A DNA stretch of 64,000 bases from Bryobacterales bacterium (GTDB taxonomy: Bacteria; Acidobacteriota; Terriglobia; Bryobacterales; Bryobacteraceae): contig PLRS01000140.1 in assembly GCA_003164035.1 (NCBI GenBank), positions 47,890 to 111,889 of the forward strand. The letters are read 5' to 3'. The translations under genes and the position numbers were made by a program. Shown here one piece after another: positions 1 through 64,000 of the stretch; position 1 is the first letter of the stretch; each line of letters opens with the position of its first letter. The notes below the pieces were generated by a model. It ran no database searches. It worked only from the letters and a program-made list of their open reading frames with translations, and was not told the DNA's origin.

Positions 1-17
1 GGGGGGGGGGGGGGGGG
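1..17. other. Poly-G run at the window edge
   Basis: The first 17 bases are all G. They sit at the very end of the window, directly after a short CTTTCGGCC direct repeat at about 20-52. A homopolymer of this length at a sequence end is typical of two-colour sequencing artefacts or an unresolved contig end, so the first bases should not be trusted. Confidence 0.7.
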
Positions 18-794
18 CCTCTTTCGGCCCTCCTTTCGGCCCTTTCGGCCCAGAAGAACCGCGCTCAGTAACGCAGCACCCGCCATAATCAAACTGGACG
101 GTTCCGGCGTTGGCGAATCGGCGCCGCCCAAGTCGTCGATCTGGAAGGCCGAAAGCGTGGCCTGATTCCCGTTTGCTGTCGGGTAGATCAATTCCATGCT
201 CGTCAAGGTGGTGCCGGCCCAAGACGATGGCAGCAGAAAGGTCTGCGCATCCAGCCGGTACTGGGGGTCGCCATCGGTCTCCGAGACTTCGTTGTTCCAC
301 CAATTCACCGCCGTCACGCCCGACCCGGTGCCGGTCAATCCGTCCAGTCCGTTGTTGTTGTCGTGGTAGTCGCGGACCGTCTGGTCTATCGATAGGGTAA
401 ACGTATCCGTGGCGCTGTCGCTATTCGTGAAGACAAGCGTCACCTGGTTGCCCGAACTGCCATCGAACAGGTTGATCAGGGTATTCACCTCCACGTCGCT
501 GCTCAAAGGGTTGGCATCGCCAGTTGAGATCGTCACCGATCCGGGCCAATAGTTGCTGAATTGGGTAACGAAGCCCACCGTCACATTCTCCCCGCCCGGG
601 TCGCTGAATGAAAGGCCGGAGCCGGTGTTTCCGGTTATCGATTCGGAACCCGTGGCCGTGGCGGATGTCCAGGAACTCCAGGGTGTGTAGTAGCTGGAAA
701 GATCCACGTTGAAAACAGTGTCGGCCTTCGCGCGGAAACCGGCCGTAAGACTGAGTATCGCCGCCAGTGTAAAAAATCTAAAGAACCGAGGCAT
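1..794 (-). CDS. PEP-CTERM sorting-signal protein, 3' end cut by window edge
   Basis: The minus-strand frame stays open from an ATG at 794 to the window edge, about 264 codons, with no stop seen. Residues 1-25 form a signal peptide (MPRFFRFFTLAAILSLTAG...). The middle is rich in Ser, Thr, Asn, Asp and Gly with no recognised enzyme motif. Near residues 228-255 there is a PEP-CTERM signal: TPEPSSLIMAG, a hydrophobic helix, and a basic tail beginning LLGRKGRK. Family knowledge: such proteins are exported and handled by an exosortase, usually in exopolysaccharide-producing bacteria. The basic tail runs into short direct repeats (RKGRKEGRK) and then into proline codons from the poly-G run, so the true C-terminus is probably close to position 20-50. 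It is transcribed away from the TolB/TPR gene at 943. Confidence 0.8.
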   Translation of the reverse strand, partial: MPRFFRFFTLAAILSLTAGFRAKADTVFNVDLSSYYTPWSSWTSATATGSESITGNTGSGLSFSDPGGENVTVGFVTQFSNYWPGSVTISTGDANPLSSDVEVNTLINLFDGSSGNQVTLVFTNSDSATDTFTLSIDQTVRDYHDNNNGLDGLTGTGSGVTAVNWWNNEVSETDGDPQYRLDAQTFLLPSSWAGTTLTSMELIYPTANGNQATLSAFQIDDLGGADSPTPEPSSLIMAGAALLSAVLLGRKGRKEGRKRPPPPP

Positions 795-942
795 CGTTAG
801 TTTTGTTCCCCCCTCACGCAGCCTAGCCGCCGGCTTGGCTACGGCGCAACGTTTTTGGGTGCATGCACCCCCGCACCCCTCAATTGGCGGCCTTCTTGTG
901 AGGTTTGCACCACCCGTGATACACTCCCCCCAGAGCATACGC

Positions 943-2808
943 ATGGAGAGTCGCGCTTCCGCCAGCTCCCTTTCACCGGCGAGTCAGCCGTCCGCGAAGC
1001 AAATCCGCGAGCAACTCGCGCGGATTTTGCGAGCGCCCGACTTTGTGGGATATCCCCGAAGTTCGGCCCTTCTCACCCACGTGGTGGAAGAAACTCTCGC
1101 TGGCCGTGGCGCTCAGATCAAAGAAGCCACTCTCGGCGTGGAGGTCTTCGGATGCCCGCCTGGCTATGACTGCAAAGCGGATTCCGTGGTCCGCACGCAA
1201 GCCCGCGGCGTCCGGGCGAAATTAGCCCGGTATTACGCCGGTGAAGGCGGGCGGGATTCGGTGCTGATCGAGATCCCTAAAGGCGCGTATGTCCCCGCAT
1301 TCCGGATTCTCCAGGAGAAGATCGCTCCCGCCGGGCCGCTCTCGCCGAACCGTCACTTCAGCCCGCGCCTCGTTGCCGGGTTGCTGGTACTGGCTGTCGT
1401 GGTCGCCGCCACCCTCACCATTAAGGTTGCTTCAGCATCCCGTCATCCCCACCTTCCGGCCCTGGCCGTCCTCTCTTTTGTGGACCTCAATCCGGATCGC
1501 CGCTTCGACACTCTCGCCTTCGGCATTACAGAGGACCTGCAGCGGGACTTGGCCCGGGTGTCCGCTCTTCGCCTCCACGCTACACCACCCGCCGCCGAAC
1601 TCATCCGCGAACGCTCGGACTATTCCGCGCTCGGTCGCAAACTTGCCGTGGACGCTTTGCTGGAGGGTGAGGTAGCCCCGTCCGGGAATCGCGCGCAGAT
1701 TCGAGTTTCGCTCATTCGGGTTTCCGATAATTCCATTCTTTGGACCGACCATTTTTCCTCCGATCTGCCTGCCGGTCCCATCGAGTGGCAAATTGAACAG
1801 AATGTTGCCAGGGCCCTGGGAGTGAAGCTGCCTCCGGTTCTTTCCGCAAGGCCGGAAAATCCTCAGTCGCACGACCTCTACTTTGCCGCGCGGGCCCTCT
1901 GGGCCACCCGCGAAGCGGAAAAGACACGGCAGGCGATCGGCCTTTTCCAACAGGCTCTCACCATCGATCCCGGCTATGCACTGGCCTACGTCGGTATCGC
2001 CGATGCTTACGGCCTGATGATGGCCCATGGGCAAATCGATTACAGCACGGCGGTGGGCCGCGGAGAGCAGGCCGCGCGCAAGGCCCTCGAACTCGACCCC
2101 TCGCTCGCCGAAGCCCACGCCGCACTCGGCCTGATCGAATCCGCGCGCTGGCAATGGAACGACGCCGCAGCGGAGTATCAGCGGGCCATCGAACTGAACC
2201 CCAGCTATGACCGCGCTTTCGTGCGCGCCGGAGTGAATCGCTTCGTGCTCGGCGATTTTGCATCCGCCGAACGCTTAATGCGCGAGTCCGAACGCCTCAA
2301 CCCCTATAGCGTGTCTCTCCCGTTAATCCGGGCCGAGCTTTATTATTACTGGCGCCGCTACAACGATTCGGAAGAATTGATTCGCGACGTCCAGAAAGCC
2401 GAGCCTCGCAATGGGACCGCCTTTCAGCTTCTGGCTCGCGATTTTCTCGCCCAGCACCAGCCAGTGCCCGCGCTTCAGGCCGCTCAGTCGGCCGCCGCTC
2501 TGTTTCCCGATAACGTCGTGTTAGATGAGGAGCTGGTGCCCTGTCTGAACGCCGCGGGACATTCGGCCGCTGCCGCGGAATTACTCCGCGCGGTGCTGCA
2601 CCCCCATGGTACCGACCCGCCGGACGGCTACGGACTCGCTTTGCTCTATGCCCGCCTGGGCGACAAAGAAAACACGCTCAAACGCCTCCAGGACGCCTGG
2701 GACCAGCATGTGCCGGACCTGCCTTCCATGCGTTGGGATCCCGCCCTCGACGTTGTTCGCGACGATCCGCGTTACCGCGCTCTCATTGCGAAGATATATG
2801 GACCTTAG
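943..2808 (+). CDS. TolB/TPR transmembrane regulator-like protein
   Basis: This encodes 621 residues. Residues about 18-120 match the conserved N-terminal domain of acidobacterial TPR regulators (SSALLTHVVEE, TLGVEVFG, DSVVRTQARGVRAKLARYY, IPKGAYVPAF), thought to be a winged-helix-like DNA-binding module. Residues about 143-163 are a transmembrane helix. Residues about 170-300 resemble the TolB N-terminal/FlgO-like domain (PALAVLSFVDLN, then ALLEGEV and a tryptophan-containing strand). The rest, to the end, is tetratricopeptide repeats. An open frame reaches back to 709 but overlaps the divergent signal-peptide gene. The ATG at 943 starts exactly where the family begins, so I chose it. A paralogue with the same order of domains lies at 52741-54627. 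Function is inferred: membrane-anchored regulator or scaffold with unknown ligand. Confidence 0.85.
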   Translation: MESRASASSLSPASQPSAKQIREQLARILRAPDFVGYPRSSALLTHVVEETLAGRGAQIKEATLGVEVFGCPPGYDCKADSVVRTQARGVRAKLARYYAGEGGRDSVLIEIPKGAYVPAFRILQEKIAPAGPLSPNRHFSPRLVAGLLVLAVVVAATLTIKVASASRHPHLPALAVLSFVDLNPDRRFDTLAFGITEDLQRDLARVSALRLHATPPAAELIRERSDYSALGRKLAVDALLEGEVAPSGNRAQIRVSLIRVSDNSILWTDHFSSDLPAGPIEWQIEQNVARALGVKLPPVLSARPENPQSHDLYFAARALWATREAEKTRQAIGLFQQALTIDPGYALAYVGIADAYGLMMAHGQIDYSTAVGRGEQAARKALELDPSLAEAHAALGLIESARWQWNDAAAEYQRAIELNPSYDRAFVRAGVNRFVLGDFASAERLMRESERLNPYSVSLPLIRAELYYYWRRYNDSEELIRDVQKAEPRNGTAFQLLARDFLAQHQPVPALQAAQSAAALFPDNVVLDEELVPCLNAAGHSAAAAELLRAVLHPHGTDPPDGYGLALLYARLGDKENTLKRLQDAWDQHVPDLPSMRWDPALDVVRDDPRYRALIAKIYGP

Positions 2809-2930
2809 GGACGGCTCACGCCGCAAGATCATATTCTCATCGAAGGAACTCTTGTCTCACGCAAGATGAGCCCTGATTGGTAAGACTCCGGTAAGATTAT
2901 GCCACCGGCGCGACCCGGATGACAGGTCAG

Positions 2931-3941
2931 CTACAGCACCACCTTCTGCCCGCTGCGGCAGGAGCGGTAGATGGCGTCGACTACTTCCAGGGCCTGGTAG
3001 CCTTGCTCGCCGGAAACCCGCGGCTGGCGGTGGTTGGCGATGGCGTCCGCGAAATCCCGGAATTGGCGCTCGAAGGGCTCTAGCGGAATTGCCATGGGGT
3101 CGGAGGCGCCACTGGCCACCGCCTTGGCGACCGGGGCGGGGTCGCCGGAATCGTTTTCGACGTCCCAGGCGGTGAGCTTATCGCCGGTGACCACGGCTGT
3201 GCCCTTGGTGCCGTGGATCTCGACGCGCTCGGGGTAGCCGGGCCAGAAGGCGGTCGCGGCCTGGACCACGCCGGTGGCGCCGCTGGCGTACTTGAGTACC
3301 GCGCTCACTACGTCCTCGGATTCGATTTTGTGCAGCGCGCCCAATTGCCAGAAGGCCGAAACCTCGGCCACCGGGCCGGCCAGCCAGCGCAGAATATCGA
3401 TCTGGTGAATGGCCTGGTTGATGAGGGCGCCCCCGCCTTCGGTTTTCCAGCTTCCCTTGATCGGGCGGGAATAGTACTCGGGCGAGCGATACCACTTGAT
3501 GTAGCAATCGCACTGCAGCAGCTTGCCCAGCCGCCCGGCGGCCAGCGCGCGGGCCAGAAACAGGCTGGCATCGTCGAAACGGTGCTGGCTGACCACCCCC
3601 AGCGGAATATTGCCGGCGCGGGCGGCGTCCAGCATCCGGCGGGCGGTATCGAGATTGGTCGCCATGGGCTTCTGCACCTGCACCGGCTTGCCGGCGCGGG
3701 CGCAGGCTTCGATGGGTTCCAGGCGGAAATCGGGGAAGGTGCAGACATCCACGTAATCCACGGCGGGGTGGTGGCAGACCTCTTCATAGGTTGGCACGAA
3801 CTCGGCGTCCCATTCGGCGGCGAACTTGCGTCCGGCCGGTTCGTACACGTCGGTGCAGACGGCGATCTGGAAGCCGATATTCCGGTAGGCGCGCGCGTGC
3901 ATGCGCGAAATCGCGCCGGTACCGATCATTCCCACTTTCAT
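2931..3941 (-). CDS. Gfo/Idh/MocA family NAD(P)-dependent oxidoreductase
   Basis: This encodes 336 residues, the usual length for the family. Residues 1-25 carry the Rossmann nucleotide-binding turn (GMIGTGAISRMHARAY). Residues 90-94 read QKPMA, the position of the family EKP motif whose lysine (K91) is catalytic. Residues 169-183 read GGGALINQAIHQIDI, with the conserved His179 and Asp182. The second half is the alpha/beta substrate domain. The reaction is oxidation or reduction of a sugar or cyclitol hydroxyl, with substrate not deducible. The start overlaps the stop of the upstream thioesterase gene by four bases (3938-3941), so the two are translationally coupled. The gene is convergent with the TolB/TPR gene. 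Confidence 0.9.
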   Translation of the reverse strand: MKVGMIGTGAISRMHARAYRNIGFQIAVCTDVYEPAGRKFAAEWDAEFVPTYEEVCHHPAVDYVDVCTFPDFRLEPIEACARAGKPVQVQKPMATNLDTARRMLDAARAGNIPLGVVSQHRFDDASLFLARALAAGRLGKLLQCDCYIKWYRSPEYYSRPIKGSWKTEGGGALINQAIHQIDILRWLAGPVAEVSAFWQLGALHKIESEDVVSAVLKYASGATGVVQAATAFWPGYPERVEIHGTKGTAVVTGDKLTAWDVENDSGDPAPVAKAVASGASDPMAIPLEPFERQFRDFADAIANHRQPRVSGEQGYQALEVVDAIYRSCRSGQKVVL

Positions 3942-4360
3942 GGCGTCACCAGTTTCTCGGGCGAAATGCCGAACAGGGGGTAATATTTGTCGGGCAGGCG
4001 GGTGCGCTCCAACTGGCGCGACACGAAAACGTGGCGGGTGGAACCGGTTGCCAGAACGCGGTCGCCGCAGTGGATTTCATAGGCGAAAACGACGAGGCGC
4101 TTGTTGGCGTCTTCCAGCCAGGTCTTGACCGTGATTTCGTCGTCGAAGCGGGCCGGGGCGCGGTAGCGGCAGGCAACATCGGCAACGGCCAGATAAATGC
4201 CGTCGTCTCGCTCCATATCGCGGTAGTTGAAGCCTAGCGATTTGCACAGCTCCACGCGGCCAATTTCCATCCAAACCAGGTAGTTGGCGTAATAAACCAC
4301 GCCCATCTGGTCGGTTTCGGCGTAGCGCACGCGGAAGCGGGTTTCCGAGGGGTCCCTCAT
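3938..4360 (-). CDS. Acyl-CoA thioesterase, YbgC/FadM (4HBT) family
   Basis: This encodes 140 residues forming one hot-dog-fold domain. The active-site segment RYAETDQMGVVYYANY at residues 12-27 contains the catalytic Asp17 followed by the Gly-Val-Val-Tyr turn typical of YbgC-type 4-hydroxybenzoyl-CoA thioesterases. The family hydrolyses short or medium acyl-CoA thioesters in the cytoplasm. It is the first gene of a two-gene unit with the oxidoreductase at 2931-3941, with a four-base ATGA overlap. It is divergent from the molybdopterin synthase fusion at 4443, with only about 80 bases between them to hold both promoters. The substrate is unknown. Confidence 0.9.
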   Translation of the reverse strand: MRDPSETRFRVRYAETDQMGVVYYANYLVWMEIGRVELCKSLGFNYRDMERDDGIYLAVADVACRYRAPARFDDEITVKTWLEDANKRLVVFAYEIHCGDRVLATGSTRHVFVSRQLERTRLPDKYYPLFGISPEKLVTP

Positions 4361-4442
4361 AAGAAGAACTCCGATTGTATCAGCCGCAACGCCGGGCGAA
4401 GCGCAAGCGTCTGTTAGACTTGAAACCGACTACGGAGCCCGA

Positions 4443-5168
4443 GTGCAGGTACGCGTATTGTTTTTCGGCATGTTGAAGGACGTGGTGGGCCGGGTGGAGG
4501 AAGAAGCCCGGATGGGGGAAGGCGCCGACCTGGCCGCGGTGTTTGCCGCCTATGCCGCCCGCTACCCGGCGCTCGCCGCGCTGCGGGGCAGGATCGCCAT
4601 GGCGCGCAATCAGGAGTTTGCCGAACCTTCCACGCGGCTGGAGGAGGGCGATGAGGTCGCCTTCCTGCCGCCGGTGAGCGGGGGATCGGGCGAGGGCGGC
4701 GTTGAAAGCGGGGAAATTCGGGAAGAGGGCGTATATTGCGCCATTGTTCGCCATGCCATCGACGTCAAAAGGCTGGCCGACAGCCTCTTAAATGGCGGGG
4801 AGGGCGCGGTGGTGACCTTCGAAGGCACGGTTCGTAACCACACCCAGGGCCGCTCCACCCGCTGCCTGGATTATGAGGGCTACCCGGCGCTGGCGCTGAA
4901 AACCATGGCGGCCATCGGCCGGGAGCTGGCGGCGCGGCACGCCATCGGCCGGGTAGCCATGGTGCATCGGCTGGGGCGGATTTTGATTGGCGAGACCAGC
5001 GTCGCGGTGATTGTGACGGCGCCCCATCGAAAGCCGGCGTTCGAGGCGGCGCTGGAGGGGATCGATCGCCTGAAGAAGCGGGTGCCGATCTGGAAAAAGG
5101 AACATTTTGCCGACGGCGAAGTCTGGGTGGAAGGGGAGTGGGACGGCGATGTTCCTGTGGTGGAATAG
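4443..5168 (+). CDS. moaX: MoaD-MoaE fusion, molybdopterin synthase
   Basis: This encodes 241 residues. Residues 1-81 are a MoaD/ThiS-type beta-grasp sulfur carrier ending PPVSGG, with the Gly80-Gly81 pair that must carry a thiocarboxylate. Residues about 97-241 are MoaE: GTVRNHTQG at 128-136, VHRLG at 174-178, and the lysine-rich active-site segment LKKRVPIWKKEHF at 210-222. A short Gly/Ser/Glu linker joins them. The two subunits together convert cyclic pyranopterin monophosphate to molybdopterin in the cytoplasm. In this fusion the Gly-Gly is internal. Fused MoaX proteins in mycobacteria are known to be cut after the Gly-Gly to become active, and the same is inferred here. The start is GTG at 4443. 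Confidence 0.92.
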   Translation: MQVRVLFFGMLKDVVGRVEEEARMGEGADLAAVFAAYAARYPALAALRGRIAMARNQEFAEPSTRLEEGDEVAFLPPVSGGSGEGGVESGEIREEGVYCAIVRHAIDVKRLADSLLNGGEGAVVTFEGTVRNHTQGRSTRCLDYEGYPALALKTMAAIGRELAARHAIGRVAMVHRLGRILIGETSVAVIVTAPHRKPAFEAALEGIDRLKKRVPIWKKEHFADGEVWVEGEWDGDVPVVE

Positions 5169-6411
5169 GTTGCATGAGTGGTGGGGCGGACCCCCTGGTC
5201 CGCGCGGGTCCCCCTGGACCCGCTCTTCGCCCGAACAATCGAGCCCTTCCCGGGATATTGGAGGCGGTACGTGGCGCGGCCACTCGTGGCTGCAGCGCCG
5301 AGATTCGTCTCGGCGCTTCCTCGACCAGGTTGAGGGTTCGGCTTTCGGCGATCCACTCGGCGCCAGCAATTTCGCCTGTGGTCGAACGTATGGAACTGTC
5401 GAGGAAGCGCCGAGACGAATCTCGGCGCTGCAGGCGGAGCGCCCGCGCCACGAAAGCCGGTGGTGCCAGCTTGCCGCTGGGTTCTTAGCGGTGGCCTTGG
5501 CCGCGGGCGCCCAAACCGTGTTTCGCGCCGACGTCAGCCTGGTGCGCGTCACCGCAACCGCGCGCAACCGCGCCGGGCAACTGGTGGGCACGCTGGCCAA
5601 GGAGGATTTCGAGATTTTCGACAACGGGGTGCGCCAGGAGATCGCCGTCTTCGAGCGCCGCACCGAGCAGCCGCTTTCGGTGGCGCTGTTGATCGACGTG
5701 AGCGGATCGACGGCCAAGGACATCAAGTACGAGACCGACGCCGCCGCCAAGTTCCTGCGCGCCCTGCTGCGGGAAGGCAACCCGGAGGACCGGGTGGCGC
5801 TTTACAGTTTCGACGACAGCGTCAGGCTGATACAGGACTTCACTCACAATTACAACCTGCTGGAAACGCAATTGAGGAAAGTCCACGGCTCGGCGGGTAC
5901 TTCTTTATACGATGCCATCTGGCTGGCGGCCACCGAGGGGCTGGAGGCGCGGGAGGGCCGCAAAGCGATGGTGGTGGTTAGCGACGGTGGAGAAACCACC
6001 AGCGTCAAGAACACCCACCAGGCGCTGGAGGCGGTGCAAATGGCCGATACGAGCATGTATCCGGTGGTGGACGTGCCCATCACCAGCGATGCCGGGCGCA
6101 ACGTCGGCGGAGAAAACGCCCTCACTTTTATGGCCCAGGGGACGGGTGGGCGGACCTTTCTGCCGGCCACGGCGGCGGAGTTGGACCGCGCCTTCACTTC
6201 CATTGTCAATGACCTGCGTACGTCTTATCTGTTGGGTTATTATCCCCACGGCGTCCCGTTGACCAAGGAGCGTTTTCACAAGCTGGAGCTGCGCGCCAGG
6301 GTTCCGGGATTGCAGGTATCGGCGCGTAACGGCTATTATGGGGATGCGATTGGCGGTACGGGTTCCGGGGGCGCTCGCGTGTCCACGGAACCACTGGTGA
6401 AGAAAAAATAG
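5149..6411 (+). CDS. VWA-domain secreted protein (start uncertain)
   Basis: The convincing protein begins near 5464 with a hydrophobic export segment (LAAGFLAVALAAGAQ), then a strand-rich region (FRADVSLVRVTATARN, DFEIFDNGV) and a von Willebrand factor A domain with the MIDAS motif LLIDVSGST and later GTSLYDAIW. It ends with the sequence type TSYLLGYYP typical of acidobacterial Ca-activated-channel/VWFA proteins. There is no ATG, GTG or TTG in frame between 5152 and the export segment. The nearest usable start is ATG 5149 (another at 5107), and the leader then runs through two repeat elements (5181-5244 and 5290-5433). So the original start was probably lost or displaced by repeat insertion. 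It overlaps the following Hfq-like gene start by one base. Confidence 0.75.
   Translation: MFLWWNRLHEWWGGPPGPRGSPWTRSSPEQSSPSRDIGGGTWRGHSWLQRRDSSRRFLDQVEGSAFGDPLGASNFACGRTYGTVEEAPRRISALQAERPRHESRWCQLAAGFLAVALAAGAQTVFRADVSLVRVTATARNRAGQLVGTLAKEDFEIFDNGVRQEIAVFERRTEQPLSVALLIDVSGSTAKDIKYETDAAAKFLRALLREGNPEDRVALYSFDDSVRLIQDFTHNYNLLETQLRKVHGSAGTSLYDAIWLAATEGLEAREGRKAMVVVSDGGETTSVKNTHQALEAVQMADTSMYPVVDVPITSDAGRNVGGENALTFMAQGTGGRTFLPATAAELDRAFTSIVNDLRTSYLLGYYPHGVPLTKERFHKLELRARVPGLQVSARNGYYGDAIGGTGSGGARVSTEPLVKKK
5181..5244. repeat. Dispersed repeat, copy 1 (second copy at 54636)
   Basis: The stretch reads GGCGGACCCCCTGG, then CCCCTGGACCCGCTCTTCGC and CCGAACAATC. A very similar stretch occurs at 54636-54700 after another gene. 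The left part is itself palindromic (GGACCCCCTGGTCC). It is an intergenic repeat of unknown origin that here extends the open frame of the VWA gene. Confidence 0.6.
5290..5433. repeat. Perfect 36-bp inverted repeat with TTCG hairpins (REPIN-like)
   Basis: Arms 5290-5325 and 5398-5433 are perfect reverse complements, separated by 72 bases. Each arm contains its own hairpin, CGCCGAGA-TTCG-TCTCGGCG, with a TTCG loop. Two opposed hairpins in one unit is the architecture of REPIN/BIME elements. It lies in the leader of the VWA gene and its sequence is translated in frame if the 5149 start is used. Confidence 0.85.
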
Positions 6412-6659
6412 TGGGAGAATTCGCTACGGCACAAGGTGGAAAAAGCAGCCGCGCCCCGGAACAGACGTTGGAGGAAATCAAATACCTCAAGCGGCTGACC
6501 GAGACCGCGACCCCGGTACGGGTGAAACTGAACGGCGGCGCCGAAGTGGTGGGGGTGATCGAATACTACGACCATTCCTTCATCCGGATCACCCGCCATG
6601 GTGAACCCAACCTGTTCATTTTCAAGCACGATATCAAGTACCTCATGGAGGAGAGTTAG
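6411..6659 (+). CDS. Hfq-like Sm-fold RNA-binding protein
   Basis: This encodes 82 residues starting at a GTG that shares one base with the preceding stop (TAGTG). Residues about 20-80 have the Sm/Hfq layout: an N-terminal helix (LEEIKYLKRL), a strand set with VRVKLNGGAEVVGVIEYYD at about 36-54 in place of the Hfq Sm1 motif, and FIFKHDIKYL at about 69-78, whose Lys-His pair aligns with the Hfq Sm2 YKH motif. Classical Hfq residues such as the QIESFDQF segment are replaced, so it is a divergent member. Hfq proteins are hexameric RNA chaperones for small RNA pairing. The neighbours (VWA protein, inositol monophosphatase) do not explain its role. Confidence 0.7.
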   Translation: MGEFATAQGGKSSRAPEQTLEEIKYLKRLTETATPVRVKLNGGAEVVGVIEYYDHSFIRITRHGEPNLFIFKHDIKYLMEES

Positions 6660-6670
6660 TCTCCTCCGCC

Positions 6671-7477
6671 ATGAGCTACCTGGAAACGGCGGTAGAGATC
6701 GCGCGCGAAGCGGGCGGGCTGGTGTCGCGCTACCTGGAGCGCCGCATCGGCTACCAGACCAAGGGTGAGTTCGACCTGGTGACCGAAGCCGATCGGGCCA
6801 GCGAAAAATTGGTCGTCGAGCGGCTGCGGTCGCATTTTCCCACCCACAACATCGTGGCCGAGGAAGGCGGCGGACACCAGAGCGCTTCCGAATACCGCTG
6901 GTTCGTGGACCCGCTGGACGGCACCACCAACTTCGCTCACGGCTTTCCCTATTTCAATGTGACGCTGGGGCTGGAGCGGGCCGGGGAAATCGTGGCGGGG
7001 GTGGTGTTCGATCCCACCCGCGACGAGCTGTTCACCGCCGAGCGCGGCGCCGGCGCTTATCTGAACAATCGGCGGATTCATGTTTCGACCGTGGCCAGGC
7101 TGGCCGATAGCCTGGGATCCACCGGCTTTCCCAGCCGCAAGCGCCACCACAACGTCAACATCCATTTCTATTACCAACTGGCGATGGCTTCGCACGGCGT
7201 GCGGCGCACCGGCTCGGCCGCTATCGACCTGGCCTACGTGGCCTGCGGCCGCCTGGACCTCTACTGGGAATTCGGATTGAAGCCCTGGGACTGGGCCGCC
7301 GGCTCGCTGCTGGTGGAAGAGGCCGGCGGGCGCGTATCCGATATGCGCGGCGCCACCCACAGCGTCACCGAATCCGACCACATACTGGCCGATAACGGCG
7401 CGTTGCACGCCGAAACCCTGGCCGCGTTCGCCGAGATCTTCGCCGGCAAGCTGCGCATCCCGCTGCCGGAAATTTAG
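6671..7477 (+). CDS. suhB: Inositol monophosphatase family protein
   Basis: This encodes 268 residues, a typical family length. Metal and phosphate ligands are all present: Glu64-Glu65 (AEEGGG), the motif DPLDGTTN at 80-87, and PWDWAAGSLLVEEAGG at 205-220 with Asp207. The enzyme hydrolyses inositol-1-phosphate or related sugar phosphates with Mg2+ in the cytoplasm. SuhB members also affect rRNA transcription in some bacteria, which cannot be judged here. It starts 11 bases after the Hfq-like gene and is probably cotranscribed. The symbol is given by family resemblance, not by proof of orthology. Confidence 0.88.
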   Translation: MSYLETAVEIAREAGGLVSRYLERRIGYQTKGEFDLVTEADRASEKLVVERLRSHFPTHNIVAEEGGGHQSASEYRWFVDPLDGTTNFAHGFPYFNVTLGLERAGEIVAGVVFDPTRDELFTAERGAGAYLNNRRIHVSTVARLADSLGSTGFPSRKRHHNVNIHFYYQLAMASHGVRRTGSAAIDLAYVACGRLDLYWEFGLKPWDWAAGSLLVEEAGGRVSDMRGATHSVTESDHILADNGALHAETLAAFAEIFAGKLRIPLPEI

Positions 7478-7483
7478 GCAAGT

Positions 7484-7723
7484 TCAGGATTGCTCGTAGG
7501 CGCGCAAAAAGTCGTCGCGGGCGATGCCGGCCTGCGTCAGGACGGTTCTCAAAGTCGAAGCCTTGATGGTCTGGTGGCTCGGCAGCGTCAGACAGTCGGA
7601 ACCTCCCGTCTGGCTCGGACGCCGCATGGCAATATGCTCCGCTTCGCGCACCAATTCGAATCCGAGCGCGCGGAACGCGGCGACTACTCTCGATCTTGGA
7701 GCGTCGATCGGAAACTTGGCCAT
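7484..7723 (-). CDS. hicA: HicA-family mRNA interferase toxin
   Basis: This encodes 79 residues with the double-stranded RNA-binding-like HicA fold: a start like SRVVAAFRALGFELVRE, then HIAMRRP, and the catalytic-histidine segment LTLPSHQTIKASTLRTVLTQ with His50. HicA toxins cleave mRNA and tmRNA in the cytoplasm. The ATG at 7723 shares one base with the stop codon of the upstream hicB, so the two are coupled. The gene is convergent with the phosphatase gene, only six bases away. It is intact. Confidence 0.9.
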   Translation of the reverse strand: MAKFPIDAPRSRVVAAFRALGFELVREAEHIAMRRPSQTGGSDCLTLPSHQTIKASTLRTVLTQAGIARDDFLRAYEQS

Positions 7724-7947
7724 CAGGCCGGAACGGTCGCTTCCGCGACGAACGCCTCCAGCAGCGGGGAATCGTCGGGCAGTACCTCGACGCCGAACGT
7801 CTCGAGGTGAAACCGTATGGCGGACTTGACATCGGCGAGGGCTTCCTCGTAGGTGCTGCCTTCGCCCACCACCACCCCCTTCAGGCCAAGAGGATAAGCC
7901 ACATAACCGTCGGCGTGCTTCTCGATGATGATTTTGACTTGCCGCAT
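7723..7947 (-). CDS. hicB: HicB-family antitoxin (short form)
   Basis: This encodes 74 residues from ATG 7947 (start MRQVKIIIEK). It has the HicB partial RNase-H-like fold: KIIIEKHADGYVAYP, GVVVGEGSTYEEALADV, and a C-terminal amphipathic segment (SAIRFHLETFG). There is no C-terminal ribbon-helix-helix or HTH domain, so DNA binding for autoregulation is not evident. It neutralises HicA by direct binding and precedes it in the operon. Its promoter must lie in or next to the start of the divergent SLATT-like gene (8036), so the two modules share a control region of under 100 bases. Confidence 0.88.
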   Translation of the reverse strand: MRQVKIIIEKHADGYVAYPLGLKGVVVGEGSTYEEALADVKSAIRFHLETFGVEVLPDDSPLLEAFVAEATVPA

Positions 7948-8035
7948 GGCACCCTGTCTGAAGTCTATCATGCGGGCAGCGGCGGCTCCGCACCCTGCCC
8001 CCCTTATTGCTCCACCTGGTGTAAAATGCCTCGTC

Positions 8036-8947
8036 ATGAAGTTCTTCGCCATGAAGTCCAACAATATCGAAGCTTCCGGGCCTGGCAGCCTCACCTGGGA
8101 TCCCGCCAAGGTGGCTGACTCACTGAAGCACGTCTTGACCTATGTCGAGCAAGAGGCGCAGAAGTCTCTCAGTTGGTACTTCAGGAACAAGAGAGGGAAA
8201 TCGTTCTTATCTCAGTGGATCCGCTTCCTTGCCGTGGTGCTTACGTCGGCGGCGGCGATTGTGCCGCTGCTTGGTCCACTGCTGCACTTTCCCGCGTTGA
8301 ACAACCCTCTGTGGGCATCGGTCCTGGTGGGCCTGGCGGCGGCCTTGCTGGCACTCGACAGGGCCTTTGGCTTCTCCAGCGGATGGGCGCGGTATGTCAT
8401 GGCCGCCACCAACATCCGGAAATCGCTGGAGGAGTTCAAAATGGATTGGGAGATGCTGGCCGCGCAGGCGGGGCCGAACCCCAGCCCGGTACAGGTCCAG
8501 GCGCTGCTGCAGCGCGCCAGGGATTTCCGCATCGCCGTGGAAGGGTTGGTTCTGCAGGAAACCAAGGATTGGGTTTCCGAGTTTCAGAACAACATGGCAC
8601 AGCTTGAAAAGGACGTGGCCGCGCAACTGGCCGAGCTCAAGGCGCAAACCGAAAAGGCCGGTCAGGCCCGTGAACTTGCCAACCAGCCGGGCGCCATCCA
8701 ACTGACCGTACCGAACGCCGATAAATCGGATACCGCGGCCATTCAAATCCACCTGCAAGGCGCGACTGGCGTCGTAGCCGATGAGCCGCTGGCGGGCTCC
8801 AAGACCTGGGTGCGGCTGAACCTGACGCCCGGTCATTACGAGCTGACCGTGAGCGCCACGGTGGGCGGCAAGCCTGTCTCGGACAAGACCGCGGTTACCG
8901 TAAGTCCGAGTGTGATTACCCAGGCGCAGGTCGCCCTACCGGCCTGA
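8036..8947 (+). CDS. SLATT-like two-TM predicted pore-forming effector
   Basis: This encodes 303 residues from ATG 8036 (a second ATG at 8051 is possible). Residues about 33-60 are a charged helix (AQKSLSWYFRNKRGKS) leading into TM1 at about 62-82. TM2 is at about 93-113, then a conserved helical stretch (SSGWARYVMAATNIRKSLEEF) and a long coiled coil to about 215. This is the layout of SLATT/DUF4231 domains, predicted membrane-perforating effectors in nucleotide-dependent conflict systems. Residues about 220-303 form an extra all-beta module ending VSPSVITQAQVALPA, somewhat like PEGA domains. It is followed 106 bases later by the metallophosphoesterase-caspase gene and preceded by hicBA on the other strand. 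A membrane-damaging role is inferred. Divergence from named SLATT subfamilies was not measured. Confidence 0.7.
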   Translation: MKFFAMKSNNIEASGPGSLTWDPAKVADSLKHVLTYVEQEAQKSLSWYFRNKRGKSFLSQWIRFLAVVLTSAAAIVPLLGPLLHFPALNNPLWASVLVGLAAALLALDRAFGFSSGWARYVMAATNIRKSLEEFKMDWEMLAAQAGPNPSPVQVQALLQRARDFRIAVEGLVLQETKDWVSEFQNNMAQLEKDVAAQLAELKAQTEKAGQARELANQPGAIQLTVPNADKSDTAAIQIHLQGATGVVADEPLAGSKTWVRLNLTPGHYELTVSATVGGKPVSDKTAVTVSPSVITQAQVALPA

Positions 8948-9053
8948 GAACGCGGCCGCGCGGCGATGGTTCCAATGGGTAATAGGCTCTTACTCGGCAA
9001 CTCATGGCGGGATTTCGGTAATTCTGGTGTATACTGCTGCTGAATAACCCTCC

Positions 9054-11210
9054 ATGACGTTCAGTTGGCTCCATCTGACGGATCTCCACCTGGGCATGGA
9101 CGAGCAGAGTTCCTTACTGCCCGCTCTCAAGGACCGGTTCTTCGAAGATCTCAAGTCTCTCCACGAGCGGTGCGGGGACTGGGACCTGGTCCTCTTCTCC
9201 GGCGACTTGACCCAGTCCGGCAAGGTGGAGGAATTCCAGCAACTGGACATCTTTCTGGGCCAGATGTGGGACCGCTTCCGGGAGTTCGGTTGCGAGCCTT
9301 CGTTTCTCGCCGTTCCCGGAAACCACGACCTGGTGCGGCCCAACGCCAAGAGTCCGGAGGTGAAGCTTCTGAGTAAGTGGGCCGATGAACCCGATGTCCA
9401 GTCCGAGTTCTGGAGCAATCCCGGCTCGCCTTACCGCGCTACCGTCGAAGCGGCTTTCCAGAATTACCGCGCGTGGTGGGACCGCGCGCCCCACAAACCG
9501 GCCATCCGGACCGGCATGCTGCCGGGGGATTTCTCGGCGACCATCGAAAAGGAAGGAGCCAGGCTCGGCATCGTCGGCCTGAACAGCACCTTCCTGCAAT
9601 TGACCGGTGGCGACTATACCGGCCGGCTGGCCGTCGACGCGTTGCAGTTCAAGAAGGCCTGCGAGGACGACGGGCCCCAGTGGGTCAAGAGGCACCGTGC
9701 CAACGTGCTGGTAACGCACCAGCCCCCGGATTGGCTGACGCCGGCCGCGCGGGAGCAACTGCGAGGCGAAATCACCGGCTACGGTTATTTCGTGGTGCAC
9801 CTTTTCGGACACATGCACGAGGCGCGCTATGTGTCGTCCGCCGAGGGAGGCGCCGACGTCTGCCGCGCTTCCCAGGGGACGTCTCTGTTCGGCCTGGAAT
9901 ACGTCAGCGAAGGGAAAAAGGTGGACCGGCGCCACGGATACGCCGCCGGCAGAATCAGAATCGACGGCACCACCGGATCTTACACCCTCTGGCCCAGAAA
10001 GGCCTTTCGTCCCTCGGGTCAGTGGAATTTTGCCCCCGACCACGACGACTTCCGCCTCACCGACGAGCACATCAAAGATGACTCCTTCGAGCCGTTTCCC
10101 GCTCCCGACAAACCGCCCGCGGCGGCTGGCCCCTCGGACACCGCACCCGCGAAGCCGCTGGCGGACACCGGCGACTGCCCTTTCCCTAAAAAGTGGGCGA
10201 TCCTGATCGGCGTCAACGACTATCCCTACGTTCCCAAGCTGCACTACTGCCGCAACGACGTGGTGGAGTTGGGCCGCACCTTGCGCGATACCCTGGAATT
10301 TCCCAGTGAGTGCATTTTCGAATTCCACGAAGAGTCGGAGTTGAAACCGGAGCGTCTTCAGATCTTCCGCAAACTCGGCGAGCTCCGCGACTCGGGCCAG
10401 GTGGGTGAGAACGACCTGCTGCTTTTCTATTTCTCGGGCCACGGTATGAACGCCGGCAACAAGGACTACCTGCTGCCCATCGAGGCCTCCGCCAGGGACG
10501 TGAAGAACCTGGGCATTTCGGTGGAGAGCCTGGTAAGTTCGCTCAAGGACACCGGCTCGAAGAACGTCGCCATGTTCATCGATGCCTGCCGCGAGCTCGA
10601 TACCGGCGCGAAGGGGACGGTCTCGCTCGGCGCCGACAGCGCCGACGTGGTTGCCAAGGAGGGTATCGTCGCGTTCTTCTCGTGCGACCCCAGGGACCGC
10701 TCCTACGAGATCGACGCGCTGAAGCACGGATCGTTCAGCTACGGCCTGCTGGAGGCCATTCAACAGGGATTTGAAGACGTGTCGCAATTGGAAGGCTATC
10801 TGCGGAAAAGGGTTCCACAAATCAATACCAGCTACCAGAAGCCGGCCCAACAGCCGTACGCCGTGTTCCAACCCCCCGAGCGAGGCTCGCTGAGAATCCT
10901 GTATAACAGGAAGAACCGCATAGCGGCCGCGGAACGCTTCAAACCGCTGATCCAAGCGTTGCTGGAGTTGTTCGATGCCGGGACCATCGACGAGGACGAT
11001 TCTAACGGGGCTCTGGAGTTTCTGGTTCAGTTGATGGAGAAGACTCAGCCGGGTCAGGAAGACAAGACCAAACTGTACCTGGTGGAGTCACTCGCCAAGG
11101 GAAAACTCAACGCCAAAGCGTTCCATGCGGCCTGGCAAATCCGGTCTCCGGCCCGGGGCGCGGCGCCGCAGATCCAGAACAGACTCCCCCGGCTGGGCGG
11201 GCAGCTATGA
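9054..11210 (+). CDS. Metallophosphoesterase-caspase (C14) fusion protein
   Basis: This encodes 718 residues. Residues 1-310 are a calcineurin-like phosphoesterase with every metal motif: Asp10 and His12 (TDLHLG), Asp51 (SGDLTQSG), Asn90-His91 (PGNHD), His222 (VTHQPPDW) and His253/His255 (FGHMH). After a Pro-rich linker (350-375), residues 378-615 are a caspase-like peptidase: KKWAILIGVNDY, catalytic His463 in FYFSGHGM, catalytic Cys512 in MFIDACRE, then KHGSFSYGLLEAI. Residues about 622-718 are a helical tail that could be an adaptor domain. It is soluble, with no signal peptide. The stop overlaps the TPR gene start by four bases (ATGA). The fusion couples a nuclease/phosphodiesterase-like module with a protease. 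A role in antiviral or suicidal response is inferred from caspase and SLATT context. Confidence 0.88.
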   Translation: MTFSWLHLTDLHLGMDEQSSLLPALKDRFFEDLKSLHERCGDWDLVLFSGDLTQSGKVEEFQQLDIFLGQMWDRFREFGCEPSFLAVPGNHDLVRPNAKSPEVKLLSKWADEPDVQSEFWSNPGSPYRATVEAAFQNYRAWWDRAPHKPAIRTGMLPGDFSATIEKEGARLGIVGLNSTFLQLTGGDYTGRLAVDALQFKKACEDDGPQWVKRHRANVLVTHQPPDWLTPAAREQLRGEITGYGYFVVHLFGHMHEARYVSSAEGGADVCRASQGTSLFGLEYVSEGKKVDRRHGYAAGRIRIDGTTGSYTLWPRKAFRPSGQWNFAPDHDDFRLTDEHIKDDSFEPFPAPDKPPAAAGPSDTAPAKPLADTGDCPFPKKWAILIGVNDYPYVPKLHYCRNDVVELGRTLRDTLEFPSECIFEFHEESELKPERLQIFRKLGELRDSGQVGENDLLLFYFSGHGMNAGNKDYLLPIEASARDVKNLGISVESLVSSLKDTGSKNVAMFIDACRELDTGAKGTVSLGADSADVVAKEGIVAFFSCDPRDRSYEIDALKHGSFSYGLLEAIQQGFEDVSQLEGYLRKRVPQINTSYQKPAQQPYAVFQPPERGSLRILYNRKNRIAAAERFKPLIQALLELFDAGTIDEDDSNGALEFLVQLMEKTQPGQEDKTKLYLVESLAKGKLNAKAFHAAWQIRSPARGAAPQIQNRLPRLGGQL

Positions 11211-12418
11211 GTATTTCGGCGCTGCGAACGCCGAACCTGGTGGCAACGATCGGGTATCTGGCGCGATGGCTGCCACCCCTGGCGGCCTGGGTGCGGTGGG
11301 AAAGGCAGCGGCGCGCGGCGGTGGCTTTGCAATTCTACCGGGACGGCAACCTGTCCGCGGCGCTAGCCCAATACCGGGAAGCCCTGGGCTGGAGTCCCCG
11401 CGATGCCGATCTGCGCGCCGCCCTGGGCCAGGTTTGTTACGAGCTCAACCAAACCGAACAGGCCGAGAGCCAGTTTCGCCGGGCGCTCGAGTACGATTAC
11501 CGGAACCTGCGGGCGCTGCAAGGCCTGGGGAACGTGCTCCTGGATAACGGTGACCTGGACGGCGCCATGTATCATTACCTCAGGTATCTGGAGATCCGGC
11601 CGAAAGACGCCGGCGTCTGCCTCAACCTGGGCGTCGTCTTCCACAACATGGGCAATTTCGAGAAAGCGACCCTCTACTACACGCAGGCCGAAGAAGCGGC
11701 GCCCGCCGATCCCCTGGCGCTCAAGAACCACGCCCTGGCGCTGTTTGCCCTGGGACGATTTCCGGATGCCGAGGCCCTCCTCGCGCGCGCTCAAACGCTC
11801 GCTCCCGCGGACGGGGAAATCGACCTGTTGCAGGGTCAGGCTCGCGAAGCTCACGACGATTACCAGGGCGCCGCCGCCTGCTACGCCGCGGCCCTCGAAA
11901 AAAACCCCCAAGACGCCCAGGCCCATCTGCGCTCCGCTTTTGTGACCGGCCGCCTCGGCCGCTGGCCCGAGGCGATCCGCCATTCCGAACATGCTGTGGA
12001 ATTGTACCGTCAGGCCGATGACGCCGCCAACGGCGCCTTGGCCTGGTGGGAGTTGGGCTGGGCTTACTACCGGGCCGGCGAATGGCAGCGTTCGATCGAG
12101 GCCAGCAGCGAATCCATCAAACTCGACCCGAAGCACGCGGCCGTGCGGTTCAATCGCGGCCTGGCGCTGCTCCATTTGGGCCGCGGCGCCGAAGCCCGCC
12201 AGGAGTACGTGGACGGGATCGGCCTGGTGACGCAGGTCGCCGAACTGAAAGCCCACGCCATTGAGGACCTTTCCGAGGCGCTCGAGCAGAACCCGAACCT
12301 TCCCGGCGGTGCGGAGATTCTGGATATGCTCAAGCAGCGATACGCGGCCATGTCGCAGGAATTAGCCAAATCCGCGCATCGGCAAGCCAGCCACTCCACC
12401 GATCCTACTCCACCGTGA
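11207..12418 (+). CDS. TPR protein of the SLATT-caspase cassette
   Basis: This encodes 403 residues. The first 30 include a hydrophobic stretch (LVATIGYLARWLPPLAAWV), possibly a membrane-associating helix, followed by at least eight tetratricopeptide repeats from about residue 36 (e.g. AVALQFYRDGNLSAALAQYR, LGNVLLDNGDLDGAMYHYLR, AWWELGWAYYRAGEWQRSIE). No enzyme motif is visible. TPR arrays bind partner proteins, and with a caspase in the same operon (four-base overlap) it is the natural candidate for sensor, scaffold or protease substrate. It ends by overlapping, tail to tail, 14 bases of the small CxxC gene on the other strand. Confidence 0.85.
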   Translation: MSISALRTPNLVATIGYLARWLPPLAAWVRWERQRRAAVALQFYRDGNLSAALAQYREALGWSPRDADLRAALGQVCYELNQTEQAESQFRRALEYDYRNLRALQGLGNVLLDNGDLDGAMYHYLRYLEIRPKDAGVCLNLGVVFHNMGNFEKATLYYTQAEEAAPADPLALKNHALALFALGRFPDAEALLARAQTLAPADGEIDLLQGQAREAHDDYQGAAACYAAALEKNPQDAQAHLRSAFVTGRLGRWPEAIRHSEHAVELYRQADDAANGALAWWELGWAYYRAGEWQRSIEASSESIKLDPKHAAVRFNRGLALLHLGRGAEARQEYVDGIGLVTQVAELKAHAIEDLSEALEQNPNLPGGAEILDMLKQRYAAMSQELAKSAHRQASHSTDPTPP

Positions 12419-12635
12419 CGTGCGTGCCTTTGCGTTCTTCTTTCGACAGAGCCGCGATTCGCTCATCCAGCAGGCTGCGGATGCCCTTCAGGAATTCCAC
12501 CCGCGAGTTGCGGAAGTGGTCGCGGGTGGCTTCCGACCAGCAGCGTTCCAGCAGCGGCAGCGCGGTGGTGCAAAAGAAGCAGCCGGGACCGGCCTGGGCT
12601 TGCCCGGTGGCGGCGCTTTCGGTTTTTTCTTCCAT
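12405..12635 (-). CDS. Small CxxC protein linked to Get3/ArsA ATPase
   Basis: This encodes 76 residues with no recognised family. A CFFC motif (residues 19-22) is followed by a helical region (LERCWSEATRDHFRNSRVEF, GIRSLLDERIAALSKEE) and a short strand-like end (THVTVE). Its start lies one base after the stop of the ATPase gene at 12637, so they share an mRNA. The arrangement suggests a small partner of the ATPase, possibly metal- or membrane-binding, but this is inference. Confidence 0.65.
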   Translation of the reverse strand: MEEKTESAATGQAQAGPGCFFCTTALPLLERCWSEATRDHFRNSRVEFLKGIRSLLDERIAALSKEERKGTHVTVE

Positions 12636-12636
12636 T

Positions 12637-13824
12637 TCAGCTCTCCTTCATTTCCACGGTCAGAACCCGGTTCTCCAAACGGGCGCGGCTGGGCATCAGC
12701 GACGCCATCGAGGTGGGCAGCCCGATGTGCCGCCGCAGCGTCCCGATCTCCACCACCAGCTCATCGCCCTTCTTGAACAATCCTACTTCCCCTTTGGCCG
12801 CGAACGGAAGCCTCAGGCGCACTTCGTAGTGCCCGTCGCGCTTGCCGAAAGAGTAGGGCGCTTCGGTCCGCGACACCGCCGCCGGATCGGTCTTTTCGCC
12901 ATAGAGCGTGGCGGCCAGATCCTCCAGCCGCTCTCTTCCCAGCACCTCGTGGGTGAACAGCGGCACCTGACGCACCGCCACCGGCGCAAAATAGGCTTCG
13001 ATTTCCTCCAGGATCTTGCCTTGCGAAGCGCGCCACTCGGCGAACCAGTCGTCTTTCACCGCTTCCGGCAGCACCCGGTTGACGATCACTCCATCCACCG
13101 TCAGGCCGTGCAGGGAAAAATAAACGAAGGCGCGCTGGGTTTCGCGCAGCACCATGCGCTCGGGATTGGTCACCAGCCGGACGCTGGTGATTTTGGGATC
13201 CTCCAGCAGTTCGCCGATGCCGTCCAGCTTGGCAAACAGCTCCTGAATGTTGGCGAAGTAATTGTCGGGCGGCAGCTCCACCGGGGACATGCGGTTGGCG
13301 ATCGGCCGCACCGCTTTCACAATCCCGCGCTGGAACGGAAAGATGTGCTTCATGTACCACTCGAGCGTGGTCGGCATGCTCACAAAGCGCATCGATTCGG
13401 CCGTGGGGGCGCAGTCCAGCACAATCGCGTCGTAGCGCCGCTCGCGCCGGAACTGGTTGACGTACATCATCGCGCTCAGCTCTTCCATGCCGGGCAGGAT
13501 AGCCAACTCCTCGGCTTCCACGTCGCTGATGCCGGTGGTGCGCAACACCGACACCACGTACGCCGATATTTCCTTCCAGTGGCGCTTAATTTCCTTTTGG
13601 ATGTTGACTTCGTGGATTGCCAGCCGCTCGTCGATCGCGTACGGATCGCCAGTCTTGGCGTGGAACAACCCGGTTTCAAGATCGAACGCATCCGCCAGGC
13701 TGTGGGCCGGATCCACGCTCATCACCAGGGTCCGGTAACCCAGGCGGGAAAGCTGCAACCCCGTCGCCGCGGCCAGGCTGGTTTTCCCCACACCGCCCTT
13801 ACCGCTGAACAGCAGGATGCGCAT
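12637..13824 (-). CDS. Get3/ArsA-family P-loop ATPase
   Basis: This encodes 395 residues. The deviant Walker A GKGGVGKTS at residues 8-16 is that of the SIMIBI ATPases. Further conserved parts are SVDPAHSLADAF, ILPGMEELSAM, LDCAPTAESMRF and the adenine-binding-type segment GVIVNRVLPE. Residues about 320-395 form a beta-rich tail (HYEVRLRLPFAAKGEVGLFK) like the ArsA/HSP20-like C-terminal domain seen in bacterial homologues. Only one ATPase half is present, as in Get3, not the two of ArsA arsenite pumps, and no arsB or arsR is nearby. It is probably a cytosolic chaperone-like ATPase rather than an arsenic pump. It heads a two-gene unit with the CxxC protein. Confidence 0.88.
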   Translation of the reverse strand: MRILLFSGKGGVGKTSLAAATGLQLSRLGYRTLVMSVDPAHSLADAFDLETGLFHAKTGDPYAIDERLAIHEVNIQKEIKRHWKEISAYVVSVLRTTGISDVEAEELAILPGMEELSAMMYVNQFRRERRYDAIVLDCAPTAESMRFVSMPTTLEWYMKHIFPFQRGIVKAVRPIANRMSPVELPPDNYFANIQELFAKLDGIGELLEDPKITSVRLVTNPERMVLRETQRAFVYFSLHGLTVDGVIVNRVLPEAVKDDWFAEWRASQGKILEEIEAYFAPVAVRQVPLFTHEVLGRERLEDLAATLYGEKTDPAAVSRTEAPYSFGKRDGHYEVRLRLPFAAKGEVGLFKKGDELVVEIGTLRRHIGLPTSMASLMPSRARLENRVLTVEMKES

Positions 13825-13869
13825 ACCTTATATTGTAGCGTTGGCGCCGGAATCGGGCCGGTTTGCGCC

Positions 13870-13950
13870 GGGTGCCCGTAACCGAGCCGCGACCGCGAGG
13901 GAGCGGTTGCCGCGCCTAAGCCGCGAAATCCCCAGAGCGGGTAAGCACCC
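13870..13950. repeat. CCGAGCCGCGACCG-type palindromic repeat
   Basis: This 81-base unit starts GGGTGC and ends GCACCC. It carries the core CCGAGCCGCGACCGCGAGGG found also near 17291, 38637 and twice inside 58491-58652. It lies between the divergent ATPase and histidine kinase genes, in a 200-base gap that otherwise shows nothing coding. Confidence 0.75.
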
Positions 13951-14024
13951 GGTTTGCGCCGCGCCAAAGCGGACCTCAAGTTCTCGGCCGCTGCGGCCGA
14001 TATATAAAGCGAGATTATTGCGCC

Positions 14025-16457
14025 ATGTCCGTGTCCCGAAAAAGCGGACTGCTTGCCATCGCGGCCACGGCCCTGGCCATTGCCGCCTTCGCGCATTGGC
14101 ATACGCCCGTTCTCAGAGGACGCACGTTTCGCATCGGGTTTGAAAACAGCCCTCCCAATCAGTTCATCGGACCCGACAATCAGCCGGAAGGCCCCGCCGT
14201 GCAGGTCCTCCGCGAAGCCGCCCAACGCTGCGGTATCCGGCTGGAATGGATACCTATGCCTGCCGGTCCGGAAGTCGCCCTGGCGAGCGGCGCGGTCGAT
14301 CTTTGGCCCATCTTCGCCAGTTTTCCCGAGCGCGCCGGGCGGTTCTTCATCAGCAAGCCATGGTCCTCGCGGCGTTTCTGGCTGGTGGCGACGCGCGCCA
14401 GCGGCTATCGGCGATTCGATGAGCTCGACGGCAAGACGGTCGCCGTGCTCTATCCCGGCACGCAGGAGCGCTCCGCTCACCTGTTCCTGCCCCACGTTCG
14501 CACCTTGCGGGCCAAGTCCGCCACCGATATTTTGGGTGCTGTCTGTTCCGGCGCTTCCCAGGGCGGGTTGATTTGGGATCGCGGCGGACGCTCTTTCGTG
14601 ATCGATCCTCCCCCGTCTTGCCAGGGCCGGGAGTTGCGTTACTTCAATATACCCGGGGCGCTGGTCTATTCCGGAGTCGGCGCCACCCTGCGAAATCCCG
14701 ATGCCAAGTATGCGGCCATGGCCATCCGCGAGGAAATCAGCAACCTGTCGCGCGACGGCGAGATCGCCAGCGTCTACTTTACCTGGATGAACCTGGCGAG
14801 CACCGATACCATGGTCATCGACTTGATGGAAGCGGAGCGCAACCGAACCGTGCTGCTCGGTATCGCCGCCGCCGGGCTGATCGTCATAATCGGTTATGTA
14901 GCCGCGCAAAACCGCTGGCTCAAGACACTGCGGCGCACCGCGGACCGCGCCTGCGCGCAAGCCACCCGCGCGGCCGCGGCCAAATCCGAGTTTCTGGCCA
15001 ACATGAGCCATGAAATCCGCACCCCCATGAACGGTATCCTGGGCACCTGCGAACTGCTGCTCGAGACGCCGCTCAATTCGGAACAGTCCGGCTTGGCGCG
15101 CATCCTGTTCGGATCGGCGCAGTGCCTCCTCGGCATCATCGACGATATTCTCGATCTCTCCAAAGTCGAATCCGGCCGGATGCAGATTGCCGCCGATCTG
15201 TTCGATATCGAGGAGGTGGCTTCGAGCGTCGTCGATCTGTTGGCGGCGCGGGCGAGGGAAAAGGGAATCGAGCTGTGGCTCGACATCGCTCCCGCCGCGC
15301 GCCGGCGCTACTACGGCGATGCCGCGCGTCTGCGGCAGGTGCTCGTCAACCTGGCGGGCAACGCCATCAAATTTACCGACCGCGGCCATGTGCTGATTTC
15401 GATTGCCTGCGGCCCGCCCGAGGCCGGGCGCGCGCTGGCGCGCATCCGCATCGAAGACACCGGAATCGGCATCGGAGAGTCCGCCATGGCGCGCCTGTTC
15501 GAGAAATTCACCCAGGCCGATGCTTCCACCACCCGCAAGTACGGAGGTACGGGACTGGGCCTGGCGATTTGCCGCCAATTGGTGGAGCTGATGGGCGGGC
15601 GAATCGGAGTGGAAAGCCAGCCCGGATGCGGTTCCCGATTTCATTTCGAACTGCCGCTGGCGCTGGCTCCGGAAGACCCGGCTCCCGCCACTCCGCTTGC
15701 CGGCATTTCCCTGGCTGTGGCCTCGAAAGGCGAACCGGCCCGGCGCATCCTCATCGAAACCCTGCGGCAGCGCGGCGCCCTGGTGACACCGCTTTTGGAC
15801 CCGGAGCCCCCGCCCGAAGGCTGCGACGTAGTCTTGGCCGATGGCGCCGATTGGAATACCGCCGGGCATCCCAATACATCGGATCTACCGGTGCTGCTCC
15901 TGTCGAATTCCCGCCTCGCGCCGGAGAAGACGGCCGGAAACGCCACCTGGCTGCTGAAGCCGTTGACGCCGGCCCGCCTCGTCTCGGCCGTACTGGCCGC
16001 CTACCGGCCTTCCCGCGGCCGCGAACCGGAGCAAACCCCTCCCCAGACCGCCACCCCCCCGCCGCCTCGCTTCGCCGGTGCGCGCGTGCTCATCGTCGAA
16101 GACAATCCGGTGAATCAAAAACTGCTCCGCCGCATGGTGGAACGGCGCGGCTGCCAGGTGGAAGTGGCCGCCGACGGCGTCGAAGGCCTTCGCATGGGCC
16201 TGTCCACCGCCTACGACCTGATCCTGATGGACTGCCAGATGCCCGAAATGGATGGCTTCGAGGCCACCCGGAAGCTCCGTGCCGGCCTGGGCGCGCGCAC
16301 GCCCCCAGTAGTTGCCGTCACCGCCCGAGCCATGGAGGAGGACCGCAGGCAATGCGTCGCCGCCGGCATGAACGATTATCTGGCCAAACCGGTTAGCGTT
16401 GGTGCGGTGGACGAAATGCTTCGCAAATGGCTGGCGGGCAATTGCGTGAATGTGTGA
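14025..16457 (+). CDS. Hybrid sensor histidine kinase with periplasmic binding-protein sensor
   Basis: This encodes 810 residues. Residues about 8-25 are a signal anchor, 33-260 a periplasmic amino-acid-binding-protein-like (SBP_bac_3) sensor, and about 275-295 a TM helix. The HisKA phosphoacceptor is His329 ([15 protein letters not shown]). It is followed by an HATPase domain with N box (NLAGNAIKF), G1 (DTGIGI) and G2 ([10 protein letters not shown]). Residues about 560-670 look like a degenerate receiver ([11 protein letters not shown]). The last 124 residues are a receiver with [12 protein letters not shown] and phospho-Asp736 ([11 protein letters not shown]). Periplasmic ligand binding would control a phosphorelay. 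No output regulator lies next to it, so the target is elsewhere. Confidence 0.93.
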
Positions 16458-16469
16458 TAGATGCTCTCA

Positions 16470-17228
16470 CTACTTCTTGCGCAGGTGGATGGTGCCGTTC
16501 AACGTGTAAAAGGTGATCGACACGCCGCCGCCGTTGATGGACCCTTCCAGTCCGCGGCCCGTATGCAGCCGTCCGCCGCTGGATCCCATGCCGATCCGCG
16601 CGCCCGGCGCGAGCGTGATATCGAAATCCGAATAAACCGAGCCATTTAGCGTATCGAACTTCACCCGAGCCTTGAGATCCCCCGGAAGGGCGACGTCGAT
16701 CGATCCGTTCAGCGTGCTGAAGTATAGCGGCTTGTCCTGCGCCACACGGTCCATGCTCACCTGGATCGCCCCGTTCAAAGTGTGCGCCACCACCGTTCCC
16801 GAGACGTTCGTCAACTGAATCCTGCCCTGGTGAGAATCCACGTCGATTTCGCCCTGGACCCCTTCCACCGAAATCGGTCCGTTCAGCGCCTTGAGCGTCA
16901 GCGAGGTTTCGACCGGAACCGTCACCGTCAGGCCGCTGTTGCCGCAGTCGATCTTGATGGCGTCGCCGTCCTGATCGATGGTGATGCCGCGCGGCAGATC
17001 GATGCGCCGCATGCCGCTTCGGTCTCTGGATTCGCGCGATTCACCGGTATCCACAATCACGTCCTTGCCGGCATGGGCCCTCACGGTGATGGATCCGTTC
17101 AAGCTGTGGATGCCGACCGGGCGCGCCGGCCGGCCGCCCTCGTTCCCCGGAATGACGATGCTTCGTTGAGCTTGTGCCGCGGTACACACTACTACTAACA
17201 GCCCAACCAGGCTAATTTTCTTTTTCAT
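16470..17228 (-). CDS. DUF4097-type exported beta-helix protein
   Basis: This encodes 252 residues with a signal peptide at 1-20 (MKKKISLVGLLVVVCTAAQA). The rest is a series of short strands repeating a sequence type (SLNGSITV, ALNGPISVEG, TLNGAIQV, TLNGSIDV, TLNGSVYS, TLNGTIHL), as in DUF4097/toast-rack putative auto-adhesin proteins. Probable location is the periplasm or outer surface. The function is unknown. It is the last gene of the sigma / anti-sigma / DUF4097 set, about 100 bases downstream of a second DUF4097 gene, and ends 13 bases from the convergent histidine kinase gene. Confidence 0.82.
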   Translation of the reverse strand: MKKKISLVGLLVVVCTAAQAQRSIVIPGNEGGRPARPVGIHSLNGSITVRAHAGKDVIVDTGESRESRDRSGMRRIDLPRGITIDQDGDAIKIDCGNSGLTVTVPVETSLTLKALNGPISVEGVQGEIDVDSHQGRIQLTNVSGTVVAHTLNGAIQVSMDRVAQDKPLYFSTLNGSIDVALPGDLKARVKFDTLNGSVYSDFDITLAPGARIGMGSSGGRLHTGRGLEGSINGGGVSITFYTLNGTIHLRKK

Positions 17229-17290
17229 TGCCTTATCGATTCTTTTGTAAAGTGTCGCTTTAATAAAAATCCCGAAAAAACACCGCCTGC

Positions 17291-17330
17291 TTACCGAGCC
17301 GCGACCGTCAGGGAGCGGTCTTTACCCGCG
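17291..17330. repeat. CCGAGCCGCGACCG-type repeat, single unit
   Basis: A single copy of the CCGAGCCGCGACCG core with GGGAGCGG follows. It sits in the roughly 100-base gap between the two DUF4097 genes and could act as a transcript stabiliser or partial terminator between them. Confidence 0.6.
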
Positions 17331-17332
17331 TC

Positions 17333-18253
17333 CTAACTCTTTGCATGCACGCGGATGGGGCCGTTGAAGCCATCGAAGCTCAAAACCGGCCCACCGTGGC
17401 CGATGCGCGCGCTGTTCCACCCGCCCTCGCCCCAAATCCGCCGGCCGGTGAGTTGCCCGGCGGGCATGGTGAGGTCGAAGTCCGTATACACTCCGCCGTG
17501 GAAGGTCTTGAAGCGCAGATCGGCGTTCAAGTTTTTCTCGAAGTAGACATCCACGCTGCCGTTGAACGTGCGGAAACTGGTTTCCCGTTCCGGGTTGCGC
17601 CTGAACACGGCTTTGATGGACGCGTTGAAACTCTTCACCGAGCCGGAGCCCTCGATGTCCTCCAGATCGATGCCGCCATTGAAAGTTTCCACCCGAAAAT
17701 CGCCTCGCGTGCCGCGCATCTCCACCGTCCCGCGGTTGAAGTTTTTCAGGTCCAGGCGAACCCCCCGAGGCACTTCGATGTCGTGGTCGTACCAGACGGA
17801 AAAATGGTGGTGGCCGTCGCCGCCGGGCCAGTGCGTTTTCACTAGCACCTGGTTACCCTCCTGGGCCATTTCGGGCGTAACCAGCCTCCTGGCATCTTCC
17901 AGTCCAAATTTAGTTTCCGCCCGCATGTACTTCACAGTATGGATCTTAATGACGTTACCGTCGTATCCGTTCACGTGGACGTAACCCATGAAGTTATGGA
18001 CCGCAAGCTCGGCGTCGGCACCGCCGACGGTGAAGGACCGGTCCACGGTTTCCCTGTCTTCGAGGTTCCAGTTGTCGTCGTTGTTGTGATGAAAACCGAA
18101 AACCAGCGCGGGCGCCAGCGCTACCGCCAGAATGGCTAGCGTTTTGGTGGGACAGACCATCGTTTTTTGTGGTCTGTCAACACCCCGCCAAGCCAACTGC
18201 TTGACAGACGACAAAAAGCGGTCGTCTGTCCCACCTACAGCCAGTTTCTTCAT
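17333..18253 (-). CDS. DUF4097-type protein with a REPIN inserted in its leader
   Basis: This encodes 306 residues from ATG 18253, which has an AGGAG about 8 bases upstream and overlaps the anti-sigma stop by four bases. Residues 1-6 (MKKLAV) are followed by 30 residues encoded wholly by the palindromic element at 18146-18235, then the hydrophobic core KTLAILAVALAPALVFG of a signal peptide. Removing the 90-base element restores a normal signal sequence. An internal ATG at 18160 (MVCPTKTLAIL) would give a working leader. The body has the same repeated strand type as its neighbour (SFNASIKAV, TFNGSVDVY, TFHGGVYTD). Role: exported protein of unknown function, likely a target of the adjacent ECF sigma system. 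Confidence 0.82.
   Translation of the reverse strand: MKKLAVGGTDDRFLSSVKQLAWRGVDRPQKTMVCPTKTLAILAVALAPALVFGFHHNNDDNWNLEDRETVDRSFTVGGADAELAVHNFMGYVHVNGYDGNVIKIHTVKYMRAETKFGLEDARRLVTPEMAQEGNQVLVKTHWPGGDGHHHFSVWYDHDIEVPRGVRLDLKNFNRGTVEMRGTRGDFRVETFNGGIDLEDIEGSGSVKSFNASIKAVFRRNPERETSFRTFNGSVDVYFEKNLNADLRFKTFHGGVYTDFDLTMPAGQLTGRRIWGEGGWNSARIGHGGPVLSFDGFNGPIRVHAKS
18146..18235. repeat. 90-bp REPIN inside a coding sequence
   Basis: The element has outer termini GGTGGGACAGAC and GTCTGTCCCACC. Each half is its own hairpin with a T/A-rich loop (GACGACCGCTTTTTGTCGTC on the minus strand). It is 90 bases long, a multiple of three, and free of stop codons in the gene frame. Related copies are at 19685-19757, 23152-23237 and a single hairpin at 39001-39025. 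Confidence 0.9.
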
Positions 18254-19083
18254 CTTCCGATCTCCTTTTGGGTAAGTCCCAGTTGTTTCAAGCCCCACTC
18301 GGCCCGCTGCCGCACGATCGGCTCGGCGTCCGGCGACGCGGCGAGCTGTTTCATCTCCACGGCGCAATCGCGCGCGTGCGCGTTCACCAGGAATTCGATC
18401 AAAGCCACTTGCACCAGCGGCGATTCTTCGCCCATCAATCCATCCGCCAGGGTGCGGCGCACGGCCGGAATGGAGCCGTAGCGGCCCAGCCCATCCACCG
18501 CCGCCAGGCGCACGTTGACATTCGGATCCCGGCGCGCGGCTTCCACCAGCGCCTGCTCCACGTCGTTATCCGGACGGGCCAGTTGCTGGGCGTAAACCAC
18601 ACCCTCCAGGCGGGAGCCGGGCGAAGACTGGTTCAGCATGGCCAGCGACACCAGTTGGCGCAAGTTCTCCACCTGCCCCTGGAGCTGTGCCACGGAGGTG
18701 TCCGGGGTTCGCCCGGCCGGCAGAAACCGTCCGCCCGCCAGGCCGATGGCGAGAAGCCCCGCGGCCGAAGCCAACTGCCAGACCGGACGCTCGGTCCACC
18801 CCCACCACCACCCGCGCGGACGCTTCCGCGGCTCGCGCTGCGCCTGAGCCAAACCCGCCGAAAAGGCGTTCAGGGTTTCCCGGAACCGCACTCCCAATTC
18901 CGGCCCCGGCTCTTCGCCCCCAAGGGCGTCCATCGCTCTCCACACTCTTCCCATCGCCGCCAGCTCGGCGCGGCAGCCGGAGCAGCCTTCCAGGTGCTCC
19001 ACCAGGAGCTCCCGCGCCGCCTTGTCCAGCCAGCCGGCCAAGCATTCCGGAATCTGCTGCCGGTATCGATCGCAATCCGTCAT
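18250..19083 (-). CDS. Zinc-finger anti-sigma factor with HEAT-like repeats
   Basis: This encodes 277 residues from ATG 19083, overlapping the sigma gene stop by four bases. The N-terminal zinc-finger anti-sigma domain shows His30, Cys34 and Cys37 (EHLEGCSGC). A TM helix lies at about 103-118 (WQLASAAGLLAIGLAGG). The C-terminal 120 residues are HEAT-like helices (VRLAAVDGLGRYGSIPAVRR, ALIEFLVNAHARD). It would hold the ECF sigma factor at the membrane and release it on an outside signal. The open frame reaches to 19170, but the ATG at 19083 is the family start and gives the tight coupling. Confidence 0.88.
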   Translation of the reverse strand: MTDCDRYRQQIPECLAGWLDKAARELLVEHLEGCSGCRAELAAMGRVWRAMDALGGEEPGPELGVRFRETLNAFSAGLAQAQREPRKRPRGWWWGWTERPVWQLASAAGLLAIGLAGGRFLPAGRTPDTSVAQLQGQVENLRQLVSLAMLNQSSPGSRLEGVVYAQQLARPDNDVEQALVEAARRDPNVNVRLAAVDGLGRYGSIPAVRRTLADGLMGEESPLVQVALIEFLVNAHARDCAVEMKQLAASPDAEPIVRQRAEWGLKQLGLTQKEIGR

Positions 19084-19625
19084 GCCCGTTCTCCGCGCAG
19101 CGCAAAAAAGCGCTCGCCCAATTCGCGCAATGCGCGATACACCCGCACCTTCACCGTCCCCACTTCGCACTCCAGGGCGGCGGCGATTTCCTCGTACTTC
19201 ATATTCAGAAAACGGCTCAGAATCAGCACTTCCTTCTTTTCCGCCGGCATGGAAGCCAGCGCCCGGCGCAGGAATTCGGTTTCCTCGCGGTCCTCGGCCT
19301 GGCGCGCCGGAGAAGGCGCCGCGCTGGCGAAGCCTTCCATTGTGTCCGGTGTTGCAATTTCCTCCGGATGCCGCCCCACCTGGTCGCGCCAGGCGTTGCG
19401 GCCGATCTGAAACAGCCAGGCCCGGAATCCCGTTCCCGGCTTCCAGGTGTGCCGGTACTTCAGAATGCGGAAGAAGACTTCCTGCACCAGGTCCTCGCTG
19501 GTGGCGCGATTCCCCGTCTGGTGCAGGAAGAATTGAAACAGCGCGCGGTGGTGCCGTTCGAAGAGAACTTCGAGCCGGGCCACATCGCCGCCGCTCACCT
19601 CCCGCATGATTTGTTCGTCCTCCAT
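19080..19625 (-). CDS. ECF-type RNA polymerase sigma factor
   Basis: This encodes 181 residues from ATG 19625. Region 2 (residues about 15-85) contains FERHHRALFQFF and SEDLVQEVFFRIL. Region 4 (about 120-175) contains LILSRFLNMKYEEIAAALEC and VKVRVYRALRELG. It directs core RNA polymerase to its regulon and heads the operon with the anti-sigma and two DUF4097 genes, probably autoregulated. A longer open frame up to 19766 only reads through a palindromic repeat and is rejected. Confidence 0.92.
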   Translation of the reverse strand: MEDEQIMREVSGGDVARLEVLFERHHRALFQFFLHQTGNRATSEDLVQEVFFRILKYRHTWKPGTGFRAWLFQIGRNAWRDQVGRHPEEIATPDTMEGFASAAPSPARQAEDREETEFLRRALASMPAEKKEVLILSRFLNMKYEEIAAALECEVGTVKVRVYRALRELGERFFALRGERA

Positions 19626-19684
19626 CAGTTTCGCTTTACGATATCGATACCACGGCTGGGGGAAAAGGTTACGAAAAAAGATCG

Positions 19685-19757
19685 GTGGGATGGGCCATCG
19701 CGCCTCGCCGGGCCACCAAGGCCCGACAGACGACAAAAGTCGATTGTCTGTCCCACC
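19685..19757. repeat. REPIN copy upstream of the sigma factor gene
   Basis: Termini are GGTGGGA and TCCCACC, with a right-hand hairpin GACAGACGACAAAAGTCG...TGTCTGTC. It matches the element inside the DUF4097 gene. It occupies the middle of the 312-base divergent gap (19626-19937) between the sigma factor gene and the beta-barrel gene. The rest of the gap shows no gene and no promoter I can identify with confidence. Confidence 0.8.
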
Positions 19758-19937
19758 CCGGCACACCTGTGCGCGCTCACCACGGATTTCCGCCGCTTAA
19801 AGGCAAGCGGGAAACCCGCCGCTTGAGGCAAAATAGGAGAGCGGCACCCCGTTGCGGGCGGTTTGGACGGACAGATGCACTGTCGATCTTCCGAAAGTCC
19901 GGTAGGGCCGCACATTCTGAAAACTCTCGAGGCGTAC

Positions 19938-20996
19938 GTGAAGATTCTGGCAAACGGCATGTTCTGTGTTTCGCTGCTCTGGTGGAGCGGCGGGGGAGGG
20001 TTGCAGGCGGCGCCGCAGTCGGTTTCTTCGACGCCCGCCCGCGGTCTCGACCAGGCCGACGCCCGGGCCGATGCCGGCGCCAGTACCCCGATCGATCCGT
20101 CCGCCGCCGCGCCCGAGACCCCACCCCAACAGCAGCCCGCCGCCCAGCAGCCCGAGCAGCCTCCAACCGCTCCCGGCGGCCCCATCGTGCAGGCGGCGCC
20201 AGATCTGCCTAAATATCCCGATGTGCGGCTTCCCGGCGAATCCGGCTTTTGGATCGACATCACGGGGTGGATTCCCAAGCAACAGCCCACCTTCAACAAG
20301 GGCACCGGCTCCAATTACACCGCCCTGTCGAAGGTCACCATGGCCGGCAAACCGAAATATGCCATCGGCGCGGAAGTCGGAGTGGCCATCGGCCTGCACA
20401 ATTTCCTCCGCCTTTCCGGTTTTGAAACCCGCGCGTCGGGCGATTTCACCGCCGCCACCCCGCTGAGGCTTTGGAGCTCGAATTACAATTCCGGCTGGCT
20501 CATGTCCAGCGATTACCAGCTTCGCGACGTCAAGCTTTCGTTTGAATACCTCACCTGGCCCTATCCGGTCGAAAGCCGCAAGATCCGCCTGCACACTCTC
20601 TATCAGCTCCACTACGTGACTATCCGCACCGGTTTCGACGCCCCCACCCAGCCGCTCTACGACGCCGCCGGCAACGCCCTCACCAACTCCAGCGGACAAG
20701 CTCTCACCTTCCAGACGACCGGCACCCGCTGGTTCATGTCGCCGGCTCTGGGCGCGGGCGTGTCCTATTACATCAGGCCGCGCCTGCGGTTCGAAGTCAA
20801 TGGCTCCGGGTTCTTCATCCCGCGCCACTTCGCCATAGTCGATAGCGACGCTTCCATCAATTACCGTATCCTGGGTCAACTGGAGCTGGGCATAGGCGGC
20901 AAGTTCTTCGATTACAAGACTTCCACCAAGACCACCTACTATCAGAGCGGCGATCTGGGCTCGGTGGCAGTCAGCCTGAAGTGGTACTCGAGGTAG
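19938..20996 (+). CDS. Outer-membrane beta-barrel protein
   Basis: This encodes 352 residues from GTG 19938, chosen because it is preceded by GAGG and gives a proper signal peptide (MKILANGMFCVSLLWWS, cut near GLQA). An in-frame ATG lies at 19863. A Pro/Gln-rich low-complexity linker follows (about residues 50-85). The rest alternates polar and aromatic residues in strands (FWIDITGWIP, LRLSGFETRASGDF, LHTLYQLHYVTIRTGF, FEVNGSGFFI, GSVAVSLKWYSR), as in outer-membrane barrels, and ends in an aromatic-containing strand. The function is unknown. A purine/pyrimidine-rich tract follows immediately. Confidence 0.75.
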   Translation: MKILANGMFCVSLLWWSGGGGLQAAPQSVSSTPARGLDQADARADAGASTPIDPSAAAPETPPQQQPAAQQPEQPPTAPGGPIVQAAPDLPKYPDVRLPGESGFWIDITGWIPKQQPTFNKGTGSNYTALSKVTMAGKPKYAIGAEVGVAIGLHNFLRLSGFETRASGDFTAATPLRLWSSNYNSGWLMSSDYQLRDVKLSFEYLTWPYPVESRKIRLHTLYQLHYVTIRTGFDAPTQPLYDAAGNALTNSSGQALTFQTTGTRWFMSPALGAGVSYYIRPRLRFEVNGSGFFIPRHFAIVDSDASINYRILGQLELGIGGKFFDYKTSTKTTYYQSGDLGSVAVSLKWYSR

Positions 20997-21103
20997 GAAG
21001 AAGAAGGTAGAAGGTAGAAGGTAGAAGTTGGTTCCGCCTTCTTCCTTCTTCCTTCTTCCTTCCGCCTTTCCTTCCTTCCGCCTTCTCCCCTTCCGCCTTC
21101 TCT
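20997..21103. repeat. Low-complexity purine/pyrimidine tract
   Basis: This contains GAAGGTA repeated in tandem, then a long stretch of CTTC/CCTT units on the same strand. It lies between convergent genes and could form a triplex or hairpin: the AAGGTAGAAGG part and the CCTTCTTCC part are partly complementary, so it may terminate both genes. Confidence 0.6.
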
Positions 21104-21880
21104 TCACCCACCCAGCAGACGCACTTCTTCAACGGTCAGATCGCGCCACTTGCCGATGGGCAGCTCGCCCAGGCGCAGCGGACCGACGGCGGTCCGCACC
21201 AGCTTGAGCACTTTGCTGTCAACGGCTTCGAGCATTCTGCGAACCTGGCGATTGCGTCCCTCGGCGATAGTCAGCTCCAGGTGAGTGTGCCGGGCGCTGT
21301 CGCGCAGGCGCCGCACCTGGGCCGGCCGGGTCGGTCCGTCGTTGAGCGGAACCCCGTGCCGCAGTTGCTCCAGTTGGCCGTCGGAGAGCAACGTCGCGGC
21401 TTTTACCTGATAGACCTTGGGGACTTTTCTCTCCGGATCGGCGATCCTATCGGCAAACCCGGTATCGTTGGTCATTAAGAGCAAGCCGCTGGTGTCCAGA
21501 TCGAGGCGTCCGACCGGCGCCAGCCAGATACCGGCGTCCGACACCAGGTCGTAGACCGTGGGACGGCCCTCGGTGTCCCGACGAGTGGTCAGATACCCTT
21601 TAGGCTTATAAAGCAGGATATATCGCCTGGCGGCTTGCTGCAGGGGCTTATTGTCCAGAGTTACCCGGTCCCGCTCCAGGTCCACCCAATGATCCGGGTT
21701 ACGGATCGACTTACCGTTGACCCGGACCCGGCCACCCGAAATCCAGCTCCGCGCTTCGGACCGTGAAGCAACTCCCGCCTTGGAAAACACTCGATCGAGC
21801 GATTTCAGCGGGCGATCTTCCCGGTTATTTCGACTACGACTGACTTTAAACATTTTACAAGCGTGAATTACTTTACACAT
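21104..21880 (-). CDS. RsuA/RluB-family pseudouridine synthase
   Basis: This encodes up to 258 residues. An S4 RNA-binding domain (SLDRVFSKAGVASRSEARSW, GGRVRVNGK) at about residues 27-75 is followed by the synthase domain with catalytic Asp in GRLDLDTSGLLLMTND. It ends with EGRNRQVRRMLEAV, the usual RsuA/RluB motif. It converts a specific uridine in rRNA to pseudouridine. ATG 21880 or ATG 21853 may be the start. It is divergent from the amidohydrolase gene, with a 44-base gap. Confidence 0.9.
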   Translation of the reverse strand: MCKVIHACKMFKVSRSRNNREDRPLKSLDRVFSKAGVASRSEARSWISGGRVRVNGKSIRNPDHWVDLERDRVTLDNKPLQQAARRYILLYKPKGYLTTRRDTEGRPTVYDLVSDAGIWLAPVGRLDLDTSGLLLMTNDTGFADRIADPERKVPKVYQVKAATLLSDGQLEQLRHGVPLNDGPTRPAQVRRLRDSARHTHLELTIAEGRNRQVRRMLEAVDSKVLKLVRTAVGPLRLGELPIGKWRDLTVEEVRLLGG

Positions 21881-21924
21881 TTCACATATAAGGGTTTACT
21901 CTGGATCTGGAGCTTGCCCACATA

Positions 21925-23142
21925 ATGGGGACAAACACTGTCCTAATTCGCGGGGCCAGGCAATTAGTCACATTGCGCGGTCCCCAACGTCCGCGTCGCG
22001 GCGTAGAGTTGCAACAGGTCCAATCGATTTCCGACGGTGCGCTCCTGATTCGCAGCGGGGTCTGCGCCGAAGTAGGCCCCAGCCGGCGGGTGGAAAACCT
22101 GGCGGCGGCGCGCCGTGCCAACGCCATCGTTGCCACCGGCCGGGTCGTCATTCCCGGCTTTGTCGATTGCCACGTCCACCCGTTTTCCGCGGCACCATGG
22201 TCGGGCGACGCCGACGGGACTGCCCGGGAACTGCTTTCGGTCACCTGGAAGAGACACGCCGCCCGCGTGCGGACACTCATGCATGCCATGGTCCGGCACG
22301 GCACCACCGCCGCGCAACTTCTGACCACGGGCAGCCGCGACCCAAGAGTGGAATCCAAGGTTCTGCGCGTCTTGCAGGCATTGCGGGACGAGCCGCTGAG
22401 CCTGTCCGAAGAGCTGCTGTTGGAGCTCGATCCATCGATTTCACCGGCCGCGCTGGAGTCCGTCCTGCGGCGGTATCTGGTGGGACGGGAGGCTCCCGCG
22501 GTGGGGCTGACCTGGAACCCCGAGGAGTTAGCGCCGGAGGAGTTAGTGCGCCAACTCCGCGTGGCCAGCGCCATGGGAGTCTCCCTTCACTTGCACGCGC
22601 ACGGCGCCGCTGCCGAAACCGCGATTCGGGCGGCGGCTGAAATACCGGTGGCGGAAATCGCCCACCTGGAGGAAGCCTCCGCCACCATGGCGGGCGCACT
22701 GGCGGCCACCGGCGCCATCGCCACCTTGACGCCCGGTTCGTACTTCAGCGACAAGGCTCCTCCGGCGCCCGCCCGCGCCTTCATCGAAGCCGGAGTACCG
22801 GTGGCGCTGGCTTCCGGTTATCGTCCCGGCACAGGCAGCAGTCTCAACATGCAAACCGCCATGGCCATGGCCGGCCTGGTCCTGGGCATGTCGCCGGAGG
22901 AGGCTTTGACCGCGGCCACCTTCAACGCGGCCTGCGCGGCGGGCTGTGCCGCCACCAGTGGATCGCTCGAAATCGGCAAGTCCGCCGATCTGCTGATTCT
23001 CAATATCTCCGACTACCGCGAGCTTTCCCAACACCTCGGAATCAACCAGGTTCATTGCACCGTACGGCGGGGGGAAGTGATCTACCGGGAAGGCACCGTC
23101 TCGTCCGGTCCGGCTGTGAACGAGGCGGGCCGCGAGGCTTAA
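21925..23142 (+). CDS. Imidazolonepropionase-like amidohydrolase lacking the metal-site Asp
   Basis: This encodes 405 residues. The N-terminal composite domain leads to GFVDCHVHPF (His83, His85). HLHAHG (222-227) and IAHLEE (245-250) supply further histidines. The C-terminal part closely resembles HutI (GTGSSLNMQTAMAMAGL, MSPEEALTAATFNAA, GSLEIGKSADLLILN). HutI cleaves imidazolone-5-propionate in histidine breakdown. However, where HutI reads ATD-NPG this protein reads ASGYRPG, so the metal-binding Asp is Gly298, and the KSGYGL substrate segment is absent. No hutH or hutU lies nearby. It may be a divergent or inactive homologue with another substrate. Confidence 0.75.
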   Translation: MGTNTVLIRGARQLVTLRGPQRPRRGVELQQVQSISDGALLIRSGVCAEVGPSRRVENLAAARRANAIVATGRVVIPGFVDCHVHPFSAAPWSGDADGTARELLSVTWKRHAARVRTLMHAMVRHGTTAAQLLTTGSRDPRVESKVLRVLQALRDEPLSLSEELLLELDPSISPAALESVLRRYLVGREAPAVGLTWNPEELAPEELVRQLRVASAMGVSLHLHAHGAAAETAIRAAAEIPVAEIAHLEEASATMAGALAATGAIATLTPGSYFSDKAPPAPARAFIEAGVPVALASGYRPGTGSSLNMQTAMAMAGLVLGMSPEEALTAATFNAACAAGCAATSGSLEIGKSADLLILNISDYRELSQHLGINQVHCTVRRGEVIYREGTVSSGPAVNEAGREA

Positions 23143-23151
23143 GCCGGCCGC

Positions 23152-23237
23152 GGTTGGGACAGACGATGGTTTTCCGCCACCTGTCATCCCCTCACGCCTC
23201 GGGAGGCTTGCCGGACGACACGGAGCGGTCGTCCGGC
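23152..23237. repeat. REPIN-like element overlapping the obgE stop codon
   Basis: The left part (GGTTGGGACAGACGATGG) and the right hairpin (GCCGGACGAC...GTCGTCCGGC) match, with changes, the element at 18146-18235. The obgE stop codon and its last roughly 15 codons fall inside it. Confidence 0.65.
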
Positions 23238-24238
23238 CCGCGCGCCAGCGCGTACTCGCTCATGGCGTGCATGAGCCCATCGAGCCCCTGTCCGGTTACG
23301 CTCGAGATCTCGAAAAACGGCAGGCCGCGAAGCGCGGCCAGTTCGCGGAGGCCGGCCACCCGGCCCGCATCCTGCGCCACGTCGATCTTGGTGGCCACCA
23401 CCAGCATGGGCTTTTGCAGTAATTCCGGGCTGAAACTCCCAAGCTCGGCCAGGATGACGTGGAAATCGTTCACCGGATCACGTCCGCTCTCTTCAGAGAC
23501 GTCCACCAGGTGCGCCAACACCCGCGTACGCTCGATGTGCCGCAGGAACTGCGTGCCCAGCCCGTGGCCCAGGTGCGCACCCTCGATCAGGCCCGGAATG
23601 TCGGCTACCACGAAGCTGCGGAAATCGTCCAACTTCACCACTCCCAGGTTTGGTTCCAGCGTGGTGAACGGGTAATCGGCGATCTTGGGACGCGCCGCCG
23701 AAATGCGGGAAATCAGGGTGGACTTGCCTGCGTTGGGAAAGCCCACCAGGCCCACGTCGGCCAGCAGTTTCAGTTCCAGCCGCAGACGCCTTTCGCCGCC
23801 AGGATGTCCCGGCTCGTGCTCGGTGGGAGCCTGGTGCGTGGCGGTGGCGAAACGGGCATTGCCGCGACCGCCGCGGCCGCCGCGCGCCGCCAGGTACCGC
23901 TGCCCCGGTTCGCTCAGGTCCACCAGGCGTTCGCCGGTATCGTCGTCGTACACCACCGTTCCCACCGGCACTTCCACCTCGATCGAGTTCCCGTCGGCGC
24001 CGGTCTTGTCGCTGCCTTCTCCGTGGCGCCCGCGCCCGGCCTTGTGCTCCGGGTTGTAGCTGAACTGCAGCAGCGTATTGTGGTGATTGCTGGCGACCAG
24101 CGTCACGTCGCCTCCGTGCCCGCCATCGCCGCCCGATGGACCCCCGTGCGGCACGTACTTCTCGCGGCGGAAGGCCATACAGCCGTTGCCACCGTCGCCT
24201 GCCTTGACGAGAATGCGCGCTTGGTCGAGAAACAACAT
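23192..24238 (-). CDS. obgE: Obg/CgtA ribosome-associated GTPase
   Basis: This encodes 348 residues. The N-terminal Obg glycine-rich fold ([31 protein letters not shown]) covers about 1-158. The G domain has G1 GFPNAGKST at about 166-174, a G3-type segment [11 protein letters not shown], and a G4-type segment VATKID. Obg is essential in 50S assembly and stress control. The tail after the G domain is short ([15 protein letters not shown]) and encoded by a palindromic repeat. It lies downstream of rplU and rpmA, with a hairpin terminator between rpmA and obgE. Confidence 0.95.
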
Positions 24239-24252
24239 GGAAAACCAGACGA

Positions 24253-24285
24253 CAAAAAAGAGCCGCCGGCATTGCCACCGGCGGC
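24253..24285 (-). terminator. Rho-independent terminator/attenuator between rpmA and obgE
   Basis: On the minus strand an 8-bp stem GCCGCCGG...CCGGCGGC (24262-24285) is followed by a T run (TCTTTTTTG). Placed inside the rplU-rpmA-obgE cluster, it would reduce read-through into obgE. Confidence 0.75.
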
Positions 24286-24340
24286 CCGGAGGAAAAAAAT
24301 TCTGGGGATTTGCGGCCAGTCGAACCGGTCGGGGACCGGC

Positions 24341-24598
24341 CTACGCCACCGCGTTCACGCTGACAAACTTGCCCAGCCGGCCGCGGTCCCTGAACTCCAC
24401 CACGCCCGTCACCTTGGCAAACAGCGTGTCGTCTTTGCCCCAACCCACGTTGCTGCCCGGCTTGATCTTGGTGCCGCGCTGCCGCACGATGATCGAGCCG
24501 CCAGGGATCAGTTGCCCGCCAAACACCTTCACGCCCAGCCGCTGCGCATTCGAGTCGCGGCCGTTCTTGGAACTGCCTAAGCCTTTTTTGTGTGCCAT
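24341..24598 (-). CDS. rpmA: 50S ribosomal protein L27
   Basis: This encodes 85 residues with the invariant start [20 protein letters not shown] and [18 protein letters not shown]. It is a full-length L27 whose N-terminus already begins with AHKKG, so no N-terminal cleavage is needed as in Firmicutes. It sits near the peptidyl-transferase centre. It follows rplU by 12 bases. Confidence 0.98.
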
Positions 24599-24610
24599 GC
24601 TCTTATCCGC

Positions 24611-24904
24611 TTACGCCAAAATCTCGCTCACCTTCAACGCGGTGAAGCTCTGGCGGTGCCCAATGGTCTTCTTGTACTGTTTCTTGCGCTTGAACTTGAA
24701 GACCAGAATCTTATCCGCCCGGTCGGCGCCCACCACGGTCGCCTTCACCGAAACGCCGGAGACCAATTCCCCGCCGTCGCCAAAAGCGGCTTTCACGGGA
24801 AGCTCCACTTCGGAACCGATCTCGCCGACAAGCTTTTCCACGCGGATGACGTCGCCGGCCGCGACGCGATACTGCTTTCCGCCCGTTTCCACGATTGCGT
24901 GCAT
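24611..24904 (-). CDS. rplU: 50S ribosomal protein L21
   Basis: This encodes 97 residues from ATG 24904 (start [18 protein letters not shown]). The C-terminal basic motif [20 protein letters not shown] is typical of L21. It is the first gene of rplU-rpmA-obgE. The longer frame to 24934 adds ten residues not found in L21 and is rejected. Its promoter lies in the roughly 190-base gap before the sulfotransferase gene. Confidence 0.97.
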
Positions 24905-25095
24905 ACTATTCCTCAGTCTTCGGCGCCGGAACACACGAAATGCTTCGGCTCCATGGGAGTGAACTTCCAGTGTACACTAAGCGGCCAATCCAGTTCAAAC
25001 CCGAGCCGCGCCCTAAATGGAACCTTTTTACGCTCCGTTGGGAACCAATTGGGTACACAGGTTTCCAACTGGAATCGTCTATTCCACTTCAGCTC

Positions 25096-26475
25096 ATGCC
25101 TAGCCGAACATCACCCTTGCCATTACAATTGCGCAGGGGATTTGCCGCTAGAGCGGGAATACCCGCCGAGCCGCCGGCATGGCCCGACGATCTCGCCTTC
25201 ATCGACCTTCGGTCGCAACGCCAGCTTACGCGTCCCGGCATCCGCTGCGTCAGACTGGCGGTCTGCGACGGCGCCGGCAACTTCACCATGCGATTGAAGC
25301 AGGGTTGCCGGGTCCACCTCTTCTATGAGTTCGCGGTTTCGAGGCAACTTCGCTCGCCCACCGGCGGTGCAGGCTTCGCCGACGAATCCGGCGCCGTGAT
25401 CCATGGTAAAAGCACTTTTCAATACGACCTGGAAATAATCCCCTCGGTGCCGGCTGGAAGCGCGGTGCGGTTTCACCATTCATTTACGCTCGTCATAGCC
25501 CCGGGAAGATACACCGTGTTTCTCGGCCTGGGAGATGTAGATCCGGAGTGGTTGCGCGCGTACCGGAGCGGCGAGATGCCGTATTCCGATTTCGCCACCC
25601 GCTCGACGGAGCTTTGCCGCGTCCAGCCCGCCGTTGCTATCGAGGTGGTGCCTCGCCCCGATGGCAGCGTGCCTCACCATGGACTGGTGAACCTGCCCGG
25701 TTCCCTGGAGCTTTCGGTGGCCGAGGCGCAACTGTTGGAAATCGAGGAGAGCGCTGCCGGCCCGACTCTGTTTCACGTGACCCACTGGAAAGCCGGCTCG
25801 CAGTGGCTGCTGGCGATCCTGCGCGAATGCGCCCCCGCGGGCGTGGTGGACCCGTTGCTGGACCAGGCCCAGGTGCGCTACGCCCAGATTCAGCCGGGCG
25901 CGGTTTATCCCACCGTGTACCTGACCCGGCAGGAGATGGAAAGCATCGCGTTACCCCCCGATAGCCGCATTTTCGTGGTCATTCGCGATCTGCGCGATAC
26001 GCTCGTCTCGGCCTACTACAGCTTCAAGATCAGCCATCCGGTTCTCGAACCCGGCCTGGCCGTCCTGCGCGCCCAACTGAATGATTTGGACGAGGAATCC
26101 GGCATGATGCAGCTACTCGAGTTCTCCCTTCCGAAGTCCGCGGCCATTCAACTTTCCTGGCTCGAATCGGGTGCGATTGTCGCCAAGTTCGAAGACCTTC
26201 GCCTCGACACCCACCGCTTGTTGACTGAGATTCTGCTCGACCGCTTAAAGATGCCTATCTCGCGGGAGCGGCTGGCCCGAGCCATCGACGACAACCGCTT
26301 CGAAAAGCTGTCGGGCGGCCGCGCGCCGGGGCAGGAAGACCCCGCCTCGCACCTGCGCAAAGGCGTCGCCGGCGATTGGCAGAATCATTTCACCGATCGC
26401 ATGAAGCGGGCGTTCAAGGCTCGCTACGGCGGCCTCCTAGTGGCCGCCGGATACGAGAAAGACTTGAACTGGTAG
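25096..26475 (+). CDS. Wzt-C-like carbohydrate-binding / sulfotransferase fusion
   Basis: This encodes about 459 residues from ATG 25096. An in-frame ATG at 24895 would overlap rplU. Residues about 30-200 resemble the Wzt C-terminal domain of O-antigen ABC exporters: FIDLRSQ, a long beta-sandwich, VRFHHSFTLVIAPGRYTVFL. Residues about 235-459 are a sulfotransferase: the 5'-phosphosulfate loop TLFHVTHWKAGSQWL, the 3'-phosphate site IRDLRDTLVSAYYSFK, KFEDLR, and the C-terminal HLRKGVAGDWQNHF motif. It would transfer sulfate from PAPS to a glycan that the first domain binds. No ABC exporter or PAPS genes are adjacent. The position after rplU suggests an independent promoter. Confidence 0.8.
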   Translation: MPSRTSPLPLQLRRGFAARAGIPAEPPAWPDDLAFIDLRSQRQLTRPGIRCVRLAVCDGAGNFTMRLKQGCRVHLFYEFAVSRQLRSPTGGAGFADESGAVIHGKSTFQYDLEIIPSVPAGSAVRFHHSFTLVIAPGRYTVFLGLGDVDPEWLRAYRSGEMPYSDFATRSTELCRVQPAVAIEVVPRPDGSVPHHGLVNLPGSLELSVAEAQLLEIEESAAGPTLFHVTHWKAGSQWLLAILRECAPAGVVDPLLDQAQVRYAQIQPGAVYPTVYLTRQEMESIALPPDSRIFVVIRDLRDTLVSAYYSFKISHPVLEPGLAVLRAQLNDLDEESGMMQLLEFSLPKSAAIQLSWLESGAIVAKFEDLRLDTHRLLTEILLDRLKMPISRERLARAIDDNRFEKLSGGRAPGQEDPASHLRKGVAGDWQNHFTDRMKRAFKARYGGLLVAAGYEKDLNW

Positions 26476-26499
26476 GGAAGCGTAGGGCTCCGAGCCGGC

Positions 26500-26583
26500 T
26501 CACTTCGCATTCCGCCGCTCCAGGCGGTGGCGGCGGGCGGCGGCCAGTCCGGCGGGCGCAAGCCGTTCCTGGCCGAGGCTGAG
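26500..26583 (-). pseudogene. Remnant matching the C-terminus of the Hsp70-like gene
   Basis: On the minus strand this reads a short frame ending LAPAGLAAARRHRLERRNAK and a stop. The PAGLAAARRHRLER part is identical to the end of the Hsp70-like protein at 29511-31106, and 43 bases (26514-26556 and 29525-29567) are identical in both places. There is no start or upstream protein. It is probably a duplicated fragment or a shared repeat. Confidence 0.55.
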
Positions 26584-26666
26584 TTAGAACAATGGTTGGC
26601 TGGCTTAGTACTCTTAGGTTCGGGAGCCGCCTACACCGGGGGCTAAAAAAGTTGGCGTTCAAACCC

Positions 26667-28832
26667 ATGCGCCATCATCCCGCTTTGAGGGTTGTCATAC
26701 CCGCGTTGCTCTCGTGCGTCGCGTTCGGCCAGGCCTTTTCGCCGGCGCAAGCGCCGTTCACCGCGTCCCCCCAAGCTCTTCAGGAGGCGTTCTCAAAAAT
26801 GGAAGGCGGAGCGCATCCGGTCACGATCCTGCTCGAAGAGGGCCGGTTCGAGTACGATGCCGCGGGCCGCCAAACCTATCGCTTCCGCATGATCTTTAAG
26901 GCATGGACAAAGGCGGGCGCCGAAGGTTGGGCCATGATCGAGCGCAATTGGGCGCCCTGGCAGGAACAGCGTCCCTCCATCAGAGCCCACGTAATCGCTA
27001 AAGACGGGACCGTGCATGAGCTGGATGCCAGGACCATCGCGGACGCCCCAGCCAGCGCCACCGATAACGACGTGCTGACCGATCGCCGCACGGTGCGCGC
27101 GCCGTTACCCGCGATGGCGCCGGATTCCATTGTCGAGGAGGAAATCGTCTCCAGACAAACCGTGGTCCCGTTGGAAGCGGGAACCGTGCAAGAGTTCTAT
27201 TTCGGGACCTCGGTTCCAGTCGCGCGCACCATCGTCACCATCGAGGGTCCCGCACGAATTCCGTTCCGGTTCAAAACGCGGCTGCTCCCGGATCTAGTCG
27301 TTCCGGACAAAACTGAATCCGGAATCCGAAAGCTCAGGTTCGACCAGGGTCCCATGAAGCCGCTGGAAGAGGCGCCGCCGCTTCCCCCTGCGGATGAACC
27401 CCGCTCGCCGCATATCGTTTTTTCGACCGCTCCCGATTGGCACACCATTGCCAAGGCCTACTCCGAAGTTGTGGAGAAGCAGCTGAGCGGCTTCGATGCC
27501 TCGTCCTATCTCCCCAACCCTCAGGCTCCCACCCGCGAGGCGAAAATCCTGGCCATCGTAAACCTCTTGAACAAGGATATTCGTTACACCGGTATCGAGT
27601 TCTCGGAAGCGTCGCTGGTTCCGCATAAGCCGGCCGAGGTGCTGGCTCACAAATATGGCGACTGCAAGGATAAGTCCACCCTGGCGGTCGCGCTGCTGCG
27701 GGCCATCGGCGTGGAAGCCTACGTCGCGCTGCTCGATTCCTCAACTGGCGAGGACATCGAGCCCGAACTGCCGGGTATTGGCGGCTTCAACCACGCGATC
27801 GTCTGTGTTCCCGGCCAGCCCGCGATCTGGCTCGATCCCACCGACCGGTACCTGAGGCTGGGCGACATGCCGCCTTCAAACCAGGGCCGCTACGCATTGA
27901 TTTGCCGTCCCGAGACCACCGCCTTGGTACGCACTCCCGAGTCGACGGCCGAAGAAAACCGGACGATCGAGAGACGCGAATTCCAGCTTTCGGAGCTCGG
28001 ACGGGCCAAGGTGACCGAAACCAGCGAGCTGTTCGGAGTTCCCGACCAGGGCTATCGCGCCAGCTTTGCCGATCGGGACGAGAAAGCGCTTCGGGAGAGC
28101 CTCAAGGACTACGTCCAGTGGACCTACGGCGAGGCGAAGACCCAGACAATCAAAGCTGCCGACGCGGCGGATCTCACCAAGCCATATCGGCTAGAACTCG
28201 AGTTCGCCGATACGCAGCGCGGGACCACAGCGCGCACGGAGGCAGCGGTGGCTATCCGCCTTTCGCAGCTCACAACTCGCCTGCCGGAGTTTTTCCGTAC
28301 CGATCCGAAAGAGAACAACCAGAAAGATCAGAGCAAGCCGTCGCCTCCACCGAGGACCGCCGATTTTGCCATCTCCGAACCCTACACCTACGAGTGGCAC
28401 TACGTCGTCCGGGCGCCGCCCGGCTTCCGGGTCCGGCAGCTTCCGGAAGCGCTGGATGAGAAACTTGGACCCGCTACCTTCACGGCGCATTTTGCCAGCG
28501 AAAGCGCCGGCTCCGTGCTGGCCGATCTCCGTTTTGTCATGCCGAAACGGCGATTTACCGCGGCGGAAGGATTAGCCTTGAGGGACGCCGTGGTGGAATT
28601 CGGCAAGCGAAAAATGTTGGTGGTGTATTTCGACCAAGTCGGAGAAACCGACCTGGCCTCGGGCAAGGTGAAGGAAGCCATTGCGGAATTCGCCGCCCTG
28701 CGCAAGCTCCATCCCAGCGAGGCGCTCCACGCCATGCAAACGGCGCGAGCCATGCTGGCGGCCGGGGCTGGCGAGACGGCGCCGAAACGCTGCTTCGAAA
28801 GCTGCCCCGCTCAGCGACCGCGCATAGGCTGA
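26667..28832 (+). CDS. DUF3857/transglutaminase-like protein, frameshifted before its TPR tail
   Basis: This encodes about 721 residues from ATG 26667, chosen for its signal peptide (MRHHPALRVVIPALLSCVAF). ATG 26592 is also open. A DUF3857 domain (about residues 40-230) is followed by a transglutaminase core with Cys in KYGDCKDKSTLAVALL, His in GGFNHAIVCV and Asp in WLDPTDRY. A DUF3858-like beta domain covers about 480-640. The last 20 residues (GETAPKRCFESCPAQRPRIG) do not fit the family. The natural continuation is in the -1 frame and runs on as the TPR sequence at 28835-29404, so a one-base deletion, or a sequencing error, near 28770-28785 splits the gene. The protein is likely periplasmic and its function is unknown. 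Confidence 0.82.
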   Translation: MRHHPALRVVIPALLSCVAFGQAFSPAQAPFTASPQALQEAFSKMEGGAHPVTILLEEGRFEYDAAGRQTYRFRMIFKAWTKAGAEGWAMIERNWAPWQEQRPSIRAHVIAKDGTVHELDARTIADAPASATDNDVLTDRRTVRAPLPAMAPDSIVEEEIVSRQTVVPLEAGTVQEFYFGTSVPVARTIVTIEGPARIPFRFKTRLLPDLVVPDKTESGIRKLRFDQGPMKPLEEAPPLPPADEPRSPHIVFSTAPDWHTIAKAYSEVVEKQLSGFDASSYLPNPQAPTREAKILAIVNLLNKDIRYTGIEFSEASLVPHKPAEVLAHKYGDCKDKSTLAVALLRAIGVEAYVALLDSSTGEDIEPELPGIGGFNHAIVCVPGQPAIWLDPTDRYLRLGDMPPSNQGRYALICRPETTALVRTPESTAEENRTIERREFQLSELGRAKVTETSELFGVPDQGYRASFADRDEKALRESLKDYVQWTYGEAKTQTIKAADAADLTKPYRLELEFADTQRGTTARTEAAVAIRLSQLTTRLPEFFRTDPKENNQKDQSKPSPPPRTADFAISEPYTYEWHYVVRAPPGFRVRQLPEALDEKLGPATFTAHFASESAGSVLADLRFVMPKRRFTAAEGLALRDAVVEFGKRKMLVVYFDQVGETDLASGKVKEAIAEFAALRKLHPSEALHAMQTARAMLAAGAGETAPKRCFESCPAQRPRIG

Positions 28833-28834
28833 CC

Positions 28835-29404
28835 TTGCGGGCAGCCTATGCCCAGGGCGGCGAGAAAAAGGCAGCGCCGATCGCCACGGCGTATCTGGAC
28901 CGCTTTAAGAACGACAGAACAGCTCTCCGCGACGCCGCCGTGGTTGCGATGTTGTTCGGGGATGTGGACCGATCCACGGCTATCGAGAAACAGATCGTCG
29001 ATTCGGGCCGGGGTGAGTCGTTGGATTATAACCAGCTCGCCTGGGCCGCTTTGATGGCCGGAAAGGTCACCACGGCAACACTCGAGCTCGCAAACCGAGG
29101 AATGCTGGTCGGCAATAACGACGCCACTGGTTTGATGCATACGCTAGCCGCCGTGGATGCGGAGCTCGACAAGCCCGCCGAAGCGCGAGCCACGCTGCTG
29201 CAACGCATTACCGCGCTCGGCGAGGACGAGCCTGACGACAACGACTGGTACGTCTTCGGACGAATCGCCGAGTGCTATGGCCTGAGCCAGGAAGCTGCCT
29301 CCATGTACCGCCGCCTGGAGCGCCCGAAAAACGAACTGGCGATCCTGGCGTCGAGCTACGCGCTGGCTCAGAAACGCCTGAAAGCCATTGATGGAGCCAA
29401 ATAG
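28835..29404 (+). CDS. TPR tail of the DUF3857 protein, out of frame
   Basis: This is an open frame of 189 residues from TTG 28835, but the same frame is readable with protein-like sequence from about 28770 (AETLLRKLPRSATAHRLTLR). It forms helical tetratricopeptide-like repeats (AAPIATAYLDRFKNDR, LAWAALMAGKVTTATLELAN, AECYGLSQEAASMYRRLE). DUF3857-transglutaminase proteins usually carry such a tail, so this is the detached end of the preceding gene rather than a separate gene. No credible ribosome site precedes the TTG. Confidence 0.7.
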   Translation: MRAAYAQGGEKKAAPIATAYLDRFKNDRTALRDAAVVAMLFGDVDRSTAIEKQIVDSGRGESLDYNQLAWAALMAGKVTTATLELANRGMLVGNNDATGLMHTLAAVDAELDKPAEARATLLQRITALGEDEPDDNDWYVFGRIAECYGLSQEAASMYRRLERPKNELAILASSYALAQKRLKAIDGAK

Positions 29405-29510
29405 CCGCATTCCGTAGCCTGTCGCGTAGTACATGTTTTCGGGATGGCGCATCCGAGGAGCGGTTGCCCCCGAATACGTGAGTGAACTTATGAAGTGGCG
29501 TATCAAGCCG

Positions 29511-31106
29511 CTATTTCGAACGTTGCCGCTCCAGGCGGTGGCGGCGGGCGGCGGCCAGTCCGGCGGGTGGCTGCGGGCTTTCCGACCAGCGTCCCAAGGC
29601 GAATTCCCGGCTGTAGCCGGCCGAGCGGTTGGCGATTCTCACCTTCAGCATGCCCGCCGCGTCGCACCAGTACTCTTCTTCCACCTGGCAGCCGGCCGCC
29701 GCGCCGCTCGGTTCCACCGCGAGCAAAGAGAGGTCGGGCACATCGCGCAAGCCGGGGTCGAAGGGAAACTGGATCTCGTCCCAGAAAGTCAGGTCGCCCA
29801 CCGGCTCACCGTCCGCGTCCAGGTGGGAGGCTTCCACGTAGCGGAAACAGCCGACGTTATGGGCGGGAGCGTATTGCCGCAGGACGCGGTGCGCGGGCGC
29901 TCCGGACGCGGGCAGGCCGAGCCCGCGAGGAAACAGCACGTCGAACACCACCTTCCGGCCCTCCTCGGCTTCGCGCCATACCCCGAAGTGCCGGGTGAAG
30001 CGGTCGCGCAGCCGGTATCCGGAGCGCGCATCGGCGCCGATGGCGAGACCGATCGCCGTGGCCGACCGCATATAGGACGAACGCCGCACCGAGCGGCCGA
30101 AACTCTCCTTGAGCACGCGCGCCACCGCCGGCAGTTCGCTGCCGCCGCCGGTGACATATAAGGTTTCGATCGGGCCATCGGCGCGGCTGGCGAGCAACTG
30201 CTCCACCACCCGGGCGGTGCGCTCGATGAGCGGGCGGCAGCCTTCATAAAACGCGCTCACCGGAACCGTCACCTCGCCCCAACCCTCCCGCACCCGATCC
30301 AGATCGATAGTCACCTTGCGCGTATTGGGGTTGAGCGACTCCTTGCGCTCGCGGCACTCCTCCAGCAGCCGGAACCGCTCGGCCTCGGTGAGTGGCTGGG
30401 GTTCGGTGGCTAGCCCGGAACCTGCCAGAGCCAACCCGGCCAGAATCTCGTCGAAGTCGTCGCCGCCGACGTCGGATAACCCGGCCGCCGCCACCACCGT
30501 GTGGGTATCCTCGACCAGGTCCACCAGCGACGCATCGAAGGTCCCTCCGCCCAGATCGTAGACCAGCAGGGAATGGCGCGGCTGGCCCTTTCTCTCGGCC
30601 TGCCGGCGATGGCCGTATTCGATGCTCGCGGCGGACGGCTCGTTCAGCATTCCCAGCACCTGAAAACCCGCCGAGCGAAACGCTTCGGCGGTGAGAAACC
30701 GCTGGTTGCTGTTGGCGTTGGCCGGGACGCCGATCGTGACCTGCAAAGCTTCCCCGCGGTCCGGATTCAGGGTGGAGGAGCGGCGCAGGCTTTGCCGCAG
30801 CGCGACCAGTAATTCCACCAGCAGTTCGGTTAGCGGCATCCGGAGCCCGGCAATCTCGATGGTCGAAGCCGGGCCGGCCGATTTGAGCCTTCGCTTGAGC
30901 GACCGCAGCACCGTCCACTCGCGGTTTGCCTGTACCGCGGCAGCCTGCCAGCCGAACAGGCGGGTCTGGCCGCATACCGCGACCAGCGGCGGGAACCACT
31001 CGCGAATCTGCCCGTCGGGAGTCTCAAAGCCGGCCAGGGGGTAATTTCCGCGGTCCGCGGCCGCCACCACGATTCGAGTAGTGCCGAAGTCCACTCCTAG
31101 TTCCAT
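29511..31106 (-). CDS. Hsp70/DnaK-like actin-fold ATPase
   Basis: This encodes 531 residues. The ATPase domain shows phosphate-1 GVDFGTTRIVVAAADRG (4-20), LNEPSAASIEYGH, phosphate-2 YDLGGGTFDASLVDL, and the adenosine motif VTGGGSELPAVARV. A conventional peptide-binding domain and lid are absent. The last 150 residues are a shorter beta-rich region (FDVLFPRGLGLP, FPFDPGLRDVPDLSLLAVEP). This matches the shortened Hsp70 homologues of many environmental bacteria, distinct from housekeeping DnaK (about 640 residues, with dnaJ/grpE). It is transcribed divergently from the pyrophosphatase gene. The substrate is unknown. Confidence 0.85.
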   Translation of the reverse strand: MELGVDFGTTRIVVAAADRGNYPLAGFETPDGQIREWFPPLVAVCGQTRLFGWQAAAVQANREWTVLRSLKRRLKSAGPASTIEIAGLRMPLTELLVELLVALRQSLRRSSTLNPDRGEALQVTIGVPANANSNQRFLTAEAFRSAGFQVLGMLNEPSAASIEYGHRRQAERKGQPRHSLLVYDLGGGTFDASLVDLVEDTHTVVAAAGLSDVGGDDFDEILAGLALAGSGLATEPQPLTEAERFRLLEECRERKESLNPNTRKVTIDLDRVREGWGEVTVPVSAFYEGCRPLIERTARVVEQLLASRADGPIETLYVTGGGSELPAVARVLKESFGRSVRRSSYMRSATAIGLAIGADARSGYRLRDRFTRHFGVWREAEEGRKVVFDVLFPRGLGLPASGAPAHRVLRQYAPAHNVGCFRYVEASHLDADGEPVGDLTFWDEIQFPFDPGLRDVPDLSLLAVEPSGAAAGCQVEEEYWCDAAGMLKVRIANRSAGYSREFALGRWSESPQPPAGLAAARRHRLERQRSK

Positions 31107-31546
31107 GCGTCGCTCTGTACCGCCATTCTAGCAACCGGCCCGTCAAACGAAATGTCCGAAATGAACTCGGACCCAGCGGCGGCGGCGGATGCACGGAAAT
31201 GCACAATTTGTGCAACTTTGTGCGTCTTTGGGCATTTCACCGGCCTGAAAAATCAAATGATCGGCTCGCCGAATGGGTGCTCCCCGGAAGTCGGCCCGGA
31301 ATCCGCCGGCGGAGCCAATTTGTGCAACTTGTGCATTTTTGTGCAACCGGGAGCGGTTTCCTCGAGGCTTGGCGGCCGAACCGGTCAGACCCCCATCGCA
31401 TACAACCGGAACGGGTTAGGCCGCCCCCATGGGCCCATTTGGAGCCAGGCCGGGCGCGGCTGGGAAGTTTGAATTCCGACATGTAGATCCCTTATACTAA
31501 TCAGTCGGCACAAGTCCGCCGATGTAATATAGGAGGATTTTCGTTG
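31107..31546. other. 440-base divergent control region with TTGTGCA motif cluster
   Basis: No gene is visible. Between 31195 and 31352 TTGTGCA-type motifs recur, including a perfect 15-base palindrome TGCACAATTTGTGCA at 31200-31214 and a cluster at about 31318-31350. These are more A+T-rich than the surroundings. It also holds the likely hppA promoter. It separates the Hsp70-like and pyrophosphatase genes. Confidence 0.6.
31469..31498 (+). promoter_or_regulatory. Sigma-70-like promoter of the pyrophosphatase gene
   Basis: -35 TTGAAT (31469-31474) and -10 TATACT (31493-31498) are spaced by 18 bases. AGGAGG (31531-31536) lies 10 bases before ATG 31547. Position and spacing fit a promoter for hppA, but this is by motif only. 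Confidence 0.65.
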
Positions 31547-34000
31547 ATGCTTAATGTTTCGACCCGTTCGCAAACCGGGCTGTTCAGCTTCTGGTCGCGA
31601 TTGGCCGCGGTATTGATTTTGTTCGCGCTGGCTTTACCGGCAATGGCCCAAGAGGCCGCCGGCGAGGCTAACCTGAAACTTCCCCCCCTGGATTCGGCCC
31701 GCTTTCTGGGCGGCATCGACGGGCGAACACTGCTGATGGGTGGGTTGGTCGTCAGCTTCCTTGGCCTCGTCTTTGGCCTTGTCATGTTTGTCAAACTGCG
31801 CAACCTGCCGGTTCATTCGGCAATGCTCGAAGTTTCCGAGTTGATCTACGAGACGTGCAAAACCTACCTGGCCACGCAGGGAAAGTTCCTGATGATCCTG
31901 GAAGCCTTCATTGCCGTCATCATCGTGTTCTACTTCGGGTTCCTCCAGGGACTCGCGGCGTACAAGGTTGTCATCATCCTGCTGTTCAGCGTCGTCGGCA
32001 TTTCGGGAAGCTTCGCGGTGGCTGCTTTCGGCATGCGCATCAATACCTTCGCCAATTCCCGCACGGCGTTCGCCGCCTTGCGCGGCAAACCGTTCCCCTG
32101 TTACGAGATTCCGCTCCAGTCCGGCATGAGCATTGGGATGCTGCTGGTTTCGGTCGAACTCATGATCATGCTGTTCATTCTGCTGTTCGTTCCGGGCGAT
32201 CTGGCGGGCGCGTGCTTCATCGGTTTTGCCATCGGCGAATCGCTGGGCGCGGCGGCGCTGCGCGTGGCCGGCGGCATCTTTACCAAGATCGCCGACATCG
32301 GTTCGGACCTGATGAAGATCGTTTTCAAGATCAAGGAAGACGACGCGCGCAATCCGGGCGTGATTGCCGATTGCACGGGCGACAACGCAGGCGACTCGGT
32401 CGGGCCTTCGGCGGACGGTTTTGAAACCTACGGCGTCACCGGCGTGGCCCTGATCACCTTTATCCTGCTGGCGGTGAAAGACCCGCTGGTGCAGGTGGAA
32501 TTGTTGGTGTGGATCTTCTCCATGCGCGTGATGATGGTGATCTCGTCGGCGATCGGCTACTTCGCCAATGGAGCCATCGCCAAAGCCCGCTTCGGCAGTT
32601 TGACCGGCAAGATGAATTTCGAGGCTCCCCTTACCACGCTGGTATGGCTGACCTCGATTCTCTCCATCGTCTTGACCTACATCGTCAGCTCGTTCATGAT
32701 TCCGACCCTGGGCAACGATAGCTCGCTGTGGTGGAAGCTGGCGACGGTAATCAGTTGCGGCACGCTGGCCGGCGCGTTGATTCCGGAACTGGTCAAAGTC
32801 TTCACGTCCACCAATTCGCGGCACGTGCGGGAGATTGTGACCAGTTCGCGGGAAGGCGGGGCATCGCTGAATATTCTGTCCGGATTTGTGGCGGGCAATT
32901 TCAGCGCCTACTGGCTCGGCTTTGCCATGCTTTCGCTCATGGCGATCGGTTTTGGCGTTTCCACCCTCGGCCTGGGCAACCTGATGGTGGCTCCGGCGGT
33001 ATTCGCCTTCGGCCTGGTGGCTTTCGGCTTTCTCGGCATGGGGCCGGTGACGATCGCGGTCGACAGCTACGGTCCGGTAACGGACAACGCGCAGTCGGTC
33101 TACGAGCTTTCCACCATCGAGACGATACCGAACATTGCCGCCGACATCGAGAAGACTTTCGGCTTCAAACCCGAATTCGAGAAAGCCAAGGACAACCTGG
33201 AGGAAAACGACGGCGCCGGCAACACCTTCAAGGCAACTTCCAAGCCGGTGCTGATCGGAACCGCCGTAGTGGGCGCCACCACCATGATTTTCTCGACCAT
33301 CGTGGCGTTGACTCACGGGCTGACGCAGAATATTGACAAGCTGTCGCTGCTGCATGCGCCGTTCCTGCTGGGGCTGATTGCCGGCGGGGCGATAATCTAC
33401 TGGTTCACCGGCGCCAGCGCGCAAGCGGTCACCACCGGCGCCTATCGAGCGGTGGAGTTCATCAAGGCCAACATCAAGCTGGAAAGCGCGGAGAAAGCCT
33501 CGATCGCGGACTCGAAGAAAGTGGTAGCCATCTGCACGCAATACGCGCAAAAGGGCATGCTGAACATCTTTATCGTGGTGTTCTTCACCACCTTGTCCTT
33601 CGCTTTTGTCGAGCCGTTCTTCTTTATTGGCTACCTGATATCGATCGCAATCTTCGGACTGTTTCAAGCCATCTTCATGGCGGATGCGGGCGGCGCCTGG
33701 GATAATGCCAAGAAAGTGGTGGAAACCGAACTGCGCGCCAAGGGCACCCCGCTGCACGACGCGTGTGTGGTGGGCGATACGGTAGGCGATCCTTTCAAGG
33801 ACACCTGCTCGGTAGCGCTCAATCCGATCATCAAATTCAGCACCCTGTTCGGCTTGCTGGCGGTGTCGCTGGCGGTGAGCGTTACCCGAACGCAGGGTTG
33901 GGTCCTCAGCGCCATACTGGCAGCCGCGTTCTTCCTGGTTTCGGTGGTTTTCGTGTACCGCAGCTTCTACGGTATGCGGATCGAATCGGGAAAGGACTGA
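31547..34000 (+). CDS. hppA: Membrane H+-translocating pyrophosphatase (K+-independent type)
   Basis: This encodes 817 residues with about 16 predicted TM segments. It hydrolyses cytoplasmic pyrophosphate and pumps protons. Catalytic motifs are DIGSDLMKIVFKIKEDDARN followed by GDNAGDSVGPSADGFETYG, and in the C-terminal part GGAWDNAKKVVE and GDTVGDPFKDTCSVALN. At the K+-site the protein reads GNTFKATSK: the Lys in place of Ala is the family determinant of K+-independent H+-pumps. The start is ATG 31547 (TTG 31544 is open as well). The N-terminal 40 residues carry an extra hydrophobic leader (LAAVLILFALALPAMAQ). A strong hairpin follows. Confidence 0.93.
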   Translation: MLNVSTRSQTGLFSFWSRLAAVLILFALALPAMAQEAAGEANLKLPPLDSARFLGGIDGRTLLMGGLVVSFLGLVFGLVMFVKLRNLPVHSAMLEVSELIYETCKTYLATQGKFLMILEAFIAVIIVFYFGFLQGLAAYKVVIILLFSVVGISGSFAVAAFGMRINTFANSRTAFAALRGKPFPCYEIPLQSGMSIGMLLVSVELMIMLFILLFVPGDLAGACFIGFAIGESLGAAALRVAGGIFTKIADIGSDLMKIVFKIKEDDARNPGVIADCTGDNAGDSVGPSADGFETYGVTGVALITFILLAVKDPLVQVELLVWIFSMRVMMVISSAIGYFANGAIAKARFGSLTGKMNFEAPLTTLVWLTSILSIVLTYIVSSFMIPTLGNDSSLWWKLATVISCGTLAGALIPELVKVFTSTNSRHVREIVTSSREGGASLNILSGFVAGNFSAYWLGFAMLSLMAIGFGVSTLGLGNLMVAPAVFAFGLVAFGFLGMGPVTIAVDSYGPVTDNAQSVYELSTIETIPNIAADIEKTFGFKPEFEKAKDNLEENDGAGNTFKATSKPVLIGTAVVGATTMIFSTIVALTHGLTQNIDKLSLLHAPFLLGLIAGGAIIYWFTGASAQAVTTGAYRAVEFIKANIKLESAEKASIADSKKVVAICTQYAQKGMLNIFIVVFFTTLSFAFVEPFFFIGYLISIAIFGLFQAIFMADAGGAWDNAKKVVETELRAKGTPLHDACVVGDTVGDPFKDTCSVALNPIIKFSTLFGLLAVSLAVSVTRTQGWVLSAILAAAFFLVSVVFVYRSFYGMRIESGKD

Positions 34001-34006
34001 AATGCG

Positions 34007-34043
34007 AGGTAGGGCCGGCGCCCCCCCTTTGCCGGCCCTACCT
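34007..34043 (+). terminator. Hairpin after hppA
   Basis: A 13-bp perfect stem (AGGTAGGGCCGGC / GCCGGCCCTACCT) with a C-rich loop lies seven bases after the hppA stop. No T run follows, so it may be a 3' stabilising hairpin or palindromic repeat rather than a strong intrinsic terminator. Confidence 0.5.
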
Positions 34044-34349
34044 GCAAACCGAGTGAGCCGCATCGCATCCTGTTGCGGCTGCCGGACCTCCGGGAGTTTA
34101 CATTTGCCGATGTCTCCTGTGCCATCTAAGCCACAGGTCACCTCGGGGAAACGCTCCTAAAGTGGGCGTCAGGGATTCCCGGAATCGGAATTTACAATTC
34201 CAGCCCTAGTGCCGGTTTCGGACTTCAGTCAATTTGTAGTTAAACTCCACAGGGGTACGGCTCTATGGCTATGAAATTCTGTAATCTCTGCTTCTGATCT
34301 CCACCCTACCGTAGAAGCTAGCCGAATGTCCGCTATCTAAACTATTTTC

Positions 34350-34379
34350 TTGACACCTTCCGGCCTAACACCATAGAAT
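34350..34379 (+). promoter_or_regulatory. Promoter of the TonB-dependent receptor gene
   Basis: -35 TTGACA (34350-34355) matches the consensus exactly and -10 TAGAAT (34374-34379) lies 18 bases downstream. The ATG is 90 bases from the -10, with an AGAAAGGGAT purine stretch before it. Confidence 0.65.
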
Positions 34380-34468
34380 CACACACATTAGCTAAAACTC
34401 AGGCATTATTCATTTGCAGGGCCCCGTCAGCCCAGTAACAGTACATCCAACACAGAAAGGGATAGTGT

Positions 34469-37400
34469 ATGAACTTGAGCCATTGGCTCACTCGGTCCAT
34501 CGCAACGACTAAAGCTACATTAGGGCTCTGCGCACTGCTGGTTTTAGGAACCGCGCAGGTCTGGGCGCAGGCAGTTTCCACGGGCACCATGGCAGGGCAA
34601 GTTGTCGACGAACAGAACGCGGCGGTAGCGGGGGCTTCCGTTAAGATCACGGACACCGCCACGAGCATAACCCTGTCGACGATCACCAACGATTCCGGAC
34701 GTTACGTCGTTAGTAACATAACTCCCGGTACGTACAATATCAGCATCTCCAAGGCTGGCTTCTCGACCTACGAAGTCAATGGCCAGGCGGTAGACGTCGG
34801 CGTCTCTCTCGCCCTGAATGCCAAGATGCGGGTCGGGACCACGGCGACGACTATCGAAGTCACGGCTACAGTCGGCGCGGAATTACAGACCGCCAACGCC
34901 ACGGTCGGTACGACCATGAGCGGGCAGCAGCTCCTGGACCTGCCGAACCTGGGCCGCGACGTCACCACGCTTTCGACCCTTCAGCCGGGCGTGATGCCGG
35001 GCGGATACGTGGCCGGGGCGCAGCGCGACCAGACCAGTTTCCTTCTCGACGGCGGCAACAACTCCGACGACATGGGCGGCGACACCATTACCTACCAGAC
35101 CAATATGACCGGGACCGGCGGAACGCAGACAAACGGTATGCCCTCCGGCATTTTGCCCACACCGGTGGAATCGGTGGAAGAATTCAAGGTGAATACGTTT
35201 GGCCAGACATCGGACTTCAACAGCTCGATCGGCAGCCAGATCCAGATGGTCACCAAGCGCGGCACCAACCAATGGCACGGATCGGCCTACGGCTACTATT
35301 TCGCCACCGACGTCGGCGCGGCGAACTCATGGTCGAACGACCACACGCCCTCGGCCGGCCTGTCTTATACGCCGCTGGTATCGAATCACCGCGATCGCTT
35401 CGGCGGCGCGATCGGCGGCCCGATGACGCCCAAGTTTGCCGGCGGCAAGACCTACTTTTTCTTCAACTACGAAGGGCTGCGATTCCCCAACGTAAGCACC
35501 TACGAGCGCCTGGTCCCCTCAGCCACCATGCGCGAGGGAATCATTTACGTTCCCAATGCCTCCGGCTCCTATCAACCGTATAACCTGACCAACGGGCCGG
35601 TGACGGTGGGTGGAACCACGATCGCTCCCGCGACCTGCCCGGCCGGAGCGTGCGACCCGCGCGGCCTCGGCATGAACCCGCTGGTGAGTCAAATATTCAA
35701 TAAGTACATGCCGGCGGGAACGGACACGAGTTACAGCTCCGGCGACAATTACAACACGCTGGGCTTCATTTCCAGTATTCGCTCGCCACTTACGACGAAT
35801 ACCTACGTAGGACGCATCGATCACGACTTCGGCGAGAAGAACCGCCTCATGGCGACTTACCGCGATCTTAGCCTGATCTCTCTGACCACCAACCAGGTCG
35901 ATATCGGCGGCGCGTTCGCGGGCGATACGCTGGGCACTCCAGTGGCAAAAGCTCCCCGCCCGCAAAAGCCCGACCTCATGGTGATCGCTTTGACCAGCAA
36001 CCTGACGCCGACCATCACCAACGATCTGCGCTTTAACTACACCCGCAACTTCTGGCAGTGGGAAGATAACAACTCTCCGGCCCAATTGCCCGGTCTCGGC
36101 GGCGCGCTCGAAATCGGCGCAGGCGCGGCCGGTACCGCGGAAAGCACCAACGCCCTGATTCCGTACAACGTCAACACGCAGAACACCCGCCAGCGATTCT
36201 GGGACGGGCAGGACAAAATTCTGCGCGACGACATCACGCAAATCCACGGCAACCATTTGTTGACCTACGGCGCGCTGTACCAGCGGAATTTCGACTACCA
36301 CATGCGCACGGACAACGGCAACGGCACCAACAACCAGATCGTCTACCAGATTTCCGGCCAGAGCTATCTGAATTGGGGGACCGGGTCCGGCTCGTACATT
36401 CCGAGCACGGTCGGCAGTTCCTACGCCAGCACCTATGAGAACCTGGCCGCCGAAGTGTGGGGCATCGTGAACCTGCCGCAGGTAACTTACACCCGCGCCG
36501 GGTCCGCCCTGACGCTGCAGCCGGTGGGCTCGGTAGCCACCGATAAGAGCGTGATTCCGACCTACAACTTTTACTTCTCCGATTCCTGGCACGTAAAGCC
36601 GACCGTCACCATCAACTACGGTCTGTCGTACGGCCTGGAAATGCCACCTTACTCGCAGTCGCAGAACCAGGTGGTGCTGGTGGACTCTTCGGACAACCCC
36701 ATCAGCGCGGCGAATTTCATTTCGGCGCGCGAAAAGGCGGCGCTGCAGGGCCAAGCCTACAACCCTACTCTGGGCTACGCCCTGGCGGGCAACGTGGGCA
36801 GCGGCATGAAGTACCCCTACAATCCGTTCTATGGCGGTTTCAGTCCGCGCGTTTCGATAGCCTGGAACCCGCGATTCACGGAAGGTCCGCTGGGCAAGCT
36901 GTTGGGCAACGGCAAAACCGTGATTCGCGCCGGTTACGGCCGCATTTGGGGCCGATTGAACGGCGTCGATCTGGTTCTGGTGCCGCTGCTCGGCCCCGGC
37001 GTTTTGCAGGCCGTGAGCTGCCCGGGCGCCAGCAGCGCCGGCACCTGCCTCGGTTCGGGCGGGGTGTCTCCGGCCACGGCGTTCCGCATCGGCGCGGACG
37101 GGCTTTCGGCTCCGCTGCCTACTCCTTCGACCACGCTGCCCCAGCCGTTCTATCCCAATATCAACGGTGCGGCGGCGGGCGACGTGGATACCCTCGACCC
37201 CAATTACAAGCCCGAGCGCACCGACAACTTCAACGTCGCCATCCAGCGCGAACTCAACACCAAGACCACCCTCGAGGTGGGCTACGTAGGCCGCATCATC
37301 CGCAACGAATATACGGAGATCAACATCGACGCGGTTCCGACCATGATGACTCTCGGCGGCCAAGCCTTCTCGTCGGCGTTTTCCCAGGTGTATTGGTCGC

Positions 37401-38542
37401 TCTACAACCAGAACTTCGCCTCCAACAGCACCGTCGCAGCGCAGCCGTTCTTCGAAAATGCCCTGGGCGGAGCCAGTTCCTCGTACTGCGCGGGCTACGC
37501 AAGCTGCACGCAGGCGGTGGTATCGAAGAACTCCATCAACGAATTCAAGTATGTGGAGACTTCCACGCTTTGGGCCGCCATGAATAAAGCGTCTTCGTGG
37601 ACCTTGGGCCAGACCATGGCCAGCGGCGCCGGGCAGGTCACCTCGGCGGCGTTGAATGCCAGCCTGGGTTGGGGCAACTACAACGGCGTATACATGACGG
37701 TTCGCGCCCGCGATTACCACGGGGCCACCTTCGTCTCCAACTTCACCTGGAGCCGTTCGATGGGCACGGCGGCTCAATATCAGGCCACCAGCGCCAATAC
37801 TGTGGTCGATCCGTTCAACATTGGCGCCCAGTATGGGCCGAACAGCTTCGACTACCTGTTTGTGTACAACGCGGCGGTGTTCTACCGTCCGCCACTGTTC
37901 CAGCACAGCACCACCCTTTTGTCGAAGATAGTCGGCGGGTGGACTATCGCTCCGCTGTTCACGGCTCAGAGTGGCGCACCGCAGGGGGTTGGCTACTCGC
38001 AAGGCACGTGCTCCAGTTGCATGACGTTCGGCGAATCGTCCTCGGGCGGCGAAGAGGCTTACGGCGACCAGGCGGTCTTCCTGTCGAAATACACGGGCGG
38101 CGGCTCGGCCAACTACGGCCTGGCCGGCGGTTCGACCAGCACTTCGAACAACCCCTACGTTCCAGCCGGCACGGTAGTCGGCGGCAACAATCCGGCCGGA
38201 GTGAACCAGTTCACCAACCCGGCGGCGATCGCGGCGGAGTTCCGGCCCTGCGTTCTGGGCACGGATACCAACTGCGGCGGTTACGGCAACATTCGCGGTT
38301 TACCCACCTGGAACCTGGATGCCGAGTTGGCCAAGGATTTCAGTCTGTGGAAGGAAAACCGGGTGGGCGCCACCATCACGTTCCAGTTCACGAATATCCT
38401 GAACCACGTGCAGTTGAGCACCCCAAGCGGCATCGAGAACTCGAGTGGGCTGTCGCTGACCAGCTTGTCCACGTTCGGACGCACCACGAGCCAGTCCAAC
38501 ACGCCGCGCAACATGGAGTTCGGGTTCCGCGTGCATTTCTAA
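34469..38542 (+). CDS. Oar-like TonB-dependent receptor with CarboxypepD_reg domain
   Basis: This encodes 1357 residues. The signal peptide is at about 1-34 (LGLCALLVLGTAQVWAQ). Residues about 38-120 are a carboxypeptidase-regulatory-like beta-sandwich (TMAGQVVDEQNAAVAGASVK, GRYVVSNITPGTYNISISK). A plug domain follows (about 125-240, LDLPNLGRDVTTLSTLQPG, FLLDGGNNSDDM). The large beta-barrel ends in FGFRVHF with a terminal Phe, as outer-membrane barrels do. Acidobacteria encode dozens of these proteins. They import oligosaccharides or other large ligands, with TonB energy. Ligand unknown. It is monocistronic, with a promoter before and a strong terminator after. Confidence 0.93.
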   Translation: MNLSHWLTRSIATTKATLGLCALLVLGTAQVWAQAVSTGTMAGQVVDEQNAAVAGASVKITDTATSITLSTITNDSGRYVVSNITPGTYNISISKAGFSTYEVNGQAVDVGVSLALNAKMRVGTTATTIEVTATVGAELQTANATVGTTMSGQQLLDLPNLGRDVTTLSTLQPGVMPGGYVAGAQRDQTSFLLDGGNNSDDMGGDTITYQTNMTGTGGTQTNGMPSGILPTPVESVEEFKVNTFGQTSDFNSSIGSQIQMVTKRGTNQWHGSAYGYYFATDVGAANSWSNDHTPSAGLSYTPLVSNHRDRFGGAIGGPMTPKFAGGKTYFFFNYEGLRFPNVSTYERLVPSATMREGIIYVPNASGSYQPYNLTNGPVTVGGTTIAPATCPAGACDPRGLGMNPLVSQIFNKYMPAGTDTSYSSGDNYNTLGFISSIRSPLTTNTYVGRIDHDFGEKNRLMATYRDLSLISLTTNQVDIGGAFAGDTLGTPVAKAPRPQKPDLMVIALTSNLTPTITNDLRFNYTRNFWQWEDNNSPAQLPGLGGALEIGAGAAGTAESTNALIPYNVNTQNTRQRFWDGQDKILRDDITQIHGNHLLTYGALYQRNFDYHMRTDNGNGTNNQIVYQISGQSYLNWGTGSGSYIPSTVGSSYASTYENLAAEVWGIVNLPQVTYTRAGSALTLQPVGSVATDKSVIPTYNFYFSDSWHVKPTVTINYGLSYGLEMPPYSQSQNQVVLVDSSDNPISAANFISAREKAALQGQAYNPTLGYALAGNVGSGMKYPYNPFYGGFSPRVSIAWNPRFTEGPLGKLLGNGKTVIRAGYGRIWGRLNGVDLVLVPLLGPGVLQAVSCPGASSAGTCLGSGGVSPATAFRIGADGLSAPLPTPSTTLPQPFYPNINGAAAGDVDTLDPNYKPERTDNFNVAIQRELNTKTTLEVGYVGRIIRNEYTEINIDAVPTMMTLGGQAFSSAFSQVYWSLYNQNFASNSTVAAQPFFENALGGASSSYCAGYASCTQAVVSKNSINEFKYVETSTLWAAMNKASSWTLGQTMASGAGQVTSAALNASLGWGNYNGVYMTVRARDYHGATFVSNFTWSRSMGTAAQYQATSANTVVDPFNIGAQYGPNSFDYLFVYNAAVFYRPPLFQHSTTLLSKIVGGWTIAPLFTAQSGAPQGVGYSQGTCSSCMTFGESSSGGEEAYGDQAVFLSKYTGGGSANYGLAGGSTSTSNNPYVPAGTVVGGNNPAGVNQFTNPAAIAAEFRPCVLGTDTNCGGYGNIRGLPTWNLDAELAKDFSLWKENRVGATITFQFTNILNHVQLSTPSGIENSSGLSLTSLSTFGRTTSQSNTPRNMEFGFRVHF

Positions 38543-38562
38543 ACGGCAAACCAATCTGAGCG

Positions 38563-38601
38563 AAAAGGGCAGCCCGGCAAACCCGGCCTGCCCTTTTTTT
38601 T
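38563..38601 (+). terminator. Rho-independent terminator of the TonB receptor gene
   Basis: A 10-bp stem AAAAGGGCAG (38563-38572) pairs with CTGCCCTTTT (38588-38597), plus an inner CCGG/CCGG, and is followed directly by a run of eight T. It lies 21 bases after the stop codon. Confidence 0.9.
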
Positions 38602-38636
38602 CGTTCGGGCGCGGCGTGCCGATGGCGCCGCCGAGA

Positions 38637-38714
38637 GGGTGCTTAACCGATGCGCGGCAACCGCTCCCTGGCGGTCGCGGCTCGGTTACGGTGCTGCGCG
38701 TTTGCAGTCGCTTA
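38637..38714. repeat. CCGAGCCGCGACCG-type repeat, minus orientation
   Basis: This reads GGGTGCTTAACCGATG, then the reverse complement of the core. It is the first of three palindromic elements in the 578-base gap 38543-39120, which has no gene. Confidence 0.7.
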
Positions 38715-38755
38715 GGAATCGTCATGAAATAACCATGCCAGATCCTGGAGCGCGA

Positions 38756-38871
38756 CGTGGCGCACGCACGCGTGCGTGCCGTGTCGAGACTTTTCTCGAC
38801 ACCCGCTTGCGTACGGTACGCCGAGCGTCGGCAAAAGTGCCGACGCGGCACGCACGAGTGCGTGCGCCACG
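38756..38871. repeat. Composite 116-bp palindrome with two internal hairpins
   Basis: Outer arms CGTGGCGCACGCAC and GTGCGTGCGCCACG pair. Inside lie two hairpins, GTGTCGAGA-CTTT-TCTCGACAC and GCGTCGGC-AAAA-GTGCCGACGC (the second imperfect). It has the two-opposed-hairpin layout of REPIN elements, but a sequence family not seen elsewhere in the window. Confidence 0.8.
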
Positions 38872-39000
38872 CCGAAATGGCACAGTTGTTTCTTGACGAG
38901 CCCTTAGTACCGTTGTTCGTAATTACCGCGACGTATTCCGTTGCCGAGTGGAACAGTCCTCCCGGCGTGTCGCTGGCCGGAAGAGCCGCTTCGCGGCTAC

Positions 39001-39025
39001 GACAGGCCGGGAGTCCTGTCCCACC
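39001..39025. repeat. Single REP hairpin of the GTCTGTCCCACC type
   Basis: GACAGGCCGGGAGTCCTGTC followed by CCACC resembles one half of the REPIN at 18146-18235. It lies 96 bases before the cytochrome gene. The remaining gap to 39120 shows nothing else. Confidence 0.55.
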
Positions 39026-39120
39026 AAATACGTCACCGAGCCGGGAACGGATCTGCACAGATCGGTTAAGCTCACCCCACCGGACCGCGAAGGGACGCTG
39101 GAAATTCTGGCTGTGTTAGA

Positions 39121-41601
39121 TTGAAGCGGAGGCTGGTCTTGGGGCGAACTTCGCTGGCGTGGAGTGTGAGCGCGCTGCTCCTCGTTACGGTGCCGCCGCT
39201 CGATAGTCAATCCAATGAGGGTTACGCCGGCGCGGAGGCCTGCGCCAAGTGTCACGCGGGCGCGGCTCGCGAATGGGCCGAATCGCGTCACAACAAGATG
39301 ATGCAACCGGCGACGAAACGGAGTGTGGAGGGCGATTTTGCGCGGGCTAAAGTAACGTTGCGCGGCGCGGCTTACCTGCTGAGGAACGACAATGGCGGCT
39401 ACTACATTACCGAGTCCGATCTGAGCGGCAAGCCGTGGGAACACAGGGTGGAGTACACGCTCGGCGGCCGGCGAATCCAGCAATATCTCGCTACGATGGC
39501 CGACGGCAGCATCGTTGTTCTACCGGTCGCCTGGGACAATGTTGGCAAGAAGTGGGTCCACGATTTGGATATCGGCAATCCGGAAGAGTCATCGGGGGGC
39601 GCCGGCGAGGTCTGGAACAAGGAGTGTTATTCCTGCCACGTAAGCCGGGAACGGAAGAACTTCGACCCGGAGCACCTTCGTTACAGCACCACGTGGGGAA
39701 GCCTCGGGATCGATTGCGAGAGCTGTCACGGTCCCGCAAAAGGGCACGCGGGACGGGTGGCGGGCGCGACGGTCGTCAACCCGGCCAAGCTGGACGCGGC
39801 GCGCGGCAGCATGGTTTGCGCCCCGTGCCACTCGATGCGCGATATCTACGCGGATGGGTTTGCGGCCGGCGCGAACTACTACGATTTCTTTTTGCCGGTG
39901 ATGGAGTACCGCCTGCCGGCATCCGGGGACCCCGCCTATTGGGCCGACGGGCGGCCGCGGTGGTTTTCGAACGAGGCAACCGGGTTGTGGCAGAGCCAGT
40001 GTTTTCTGAAGGGAGGCGCTACCTGCGTCACTTGCCACTCCCGCCCGCACAATCCCGATGTCGAGCGCAATCCAACGCTACGGCCGGACAGCAACGCCCT
40101 ATGCGCGGGGTGCCACAAGGCGATTGCGGCCAATGTCTCCGCGCACAGCCATCATGCGCCGGCGAGCGCCGGCAGCTCCTGCCTCGAGTGCCACATGCCG
40201 GCCACGGCAACCGGCCTGAAGACTCAAATGCGCGATCACTCGCTGAGCATACCGGTGCCTGAGAATACCATCGGGCACGGCATTCCGAACGCGTGCAATC
40301 TGTGCCACCGGGACAAAGACGCGAGTTGGGCGGCGCGGCAGACGAACGCGTGGTACGGCGCCAAATCGCGCCAGCAGGCGATACGCCGCGCCGACGCGTA
40401 CACGCAGGCGCGAGCGGGCAATCCGGCGGCGATCGGGGCGCTGCTGGAAATTTTATCCGATCCTTCGGAAGGGCCGTGGATACGGGCTAATGCCGCCGGA
40501 TACCTGGGCAATTTCCCCAACGACCCGGCGGCCTACGATGCCGTGCGGCATGCCTTCCTCGACCCGGAGCCGCTGGTGCGGGCGACGGCAGCGGCGGCCA
40601 TTCAGCCTCGGGCGGCGCAGCGGGAAGCCCTGGCACCGGAGCTGGTGCCGCTGCTTTCCGATCCGGTGCGTACGGTGCGGATGAGCGCCGGCATCGCGCT
40701 GGTTGCCATGGGGGTGAGGCCGTTTCCCGGCGAAGATGGCGCCCGTTTCGAGCAAGCGAAAGCGCTATACAGGGCGCGTGCCGAGCTGAATTCCGACGAC
40801 GCGGGGCAGCAGTTCGCGGCGGGGAAATTCTGGTTCCTGTCCGGCGATATGGCTGGCGCGGCGGCGGCATTTCGCGCCAGCTTGAAGCTGGAACCGGCGA
40901 TACCGGCGCGGTACCTGCTGGCGCGGTCGGTGGCGGGAAAGGGCGACTATCGGGAGGCTCGCGAAATCTTAAAGACGATCCCGCGTGACGACCCGCAGTA
41001 CGGCTCGGCGCAGCAGTTGCTTGCCGAGGTGGAGGCGAAGGATCCGGGCGATGGCGGCGGCGAGGCCCGGGCGCGGTTTCTGGAGGGCCAGGTTCAGTAT
41101 CGGAGCGAGTATTACGGCGCGGCGTTGAAGGATTTCGAAGAGGCGCTGCGGCTGGAGCCGGGGGCGGAGTGGGCGGCGACGGCCGAGATCGATCGCGCCA
41201 TTTGTCTGGAAAAACTGGCGCGCACGCGCGAAGCCGAAGCCGCCATCGAGGCGCTTTTCCGGGAGCCGGCGGCGCACCGGGACGTCGACCTGCAGCTTGC
41301 GTTTGTCGAGCTGCTGGCGGAAACGGGGCGCGCGGAGGAAGCTCTGAAGCGGATCGACGAGGCCGTGGCGGCGGCTCCGGACGCCCCGCTGGCGCACTTC
41401 TGGCGGGCCAAGGTGCTGCTGCAACTTCAGCGCACCGGCGAAGCGGCGGCGGCGGCGGAAGAATCCATCCGGCTGCAGCCGCAGCTTACGGCGGCGCACA
41501 ACCTGCTGATCCGGATTTACCAGATGCTCGGCCGCACCAAGGAGGCGGCGCAACAGGCGGAATGGCTGCGCGACTACCAACGGCGCACACAATCGCACTG
41601 A
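39121..41601 (+). CDS. Octaheme c-type cytochrome with HEAT and TPR domains
   Basis: This encodes 826 residues from TTG 39121 with an export signal (LAWSVSALLLVTVPPLDSQ). Eight CXXCH haem sites lie in the first 400 residues: CAKCH, CYSCH, CESCH, CAPCH, CVTCH, CAGCH, CLECH and CNLCH. Additional histidines (SHHAP, RDHSLSIP) could be distal ligands. A HEAT-like region (about 430-530, IRANAAGYLGNFPNDPAAYD, PVRTVRMSAGIALVAMG) is followed by TPRs to the end. The protein is periplasmic. Cytochrome c554-like multiheme proteins with TPR tails are common in Acidobacteria. A role in electron transfer is inferred, with no partner oxidase or reductase next to it. The next gene overlaps its 3' end by 40 bases. 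Confidence 0.88.
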   Translation: MKRRLVLGRTSLAWSVSALLLVTVPPLDSQSNEGYAGAEACAKCHAGAAREWAESRHNKMMQPATKRSVEGDFARAKVTLRGAAYLLRNDNGGYYITESDLSGKPWEHRVEYTLGGRRIQQYLATMADGSIVVLPVAWDNVGKKWVHDLDIGNPEESSGGAGEVWNKECYSCHVSRERKNFDPEHLRYSTTWGSLGIDCESCHGPAKGHAGRVAGATVVNPAKLDAARGSMVCAPCHSMRDIYADGFAAGANYYDFFLPVMEYRLPASGDPAYWADGRPRWFSNEATGLWQSQCFLKGGATCVTCHSRPHNPDVERNPTLRPDSNALCAGCHKAIAANVSAHSHHAPASAGSSCLECHMPATATGLKTQMRDHSLSIPVPENTIGHGIPNACNLCHRDKDASWAARQTNAWYGAKSRQQAIRRADAYTQARAGNPAAIGALLEILSDPSEGPWIRANAAGYLGNFPNDPAAYDAVRHAFLDPEPLVRATAAAAIQPRAAQREALAPELVPLLSDPVRTVRMSAGIALVAMGVRPFPGEDGARFEQAKALYRARAELNSDDAGQQFAAGKFWFLSGDMAGAAAAFRASLKLEPAIPARYLLARSVAGKGDYREAREILKTIPRDDPQYGSAQQLLAEVEAKDPGDGGGEARARFLEGQVQYRSEYYGAALKDFEEALRLEPGAEWAATAEIDRAICLEKLARTREAEAAIEALFREPAAHRDVDLQLAFVELLAETGRAEEALKRIDEAVAAAPDAPLAHFWRAKVLLQLQRTGEAAAAAEESIRLQPQLTAAHNLLIRIYQMLGRTKEAAQQAEWLRDYQRRTQSH

Positions 41602-43232
41602 CCGTGTCGCTCGCGACGGCCGCAATCGGCGTGCGCGCGCAGATTCGCTTCGAAGATACGGCGGGAAAATCCGGGCCGAAGTTCGAGCTGCACAACGGCG
41701 CCATGGGCGCTTTTCACCAGCCCGAGCTGATGCTGGGCGGGGTGGCGGTTCTCGATTACAACCGCGACGGCTGCATGGACATTTTTTTCACCAACGGCGC
41801 GGCCATGCCGTCGCTGAAGAAGACCGGCCCGCAGTATTTCAACCGGCTGTTTCGCAACGACTGCCACGGCGGGTTTACGGACGTGACTGCGGAAGCGGGA
41901 GTGGCGGGCGATGGCTATTCGGCGGGCGTCGCCGTGGCCGATTACGACAACGACGGCTATCCGGATATTTTTGTCGCCGGGGTAAACCGAAACATTTTGT
42001 ATCACAACCGGGGCAACGGCACTTTCGAGGATGTCACCGAGAAGGCGCACCTGGGCGGGGTGGACGCGCGCTACGGCAAGCTGTGGTCGGTGGCGGCGGC
42101 TTGGGTGGACGTGGATAACGACGGCTGGCTCGACCTGGTGGTGAGCAATTACGTGCAATGGGACCCGAAGCTAGAGCCCACCTGCGGCACGCCGCAAAGG
42201 CCGCTCTACTGCACGCCGAACGCATACCACGACACTCCCAACCAACTGTTTCGCAATAATCGCGACGGCACGTTTACCGACATCACCGAATCCTCGGGCC
42301 TGGGCGCGCAATTCGGCAAAGGCATGGGCGTGGCGGTGGCCGATTACGACGGCGACGGACTGATGGATATCTTCGTGGCCAACGACAGCGTGCCGAACTT
42401 TCTATTCCATAATCTGGGCCACGGAAAATTCGAAGAGGTGGGGATGCTGGCCGGGGTGGCGCTGAACGACAATGGGCGGCCGGTGGCCAGCATGGGGGCG
42501 GATTTTCGCGACTTCGACAACGACGGCCGGCCCGACCTGATCTTTACGGCGATGTTCAACGACACTTTCCAGTTGTTTCGCAACGTGGGAGGGTCGCCGG
42601 CATTCGAGGACGCCACCGCGCGGGCGGGGCTGGCGGTGGCGACGCGCAACCTGACAGGCTGGGGCATCGGGATGTACGATTTCGACAACGACGGCTTCAA
42701 AGACGTGTTCACGGCGAACGCGCATTTTCCGGGGCTCGATACGCTGCTGGCGGCGGAGACATCGCTGCCGAACTCGGTGTTTCGCAATCGGGGCGACGGC
42801 CGGTTCGAAGACGTCTCCAAGAAGGCCGGGCCGGATTTTCAGATTGCGGGACAGTATCGAGGCGTTGCCTTTGCCGATTTCGACAACGACGGACGGCTGG
42901 ACGCGGTGGTAGCGAACGTGAATGGGCCGGCGCGTCTGTACCGCAACATTACTCCCAACGCCGGACACTGGCTGGCGTTGAAGCTGACCGGCACGCGGAG
43001 CAACCGCGACGGCATTGGAGCCGCGGTGGCGGTCACGCTCGGGAGCGGACGCAGGTTGTACAACCACTGCACCACCAGCGTGGGTTACGCATCCTCGAGC
43101 GAGCCGTTGGTGCGTTTTGGCCTGGGTGGAGAAGCGGTGGCAAAGCTGATCCGGATCCGCTGGCCCAGCGGGCAGGTCGAGGAGCTTCACGACGTGGCGG
43201 CGGACCGGGTGGTCGCGGTTCGCGAGCCCTAA
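41562..43232 (+). CDS. FG-GAP/VCBS repeat protein with ASPIC/UnbV domain
   Basis: This encodes 556 residues from ATG 41562, with a GGAGG about 17 bases upstream and a signal peptide (TIALTVSLATAAIGVRA). FG-GAP repeats with Ca2+-binding DxDxDG-type loops recur (DYNRDGCMDIFF, DYDNDGYPDIFV, DVDNDGWLDLVV, DYDGDGLMDIFV, DFDNDGRPDLIF, DFDNDGFKDVFT, DFDNDGRLDAVV), giving a seven-bladed propeller. The last about 110 residues are ASPIC/UnbV (LALKLTGTRSNRDGIGAAV, IRWPSGQVEELHDV). It is exported and its exact function is unknown. It overlaps the multiheme cytochrome gene by 40 bases, so the pair is translationally linked. Confidence 0.9.
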   Translation: MAARLPTAHTIALTVSLATAAIGVRAQIRFEDTAGKSGPKFELHNGAMGAFHQPELMLGGVAVLDYNRDGCMDIFFTNGAAMPSLKKTGPQYFNRLFRNDCHGGFTDVTAEAGVAGDGYSAGVAVADYDNDGYPDIFVAGVNRNILYHNRGNGTFEDVTEKAHLGGVDARYGKLWSVAAAWVDVDNDGWLDLVVSNYVQWDPKLEPTCGTPQRPLYCTPNAYHDTPNQLFRNNRDGTFTDITESSGLGAQFGKGMGVAVADYDGDGLMDIFVANDSVPNFLFHNLGHGKFEEVGMLAGVALNDNGRPVASMGADFRDFDNDGRPDLIFTAMFNDTFQLFRNVGGSPAFEDATARAGLAVATRNLTGWGIGMYDFDNDGFKDVFTANAHFPGLDTLLAAETSLPNSVFRNRGDGRFEDVSKKAGPDFQIAGQYRGVAFADFDNDGRLDAVVANVNGPARLYRNITPNAGHWLALKLTGTRSNRDGIGAAVAVTLGSGRRLYNHCTTSVGYASSSEPLVRFGLGGEAVAKLIRIRWPSGQVEELHDVAADRVVAVREP

Positions 43233-43301
43233 CCTAAATCACGCGGTCAGGGGGGACGCGGCCTGCCGGAGGCCTGCTGGTAGCGGCAACCCAAAAACAC
43301 C

Positions 43302-43396
43302 GGCGACAAAGATCGCCGGCGCTACGAAAGACGAGAACGTCGGCTCTGCAGACTGAGAGTCCGCGCCACATACTTTTTTCGTCGCGGACAGTCTGC
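43302..43396. repeat. Hairpin plus GAGAGTCCGC repeat before the truncated gene
   Basis: The hairpin GCCGGCGATC / GATCGCCGGC-type lies at about 43300-43322. Next comes GCAGACTGAGAGTCCGC (43348 on), with a partial mirror GCGGACAGTCTGC near 43380. The same GAGAGTCCGC motif occurs twice at the other end of the gene at 43447-44529. Confidence 0.65.
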
Positions 43397-43446
43397 ATAG
43401 GTTGTATTACTATCCATGAATTTGTTTGCATGTCGCGACGATTTTC

Positions 43447-44529
43447 TCAGGCGGCTCTGGAGAGGGCAGCCATGCTGGTTTGCTGGATGGTCAGAATGGC
43501 CTGGATGGCTAAACGTCCGGATGCGCTGACTTGGTAACGATGGGTTTTCTGTACCTTGTGGATCAAACCATGCGCGACCAGCATGCGCAGCTTTCGGCTT
43601 GCGGCGGCGGAGCGCCGACGCTTTTCCTTGAGGTCCAAGGGCGGGGCTTGGTGGGGGCCGGCAGGCCAGAGCAGGCGCTGCAAATCCCGGTTGCGCAGAC
43701 CGTTGATCATGAACTCTCCACGGTTGACCGCCTCCCATAAAGCGTAATCGTCAGCGAACGGGCGCAAAGCACGGACGCGTCGGTTGCGATACTGGCAGGG
43801 CTGTTGCAGGGGACGGATTAACTCCGCCATTCGGGTGGTATCGTCCAGGGCGGCGAATGCATCCAGGTAGCGTTCGTTGGCTCTCTGCGAAACTTCCGTC
43901 CGGCGGTAGAGATCGCACACCCCTTGGCGCATCGGCCGCCACGCCAGTTCGTCCTCGGGGCCTCCCTCGACAGGCCGATAGGCGCGGAACACCTGGGCAT
44001 TGGCGGTCATGGTCTCCACCCGGAACACGTCGCCCACCGGGGTGTGCGCCTTGCCATAGCACTTCAGGGAATTGCCCTGGATCCAGTGCTTCAGCCGCTC
44101 GCCCGCCACCCGCCGCTTCAGGCTGGTGGTGATCTCCCCCGTGAACCCATCCGGTACCGAGCCGGTCAGCGAAAGGCGCTTGCCCAGGAATCGCAGGATG
44201 TCCGCGCTGGAAAAATTCAACAAACCATGGCGCAACAGCAGCGGCTCCAGGCGAGCGAGAGCGCCCGGCCGGAACAGAGTATCGGTGGCCCACTCACACT
44301 GAAAAGCACTCCAGTAGTACGCCGCGTCGAACTTCTGACTGCCCCACAGCGCAGCATAGGCGCAGGGAAGAGCGCCGGGAGGAGTCCCGGCGTGGCAGAC
44401 TAAGAGTCCGCTCCACGAAAAAGTCGCCGCGGAGGGAGAAGAATCCGACGGGCGGTAATACAGTTTGCGCGGAGACCCAGCCGGGATGAAAAAGTATGCG
44501 GCATTCGACTGAGAGTCCGCGCCACGCAT
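43447..44529 (-). CDS. Conserved uncharacterised protein, apparently 5' truncated
   Basis: The frame is 360 residues. From about residue 66 to the end it resembles a widespread uncharacterised family that I recall from Planctomycetes and other soil bacteria: YYWSAFQCEWATDTLFR, ILRFLGKR, GERLKHWIQGNSLKCYGKA, VFRVETMTANAQVFRAYRP, RQGVCDLYRRTEVSQRANER, GEFMINGLRNRDLQRLLW, ASRKLRMLVAHGLIHKVQKT, which looks like a winged helix near the end. Full members have about 100-150 more N-terminal residues. Here those are replaced by sequence derived from palindromic repeats (44391-44528), so the start and activity are doubtful. It may be a decayed mobile or repeat-borne gene. Confidence 0.6.
   Translation of the reverse strand: MRGADSQSNAAYFFIPAGSPRKLYYRPSDSSPSAATFSWSGLLVCHAGTPPGALPCAYAALWGSQKFDAAYYWSAFQCEWATDTLFRPGALARLEPLLLRHGLLNFSSADILRFLGKRLSLTGSVPDGFTGEITTSLKRRVAGERLKHWIQGNSLKCYGKAHTPVGDVFRVETMTANAQVFRAYRPVEGGPEDELAWRPMRQGVCDLYRRTEVSQRANERYLDAFAALDDTTRMAELIRPLQQPCQYRNRRVRALRPFADDYALWEAVNRGEFMINGLRNRDLQRLLWPAGPHQAPPLDLKEKRRRSAAASRKLRMLVAHGLIHKVQKTHRYQVSASGRLAIQAILTIQQTSMAALSRAA
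44391..44528. repeat. GAGAGTCCGC-type repeats at the truncated 5' end
   Basis: Two units, GGCAGACTAAGAGTCCGCTC (44392 on) and GACTGAGAGTCCGCGCCACG (44507 on), flank a segment with CGCCGCGGAGGGAG. The third unit is at 43348. They mark the point where the similarity to the conserved family starts. Confidence 0.65.
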
Positions 44530-44541
44530 CCCGACAGGGGC

Positions 44542-47500
44542 TTAGCGAGCCTTGGCTTTCAGGGCGGCCCATTTCGTCATCAGTGCGGCGTAGGCGGCTT
44601 GTTGCCGGCTGCAGGCCTGGAGTTCGGCGGCGGTGGGCGGCATTTCGGAAGCTTGCATGCCCATGGCGGCGGCGACCAGTTGGGCGCCGATGTTGGCGAG
44701 ATTGGGCGGGGGCGCGGGTTCGGGCGCACCGCCGCGGCCGCCTCTGCCGCCACTTTCATTGCCGCGCACCGGCGCGGGCGGCGCGATCTCGTCCACCTGT
44801 TTGATGAGAGCTTCGGTCGCGGGCGATTGGGGCCGCGAGCTGAGCTTATCGGCTAAGGCGCGGGCTTCGGCGTAGGCGCCGGCGGCGGCGCGGGCTTGAT
44901 TCTCGATCTCGGTGGTGAGGGTGAAGATCCGCTGGACTTCGGGAGCGATCCTGACGCGCGGATCCAATTTGACGGCGATGGGCTGGGTTTGGCTCTTGCC
45001 ATTCGCGGTCAAACGCACCGAGTACAGGCCGGGGGCGACCCAGGGCGAATCGACGGATGGGTAGGTGCGATGGGGGACGGGGTCGTTGCCGCCGCCATCG
45101 CCGCGTCCGCCGGTGGCGGTGCCGGGGATGGGGTCATAATGCATATCCCAGATGAAACGGTGCATGCCTGCGCCGGTTTTGAGCACCCGCTGCGGAGCGG
45201 GCCAATAGAACGGGAGATCGCAATCGGGCGCGGTGGGCTTCTGCTGGCACATTTTCTCGTAGGCAACCGGAGCGGTGACGGGATCGGGGGTTCTGACCGG
45301 ATCGGTGCTGGAGTAAGTGCGAACGGCCTTACCCTGAGCGTCGAGGATTTCGAGCTTGACGTCGGTTGCGGCCGAGGGCAAGTAGTAATCGACGACGGCG
45401 CCCTCGGGCGGATTTTCGCCGGCCGGCCATTCGGGCGGCCAGGGGGTGGGATCGTTGGTGGCGAAGCGAATGCGGATAGCAGTGGCGGGCTTGAACAGAT
45501 AGGCGTTCGAAGCCGCGGCTGCCGCGGCGGCCTGGCGTAGAGGGGTCACGTCGTCGAGAATCCAGAAGCCGCGGCCGTGCGTGCCGGCGACCAGGTCGGA
45601 GCAGAGACAGGACGCATCGTCCTTGATAGCGATGTCGCGCACGGAGATCGCCGGCATATCGAGGCGGAGCGACTGCCAATGGTCGCCATCGTCGAAGGAA
45701 ACCCAAACCTGGGTTTCGGTAGCGGCGTAGAGAAGGCCTTTCTTGCGCGGATCTTCGCGGATGGAATTGGCGGGGGCGCCGGCGGCGATGCCGTTGTCGA
45801 TCTCGGTCCATGTCTTGCCGCCATCGTGGGTGCGCCAGAAGTGCGGGTTCATGTCGTCGAGGCGCAGGGTATTGGCGGCGGCATAGGCGGTCCGGGTGTC
45901 GAAGTGGCCGGCATCCATGTTGAAGATGCGGGTCCAGGGCCTGATCTGGGGCGGAGTGACGTTGGTCCATTTGGCACCGCCGTTGGTGGTGACCTGGATG
46001 AGGCCGTCGCCGGTGCCGGCCCACAGCACGTTAACGTCGAGCGGGGAGGGCGCCAGGGCGGTGACGGTGCCGAGCGGGGAAGGGGTCACGGTGGAAGCGT
46101 ATTTACCGGCATTACCAGGCACGTCCCAGGATTGGCGGGTGAGGTCGCCGCTGATAGGTGTCCAGTTGTGGCCGCCGTTGATGGTCTTCCAGACGCCGGC
46201 GGTGGCGAAGTAGAGAATATTGGGGTCCTTGGGCGACCAGATGAGCGGCTGGGTGCGAACGGTGCGGGCGGAGGGCTCTCCCGGCACAATTGGAGCGGGT
46301 GCGCCACGGCCGGGGCGTGGGGGACCGATGCTGGTTTTCTGTCCGGTGGCGCGGTTATACAGGCTGACTTTTCCGCCGTAGACCAGGTCGGGATTCTTGG
46401 GATCGGGAGCGGCCATGCCGTACTCCTCGATAGCGACCGGGTGCCAATCGTGGAAGGTGATTTCGCCATCCATGCCGCGGCTCGCGACGCAGGCGGAACC
46501 GGAATCCTGCTGGCCGCCGCAGAGGCGATAGGGGAAGGCGTTATCGGCGGTGACGTGGTACATGGCGGCAGTGGGTTGGGTATACCAGTTGCTCCAGGAT
46601 TCGCCGCGGTTGGCGGAAACGACGCCGCCCTGGTCGGAAACCAGGAGGATGATGTTGGGATTTTCGGGATTGATCCAGCTTTTCTGGTAATCGTCGCCGC
46701 CGGGGGAGCCGCGCACGGCCGACCAGGTCGCGCCTCCATCCCCGGTGCGCCAGAACACGATGGAGGAACTGTAGACGACGTTTTCGTTCTTGGGATCGAC
46801 GGTAATGGTGGGCAGATCGCCGCCGCCGATGCGGAGAAGCGGACGGGGGTCCTCGGGGTTGGCAGTGACGCTCCAATGCTCGCCGGCGTCGGTGGATTTG
46901 TAGAATGCGACGGAGCCGGCCGCGCCACCGCGGCCGCCACGCCCGGCGCCGGGGGCGGCGGGAGAAGCCACCATGGCGTAGATGAGGCTGGGATTGCCGG
47001 GAGCTATGGCGAGGTTGGCTTCAATCACCGATGGCAAGCCGCGGGTGAGCTGCTGCCAGGTGGTGCCGCCATCGACGGATTTGAATACGCCGCCGCCGGT
47101 GCCGCCGAAAGCGCCGTTCTCATAGAAGCCCTGTTGCTGCTGCCAGAGGCCGGCATAAACGATATTGGGATGTTCAGGATCGATGCGGACGTCGTTGGCG
47201 CTGGTGTAATCGTCCTTGAAGAGCACTTTTTCGAAGTGCGCGCCGCCATCGGTGGAGCGGAAGATGCCGCGCTCGGGGTTGGGACCGTAAGGGTGACCGA
47301 GCGCGGCGACAAAGAGGCGGGTGGGGTTGCGCGGGTCGACGTCGATATTGGCGATCATCTGGGTATCGCGAAGACCGAGGTGGACCCAGGTCTTGCCGGC
47401 GTCGGTGGATCGGTAGACGCCATCGCCGACGGCGAGATCGGGTCGAATGATGCCGGCGCCGGTGCCGACATAGATAATGTTGGGGTTGGAGGGCGCGACG

Positions 47501-47778
47501 GCAATGGCACCGATGGCGCCGGTGCTTTCGTGGTCGAAGATGGGGACCCAGGTGGAGCCGTAGTCGGTGGAGCGCCAGACGCCGCCGTTATCGAATCCGA
47601 TATAAGCCACGTTGGGCTGGCCGGGCACGCCGGCGACGGCTCGGGCGCGGCCGGCGCGGGTGGGGCCGATGGAGCGCCAATGCATTTCCGAATAAAGGGC
47701 GGGATCGAGCGATTGGGCCGGCGCCAGCGCGGCCAGCCAGAAAGCGAAGAATACGGATAGACGAACCGATGCGGACAA
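44542..47778 (-). CDS. BNR/sortilin-like beta-propeller protein
   Basis: This encodes 1078 residues from TTG 47778 with AGGAGG about 8 bases upstream and a signal peptide (VRLSVFFAFWLAALAPAQS). Asp-box (BNR) motifs recur throughout: STDYGSTWVP, STDAGKTWVH, STDGGAHFEK, SVDGGTTWQQ, STDAGEHWSV, TGDGGATWSA, TINGGHNWTP, THDGGKTWTE, SFDDGDHWQS. The C-terminal quarter contains a Fn3-like part (LRFIWDMHYDPIPG-type text) and Gly-rich GRGGRGG segments. This architecture belongs to the exported VPS10/sortilin-like group common in Acidobacteria. It is probably carbohydrate- or protein-binding at the cell surface. No catalytic residues are assigned. Confidence 0.85.
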   Translation of the reverse strand: MSASVRLSVFFAFWLAALAPAQSLDPALYSEMHWRSIGPTRAGRARAVAGVPGQPNVAYIGFDNGGVWRSTDYGSTWVPIFDHESTGAIGAIAVAPSNPNIIYVGTGAGIIRPDLAVGDGVYRSTDAGKTWVHLGLRDTQMIANIDVDPRNPTRLFVAALGHPYGPNPERGIFRSTDGGAHFEKVLFKDDYTSANDVRIDPEHPNIVYAGLWQQQQGFYENGAFGGTGGGVFKSVDGGTTWQQLTRGLPSVIEANLAIAPGNPSLIYAMVASPAAPGAGRGGRGGAAGSVAFYKSTDAGEHWSVTANPEDPRPLLRIGGGDLPTITVDPKNENVVYSSSIVFWRTGDGGATWSAVRGSPGGDDYQKSWINPENPNIILLVSDQGGVVSANRGESWSNWYTQPTAAMYHVTADNAFPYRLCGGQQDSGSACVASRGMDGEITFHDWHPVAIEEYGMAAPDPKNPDLVYGGKVSLYNRATGQKTSIGPPRPGRGAPAPIVPGEPSARTVRTQPLIWSPKDPNILYFATAGVWKTINGGHNWTPISGDLTRQSWDVPGNAGKYASTVTPSPLGTVTALAPSPLDVNVLWAGTGDGLIQVTTNGGAKWTNVTPPQIRPWTRIFNMDAGHFDTRTAYAAANTLRLDDMNPHFWRTHDGGKTWTEIDNGIAAGAPANSIREDPRKKGLLYAATETQVWVSFDDGDHWQSLRLDMPAISVRDIAIKDDASCLCSDLVAGTHGRGFWILDDVTPLRQAAAAAAASNAYLFKPATAIRIRFATNDPTPWPPEWPAGENPPEGAVVDYYLPSAATDVKLEILDAQGKAVRTYSSTDPVRTPDPVTAPVAYEKMCQQKPTAPDCDLPFYWPAPQRVLKTGAGMHRFIWDMHYDPIPGTATGGRGDGGGNDPVPHRTYPSVDSPWVAPGLYSVRLTANGKSQTQPIAVKLDPRVRIAPEVQRIFTLTTEIENQARAAAGAYAEARALADKLSSRPQSPATEALIKQVDEIAPPAPVRGNESGGRGGRGGAPEPAPPPNLANIGAQLVAAAMGMQASEMPPTAAELQACSRQQAAYAALMTKWAALKAKAR

Positions 47779-47833
47779 AGGGCGGTCCTCCTGGGACTTT
47801 CACGAGTGTAATACGGATTCGCGGACACAGGAG

Positions 47834-47995
47834 GTGGGGCGGGCCCTCGGCCTGCGGCGGCCTCCCAGGCCGCCTGGCTACGGCCAGATGGGTCCAGCAG
47901 GCGAAAGACACCGCGTCTCTTCAGGATCATGTTTGGGCAGTGCGCTGTGGCGGGGCGGCCTGGGAGGCCGTCCGCAGACCGCGGGTCTGCCCCAC
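47834..47995. repeat. 162-bp palindromic repeat, copy 1
   Basis: It begins GTGGGGCGGGCC and ends GGGTCTGCCCCAC. The internal GGCCTCCCAGGCCGCCTGG pairs with CGGCCTGGGAGGCCG. Copy 2 at 50826-50989 is clearly the same element. Together they bracket the NHL-repeat gene. Confidence 0.85.
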
Positions 47996-48006
47996 AAATT
48001 CCGGTC

Positions 48007-50811
48007 TCACTGAACGGCGATCACTACATCGGCGCGGCTCGATGAGTTGCCGACCGAAACCACCACGGGAACCGCATTGCCGGTAACGCCGGCGGGAATA
48101 CGGGCGTTGATTTGAAGCAGTCCGGCCACCTCGCCGGGCGCGGCGCCCGCGTACAACACCTGCGCCGTTTGTCCGCCTATTTGCACCGACACCGCCTGCA
48201 CGGGCGTGGGGTAAACGCCGGTGGCGATCACCCCGTCCTGCCCGGCAGGATTGGTCTGCCCTTCGCCGGTCCCGTAGAAAACCACGATCGAACCGGCGCC
48301 CGCCGGGTTCGAAACCGAATTGACGCTGCCGTCCTGATTCAGGGCCGCGGCTTGGCCGGTGCCGGAACTGTTAGCCGTAAAGAGCGCGGGCGCGGTCTGG
48401 GATACGGGGAGCGAGACGGTGTTGGTGGGCTGGCCCTGGTAGACAATCCGCACCTGCGTCTGGCTCTGGCTGGCAACTTCGTAGGGGACGATGGCGCTCA
48501 CTTGACCGGTCGATGCAAAGATCATGGGAGCCGGAATTCCGTCAAAGAGAACCTGGGTGGCGCCGATCTCGGTGTTCAAACTTCCGGAAGAAGTCACACT
48601 CGGCAAAGCAAATTGCGACGGCCCGATGCTGGTACCGAAAATGGTGATAATTTCTCCCGGCGCCACCGGCCCGGCCAGGAGGCTGGCGCTATTCACCACC
48701 CCGCCCGCGAAGAACTGCGCCGGCTCCAACTTGCGGACCACCTGATTGCCCGAATCGGCAAAATAAATGTTGCCGCTCGAATCGAAGGCCAAGCCGGTGG
48801 GGGCATTCAAAAGCGCGCTGGTGGCCGGTCCGCCATCGCCGGAATAACCGTCCGTGCCGGTGCCCGCTATGGTCGCGATCGCGCCGGTGGAGTCGATTCT
48901 TCGAATCCGGGCGGGCAGGCAGACGTAGAGGTTTCCGCTGGAATCGAGAGCCAGTGTCGCGGGCGCGGACAGCTCCGCCTGGGTAGCCGGGCCGCCGTCG
49001 CCGGTAGCGCCCTGAACGCCGGTGCCGGCGATGGTGGCGATGATTCCATTGGTGCCGATGCGGCGAACCCGGTCGTTATCGGTATCGGCGATATAGATAT
49101 TTCCGGCCGCGTCCACAACCACGCCGGATGGATGGAACAACTCGGCGAGGGTGGCTGGGCCGCCATCGCCCGAAAAACCCGGCGTTCCCGTACCCGCTAT
49201 GGTCACAATCTCGCCGCGCGTGTCTACCATCCGAATCCGATCGTTCGAAGCGTCCGCAATATAAAGATTCCCGGACTTATCGAGCGCAATCTGGGACTGC
49301 CACTCGAATAACTGCGCGGCCACGGCCGGCCCATTGTCTCCGCCGTAGCCTTGGGCGCCCGTTCCGGCGACCTGGGAGATAATTCCGTCGACGGCTAGCT
49401 TCCGGACCTCATAGGCGGCGTCGAGGTAGATGTCGCCACTGGAGTCCAGCGCCATGCTGGTGGGACTGTTCACGGTTGCCACGGTCGCCTGTCCTCCATC
49501 GCCGCTGGTGCCGGGCAAACCGTTGCCGGCTATCGTCGTGATAACGCCGCCCGAGACTTTGCGGACGCGGAAATCGAAAGTGTCGGAGATCAGCAGATTG
49601 CCTTGGGCGTCGATGGCGACGCCGTACGGATCGTACAGCGAGGCCTGGAGCGGATTGCCGCCGTCGCCGATAATCGACCCGGTAACTTCCAGGCCCGCCA
49701 CGCGCGAGATCGCCGATGTGGCGGCATCGATGCGCCGGACGCGCCGTCCTTCCTCCTCGCTCACGAAGATGTTGCCGGAAGAATCGAGTGCCACACTCGC
49801 CGGAAAAAGCAGGCTGGCGGCCGCGGCGCTTTTCCCGTCTCCTCCGCTCAAGGTCAGCGCACCATTCCCCGCAATCGTGCTGATGACCCCATTCGGAGTT
49901 ACCTTCCGCAATTTGCCGGTGATGGCATCGGCGATATACAGATTTCCGGTGGCGTCGAGAGCCAACCCCTGCGGGTCGGAAAGCTGGGCGAGGGTTGCCT
50001 GGCCGCCGTCGCCGCTGTAGCCGGTGACGCCGGTTCCCGCGATGGTCGAGATGTTTCCACTGGCGGCAGCGACCTTGCGGACCCGGTAGTTGGAAGTGTC
50101 CGAGATGTAGAGATTCCCCGCGCCGTCCAGCGCCACGCCGGCGGGCAACTGGAGTTGGGCCGCGGTGGCCGGGCCCCCATCGCCGCTAAATCCGACCTGG
50201 CCATTGCCGGCGATCGTGTGGATCAGCCCATCGGCAGTTACCTTGCGAATTCGATTGTTCGCCTGGTCGGCGATATAGAGGTTGCCCGCCGCGTCCAGCT
50301 TCACGTCTGCCGGAGTGTTTAGATCCGCCGACGTAGCGGGCCCGCCGTCGCCCGAGAATCCATAGCTGCCTTTGCCCGCCACCGTGGCGATGATGCCGGC
50401 CGGCGTCACTTTTCGGATTCGTTCATTCACAACGTCGGCAATATAGAGGTTGCCCGCGCCGTCGACCGCCAGGCCGGCCGGCCCGTGGAGTTGCGCGGCG
50501 GTGGCCGGGCCGCCATCGCCGCTGAAGCCCTCATGGCCCGTGCCCGCCACGGTCGTCAATGTGCCTTGCGCAGTCACCTGGAAGACCCGCTGGTAATAGG
50601 AATCGGAAAAGTAGATCGTTCCGTTATTGCCCACGGCGACGCCGCCGGGACTGAACAGCAGCACGTTCGCCGCCGGCTGGCCCTCCCCGGTGTACGGATA
50701 CGGTCCAGTGCCGGCGACCGTGGCAATGGCGTAAGCGGGAGCCTGCGCCAACGCGGTACACAAAAAGCAGGAAGCCAGCGCGGCTGCCAACCCAGCATTT
50801 CGCACCGTCAA
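48007..50811 (-). CDS. NHL-repeat protein with Solibacter-type C-terminal domain
   Basis: This encodes about 934 residues from TTG 50811 (GTG 50805 is equally possible). The leader is LTVRNAGLAAALASCFLCTALAQ. Twelve NHL repeats follow, each about 56 residues, with the recurring phrases TIAGTG, SGDGGPAT and GNLYIAD, giving two six-bladed propellers. From about residue 705 comes a TIGR03437-type domain (VVNSASLLAGPVAPGEIITI, FGTSIGPSQFALP, VSAIVPYEVA, SIVVFYGTGEGQTNPAG, LLQINARIPAGV). Exported, function unknown. The frame is open to 51420 but that part reads through a repeat and into the next gene, so it is not used. It is flanked by two copies of one palindromic element. Confidence 0.88.
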   Translation of the reverse strand: MTVRNAGLAAALASCFLCTALAQAPAYAIATVAGTGPYPYTGEGQPAANVLLFSPGGVAVGNNGTIYFSDSYYQRVFQVTAQGTLTTVAGTGHEGFSGDGGPATAAQLHGPAGLAVDGAGNLYIADVVNERIRKVTPAGIIATVAGKGSYGFSGDGGPATSADLNTPADVKLDAAGNLYIADQANNRIRKVTADGLIHTIAGNGQVGFSGDGGPATAAQLQLPAGVALDGAGNLYISDTSNYRVRKVAAASGNISTIAGTGVTGYSGDGGQATLAQLSDPQGLALDATGNLYIADAITGKLRKVTPNGVISTIAGNGALTLSGGDGKSAAAASLLFPASVALDSSGNIFVSEEEGRRVRRIDAATSAISRVAGLEVTGSIIGDGGNPLQASLYDPYGVAIDAQGNLLISDTFDFRVRKVSGGVITTIAGNGLPGTSGDGGQATVATVNSPTSMALDSSGDIYLDAAYEVRKLAVDGIISQVAGTGAQGYGGDNGPAVAAQLFEWQSQIALDKSGNLYIADASNDRIRMVDTRGEIVTIAGTGTPGFSGDGGPATLAELFHPSGVVVDAAGNIYIADTDNDRVRRIGTNGIIATIAGTGVQGATGDGGPATQAELSAPATLALDSSGNLYVCLPARIRRIDSTGAIATIAGTGTDGYSGDGGPATSALLNAPTGLAFDSSGNIYFADSGNQVVRKLEPAQFFAGGVVNSASLLAGPVAPGEIITIFGTSIGPSQFALPSVTSSGSLNTEIGATQVLFDGIPAPMIFASTGQVSAIVPYEVASQSQTQVRIVYQGQPTNTVSLPVSQTAPALFTANSSGTGQAAALNQDGSVNSVSNPAGAGSIVVFYGTGEGQTNPAGQDGVIATGVYPTPVQAVSVQIGGQTAQVLYAGAAPGEVAGLLQINARIPAGVTGNAVPVVVSVGNSSSRADVVIAVQ

Positions 50812-50825
50812 TAAGAACAACAGCG

Positions 50826-50989
50826 GGTGAGGCGGACCCGCGGCCTGCTGCGAATTCCCAGGCCGCCTGGCCGCGGCCAGACGGATCCAGCAGGCGAAAA
50901 GCCACGTGTCCATTCCAGGACCATGTTTGGATAATGCGCGGTGGCGGGGCGGCCTGGGAGGCCGCCGCAGACCGAGGGTCTGCCCCACC
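50826..50989. repeat. 164-bp palindromic repeat, copy 2
   Basis: It runs from GGTGAGGCGGACCC to GGGTCTGCCCCACC. The interior shares CAGGCGAAA and ATGTTTGG blocks in the same order as copy 1. The terminal palindromes differ slightly, as expected for diverged copies of one element. Confidence 0.85.
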
Positions 50990-51020
50990 AAGAATGCACC
51001 CATGCTGCCTCCTAACCGGG

Positions 51021-52568
51021 TCATTGAACTGCCACCACCGCCGTATCGGTCACGCTGTTGCCTGCGACGGAAATCTCGATCGGTGCGTCGCCGGCGGGTG
51101 TGCCGGCTGGAATCTGGAAGTCGATCTGGTAAAGGCCCGCGAATCCGGGCGCGACCACCGAACCCAGCACGGCCGCGGCTATTTTGTTTACGGTAAGGGT
51201 GGGAGTGAGGACGGTATAGTAAAGCGGGCTGCCGCTGGCGGGGGGCGCTACGCCGGTGGCGAGAGGCGTGCCGCCGGCGGTGGCCGCTCCCAATCCCGTG
51301 ACGAACAGTTCCACGTAGTCGCCGGGCTTGGCGGGCTGGCCGCAGGTGGCCGTCGCGCTCTGTCCAGTACATGGCGGAAGACCCAGCGCGGAAGCCTGCG
51401 CCGTGGACAGCACGAGCCAAGCCGTGTTGGCGAACAACGCGGCCGCGACCCGGCGGGAGCTATTGGTGGGATCCGCAACCAGGAAGAAGCCGGGCGCGGC
51501 GGCGGCCATCCGCACGGCGTTGCCGGCCGATGGTCCGTTATTCGACAGGACCGTGACCGGCAGGGATTCCCCATACCCCGGCAGATCGGACGGCACCAGA
51601 ACGTTGATCTGCCCTTGGGACGCGATCAGGCTGGAAATCGGCGCCAGTTCGCCGCCGATCTCGACCGACAGGTTGTTTACGGTTGTGGCCGGAAACGCGG
51701 CGAGATTGTCCGGGCCTTGAAACCCGGTGCCGTAGATGGTGAGAAACGATCCCGGGGCCACCGCTTCCTGCGCGAAACTGGCGCCATTCACCAACGCCGC
51801 GATGGTGGGCGCGGTGGGGAGCTGCACGGTTCCCACCGGGAGCTGGACTTCATTGGACGCCGCTCCGCCGCTGGTGACCACCAAAGTGTCCGCGCCGGCG
51901 GGCGCGCTGGCGGGAACCGTGAACAGAATCGCATAGCCGTTGCCAACCGTTGTGGTGGGCTGCCCGGCGAACTGGACCGTTGCCTTTATGCCGCCGACGG
52001 TGACCGTGGGTGTGACGGCGGCCGGCAAAAGACTCGATGAGGTGCTGCCGAGGGCCTGCACCGGACTGGTCGCGCCCAGGCCGGCCAGATTGAGCTGGAT
52101 GGTTTCTCCCGGAGCCGCCGGATAGGAGTTGGTTACCTGGGCGCCATTGGAGTGAAGGAACGCGCTGCCCTCGCCACCGCCGGCGGAAATGGCTGGCGAG
52201 GTGGCCTGAAGCGTGATCGGGAAAGTATTGGAAGGCGTGCCGTCATGGGAAATGACCACGGTGGAGGGTCCCGGCGCGAGATCCATCGGGATGATGAGAT
52301 TGATCTCGTAGCCCACGCCAGCCTGGGTGACGATCAGGTGGAGGGGCGCAGTCTCTCCGCCGACGGTGGCGCTGAAACTGCCGAGATTGTCGGCGGGAAA
52401 GGTGCCGTATGCGAATACGCTCGCCGCCGGGCAGAGCGTGGTTCGCCCCAGGGTGTCGGACACTGCGGCGATGACGGGCGTCTGGCACCAGGCGGCGGGT
52501 GCGATCAGGATGGCCAGCGGCAGGCTGCGCCATCGCGCGAAACGTAACGGAGCGCGCAAGAAATACAT
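51021..52568 (-). CDS. Exported TIGR03437-type protein, two Solibacter domains
   Basis: This encodes 515 residues from ATG 52568, with GGAGG about 5 bases upstream and a signal peptide (FARWRSLPLAILIAPAAWC). It contains two similar halves: GETAPLHLIVTQAGVGYEIN, then GFQGPDNLAAFPATTVNN, GELAPISSLIASQGQINVLV and LYQIDFQIPAGTPAGDAPIE. The phrases match the TIGR03437 domain named for Solibacter. It has no enzymatic motif. It shares the divergent control region (52569-52740) with the TolB/TPR gene and lies next to another protein with the same domain. Confidence 0.85.
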   Translation of the reverse strand: MYFLRAPLRFARWRSLPLAILIAPAAWCQTPVIAAVSDTLGRTTLCPAASVFAYGTFPADNLGSFSATVGGETAPLHLIVTQAGVGYEINLIIPMDLAPGPSTVVISHDGTPSNTFPITLQATSPAISAGGGEGSAFLHSNGAQVTNSYPAAPGETIQLNLAGLGATSPVQALGSTSSSLLPAAVTPTVTVGGIKATVQFAGQPTTTVGNGYAILFTVPASAPAGADTLVVTSGGAASNEVQLPVGTVQLPTAPTIAALVNGASFAQEAVAPGSFLTIYGTGFQGPDNLAAFPATTVNNLSVEIGGELAPISSLIASQGQINVLVPSDLPGYGESLPVTVLSNNGPSAGNAVRMAAAAPGFFLVADPTNSSRRVAAALFANTAWLVLSTAQASALGLPPCTGQSATATCGQPAKPGDYVELFVTGLGAATAGGTPLATGVAPPASGSPLYYTVLTPTLTVNKIAAAVLGSVVAPGFAGLYQIDFQIPAGTPAGDAPIEISVAGNSVTDTAVVAVQ

Positions 52569-52740
52569 GGATCCTCCAGTCCGAGCCCCAATTCCCGGAG
52601 GAACCGGATGCCGGTGCATGGGCGAGTATTGGCTTCGCCGCGGAAGGTGCGCAAGTACCCAGAGGCAACAAAGGTACATCCCGTGTTTTGAACAACGTAC
52701 CTCGTGGTATACTCAAAACCCGAAGCGGGAGGTTGACTGG

Positions 52741-54627
52741 GTGGGGGCAGAGACAGCGCCGAGGGAGAATGGCTCGTCAGCCGTACCCAGCCACGCCGAA
52801 ATCCGGGCCTCGGTGGACCGCCTGCTGCAGTCCCCGGAGTTCCGCATTCCGGCCCGACGGGCCCGGCTGCTGGCGTACCTCACCGATCGCAGTCTGGCTG
52901 GGGAAGCGGAGCGGATCAACGAGTACGCCATCGGCGTCGACGTATTCGAAAAGCCCGCCAGCTTCGATCCCAAGGCGGATGCGGTGGTGCGCGCCGAAAT
53001 CAGCCGGCTTCGACAGAATCTGAAGGACTATTATGCCGGCGCCGGCGCCGCGGACCGGATTCGCAGCGGTCTGCCGGCGCGAGGCTATTTTCCGGTCTTC
53101 CGCTTCGCTGCCGCGCCGGCTGCCGCGCCGGAAATCGCCGCCGATCCGGTTGCCACGAAGGCGTTTGGGTGGCGCCTGGCCGCCGTGTCGCTGGTTGTGC
53201 TGGCCGCCGCCGGCGCCGTTCTGGCCTGGCGATTTTCCCCCGTCGCGCAGGCCCGGTTGGATTCGGTGGTCGTGCTTCCCTTCGTCGATCTCTCGGCCGA
53301 TCGCCAATCCGGGTACCTGGCCGACGGCCTGACCGACGAGCTCACCAGCGACCTCGCCAATCTGAACGGGCTGCGGGTGATTGCCCGTACATCGGCGTTT
53401 CTGTTCAAGGGCGGCGCCGTCGATGTCCGCCAGATTGGCCGCCAGCTCAATGTCGAAACCGTGCTCGAAGGCAGCATCGTGCGCGCCGGCGACCGCGTCC
53501 ACATTCGCGCCCAACTCAACCGCACCCAGGACGGCTCCCACCTTTGGTCCCACACCTATGACGTGCATTTCAGCGACCTGATCACGGTGCAGCAGGACAT
53601 CGCCCGCTCGATTGCCGACGACCTGCAGTCGAGCCGGTCGAAGGAGGGCAACGCGCGCCTGATCCCGCCGGGGGCGACCACCGATCCCGAGGCGCACGAC
53701 CTCTATTTACGCGGCTTGGAGGCGGCCAATATCGGCACCAGCCAGGGGTATGAGAAATCCATCTCTCTGATGCAGGCCGCCATCGCCAGGGATTCCCGCT
53801 ATGCCGCGCCCTGGTTTTCGCTGGCAAAGATGCTGGAAACCATGGGATATCTGGGCGGCTGGACTCCCGGCCTGGCCGACCGGGTCCGCTCGGGTCTCGA
53901 TCGCGCCCTGGAACTCGACCCGCAAATGGCGGTGGCTCACGCCGACCTCGCCTACCTCGATTGGGAATACGGCTACGACTGGGATCGTGCCGAGCGCGAA
54001 TTTCGCCTGGCGCTGCAGCTTGGCAACCGCCAGGAGCCGCACAAACTGTACGCCATGAGCCTCGCCGACCAGGGACGATTTGCGGAGAGTCACGAACATT
54101 TGCGGATGGCCGAAGACCTGGCGCCGCTCGACGCCGAGCTGTTGTTCTTCGAAGGCGGTGTGTTGGCATGGGAACGGAGATTCCCGGAAGCCGAACAAAA
54201 ATATCTGGCCATGCTGCGGCGGAATCCCAACGAAACCTCCGCGCTGGCGGCTCTGGCGTACATCGCGACGTGGGAAAAGGACTGCGCCAAGGCCGGCGAA
54301 TATGCCGCGCGCATGACGCGGATTTCACCCGCCGACTATCGAACCGGGTCGGTGCGCTTTGCGGTAATGGTGTGCAACGGCGACCGCGCGGGAGCTTTGA
54401 AGATCATCGCTACCCGCCAGGCCGGAGCGCCCAAGCCGCCGGCCATCGAGACAGCCCAGGGATACGCCTATCTGGGCGATAAGGACACCGCGCTCCAGTA
54501 CCTGGAGAAAGCCGTGGATCGTCACGACTTCGGCGCGACGACCATGAAACGGACGCCCTATTTCGACAGCCTTCACGGCGACCCTCGTTTCATCGCGCTG
54601 GAGCGCCGCGTCGGATTGGAGCCGTAA
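52741..54627 (+). CDS. TolB/TPR transmembrane regulator-like protein, second copy
   Basis: This encodes 628 residues from GTG 52741 with GGGAGG a few bases upstream. It has the same order as the protein at 943-2808: N-terminal domain at about 18-121 (ARLLAYLTDRSLAGE, EYAIGVDVFEKP, DAVVRAEISRLRQNLKDYY, LPARGYFPVFR), TM at about 144-164, TolB/FlgO-like domain (SVVVLPFVDLSADRQSGYLA, GLTDELTSDLANLNGLRVI, ETVLEGSIVRAGDRVHIRAQ) and TPRs. The TolB-like part here is closer to the adenylate-cyclase-associated type. A longer open frame to 52327 overlaps the divergent gene and is not used. Role inferred as a membrane-bound sensor or regulator. Confidence 0.87.
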   Translation: MGAETAPRENGSSAVPSHAEIRASVDRLLQSPEFRIPARRARLLAYLTDRSLAGEAERINEYAIGVDVFEKPASFDPKADAVVRAEISRLRQNLKDYYAGAGAADRIRSGLPARGYFPVFRFAAAPAAAPEIAADPVATKAFGWRLAAVSLVVLAAAGAVLAWRFSPVAQARLDSVVVLPFVDLSADRQSGYLADGLTDELTSDLANLNGLRVIARTSAFLFKGGAVDVRQIGRQLNVETVLEGSIVRAGDRVHIRAQLNRTQDGSHLWSHTYDVHFSDLITVQQDIARSIADDLQSSRSKEGNARLIPPGATTDPEAHDLYLRGLEAANIGTSQGYEKSISLMQAAIARDSRYAAPWFSLAKMLETMGYLGGWTPGLADRVRSGLDRALELDPQMAVAHADLAYLDWEYGYDWDRAEREFRLALQLGNRQEPHKLYAMSLADQGRFAESHEHLRMAEDLAPLDAELLFFEGGVLAWERRFPEAEQKYLAMLRRNPNETSALAALAYIATWEKDCAKAGEYAARMTRISPADYRTGSVRFAVMVCNGDRAGALKIIATRQAGAPKPPAIETAQGYAYLGDKDTALQYLEKAVDRHDFGATTMKRTPYFDSLHGDPRFIALERRVGLEP

Positions 54628-54635
54628 GCAAGATT

Positions 54636-54700
54636 GGTGAGGCGCGGACCCCCTGGACCCGCTTTTCGCCTGAACAATCAAGCGCTTGGCACCTCTCGGG
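54636..54700. repeat. Dispersed repeat, copy 2, in a 403-base gap
   Basis: GGTGAGGCGCGGACCCCCTG, then GACCCGCTTTTCGC and CTGAACAATC match 5181-5244. The gap 54628-55030 has an open frame continuous with the HNH gene, but its translation up to about 54950 is Pro/Arg/Ala-rich and not protein-like. I see no other gene in it. Confidence 0.6.
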
Positions 54701-55030
54701 CAATCCGGCCAGGGGCCGGCCGCGGACCAGCATGGCGTTAAGGCAAGCCCGACGGGAATTCGGGCTCGCACTTCAGCCTGTACTGCATTCTTCGCCACGT
54801 CGCCGCGGCTTGCCCCATTAACCGTCGCCAGGAAGACCTCCCGCCCCCAATCCGACCCAGCACACGGCGAACACTGGCTCGGAGCGGCTTCCGGGTGGCC
54901 GACGATACGCCCGGAGCACCGGCCCGCGCTTCCCCGAACGCCGCTTCGCGGGAGCGTGGTGTTGGCACTTCTGGGAGACCGATTCGTCGTGATCCCGGAT
55001 CGCTCCAACAGCTATAATCAAATCACCCCC

Positions 55031-55933
55031 GTGCCCAGCATCGAGCAGATGTTTCAGGTGTTGTCGGCCGATCTCTCCGCAAGGCGGCCGGAATTCCAAA
55101 ATGCGATTCTCTGTCCGCTCTGCATGCGCTCGTTCACGTTCGATGCGATAGCCGAACGCCGCCTCAGCGTTGAGCACATCATTCCCTCGGCCCTCGGCGG
55201 CACGCTTGAAGCGATTACGTGCACAGAGTGCAACAACTCCCACGGTTCGGCCCTGGAGAGCCACCTGGTCAAGGCGATGCAGGCTCTGGATTCGCTGGAG
55301 GGCAAAAGAGCCGCTCCGGCCGTCTTTCGTAACGAGTGCGGACACGTGTCGGCCAATATTGAATGGCGCACTGACGGCACCACTCAAATCGAGATTGTGG
55401 GGAAAGCGAGCAGTCCCGCGGGCGTGAGCGCGATTCGCGACAGCATAAGAGAGGGTGGCACACTGAACTTCACGTTGAAGCTCGGATTCATGGCCGAACC
55501 TTACTACCGCGCGATTCTCCGCGTCGGCTACCTCGCGGCCTTTGCGTATTTCGGATACGGTTTCGCGCTGAGCGAAGGCGGATCACAGATACGCCGTGCA
55601 CTCAATGGTGAGCCGGTTCCCAGTGCTGTCATTCTGGAGGCCCATCCCGACGCGGAACTTTCTAGTGCGGCCTTGGTTCGCCTGTTGCACGCCGGGGGAA
55701 TGGGAACATTCTTTCTAGCGTTGTTCCAGTTGTGTTCCAGTATGACAAGGTGGTTTGCGGTGCTACTGCCCGGCAATGAAGGACGCGCTTGGGATCGTCT
55801 TGCGGAACTGGCGGCGAGCTTTCCGAGCGCGATGCTGCAAGTCAATCCGGGCGGCGCTGCCCCTGCCGTCTCGGTTCGTTTTAGTCACGAGCCCGTGACG
55901 AAACTGCAGGCAATCACGATTCCCGCACTGTGA
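55031..55933 (+). CDS. HNH-endonuclease-like protein
   Basis: This encodes about 300 residues from GTG 55031 (alternatives GTG 54956, ATG 55049). A TATAAT at about 55013 lies just upstream. The HNH module at residues 28-71 has CPLC (28-31), VEHIIPSALGG (47-57, with the His-Ile-Ile-Pro of HNH nucleases) and TCTECNNSHG (63-72), so the two CxxC zinc pairs and the Asn/His are present. The remaining 220 residues show no known domain (FTLKLGFMAEPYYRAILRVG, ALFQLCSSMTRWFAVLLPG). HNH proteins cut DNA and occur in restriction, mobile introns and defence. There is no methylase or integrase next to it. It lies beside tandem repeats and vapBC in an accessory segment. Confidence 0.78.
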   Translation: MPSIEQMFQVLSADLSARRPEFQNAILCPLCMRSFTFDAIAERRLSVEHIIPSALGGTLEAITCTECNNSHGSALESHLVKAMQALDSLEGKRAAPAVFRNECGHVSANIEWRTDGTTQIEIVGKASSPAGVSAIRDSIREGGTLNFTLKLGFMAEPYYRAILRVGYLAAFAYFGYGFALSEGGSQIRRALNGEPVPSAVILEAHPDAELSSAALVRLLHAGGMGTFFLALFQLCSSMTRWFAVLLPGNEGRAWDRLAELAASFPSAMLQVNPGGAAPAVSVRFSHEPVTKLQAITIPAL

Positions 55934-55940
55934 TAAACCA

Positions 55941-56030
55941 GGGACTCCTGCCGGGACAGGGACTCCTGCCGGGACGACTCCTGCCGGGACAGACTGGGAC
56001 CACTCCTGCCGGGACCACTCCTGCCGGGAC
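55941..56030. repeat. Short tandem repeat, CTCCTGCCGGGAC x5
   Basis: The 13-base core CTCCTGCCGGGAC occurs at 55945, 55963, 55978, 56003 and 56018, so spacing is 15 to 25 bases. The start of each unit (GGGACTCCTG) is complementary in part to the CAGGAGTCCC of the opposite strand, allowing hairpins. It fills most of the 276-base space between the HNH gene and the aminotransferase remnant. Confidence 0.8.
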
Positions 56031-56209
56031 AGTCTGAAGCGACACCGACGCAAATTCCCGATTCGTGACACTCGGCACTGTCCCAGAGTCAGACTTTGCC
56101 CGGTCGGGTGCCTTTTCGCTGCGGACCAAGGCCCTTTGCAGGCCCTCCAGCTTCCCAAAGCGGCTTGCCGCCGCGCAGGAGGGCGTCGTCCTTGCCAAAT
56201 ACGTACGGC

Positions 56210-57354
56210 TCACGGCTCATCTTGAGCGGCCAAATAGCCCAATGGGCCAGCTTTCAAGCCGATCTCGATATCCTTGCGGCCGAAGCCGACCCGAAACCGG
56301 TCCGGAGGCACCGACAACAGCTCAGAGTGAAATAGCGGCGATGGAAGCAACAGCACGCCGGACTCCTCTACGAGACTCCGGCAGTGCTCTTCGACGCCAT
56401 CACTCCCTTTGTATAGAGCGAAGCCGACGCATCCTCCATCTGGCTCGGACCAGTCGTAGAGGTCAGGGTAGTCGGCAAAAAAACGCCTCAGGCAAACAAG
56501 GTTGTTGGCGCAGAGATCTCGATTCTTCCGGAGGATAAGGTCGCGAGCCTTGAGCGCAATGCGCGCCAGCACCTCACTGGGCGAGGAGTTGCAAATCGAC
56601 AGATAGTGCTTCATACGCTCCATCCGCGCCAGCAGTGCGTGATCGCGCGAGGCGATCCAGCCGATGCGCAGGCCCGGCAGCCCATAGGCCTTGGACATTA
56701 CGTTGAGCGAAACACCTTGGTCATAGACCTCCGCCGCCTGTGGGAGTTGGCGTGCGGGGTCGCGCTCCAGCCCGCGATAGACCTCGTCGTTAAACAGGTG
56801 GATGCCGCGCTCGGCGCACAACGCGACGAGGCCGTCGAAGGTCTCCCGGCTGGCGACCGCACCGGTCGGGTTGTCGGAAAATTCACGGCAATCAGGCGCG
56901 TGTTGGGCCGCAAGGCAGCGCGCACGTCGTCGAGATCGAGCGCCCATCCGTTTTCGGCCCGCAATGCTACGCCCGAGACCGAGCCGCAGATCGACACTGG
57001 CACCGTCTCCATCGACTGGTAGTTCGGCACGGTCACGATGGCGTGATCGTCCGGGTCGAGCAAGGCCAGCATCGCGCAGTAGAGCCCCTCCTCGGCGCCG
57101 GCGAAGCAGAGGATGTCCTCCGCAGCGAGCCCCGCGTAAGTGGCGGCGACGGCGCGCCGCAACGCCGGCGAACCCCATGTCTCGGTATAGCCGAGCGTGA
57201 GATTGTCCCAGGCTTCGCGCTCTTCCGGCTCGGCCAGCGACAAAAGGTCGCAAAGCGAGATGGTTTGAGCGTCACTGGCGGTCATGTGGTGACGCGCCTT
57301 GAACTCCCACTGCGAAAAGTAGGTCTCCAGGCAAAAATCCGGCAGGATCGACAT
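56210..57354 (-). pseudogene. Class I/II aminotransferase, broken by a one-base frameshift
   Basis: The protein starts at ATG 57354 (MSILPDFCLETYFSQWEF) and reads in one frame to about 56880 (NLTLGYTETWGSPALRR, EDILCFAGAEEGLYCAML, NYQSMETVP, RLIAVNF). It then continues in another frame: DNPTGAVASRETFD, GIHLFNDEVYRGLE, NVMSKAYGLPGLRIGW (with the PLP lysine), DRFRVGFGRKD. The join is at about 56878, where one base appears to be missing in TTTTCCGAC. Restored length is about 381 residues, normal for the family. It is either a real inactivating mutation or a sequencing error. Substrate unknown. Confidence 0.8.
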
Positions 57355-57399
57355 TAGCGGTCCAGTTTACCATTTGAATGAACCTCGGCGCGCAGTTGT

Positions 57400-57477
57400 G
57401 GAGCTAGGGGGTGGAGCTAGGGGACGGTGGAGCTAGGGGAGCTAGGGGACGGGAGCTAGGGGACGGGGAGCTAGGGG
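57400..57477. repeat. Short tandem repeat, GGAGCTAGGGG x6
   Basis: Copies of GGAGCTAGGGG begin at 57400, 57413, 57429, 57438, 57452 and 57467, with a variable GACGG or GTG spacer. It looks like a slipped minisatellite. It lies upstream of vapBC and downstream of the aminotransferase start. Confidence 0.85.
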
Positions 57478-57537
57478 ACAGACGGAACGTTCACCGCGAC
57501 CCGAAATACTCCGATAACGTTCCCCCTGTCCGTCCCC
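57474..57537. repeat. Imperfect inverted repeat before vapB
   Basis: GGGGACAGACGGAACGTT at the left pairs imperfectly with AACGTTCCCCCTGTCCGTCC at the right, about 25 bases apart. It sits 70 bases upstream of vapB and could be an operator or a REP-like element. Confidence 0.6.
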
Positions 57538-57607
57538 AAGTTCCTCCCCCCAGCGCCTTTGTAGGGACCGAAACTGCTGATGCGGCTGATGCTAAACTTG
57601 ACACAGC

Positions 57608-57859
57608 ATGAGCATCAGAACCACGGTCACACTGGATGAAGATGTCGTGGCGCGCGTTAGGCGGGAAAGCCTGTCCAGGGGAGCTTCGTTCCGGGACACC
57701 CTCAACGATCTGCTGCGAGCGGCACTGTTGGGCGTCGACTACAAGCCGCGCCGCCGTGCGCTTAGAATTCAGCCCACTCACATGGGGTACAGACCGGGGC
57801 TGAACTACGACAACATCGAGTCGCTCCTGGAGTACGGCGAGAGCGACCAACATCGATGA
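57608..57859 (+). CDS. vapB: VapB-like antitoxin
   Basis: This encodes 83 residues. The first 50 form a ribbon-helix-helix-like DNA-binding region (IRTTVTLDEDVVARVRRES, FRDTLNDLLRAAL), and the C-terminal part (GYRPGLNYDNIESLLEYGE) is the toxin-binding tail. It represses its own operon and neutralises the PIN-domain toxin downstream. Its stop overlaps the toxin start by four bases. Confidence 0.9.
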   Translation: MSIRTTVTLDEDVVARVRRESLSRGASFRDTLNDLLRAALLGVDYKPRRRALRIQPTHMGYRPGLNYDNIESLLEYGESDQHR

Positions 57860-58287
57860 CCATCATCGACGCCAACCTGCTCCTGTACGCCTATAACGCC
57901 GATGCCCCGCAGCAGAAGGCATCTGCACGCTGGCTTCAAGGGCTGCTCAAGAGTGGCGAGATAATCGGCCTGCCATGGATCACGATCTGGGCATTTATTC
58001 GCATCAGCACCAATTCCAGAATCTGGGCGAATCCGAGATCTGCCGGGGAAACATTTGCCATAGTTGGCGAATGGCTGAGGCAACCCGGCGTCGTTCCATT
58101 GAATCCTGGACCGCTTCATGCTGAAATTCTGGAAAAGCTCGTCAGTGAACAACGCGCAGCCGGTCCGTTGGTAACGGACGCTGTCCTTGCCGCGCTCGCG
58201 ATGGAACACGGAGCCCTTCTGGCGTCGACCGACCAGGACTTCGGCCGCTTCCCGGAGCTACGGTGGCTGAACCCACTCAGAACTTAG
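57856..58287 (+). CDS. vapC: VapC-type PIN-domain ribonuclease toxin
   Basis: This encodes 143 residues. PIN-domain acidic residues are Asp5 (IDANLLLYAYN), Asp116 (LVTDAVLAALA) and the pair in ASTDQDFGRFP (Asp134/Asp136). The phrase GLPWITIWAFIRISTN follows the subfamily pattern. It cleaves RNA when released from VapB. The start overlaps vapB by four bases. It appears intact. Confidence 0.9.
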   Translation: MTIIDANLLLYAYNADAPQQKASARWLQGLLKSGEIIGLPWITIWAFIRISTNSRIWANPRSAGETFAIVGEWLRQPGVVPLNPGPLHAEILEKLVSEQRAAGPLVTDAVLAALAMEHGALLASTDQDFGRFPELRWLNPLRT

Positions 58288-58490
58288 CGCTCCGCGCCTT
58301 GCATTGTCATTTCGGCGCCCGTCACCTGGCCGGACAAGGGCCGTTCGCGCGCCCGGGTACGGGAGGCCGGCATCCACTTGGCGGTGTCGTCTATACGGAG
58401 AGGTGCTGACGATCGGGAGCGCGGGAGAGATGCGTCTTGGCCCCGCGGGAGCCACGGCGTCTGTCCTTAAGCCAATGCTGCGGACCAGGG

Positions 58491-58652
58491 GGGTCCTTAA
58501 CCGATCTGGAGATTTCACGGTTTAGGCGCGGAAACCGCTCCCTCGCGGTCGCGGCTCGGTTACAGTACCGCGTGTTTTCAGTCACTTACCGAGCCGCGAC
58601 CGCGAGGGAGCGGTTTCCCGGAACGGATTTCCCCAAGATCGGTTAAGCACCC
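58491..58652. repeat. 162-bp inverted repeat made of two CCGAGCCGCGACCG units
   Basis: Left and right arms carry the same core in opposite orientation, with AACCGATC...GATCGGTT at the outer ends and GCACCC at the right. It fills about a third of the 467-base gap 58288-58754 between vapC and the carboxypeptidase gene. The rest of the gap shows no gene. Confidence 0.85.
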
Positions 58653-58754
58653 GACGCAGGGGGTCCGCCCCGCGTGCGCCCCCGCGATGCGGTATAAATG
58701 CTTAGAGCCGGTCCGCAAACTCGAGCCGGTGCTTCGGGAAAGGGTTCTTGCGCA

Positions 58755-61700
58755 ATGATTCGTCGTTCCGCCGCCATTGGCGGCACACTCGCGGTACTGT
58801 TCCTTGCCTGGGAGGCATCGGCCGCGGCCAAGAAAGACAAAACCCCCTCGGCTTCCAGCGCGGCCTCGCCCGCTCCCCAAAAGCAGGACGAAGAATACAC
58901 CCGGCTGATCCACGAGTACCTCCAGGACGCGCGTTTCTCCACCGAGCTGGTGGACCACATGCCCGCCTCCGACACCGTGCCCTCGCCGCTCAAGTTCCTG
59001 GGCCGGATTCCCGGCAAGCCGGGCGAGCTCACCCACGCTTCCGACATCGAACGGTACTACCAGGCGCTGGCCAAGGCTTCTCCGCGCGCCCGCTTCTGGA
59101 AGATGGGGACCACCGAGGAAGGCCGCGACATCGTGGTGCTGGCCATCGCCGACGAGGCCACGCTGAAGGATCTCGACAAGTACAAAGACATGCTGGCCAA
59201 GCTGGGCGATCCGCGCAAGATTACGCCCGAACAAGCCAAACAAGCGATTCACACCGCCAAGCCCATCTACTGGATCAATAGCGGCATTCACTCGCCCGAA
59301 ACCGGCGGCCCGGAAATGCTCATCGAGCTGGCCTTCCGGCTGATCGTCGAAGAGACTCCTCTTATCCAGCAGATCCGCGATAACGTGATCACCTTTATCA
59401 CGCCGGTGCTGGAAGTGGACGGCCGCGAGAAAGTGGTGGACGCGTATTACTACGGCAAAGAGCACGGCGCGGCCCGCAATTCGCTGATGATGTACTGGGG
59501 CAAGTACGTGCAGCACGATAACAACCGGGACGGCATGGGCCAGTACCTGGAGCTGACCCGGAGCTTCACCCGCGGCGTGCTGGAATGGCACCCCACCATT
59601 CTGCACGACCTGCATGAAAGCGAGCCCTATTTGTACATTTCCACCGGCACCGGACCGTACAACGTTTCGCTCGATCCGATTTCGATCGACGAATGGTGGC
59701 TGCTGGGCGAAACCGAAATCATGGAATTGGCCAAGCGCGGCGTGCCCGGCGTTTGGACCTACGGGTATTACGACGGCTGGGTGCCGAATTACCTGTTCTG
59801 GATCGCGCTGACGCACAATTCGTTCGGCCGTTTTTATGAAGTGCAGAGCTACGGCCCGGACCTTCAGCCGAACCTCGAGATGCCGGCAAGCGCGACCAGC
59901 CGCGAATGGTTCCGGCCGAATCCGCCGCTGCCTTCGGTGAAATGGGGACCGCGCAACAATACCAACATTCAGGAATCGGCCATCCTGCTGGCGTTGAACC
60001 AGGTGGGCAGGAACCGCGAACTGTACCTGGAAAACTACTATCTGAAGAACCAGCGGTCCATCGACAAGGGGAAGAACGGCACCGACAGCCCGAACGCGTG
60101 GGTGATACCGGCCGCGCAGCGGCGCAAGGCCGAAGCCGCCGACATGGTCAACGAACTGCGCCGCCAGGGCGTGGAAGTGCACACCGCCAATGCCGCTTTC
60201 GAAGCCGGCAAGCTGGCAGTGGCCGCGGGCGATTACATCGTTCGCGGCGACCAGCCCTACCGCACCCTGGTGGATATGTACACCAGCGTGCAGGCGTACG
60301 CGACAACCAATCCCCGGCCCTACGACGACACCGGTTGGACCATGCAATACCTGCGCGACGTGAAGCTGACGGCGGTGCACGACAAGTCCATTCTGGATCA
60401 CCCCATGAACTTATTGACGGCCGATGCCAAGGCCGCCGGCGGGGTAGCGGGAAGCGGCGGGGTTCTAGTGGTGGATCATACCAGCGATAACAACCTGATG
60501 CGCTTCCGCATGCTGAATCCGGCGATCCAGGCGCTGGCGGCGGAGGAGGATTTCGAGCTGGACGGCCACCATTTCCGCGCCGGCGCCATGATTCTCCCCA
60601 ATGCCGACCGCGCCCGCCTGGAGCCGCAGCTCAAGGACCTCGGTCTTTCGGCGTGGGCGGCGGCTTCGGCGCCGCAGGTGAAGACGCATCCGCTGACCAC
60701 GCCGCGCATCGGATACGTACATTCGTGGTCGCGCACCCAGGATGAAGGCTGGGTGCGGGCCGCCTTCGATCGTTACGGCGTGCCGTACACTTACTTCGCC
60801 GATAAGAAGCTGAAGGAGGGCGGCCTGCGCGCCAAATACGACGTGATCGTATTCCCCCATGTGACGGGCACGTCGCAGTCCATCGTCGCCGGAGTTCCCA
60901 TGACCGGCAATACGCCCATCCCTTACAAGAAGACCGCCGAGACGCCGAGCTTCGGCATCCTCGATTCCGCCGACGATATTCGCGGCGGCATGGGGATGGA
61001 GGGCTTGGAGGAGCTGTCGAAGTTCGTGCAGGAGGGTGGGCTGCTGATTACCGAAGGGTCGACGGCGGCGTTGATGGCCGAGTACGACCTGGCCGGCGGC
61101 GTCGCCGTCGAACATCCGGCCAACTTCTTCGCCCGTGGATCGATTCTGCGCGGCGTTTTCGCGGACAAAGCCAGCCCCATTGCGTATGGCTACGACGGCA
61201 AGGATCTGCCGGTGTATTTCAACCAGGACCCGGTGCTGAGTGCGGCGGCCACCCCGTTGGGTGCGTTTGGCGGATTCGGCGGCGGCGGGGGAGGAGGACG
61301 CGGGCAGACCGGCCCGGTGAACGGCGGCGAAGGGCAGAACGTATACCCCAACGTGACCACCATGAGCGTCTCTCCGCTCGATCCGGGCGAAGCCGCCGAA
61401 ACGGCGCCAGGTACCGGCGGACGCGGCGGGCGCGGAGGACGCGGAGCGGCTGCCGAAGCCGGCGGACGGGGCGGACGCGGAGCGGGCCCGAGCGAAAGCC
61501 GCCCCCGCGTGATTCTGCAATTCCCCACCAGCCCGGGCGACATGCTGCTTTCCGGCACCATCGCCGGCGGCGCCGCCATATCCGGCCGGGCCGCGCTGGT
61601 GGACGTTCCTCTCGGCAAGGGCCACATCGTGATGTTCGCCTTGCGTCCTTTCTGGCGCTGGCAAACCCAGGGAACCTTCATGCTGGCGTTCAACGCCATC

Positions 61701-61775
61701 CTGAACTGGGACCACCTGGACGCCGGCAAACCAGCCCCTCCGGCGGCGGCTGGCACGAGTCCGGCGGGACAATGA
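58755..61775 (+). CDS. Large M14 zinc carboxypeptidase-like exported protein
   Basis: This encodes 1006 residues from ATG 58755 with a signal peptide (RSAAIGGTLAVLFLAW). Residues about 85-420 are an M14 peptidase-like domain: INSGIHSPETGGPEM with His179 and Glu182 as zinc ligands, NNRDGMGQYLELTRS containing the Asn-Arg of substrate binding, and HDLHESEPY (284-292) for the third ligand. The C-terminal 550 residues hold a glutamine-amidotransferase-like fold region (YDVIVFPHVTGTSQSIV, LSKFVQEGGLLITEGS) and a Gly/Arg-rich linker at about 835-920. Such proteins are common in Acidobacteria and probably process periplasmic peptides. The catalytic Glu was not located with certainty. Confidence 0.85.
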   Translation: MIRRSAAIGGTLAVLFLAWEASAAAKKDKTPSASSAASPAPQKQDEEYTRLIHEYLQDARFSTELVDHMPASDTVPSPLKFLGRIPGKPGELTHASDIERYYQALAKASPRARFWKMGTTEEGRDIVVLAIADEATLKDLDKYKDMLAKLGDPRKITPEQAKQAIHTAKPIYWINSGIHSPETGGPEMLIELAFRLIVEETPLIQQIRDNVITFITPVLEVDGREKVVDAYYYGKEHGAARNSLMMYWGKYVQHDNNRDGMGQYLELTRSFTRGVLEWHPTILHDLHESEPYLYISTGTGPYNVSLDPISIDEWWLLGETEIMELAKRGVPGVWTYGYYDGWVPNYLFWIALTHNSFGRFYEVQSYGPDLQPNLEMPASATSREWFRPNPPLPSVKWGPRNNTNIQESAILLALNQVGRNRELYLENYYLKNQRSIDKGKNGTDSPNAWVIPAAQRRKAEAADMVNELRRQGVEVHTANAAFEAGKLAVAAGDYIVRGDQPYRTLVDMYTSVQAYATTNPRPYDDTGWTMQYLRDVKLTAVHDKSILDHPMNLLTADAKAAGGVAGSGGVLVVDHTSDNNLMRFRMLNPAIQALAAEEDFELDGHHFRAGAMILPNADRARLEPQLKDLGLSAWAAASAPQVKTHPLTTPRIGYVHSWSRTQDEGWVRAAFDRYGVPYTYFADKKLKEGGLRAKYDVIVFPHVTGTSQSIVAGVPMTGNTPIPYKKTAETPSFGILDSADDIRGGMGMEGLEELSKFVQEGGLLITEGSTAALMAEYDLAGGVAVEHPANFFARGSILRGVFADKASPIAYGYDGKDLPVYFNQDPVLSAAATPLGAFGGFGGGGGGGRGQTGPVNGGEGQNVYPNVTTMSVSPLDPGEAAETAPGTGGRGGRGGRGAAAEAGGRGGRGAGPSESRPRVILQFPTSPGDMLLSGTIAGGAAISGRAALVDVPLGKGHIVMFALRPFWRWQTQGTFMLAFNAILNWDHLDAGKPAPPAAAGTSPAGQ

Positions 61776-61778
61776 GCT

Positions 61779-62096
61779 CTATCCCGTATTGGCCGTGTCC
61801 GGCGGCGAGGTAGCACTGGTTTCCTGAACCAATTCCGCCTGCAGCCGCAGCAAAGCCTCAAGCGGGATCTGATCCAACACGTCTCCGTTCTCCCGGTTCA
61901 CGGTTTGGACCACGAACTGGCCGGTTCTTGGGTCCCGCCGGTAAGTCAGCTCACGGTCCTGCCCTAGCAACTCCGACTGGTTCACCTGTTGGACCGCCTT
62001 CACAATCTGGCGATTGGCCGCGCTGTCGCCCGGCGCAATCGGCACGGAGTTCAGCGGGGCGCTGACTCCCAATCGACTTAACGCATCGACTTCCAT
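61779..62096 (-). CDS. FlaG-domain protein
   Basis: This encodes 105 residues. From about residue 45 the sequence fits FlaG: RELTYRRDPRTGQFVVQTVN, then RENGDVLDQIPLEALLRLQ. The N-terminal 40 residues are unordered-looking. FlaG in motile bacteria sits beside flagellin genes and affects filament length. No flagellar gene lies nearby in this window. It ends three bases after the carboxypeptidase stop, on the opposite strand. Confidence 0.8.
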   Translation of the reverse strand: MEVDALSRLGVSAPLNSVPIAPGDSAANRQIVKAVQQVNQSELLGQDRELTYRRDPRTGQFVVQTVNRENGDVLDQIPLEALLRLQAELVQETSATSPPDTANTG

Positions 62097-62185
62097 AATG
62101 GAACACCTCCCGCTCGGCGGACGGTTCTCAAAGTTTCACATCGGCGGTGTTCGAGGCGGATTCGAGGGAATTTTTTTTCTTGCCG

Positions 62186-63184
62186 CTACGCGAGCGATTC
62201 CACCGGGAAAAGCGGGGGCGGCGCCGGCAGCCTGGCGAGGCCGGTGGCGCCACAGAAAAACCATCCCGCGTGCGGCGCTTGTCTTTGTGCCTCCGCGGGC
62301 ATCCCTTCGACGGCAGTGGTGAACAGCACGCGGATGCCGCCATCGAGTTCCACGAATTCCGGGCAGGTAACGCGTGGCGAGCCAGGGAGAATCCATTCCG
62401 TCAGCACGGCTCCGTCGGCGAGCCGCAGCTCCTGGGCGACGCCGGCGCCGGCCGCTTCCGGGTTGTAGAATGCCACTACGATGCTTTCGCCGTCCGGCGT
62501 GGCCCGCAAGCCGTCCGGCAAGGCCGGCAATGCCGACGGTGGGACGAGCAGCCGGCGCGAGACCAGTTGCCGAAATCCGGAGGTAAAGCGATAGCAGGCG
62601 ATCGTCTTCGGCACCGAATCGATATCGATCAGGTCCAGGCCCTGGTCGGAGCAGCGAAAATACTTGCCGTTGGAGCACACCTGGTGGCCCACGATTTCCC
62701 GCAGGGTGTGGGTGGCGCAATCGAAGCGATAAAGCGCGGCCACCGGGTCGCGCACTTGTTCGTGCTTGGTGCCAAACACGAGGCCTCCGGGAATGGCGAT
62801 GCCCTCGTTGATGACTTCGGGCCGGTTGCCGGGGATGGTGATCCCGGTCTTGGCAATCTCGCCGCCCGGCACCTTGATCAGCACCAGTTCCCGCTCCATG
62901 CCGACCAGCCAGGTGCCGGGGCGGGTGGTCTCCACGAAAAAGCCGGGGCGGCCCGGCAGCGGAATGCTGGTGTTGCGGCGGGTCTCGAGATCGAGCAGGT
63001 TCAGGCTACCATCGGTCCGTTCCGGCCCGTGTTGAATGGCAACCCAGCCCACCACCGGGGCATCGCCGGGCAGGTTTCGCAGCAGCCGCGGGCACTCGGG
63101 CAGGTACCGGAGTTCGTCGGTTGGAGGGCGATACCAGGGCTCCGCGATTCTGCTTGCCTGAGGTGTCTCCACGGCCGCCATCAT
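62186..63184 (-). CDS. SMP-30/gluconolactonase-like beta-propeller protein
   Basis: This encodes 332 residues from ATG 63184 (a second ATG at 63181). It has no signal peptide. The strand pattern (NLLDLETRRNTSIPLPGRPG, TWLVGMERELVLIK, NEGIAIPGGLVFGTKHE, ALYRFDCATHTLREI, LPDGLRATPDGESIVVAFYN) suits a six-bladed SMP-30-type lactonase, with Glu/Asn/Asp at metal positions (NEG, and DG in the LPDGLRATPDG part). It would hydrolyse sugar lactones in the cytoplasm. The long frame to 63487 reads through the upstream region and the next gene's start and is not used. Divergent from the aminotransferase gene. Confidence 0.8.
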   Translation of the reverse strand: MMAAVETPQASRIAEPWYRPPTDELRYLPECPRLLRNLPGDAPVVGWVAIQHGPERTDGSLNLLDLETRRNTSIPLPGRPGFFVETTRPGTWLVGMERELVLIKVPGGEIAKTGITIPGNRPEVINEGIAIPGGLVFGTKHEQVRDPVAALYRFDCATHTLREIVGHQVCSNGKYFRCSDQGLDLIDIDSVPKTIACYRFTSGFRQLVSRRLLVPPSALPALPDGLRATPDGESIVVAFYNPEAAGAGVAQELRLADGAVLTEWILPGSPRVTCPEFVELDGGIRVLFTTAVEGMPAEAQRQAPHAGWFFCGATGLARLPAPPPLFPVESLA

Positions 63185-63377
63185 AACATCCCGATGCCCT
63201 CCCGCTGCCGACCTTGGATGGCGTAGAATCAGGATATGCAGGTAGTTCCCTCCCAATCTCGTCCCGGTCTGTTCGCGTCCGACTAAGCTTCCCGCCGCGC
63301 TCTGGCGGCGCGCGCCGGTTTGTCTACAGGCGCGCATGGCGATTCCAAACAACAACTGAATATAAAGGAGTAATGCG

Positions 63378-64000
63378 ATGGGGAAGACTCTCGAATTAGG
63401 GCGGCCCGATCTGCCACAGCTTTCGGGCGCGTTGCCGGGGCCGAAGGCGCGGGCAATTATCGAGCGCGACCGGGCGGTGGTTTCCACTTCTTACACGCGC
63501 GGCTATCCGCTGGTGGCCGCGCGGGGCGAAGGCGCGATGGTGGAGGACGTGGACGGCAACCGGTTTCTGGACTTCAACGCCGGTATCGCTGTGGTGGCGA
63601 CGGGGCATTGCCACCCGCGCGTGGTCGCGGCCATTCAGCGGCAGGCGGCGCGGCTGATCCACATGTCGGGCACGGATTTCTACTATGAAGAGCTGACCGC
63701 GCTGGCGGAAGAACTGGCCCGGATCGCACCGGGCGGGGTGGCGCGGCGGGTATCGTTCGGGAACTCCGGCGCCGAAGCCATCGAGGGCGCTATCAAGCTG
63801 GCGCGCTATGCGACCGGGCGGGACAAGATCATCGCCTTTTATTCTTCTTTTCATGGCCGCACTATGGGTGCGCTCTCGCTAACGGCGAGCAGGGCGGTGC
63901 AGCGGGCCGGCTTCGGTCCGCTCATTCCGGGGGTGGTGCATGCGCCCTACGCCTATTGCTTCCGCTGCCCGCAAGGGCGGACGCCGGATACCTGCGCGGT
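63378..64000 (+). CDS. Class III (GABA/ornithine-type) aminotransferase, cut by window edge
   Basis: This is an open frame from ATG 63378 to the window end, 207 residues, with AAAGGAG seven bases upstream. The N-terminus includes [23 protein letters not shown]-site elements are [17 protein letters not shown] (at about 130) and [12 protein letters not shown] (about 158). [14 protein letters not shown] segment is typical of 4-aminobutyrate / acetylornithine-type members. The enzyme transfers the terminal amino group of an omega-amino acid to 2-oxoglutarate or pyruvate. The PLP lysine lies beyond the window. Confidence 0.92.

Follow-up and report, generated by a model that had tools for sequence, protein, structure and literature searches.

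Genes and features of the locus

The window, a stretch of 64,000 nucleotides from contig PLRS01000140.1 of a Bryobacterales bacterium, contains a minus-strand gene, hereafter the host gene, whose leader is interrupted in frame by a palindromic repeat. The features discussed below are as follows.

16470..17228, minus strand: paralogous DUF4097 gene (Pfam and homology to the host gene)
17333..18253, minus strand: host gene, DUF4097-like, with a signal-type leader; 306 amino acids including the insert (homology, leader analysis)
18146..18235, no strand assigned: REPIN, GGTGGGACAGAC...GTCTGTCCCACC; 30 codons when read on the minus strand
18146..18178, no strand assigned: first REP hairpin, CC-type arm, GGTGGGACAGACCATCG...GTGGTCTGTC (sequence and arm pattern)
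18158..18160, minus strand: in-frame ATG within the REP arm (MVCPT-KTLAIL...), with no preceding ribosome-binding site visible by eye
18179..18202, no strand assigned: REPIN spacer separating both REPs; site of a 2-base gap relative to the 92-bp copies
18203..18235, no strand assigned: second REP hairpin, GACAGACGAC...GTCGTCTGTCCCACC (sequence and arm pattern with 1 mismatch)
18251..18253, minus strand: native ATG, overlapping the TGA of the upstream gene (ATGA)
18262..18267, minus strand: presumed ribosome-binding site AAGGAG, not base-paired in the minimum-energy fold predicted for the mRNA
18250..19083, minus strand: upstream gene, a HEAT-repeat protein with a zf-HC2-like start (21.3 bits, cut-off 22.2; Pfam)
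19080..19625, minus strand: sigma-70-family sigma factor gene (Sigma70_r2, r4_2)

The product of the upstream gene is probably an anti-sigma factor, and the sigma factor encoded at 19080..19625 appears to be of the ECF type. An earlier note on this DNA had called the host gene a DUF4097 gene. In Pfam, the host gene does not reach the cut-off of DUF4097 (PF13349), its sole hit being an unrelated family at E 0.16, but its homologous neighbour at 16470..17228 passes with 35 bits against a cut-off of 22.9; because the assignment comes through this neighbour, the host gene is better described as DUF4097-like. By hydropathy and charge, its leader is of the secreted type, with a charged n-region followed by a hydrophobic core, so that the protein would be expected to be exported. 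With the insert, the n-region carries a net charge of +5, and the hydrophobic core is unchanged.

The repeat element

The 90 bp at 18146..18235 read as an inverted pair of 33-base REP hairpins with a 24-base spacer between them. A REPIN is defined by two inverted REPs and a spacer that can form one hairpin, and the element has this organization in both sequence and fold: as a single DNA strand it folds at -28.8 kcal/mol, compared with -12.8 +/- 2.4 for shuffled sequences, none of which (0 of 200) did as well. Genome searches, described below, place it in a family that is over-represented and dispersed through the genome. The 90-base palindromic element claimed in the earlier note is thus present, and the claim that it adds 30 residues without a stop is also borne out: the minus strand reads MKKLAV-(30 residues)-KTLAILAVALAPALVFG and is open throughout.

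Orthologues of the host gene

Of 150 same-family genomes searched with the host protein, 143 (its own genome counted) contain matches, many of which are paralogues. The orthologue set of 31 combines two named loci with the 29 best non-self loci, at 37-49% identity; L027 and L051 read alike and may stem from one genome. Leader length could be measured in 29 of the 31, the exceptions being L037, at a contig edge, and L048, whose alignment begins too late. From the start codon to a landmark (a conserved residue, Glu in most), these 29 leaders span 22-41 residues with a median of 31, compared with 68 residues in the window gene and 38 once the element is removed. The script that placed the starts chose an earlier ATG in L022, L024 and L028 (40-41 residues; about 29-31 from the later ATG) and a later ATG in L025 (25 residues; 31 from a GTG). 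No REP arm occurs in any of the 31 orthologue leaders, although L031, L051 and L052 have arms elsewhere. The alignment with orthologues proposed in the earlier note therefore comes out in favor of an insertion: the host gene has a REP within its ORF that is missing from shorter homologues, as in other in-frame intragenic REPs.

The search within the genus comprised a single genome, that of the window; the empty site is thus reconstructed from relatives at 37-49% identity. Because the leaders of these relatives are shorter even than the element-free length of the host leader, some flanking codons, few in number, may have been gained or lost along with the insertion. That the 30 residues are instead an old, conserved part of the protein, palindromic by chance, is hardly credible: the measured orthologues lack them, and dozens of unrelated places carry the same DNA. 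No point in favor of a conserved segment was found, and at same-family resolution the idea is refuted.

The named loci that match the same protein, 11 in all, come from Bryobacterales, Candidatus Solibacter and one Terriglobia record. Nine of them (L053-L061) matched chiefly through the peptide encoded by the REPIN, and the element pattern is present in eight; no case like the host gene was recognized among the 11.

Translation start of the host gene

The REPIN sits in frame between the native start and the hydrophobic signal core. The native start has the ATGA overlap and, in AAGGAG, what we take to be a good ribosome-binding site. In the predicted mRNA (minimum-energy structure), the REPIN forms one long hairpin and leaves this ribosome-binding site unpaired.

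Alternatively, the REPIN may be effectively extragenic, with translation beginning at the ATG at 18160 in the REP arm and the element serving as 5' leader and start-codon donor. This ATG lies in frame, 15 bases from the element end, and the resulting leader, MVCPTKTLAILAVALAPALVFG, retains the core behind a 7-residue n-region with a net charge of +1. The arm ATG is likewise in frame with the lipoprotein-type signal of a cytochrome-c gene (L096, discussed below), and a report on GTAG/CGTC REPs, in the portion available, cautions that a downstream start of translation may leave many N-terminal REPs outside the gene (PMC3733652). We nevertheless regard this alternative as unlikely, because the upstream ATG retains both its ribosome-binding site and its overlap, whereas no ribosome-binding site was seen in front of the ATG at 18160. 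Moreover, the REPIN of a second gene (L081, discussed below) offers no in-frame ATG, only a TTG inside and a GTG on the junction, yet the frame from its conserved start is kept. Translation of the host gene would thus most likely proceed from the native ATG at 18253, coupled to the upstream gene, to give 38 residues before the core, with a start at the REP's own ATG as the lesser alternative.

The REPIN family in this genome and its relatives

When the 8.0-Mb genome was searched by similarity, 40 of 220 candidate places were scored, and all 40 have at least 82% identity over nearly the full element on the better strand. A paired-arm pattern had 53 genome matches versus 0 for the control; among the 50 listed, two are overlapping double counts and three have a different middle. 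The looser single-arm pattern, allowing 1 mismatch, had 163 + 144 = 307 matches, with 0 for the reversed-pattern control. The fetched places yielded 58 repeat rows; L068 and L073 belong to a different repeat and were left out, and the other 56 are copies with lengths of 88 (2), 89 (1), 90 (4), 91 (16), 92 (32) and 94 bp (1). Most copies end in GGTGGGAC and GTCCCACC. Because the outermost base on either side varies among copies, 90 bp is given here as the frame-preserving unit and is unproven as the unit of insertion. No target-site duplications were seen by eye in the flanks of the fetched copies.

The family reaches beyond this genome. Across 20 same-family genomes, matches to the arm pattern number from 2 to 367, against 0-1 per strand for the control, and the REP-arm family is clearly amplified in several of them; the lowest counts (G014 and G095) are of one-mismatch matches and may be due to chance.

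Several copies (L005, L007, L062, L080 and others) were observed to have common longer flanks, ...CTCCGAACTCCTGATGTCGTGGAATTTG... and ...CCGAGGTGACATCAGGAGTTCGGAG..., and look as if centered in a larger inverted repeat of roughly 250 bp.

Element length and reading frame

Only four of the 56 copies have a length divisible by three. In a tree of the copies, of which 25 of the 50 inner branches are open, the window copy groups with L091 (90 bp) and L113 (89 bp) at a support of 93/91, below the tool's mark of 95/80. By pairwise identity, the eight nearest copies of the window element are 91-92 bp long and do not include L091. The evidence is therefore mixed: the 90-bp length may be older than the insertion, or a 92-bp copy may have lost 2 bases afterwards.

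An open frame through the element is by itself unsurprising, because 213 of the 336 element frames across the 56 copies are free of stops. This gives some room to the idea that the host gene is a decaying pseudogene whose frame stays open across the REPIN by luck. We consider such decay improbable: the frame past the element is intact across its 270 residues, with coding-type base composition and up to 49% identity to orthologues, the neighbouring sigma factor and HEAT-repeat genes keep their domains, and a frame-preserving length is rare among the copies. Tolerance of the REPIN by the host gene is what this intact frame suggests.

A RAYT-like transposase with REPs of a sister variant

The earlier note had also suggested looking for a RAYT transposase elsewhere in the genome. 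Twelve Y1_Tnp (RAYT-like) places were examined, each with up to 1.5 kb of flank. At one of them, L013, a gene with a Pfam match to Y1_Tnp has two REP arms upstream and two downstream, all of the GTGGGGCAGACCATCG type, a sister variant of GTGGGACAGACCATCG. Within the same flanks of the other 11, L014 has two weak arm hits with 4 mismatches and the remaining ten have none. The genome thus contains a RAYT-like gene flanked on both sides by REPs of the family, in a sister variant, and the window REPIN may have been mobilized by a RAYT such as that of L013.

At L013:1282-1833, the transposase frame itself continues across the nearer of the two downstream REPs and ends 3 bases past it; the last residues of the transposase are thus encoded by the REP.

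Probable insertion into the leader

Taken together, these observations make it very probable that the leader of a DUF4097-like exported protein acquired a copy of a RAYT-associated REPIN, with the reading frame kept, once this lineage had split from its relatives. A copy mobilized by a RAYT such as that of L013 would have entered downstream of the start codon and ahead of the signal core, a point at which a longer n-region that is still positive would be tolerable. With a length divisible by three, unlike the 92 bp most frequent in the family, it would have preserved the frame. The REPIN could then remain because its length kept the frame and because the n-region presumably tolerates extra residues.

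The host gene thus illustrates how the frame of a protein gene can survive the entry of a RAYT-associated repeat, in a lineage whose named relatives are Bryobacterales. The earlier note's conclusion that a REPIN can jump into coding sequence and be tolerated is right in outline and had already been published for other REPs; its second half, tolerance, is drawn here from the intact frame.

Further genes with in-frame REPINs

The reading frames that lead outward from the 56 copies were passed through a base-composition filter, and those retained were sorted by eye. In three genes a paired REPIN runs in frame into a signal core, and no start codon separates the two: the window gene, L081 and L096. 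The proportion, three of 56 copies running in frame into a leader, comes from inspection by eye and a crude coding score, and this score is too weak to classify all REPIN flanks.

L081 is an M1 peptidase gene that reads MFSRTPRRTGS-REPIN-LTPALALLALALPLSAQ. Matches to it were found in all 20 genomes searched, and 14 orthologues were fetched, at 64-71% identity. All 14 start with M-F, M-L or M-Y shortly before the core, as L081 does, and the bases in front of the start in L130, L131 and L137, where shown, resemble those of L081. A start at the junction is possible, since a GTG lies there. Judged by its sequence and backed by the 14 orthologues, L081 is a second case of an in-frame leader REPIN.

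L096, the cytochrome-c gene with a lipoprotein-type signal, is probably a third. Twelve of its 14 orthologues have an in-frame TTG (...KLR or ...KLP) before the core, overlapping the apparent end of the upstream gene, and the equivalent TTG is in frame in L096, about 70 residues before the core, with the REPIN forming the nearer half of this stretch. The case is given as probable because this start is deduced, because orthologue leaders vary widely in length (L148 and L143 are also long), and because the ATG of the REP arm is an alternative start. The leaders of the 14 orthologues of L081 and the 14 of L096 yielded no REP arm; one arm occurs elsewhere in L134.

Among the cytochrome-c loci L141-L154, leader length differs so much that it looks as if other sequences had entered there too. 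Just upstream of the element in L096, a second palindromic stretch, GCGCACGCACTCGTGCGTGC, adjoins the REPIN, and similar stretches lie in the flanks of L008 and L080.

The n-region has a positive net charge in all three genes (+5, +5 and +9). Tentatively, signal-peptide n-regions may be landing sites at which mobile REPINs survive within genes, since what is needed there would be positive charge rather than a given sequence or length; we hold this as a possibility that is more doubtful than not. As the three genes were picked by eye for the presence of a signal core, the concentration in signal leaders is a lead and not a test. Among 53 further arm places that were fetched (59 elements, 14 of them paired), the leader filter let none through; L159, in which a GTG precedes the core, was a near miss. 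The rule suggested here, namely that the n-region of a signal peptide can accommodate a repeat that keeps the frame, lends itself to testing in other genomes. Since the REP arm provides an in-frame ATG in two of the three genes, exported proteins could also acquire start codons from REPINs. For annotation, the in-frame ATG, GTG and TTG codons of REP arms are a warning, as they can mislead start-site calls.

A GH3 gene (L074) was considered as another leader case but left out of the count, as TTG and GTG codons follow the element.

Comparison with known systems

REPs in frame within genes, including at the N-terminus, have already been published, and the host gene is a further case. In the portion of PMC3733652 available, GTAG/CGTC REPs are described wholly inside ORFs, with dimers or groups encoding 20 to 30 amino acids; intragenic REPs are more frequent at the N-terminus than at the C-terminal end, REPs are mostly intergenic, and tyrosine transposase genes are flanked by REPs. 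The window REPIN resembles these in lying within an ORF, approximately at the N-terminus, in encoding 30 residues and in having a REP-flanked transposase gene in its genome. Signal-peptide n-regions, the site of interest here, are not among the topics of the same portion of that paper, which deals with N-terminal REPs generally and with genes for DNA repair and other functions. The acidobacterium it takes up is Koribacter versatilis, whose transposases have other terminal repeats; within this portion "Solibacter" is absent and "Acidobacteri-" appears once.

Rickettsia palindromic elements (RPE), according to the same portion, lie in frame in genes of likely functional proteins, some of them N-terminal and expressed (PMC3733652). 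Like the window REPIN, they are small palindromic repeats in frame within genes. They constitute another repeat family in another phylum, whereas the window genome has REPINs and a REP-flanked RAYT-like gene.

The REPINs of Pseudomonas fluorescens SBW25 are mostly extragenic, 14 of 1,067 occurrences of the 16-mers overlapping genes in the available portion of PMC3116915. As in SBW25, the window family consists of inverted REP pairs with a spacer that form hairpins and occur in many copies, and REPs adjoin a RAYT gene. The SBW25 REP, GTGGG[A/G]CAGAC[C/G]ATCG, differs from that of the window family and belongs to another phylum (PMC3116915), and, unlike SBW25 REPINs, some copies in the window genome sit in a larger repeat.

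In the open-licence PubMed Central literature, searched by titles and the starts of abstracts, none of the titles listed deals with REPINs in signal peptides, and the REP string GTGGGACAGAC retrieved no title on bacterial repeats. Relative to the portions of earlier text compared here, the one aspect not met before is the signal-peptide n-region as a repeated site of REPINs, seen in three genes of one genome that were selected by eye and of which one is a probable case.

Other REP sequences in the window and the genome

At the level of 3 mismatches, the window contains 19 arm matches in total, which is not above the chance mean of 14.9. At 23156-23239, two REP-arm-like matches, with 1 and 3 mismatches, lie about 70 bases apart and are possibly an old REPIN. 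A lone REP of the same family is located at 19725-19757, upstream of the sigma factor gene. The ORF list begins that gene at a GTG at 19766, before this REP, and the ATG at 19625 is the likelier start.

Two further observations come from other parts of the genome. In L203:423-2609, a REP lies in frame within a linker between TPR repeats and a glycosyltransferase-41 domain, in an intact frame of 729 residues; the linkers of the two nearest orthologues, L208 and L209, are equally long and give no support for an insertion. In L159:675-1880, a REP-arm ATG is in frame with a hydrophobic segment and the product has a weak TPR match, making this a possible further leader case.
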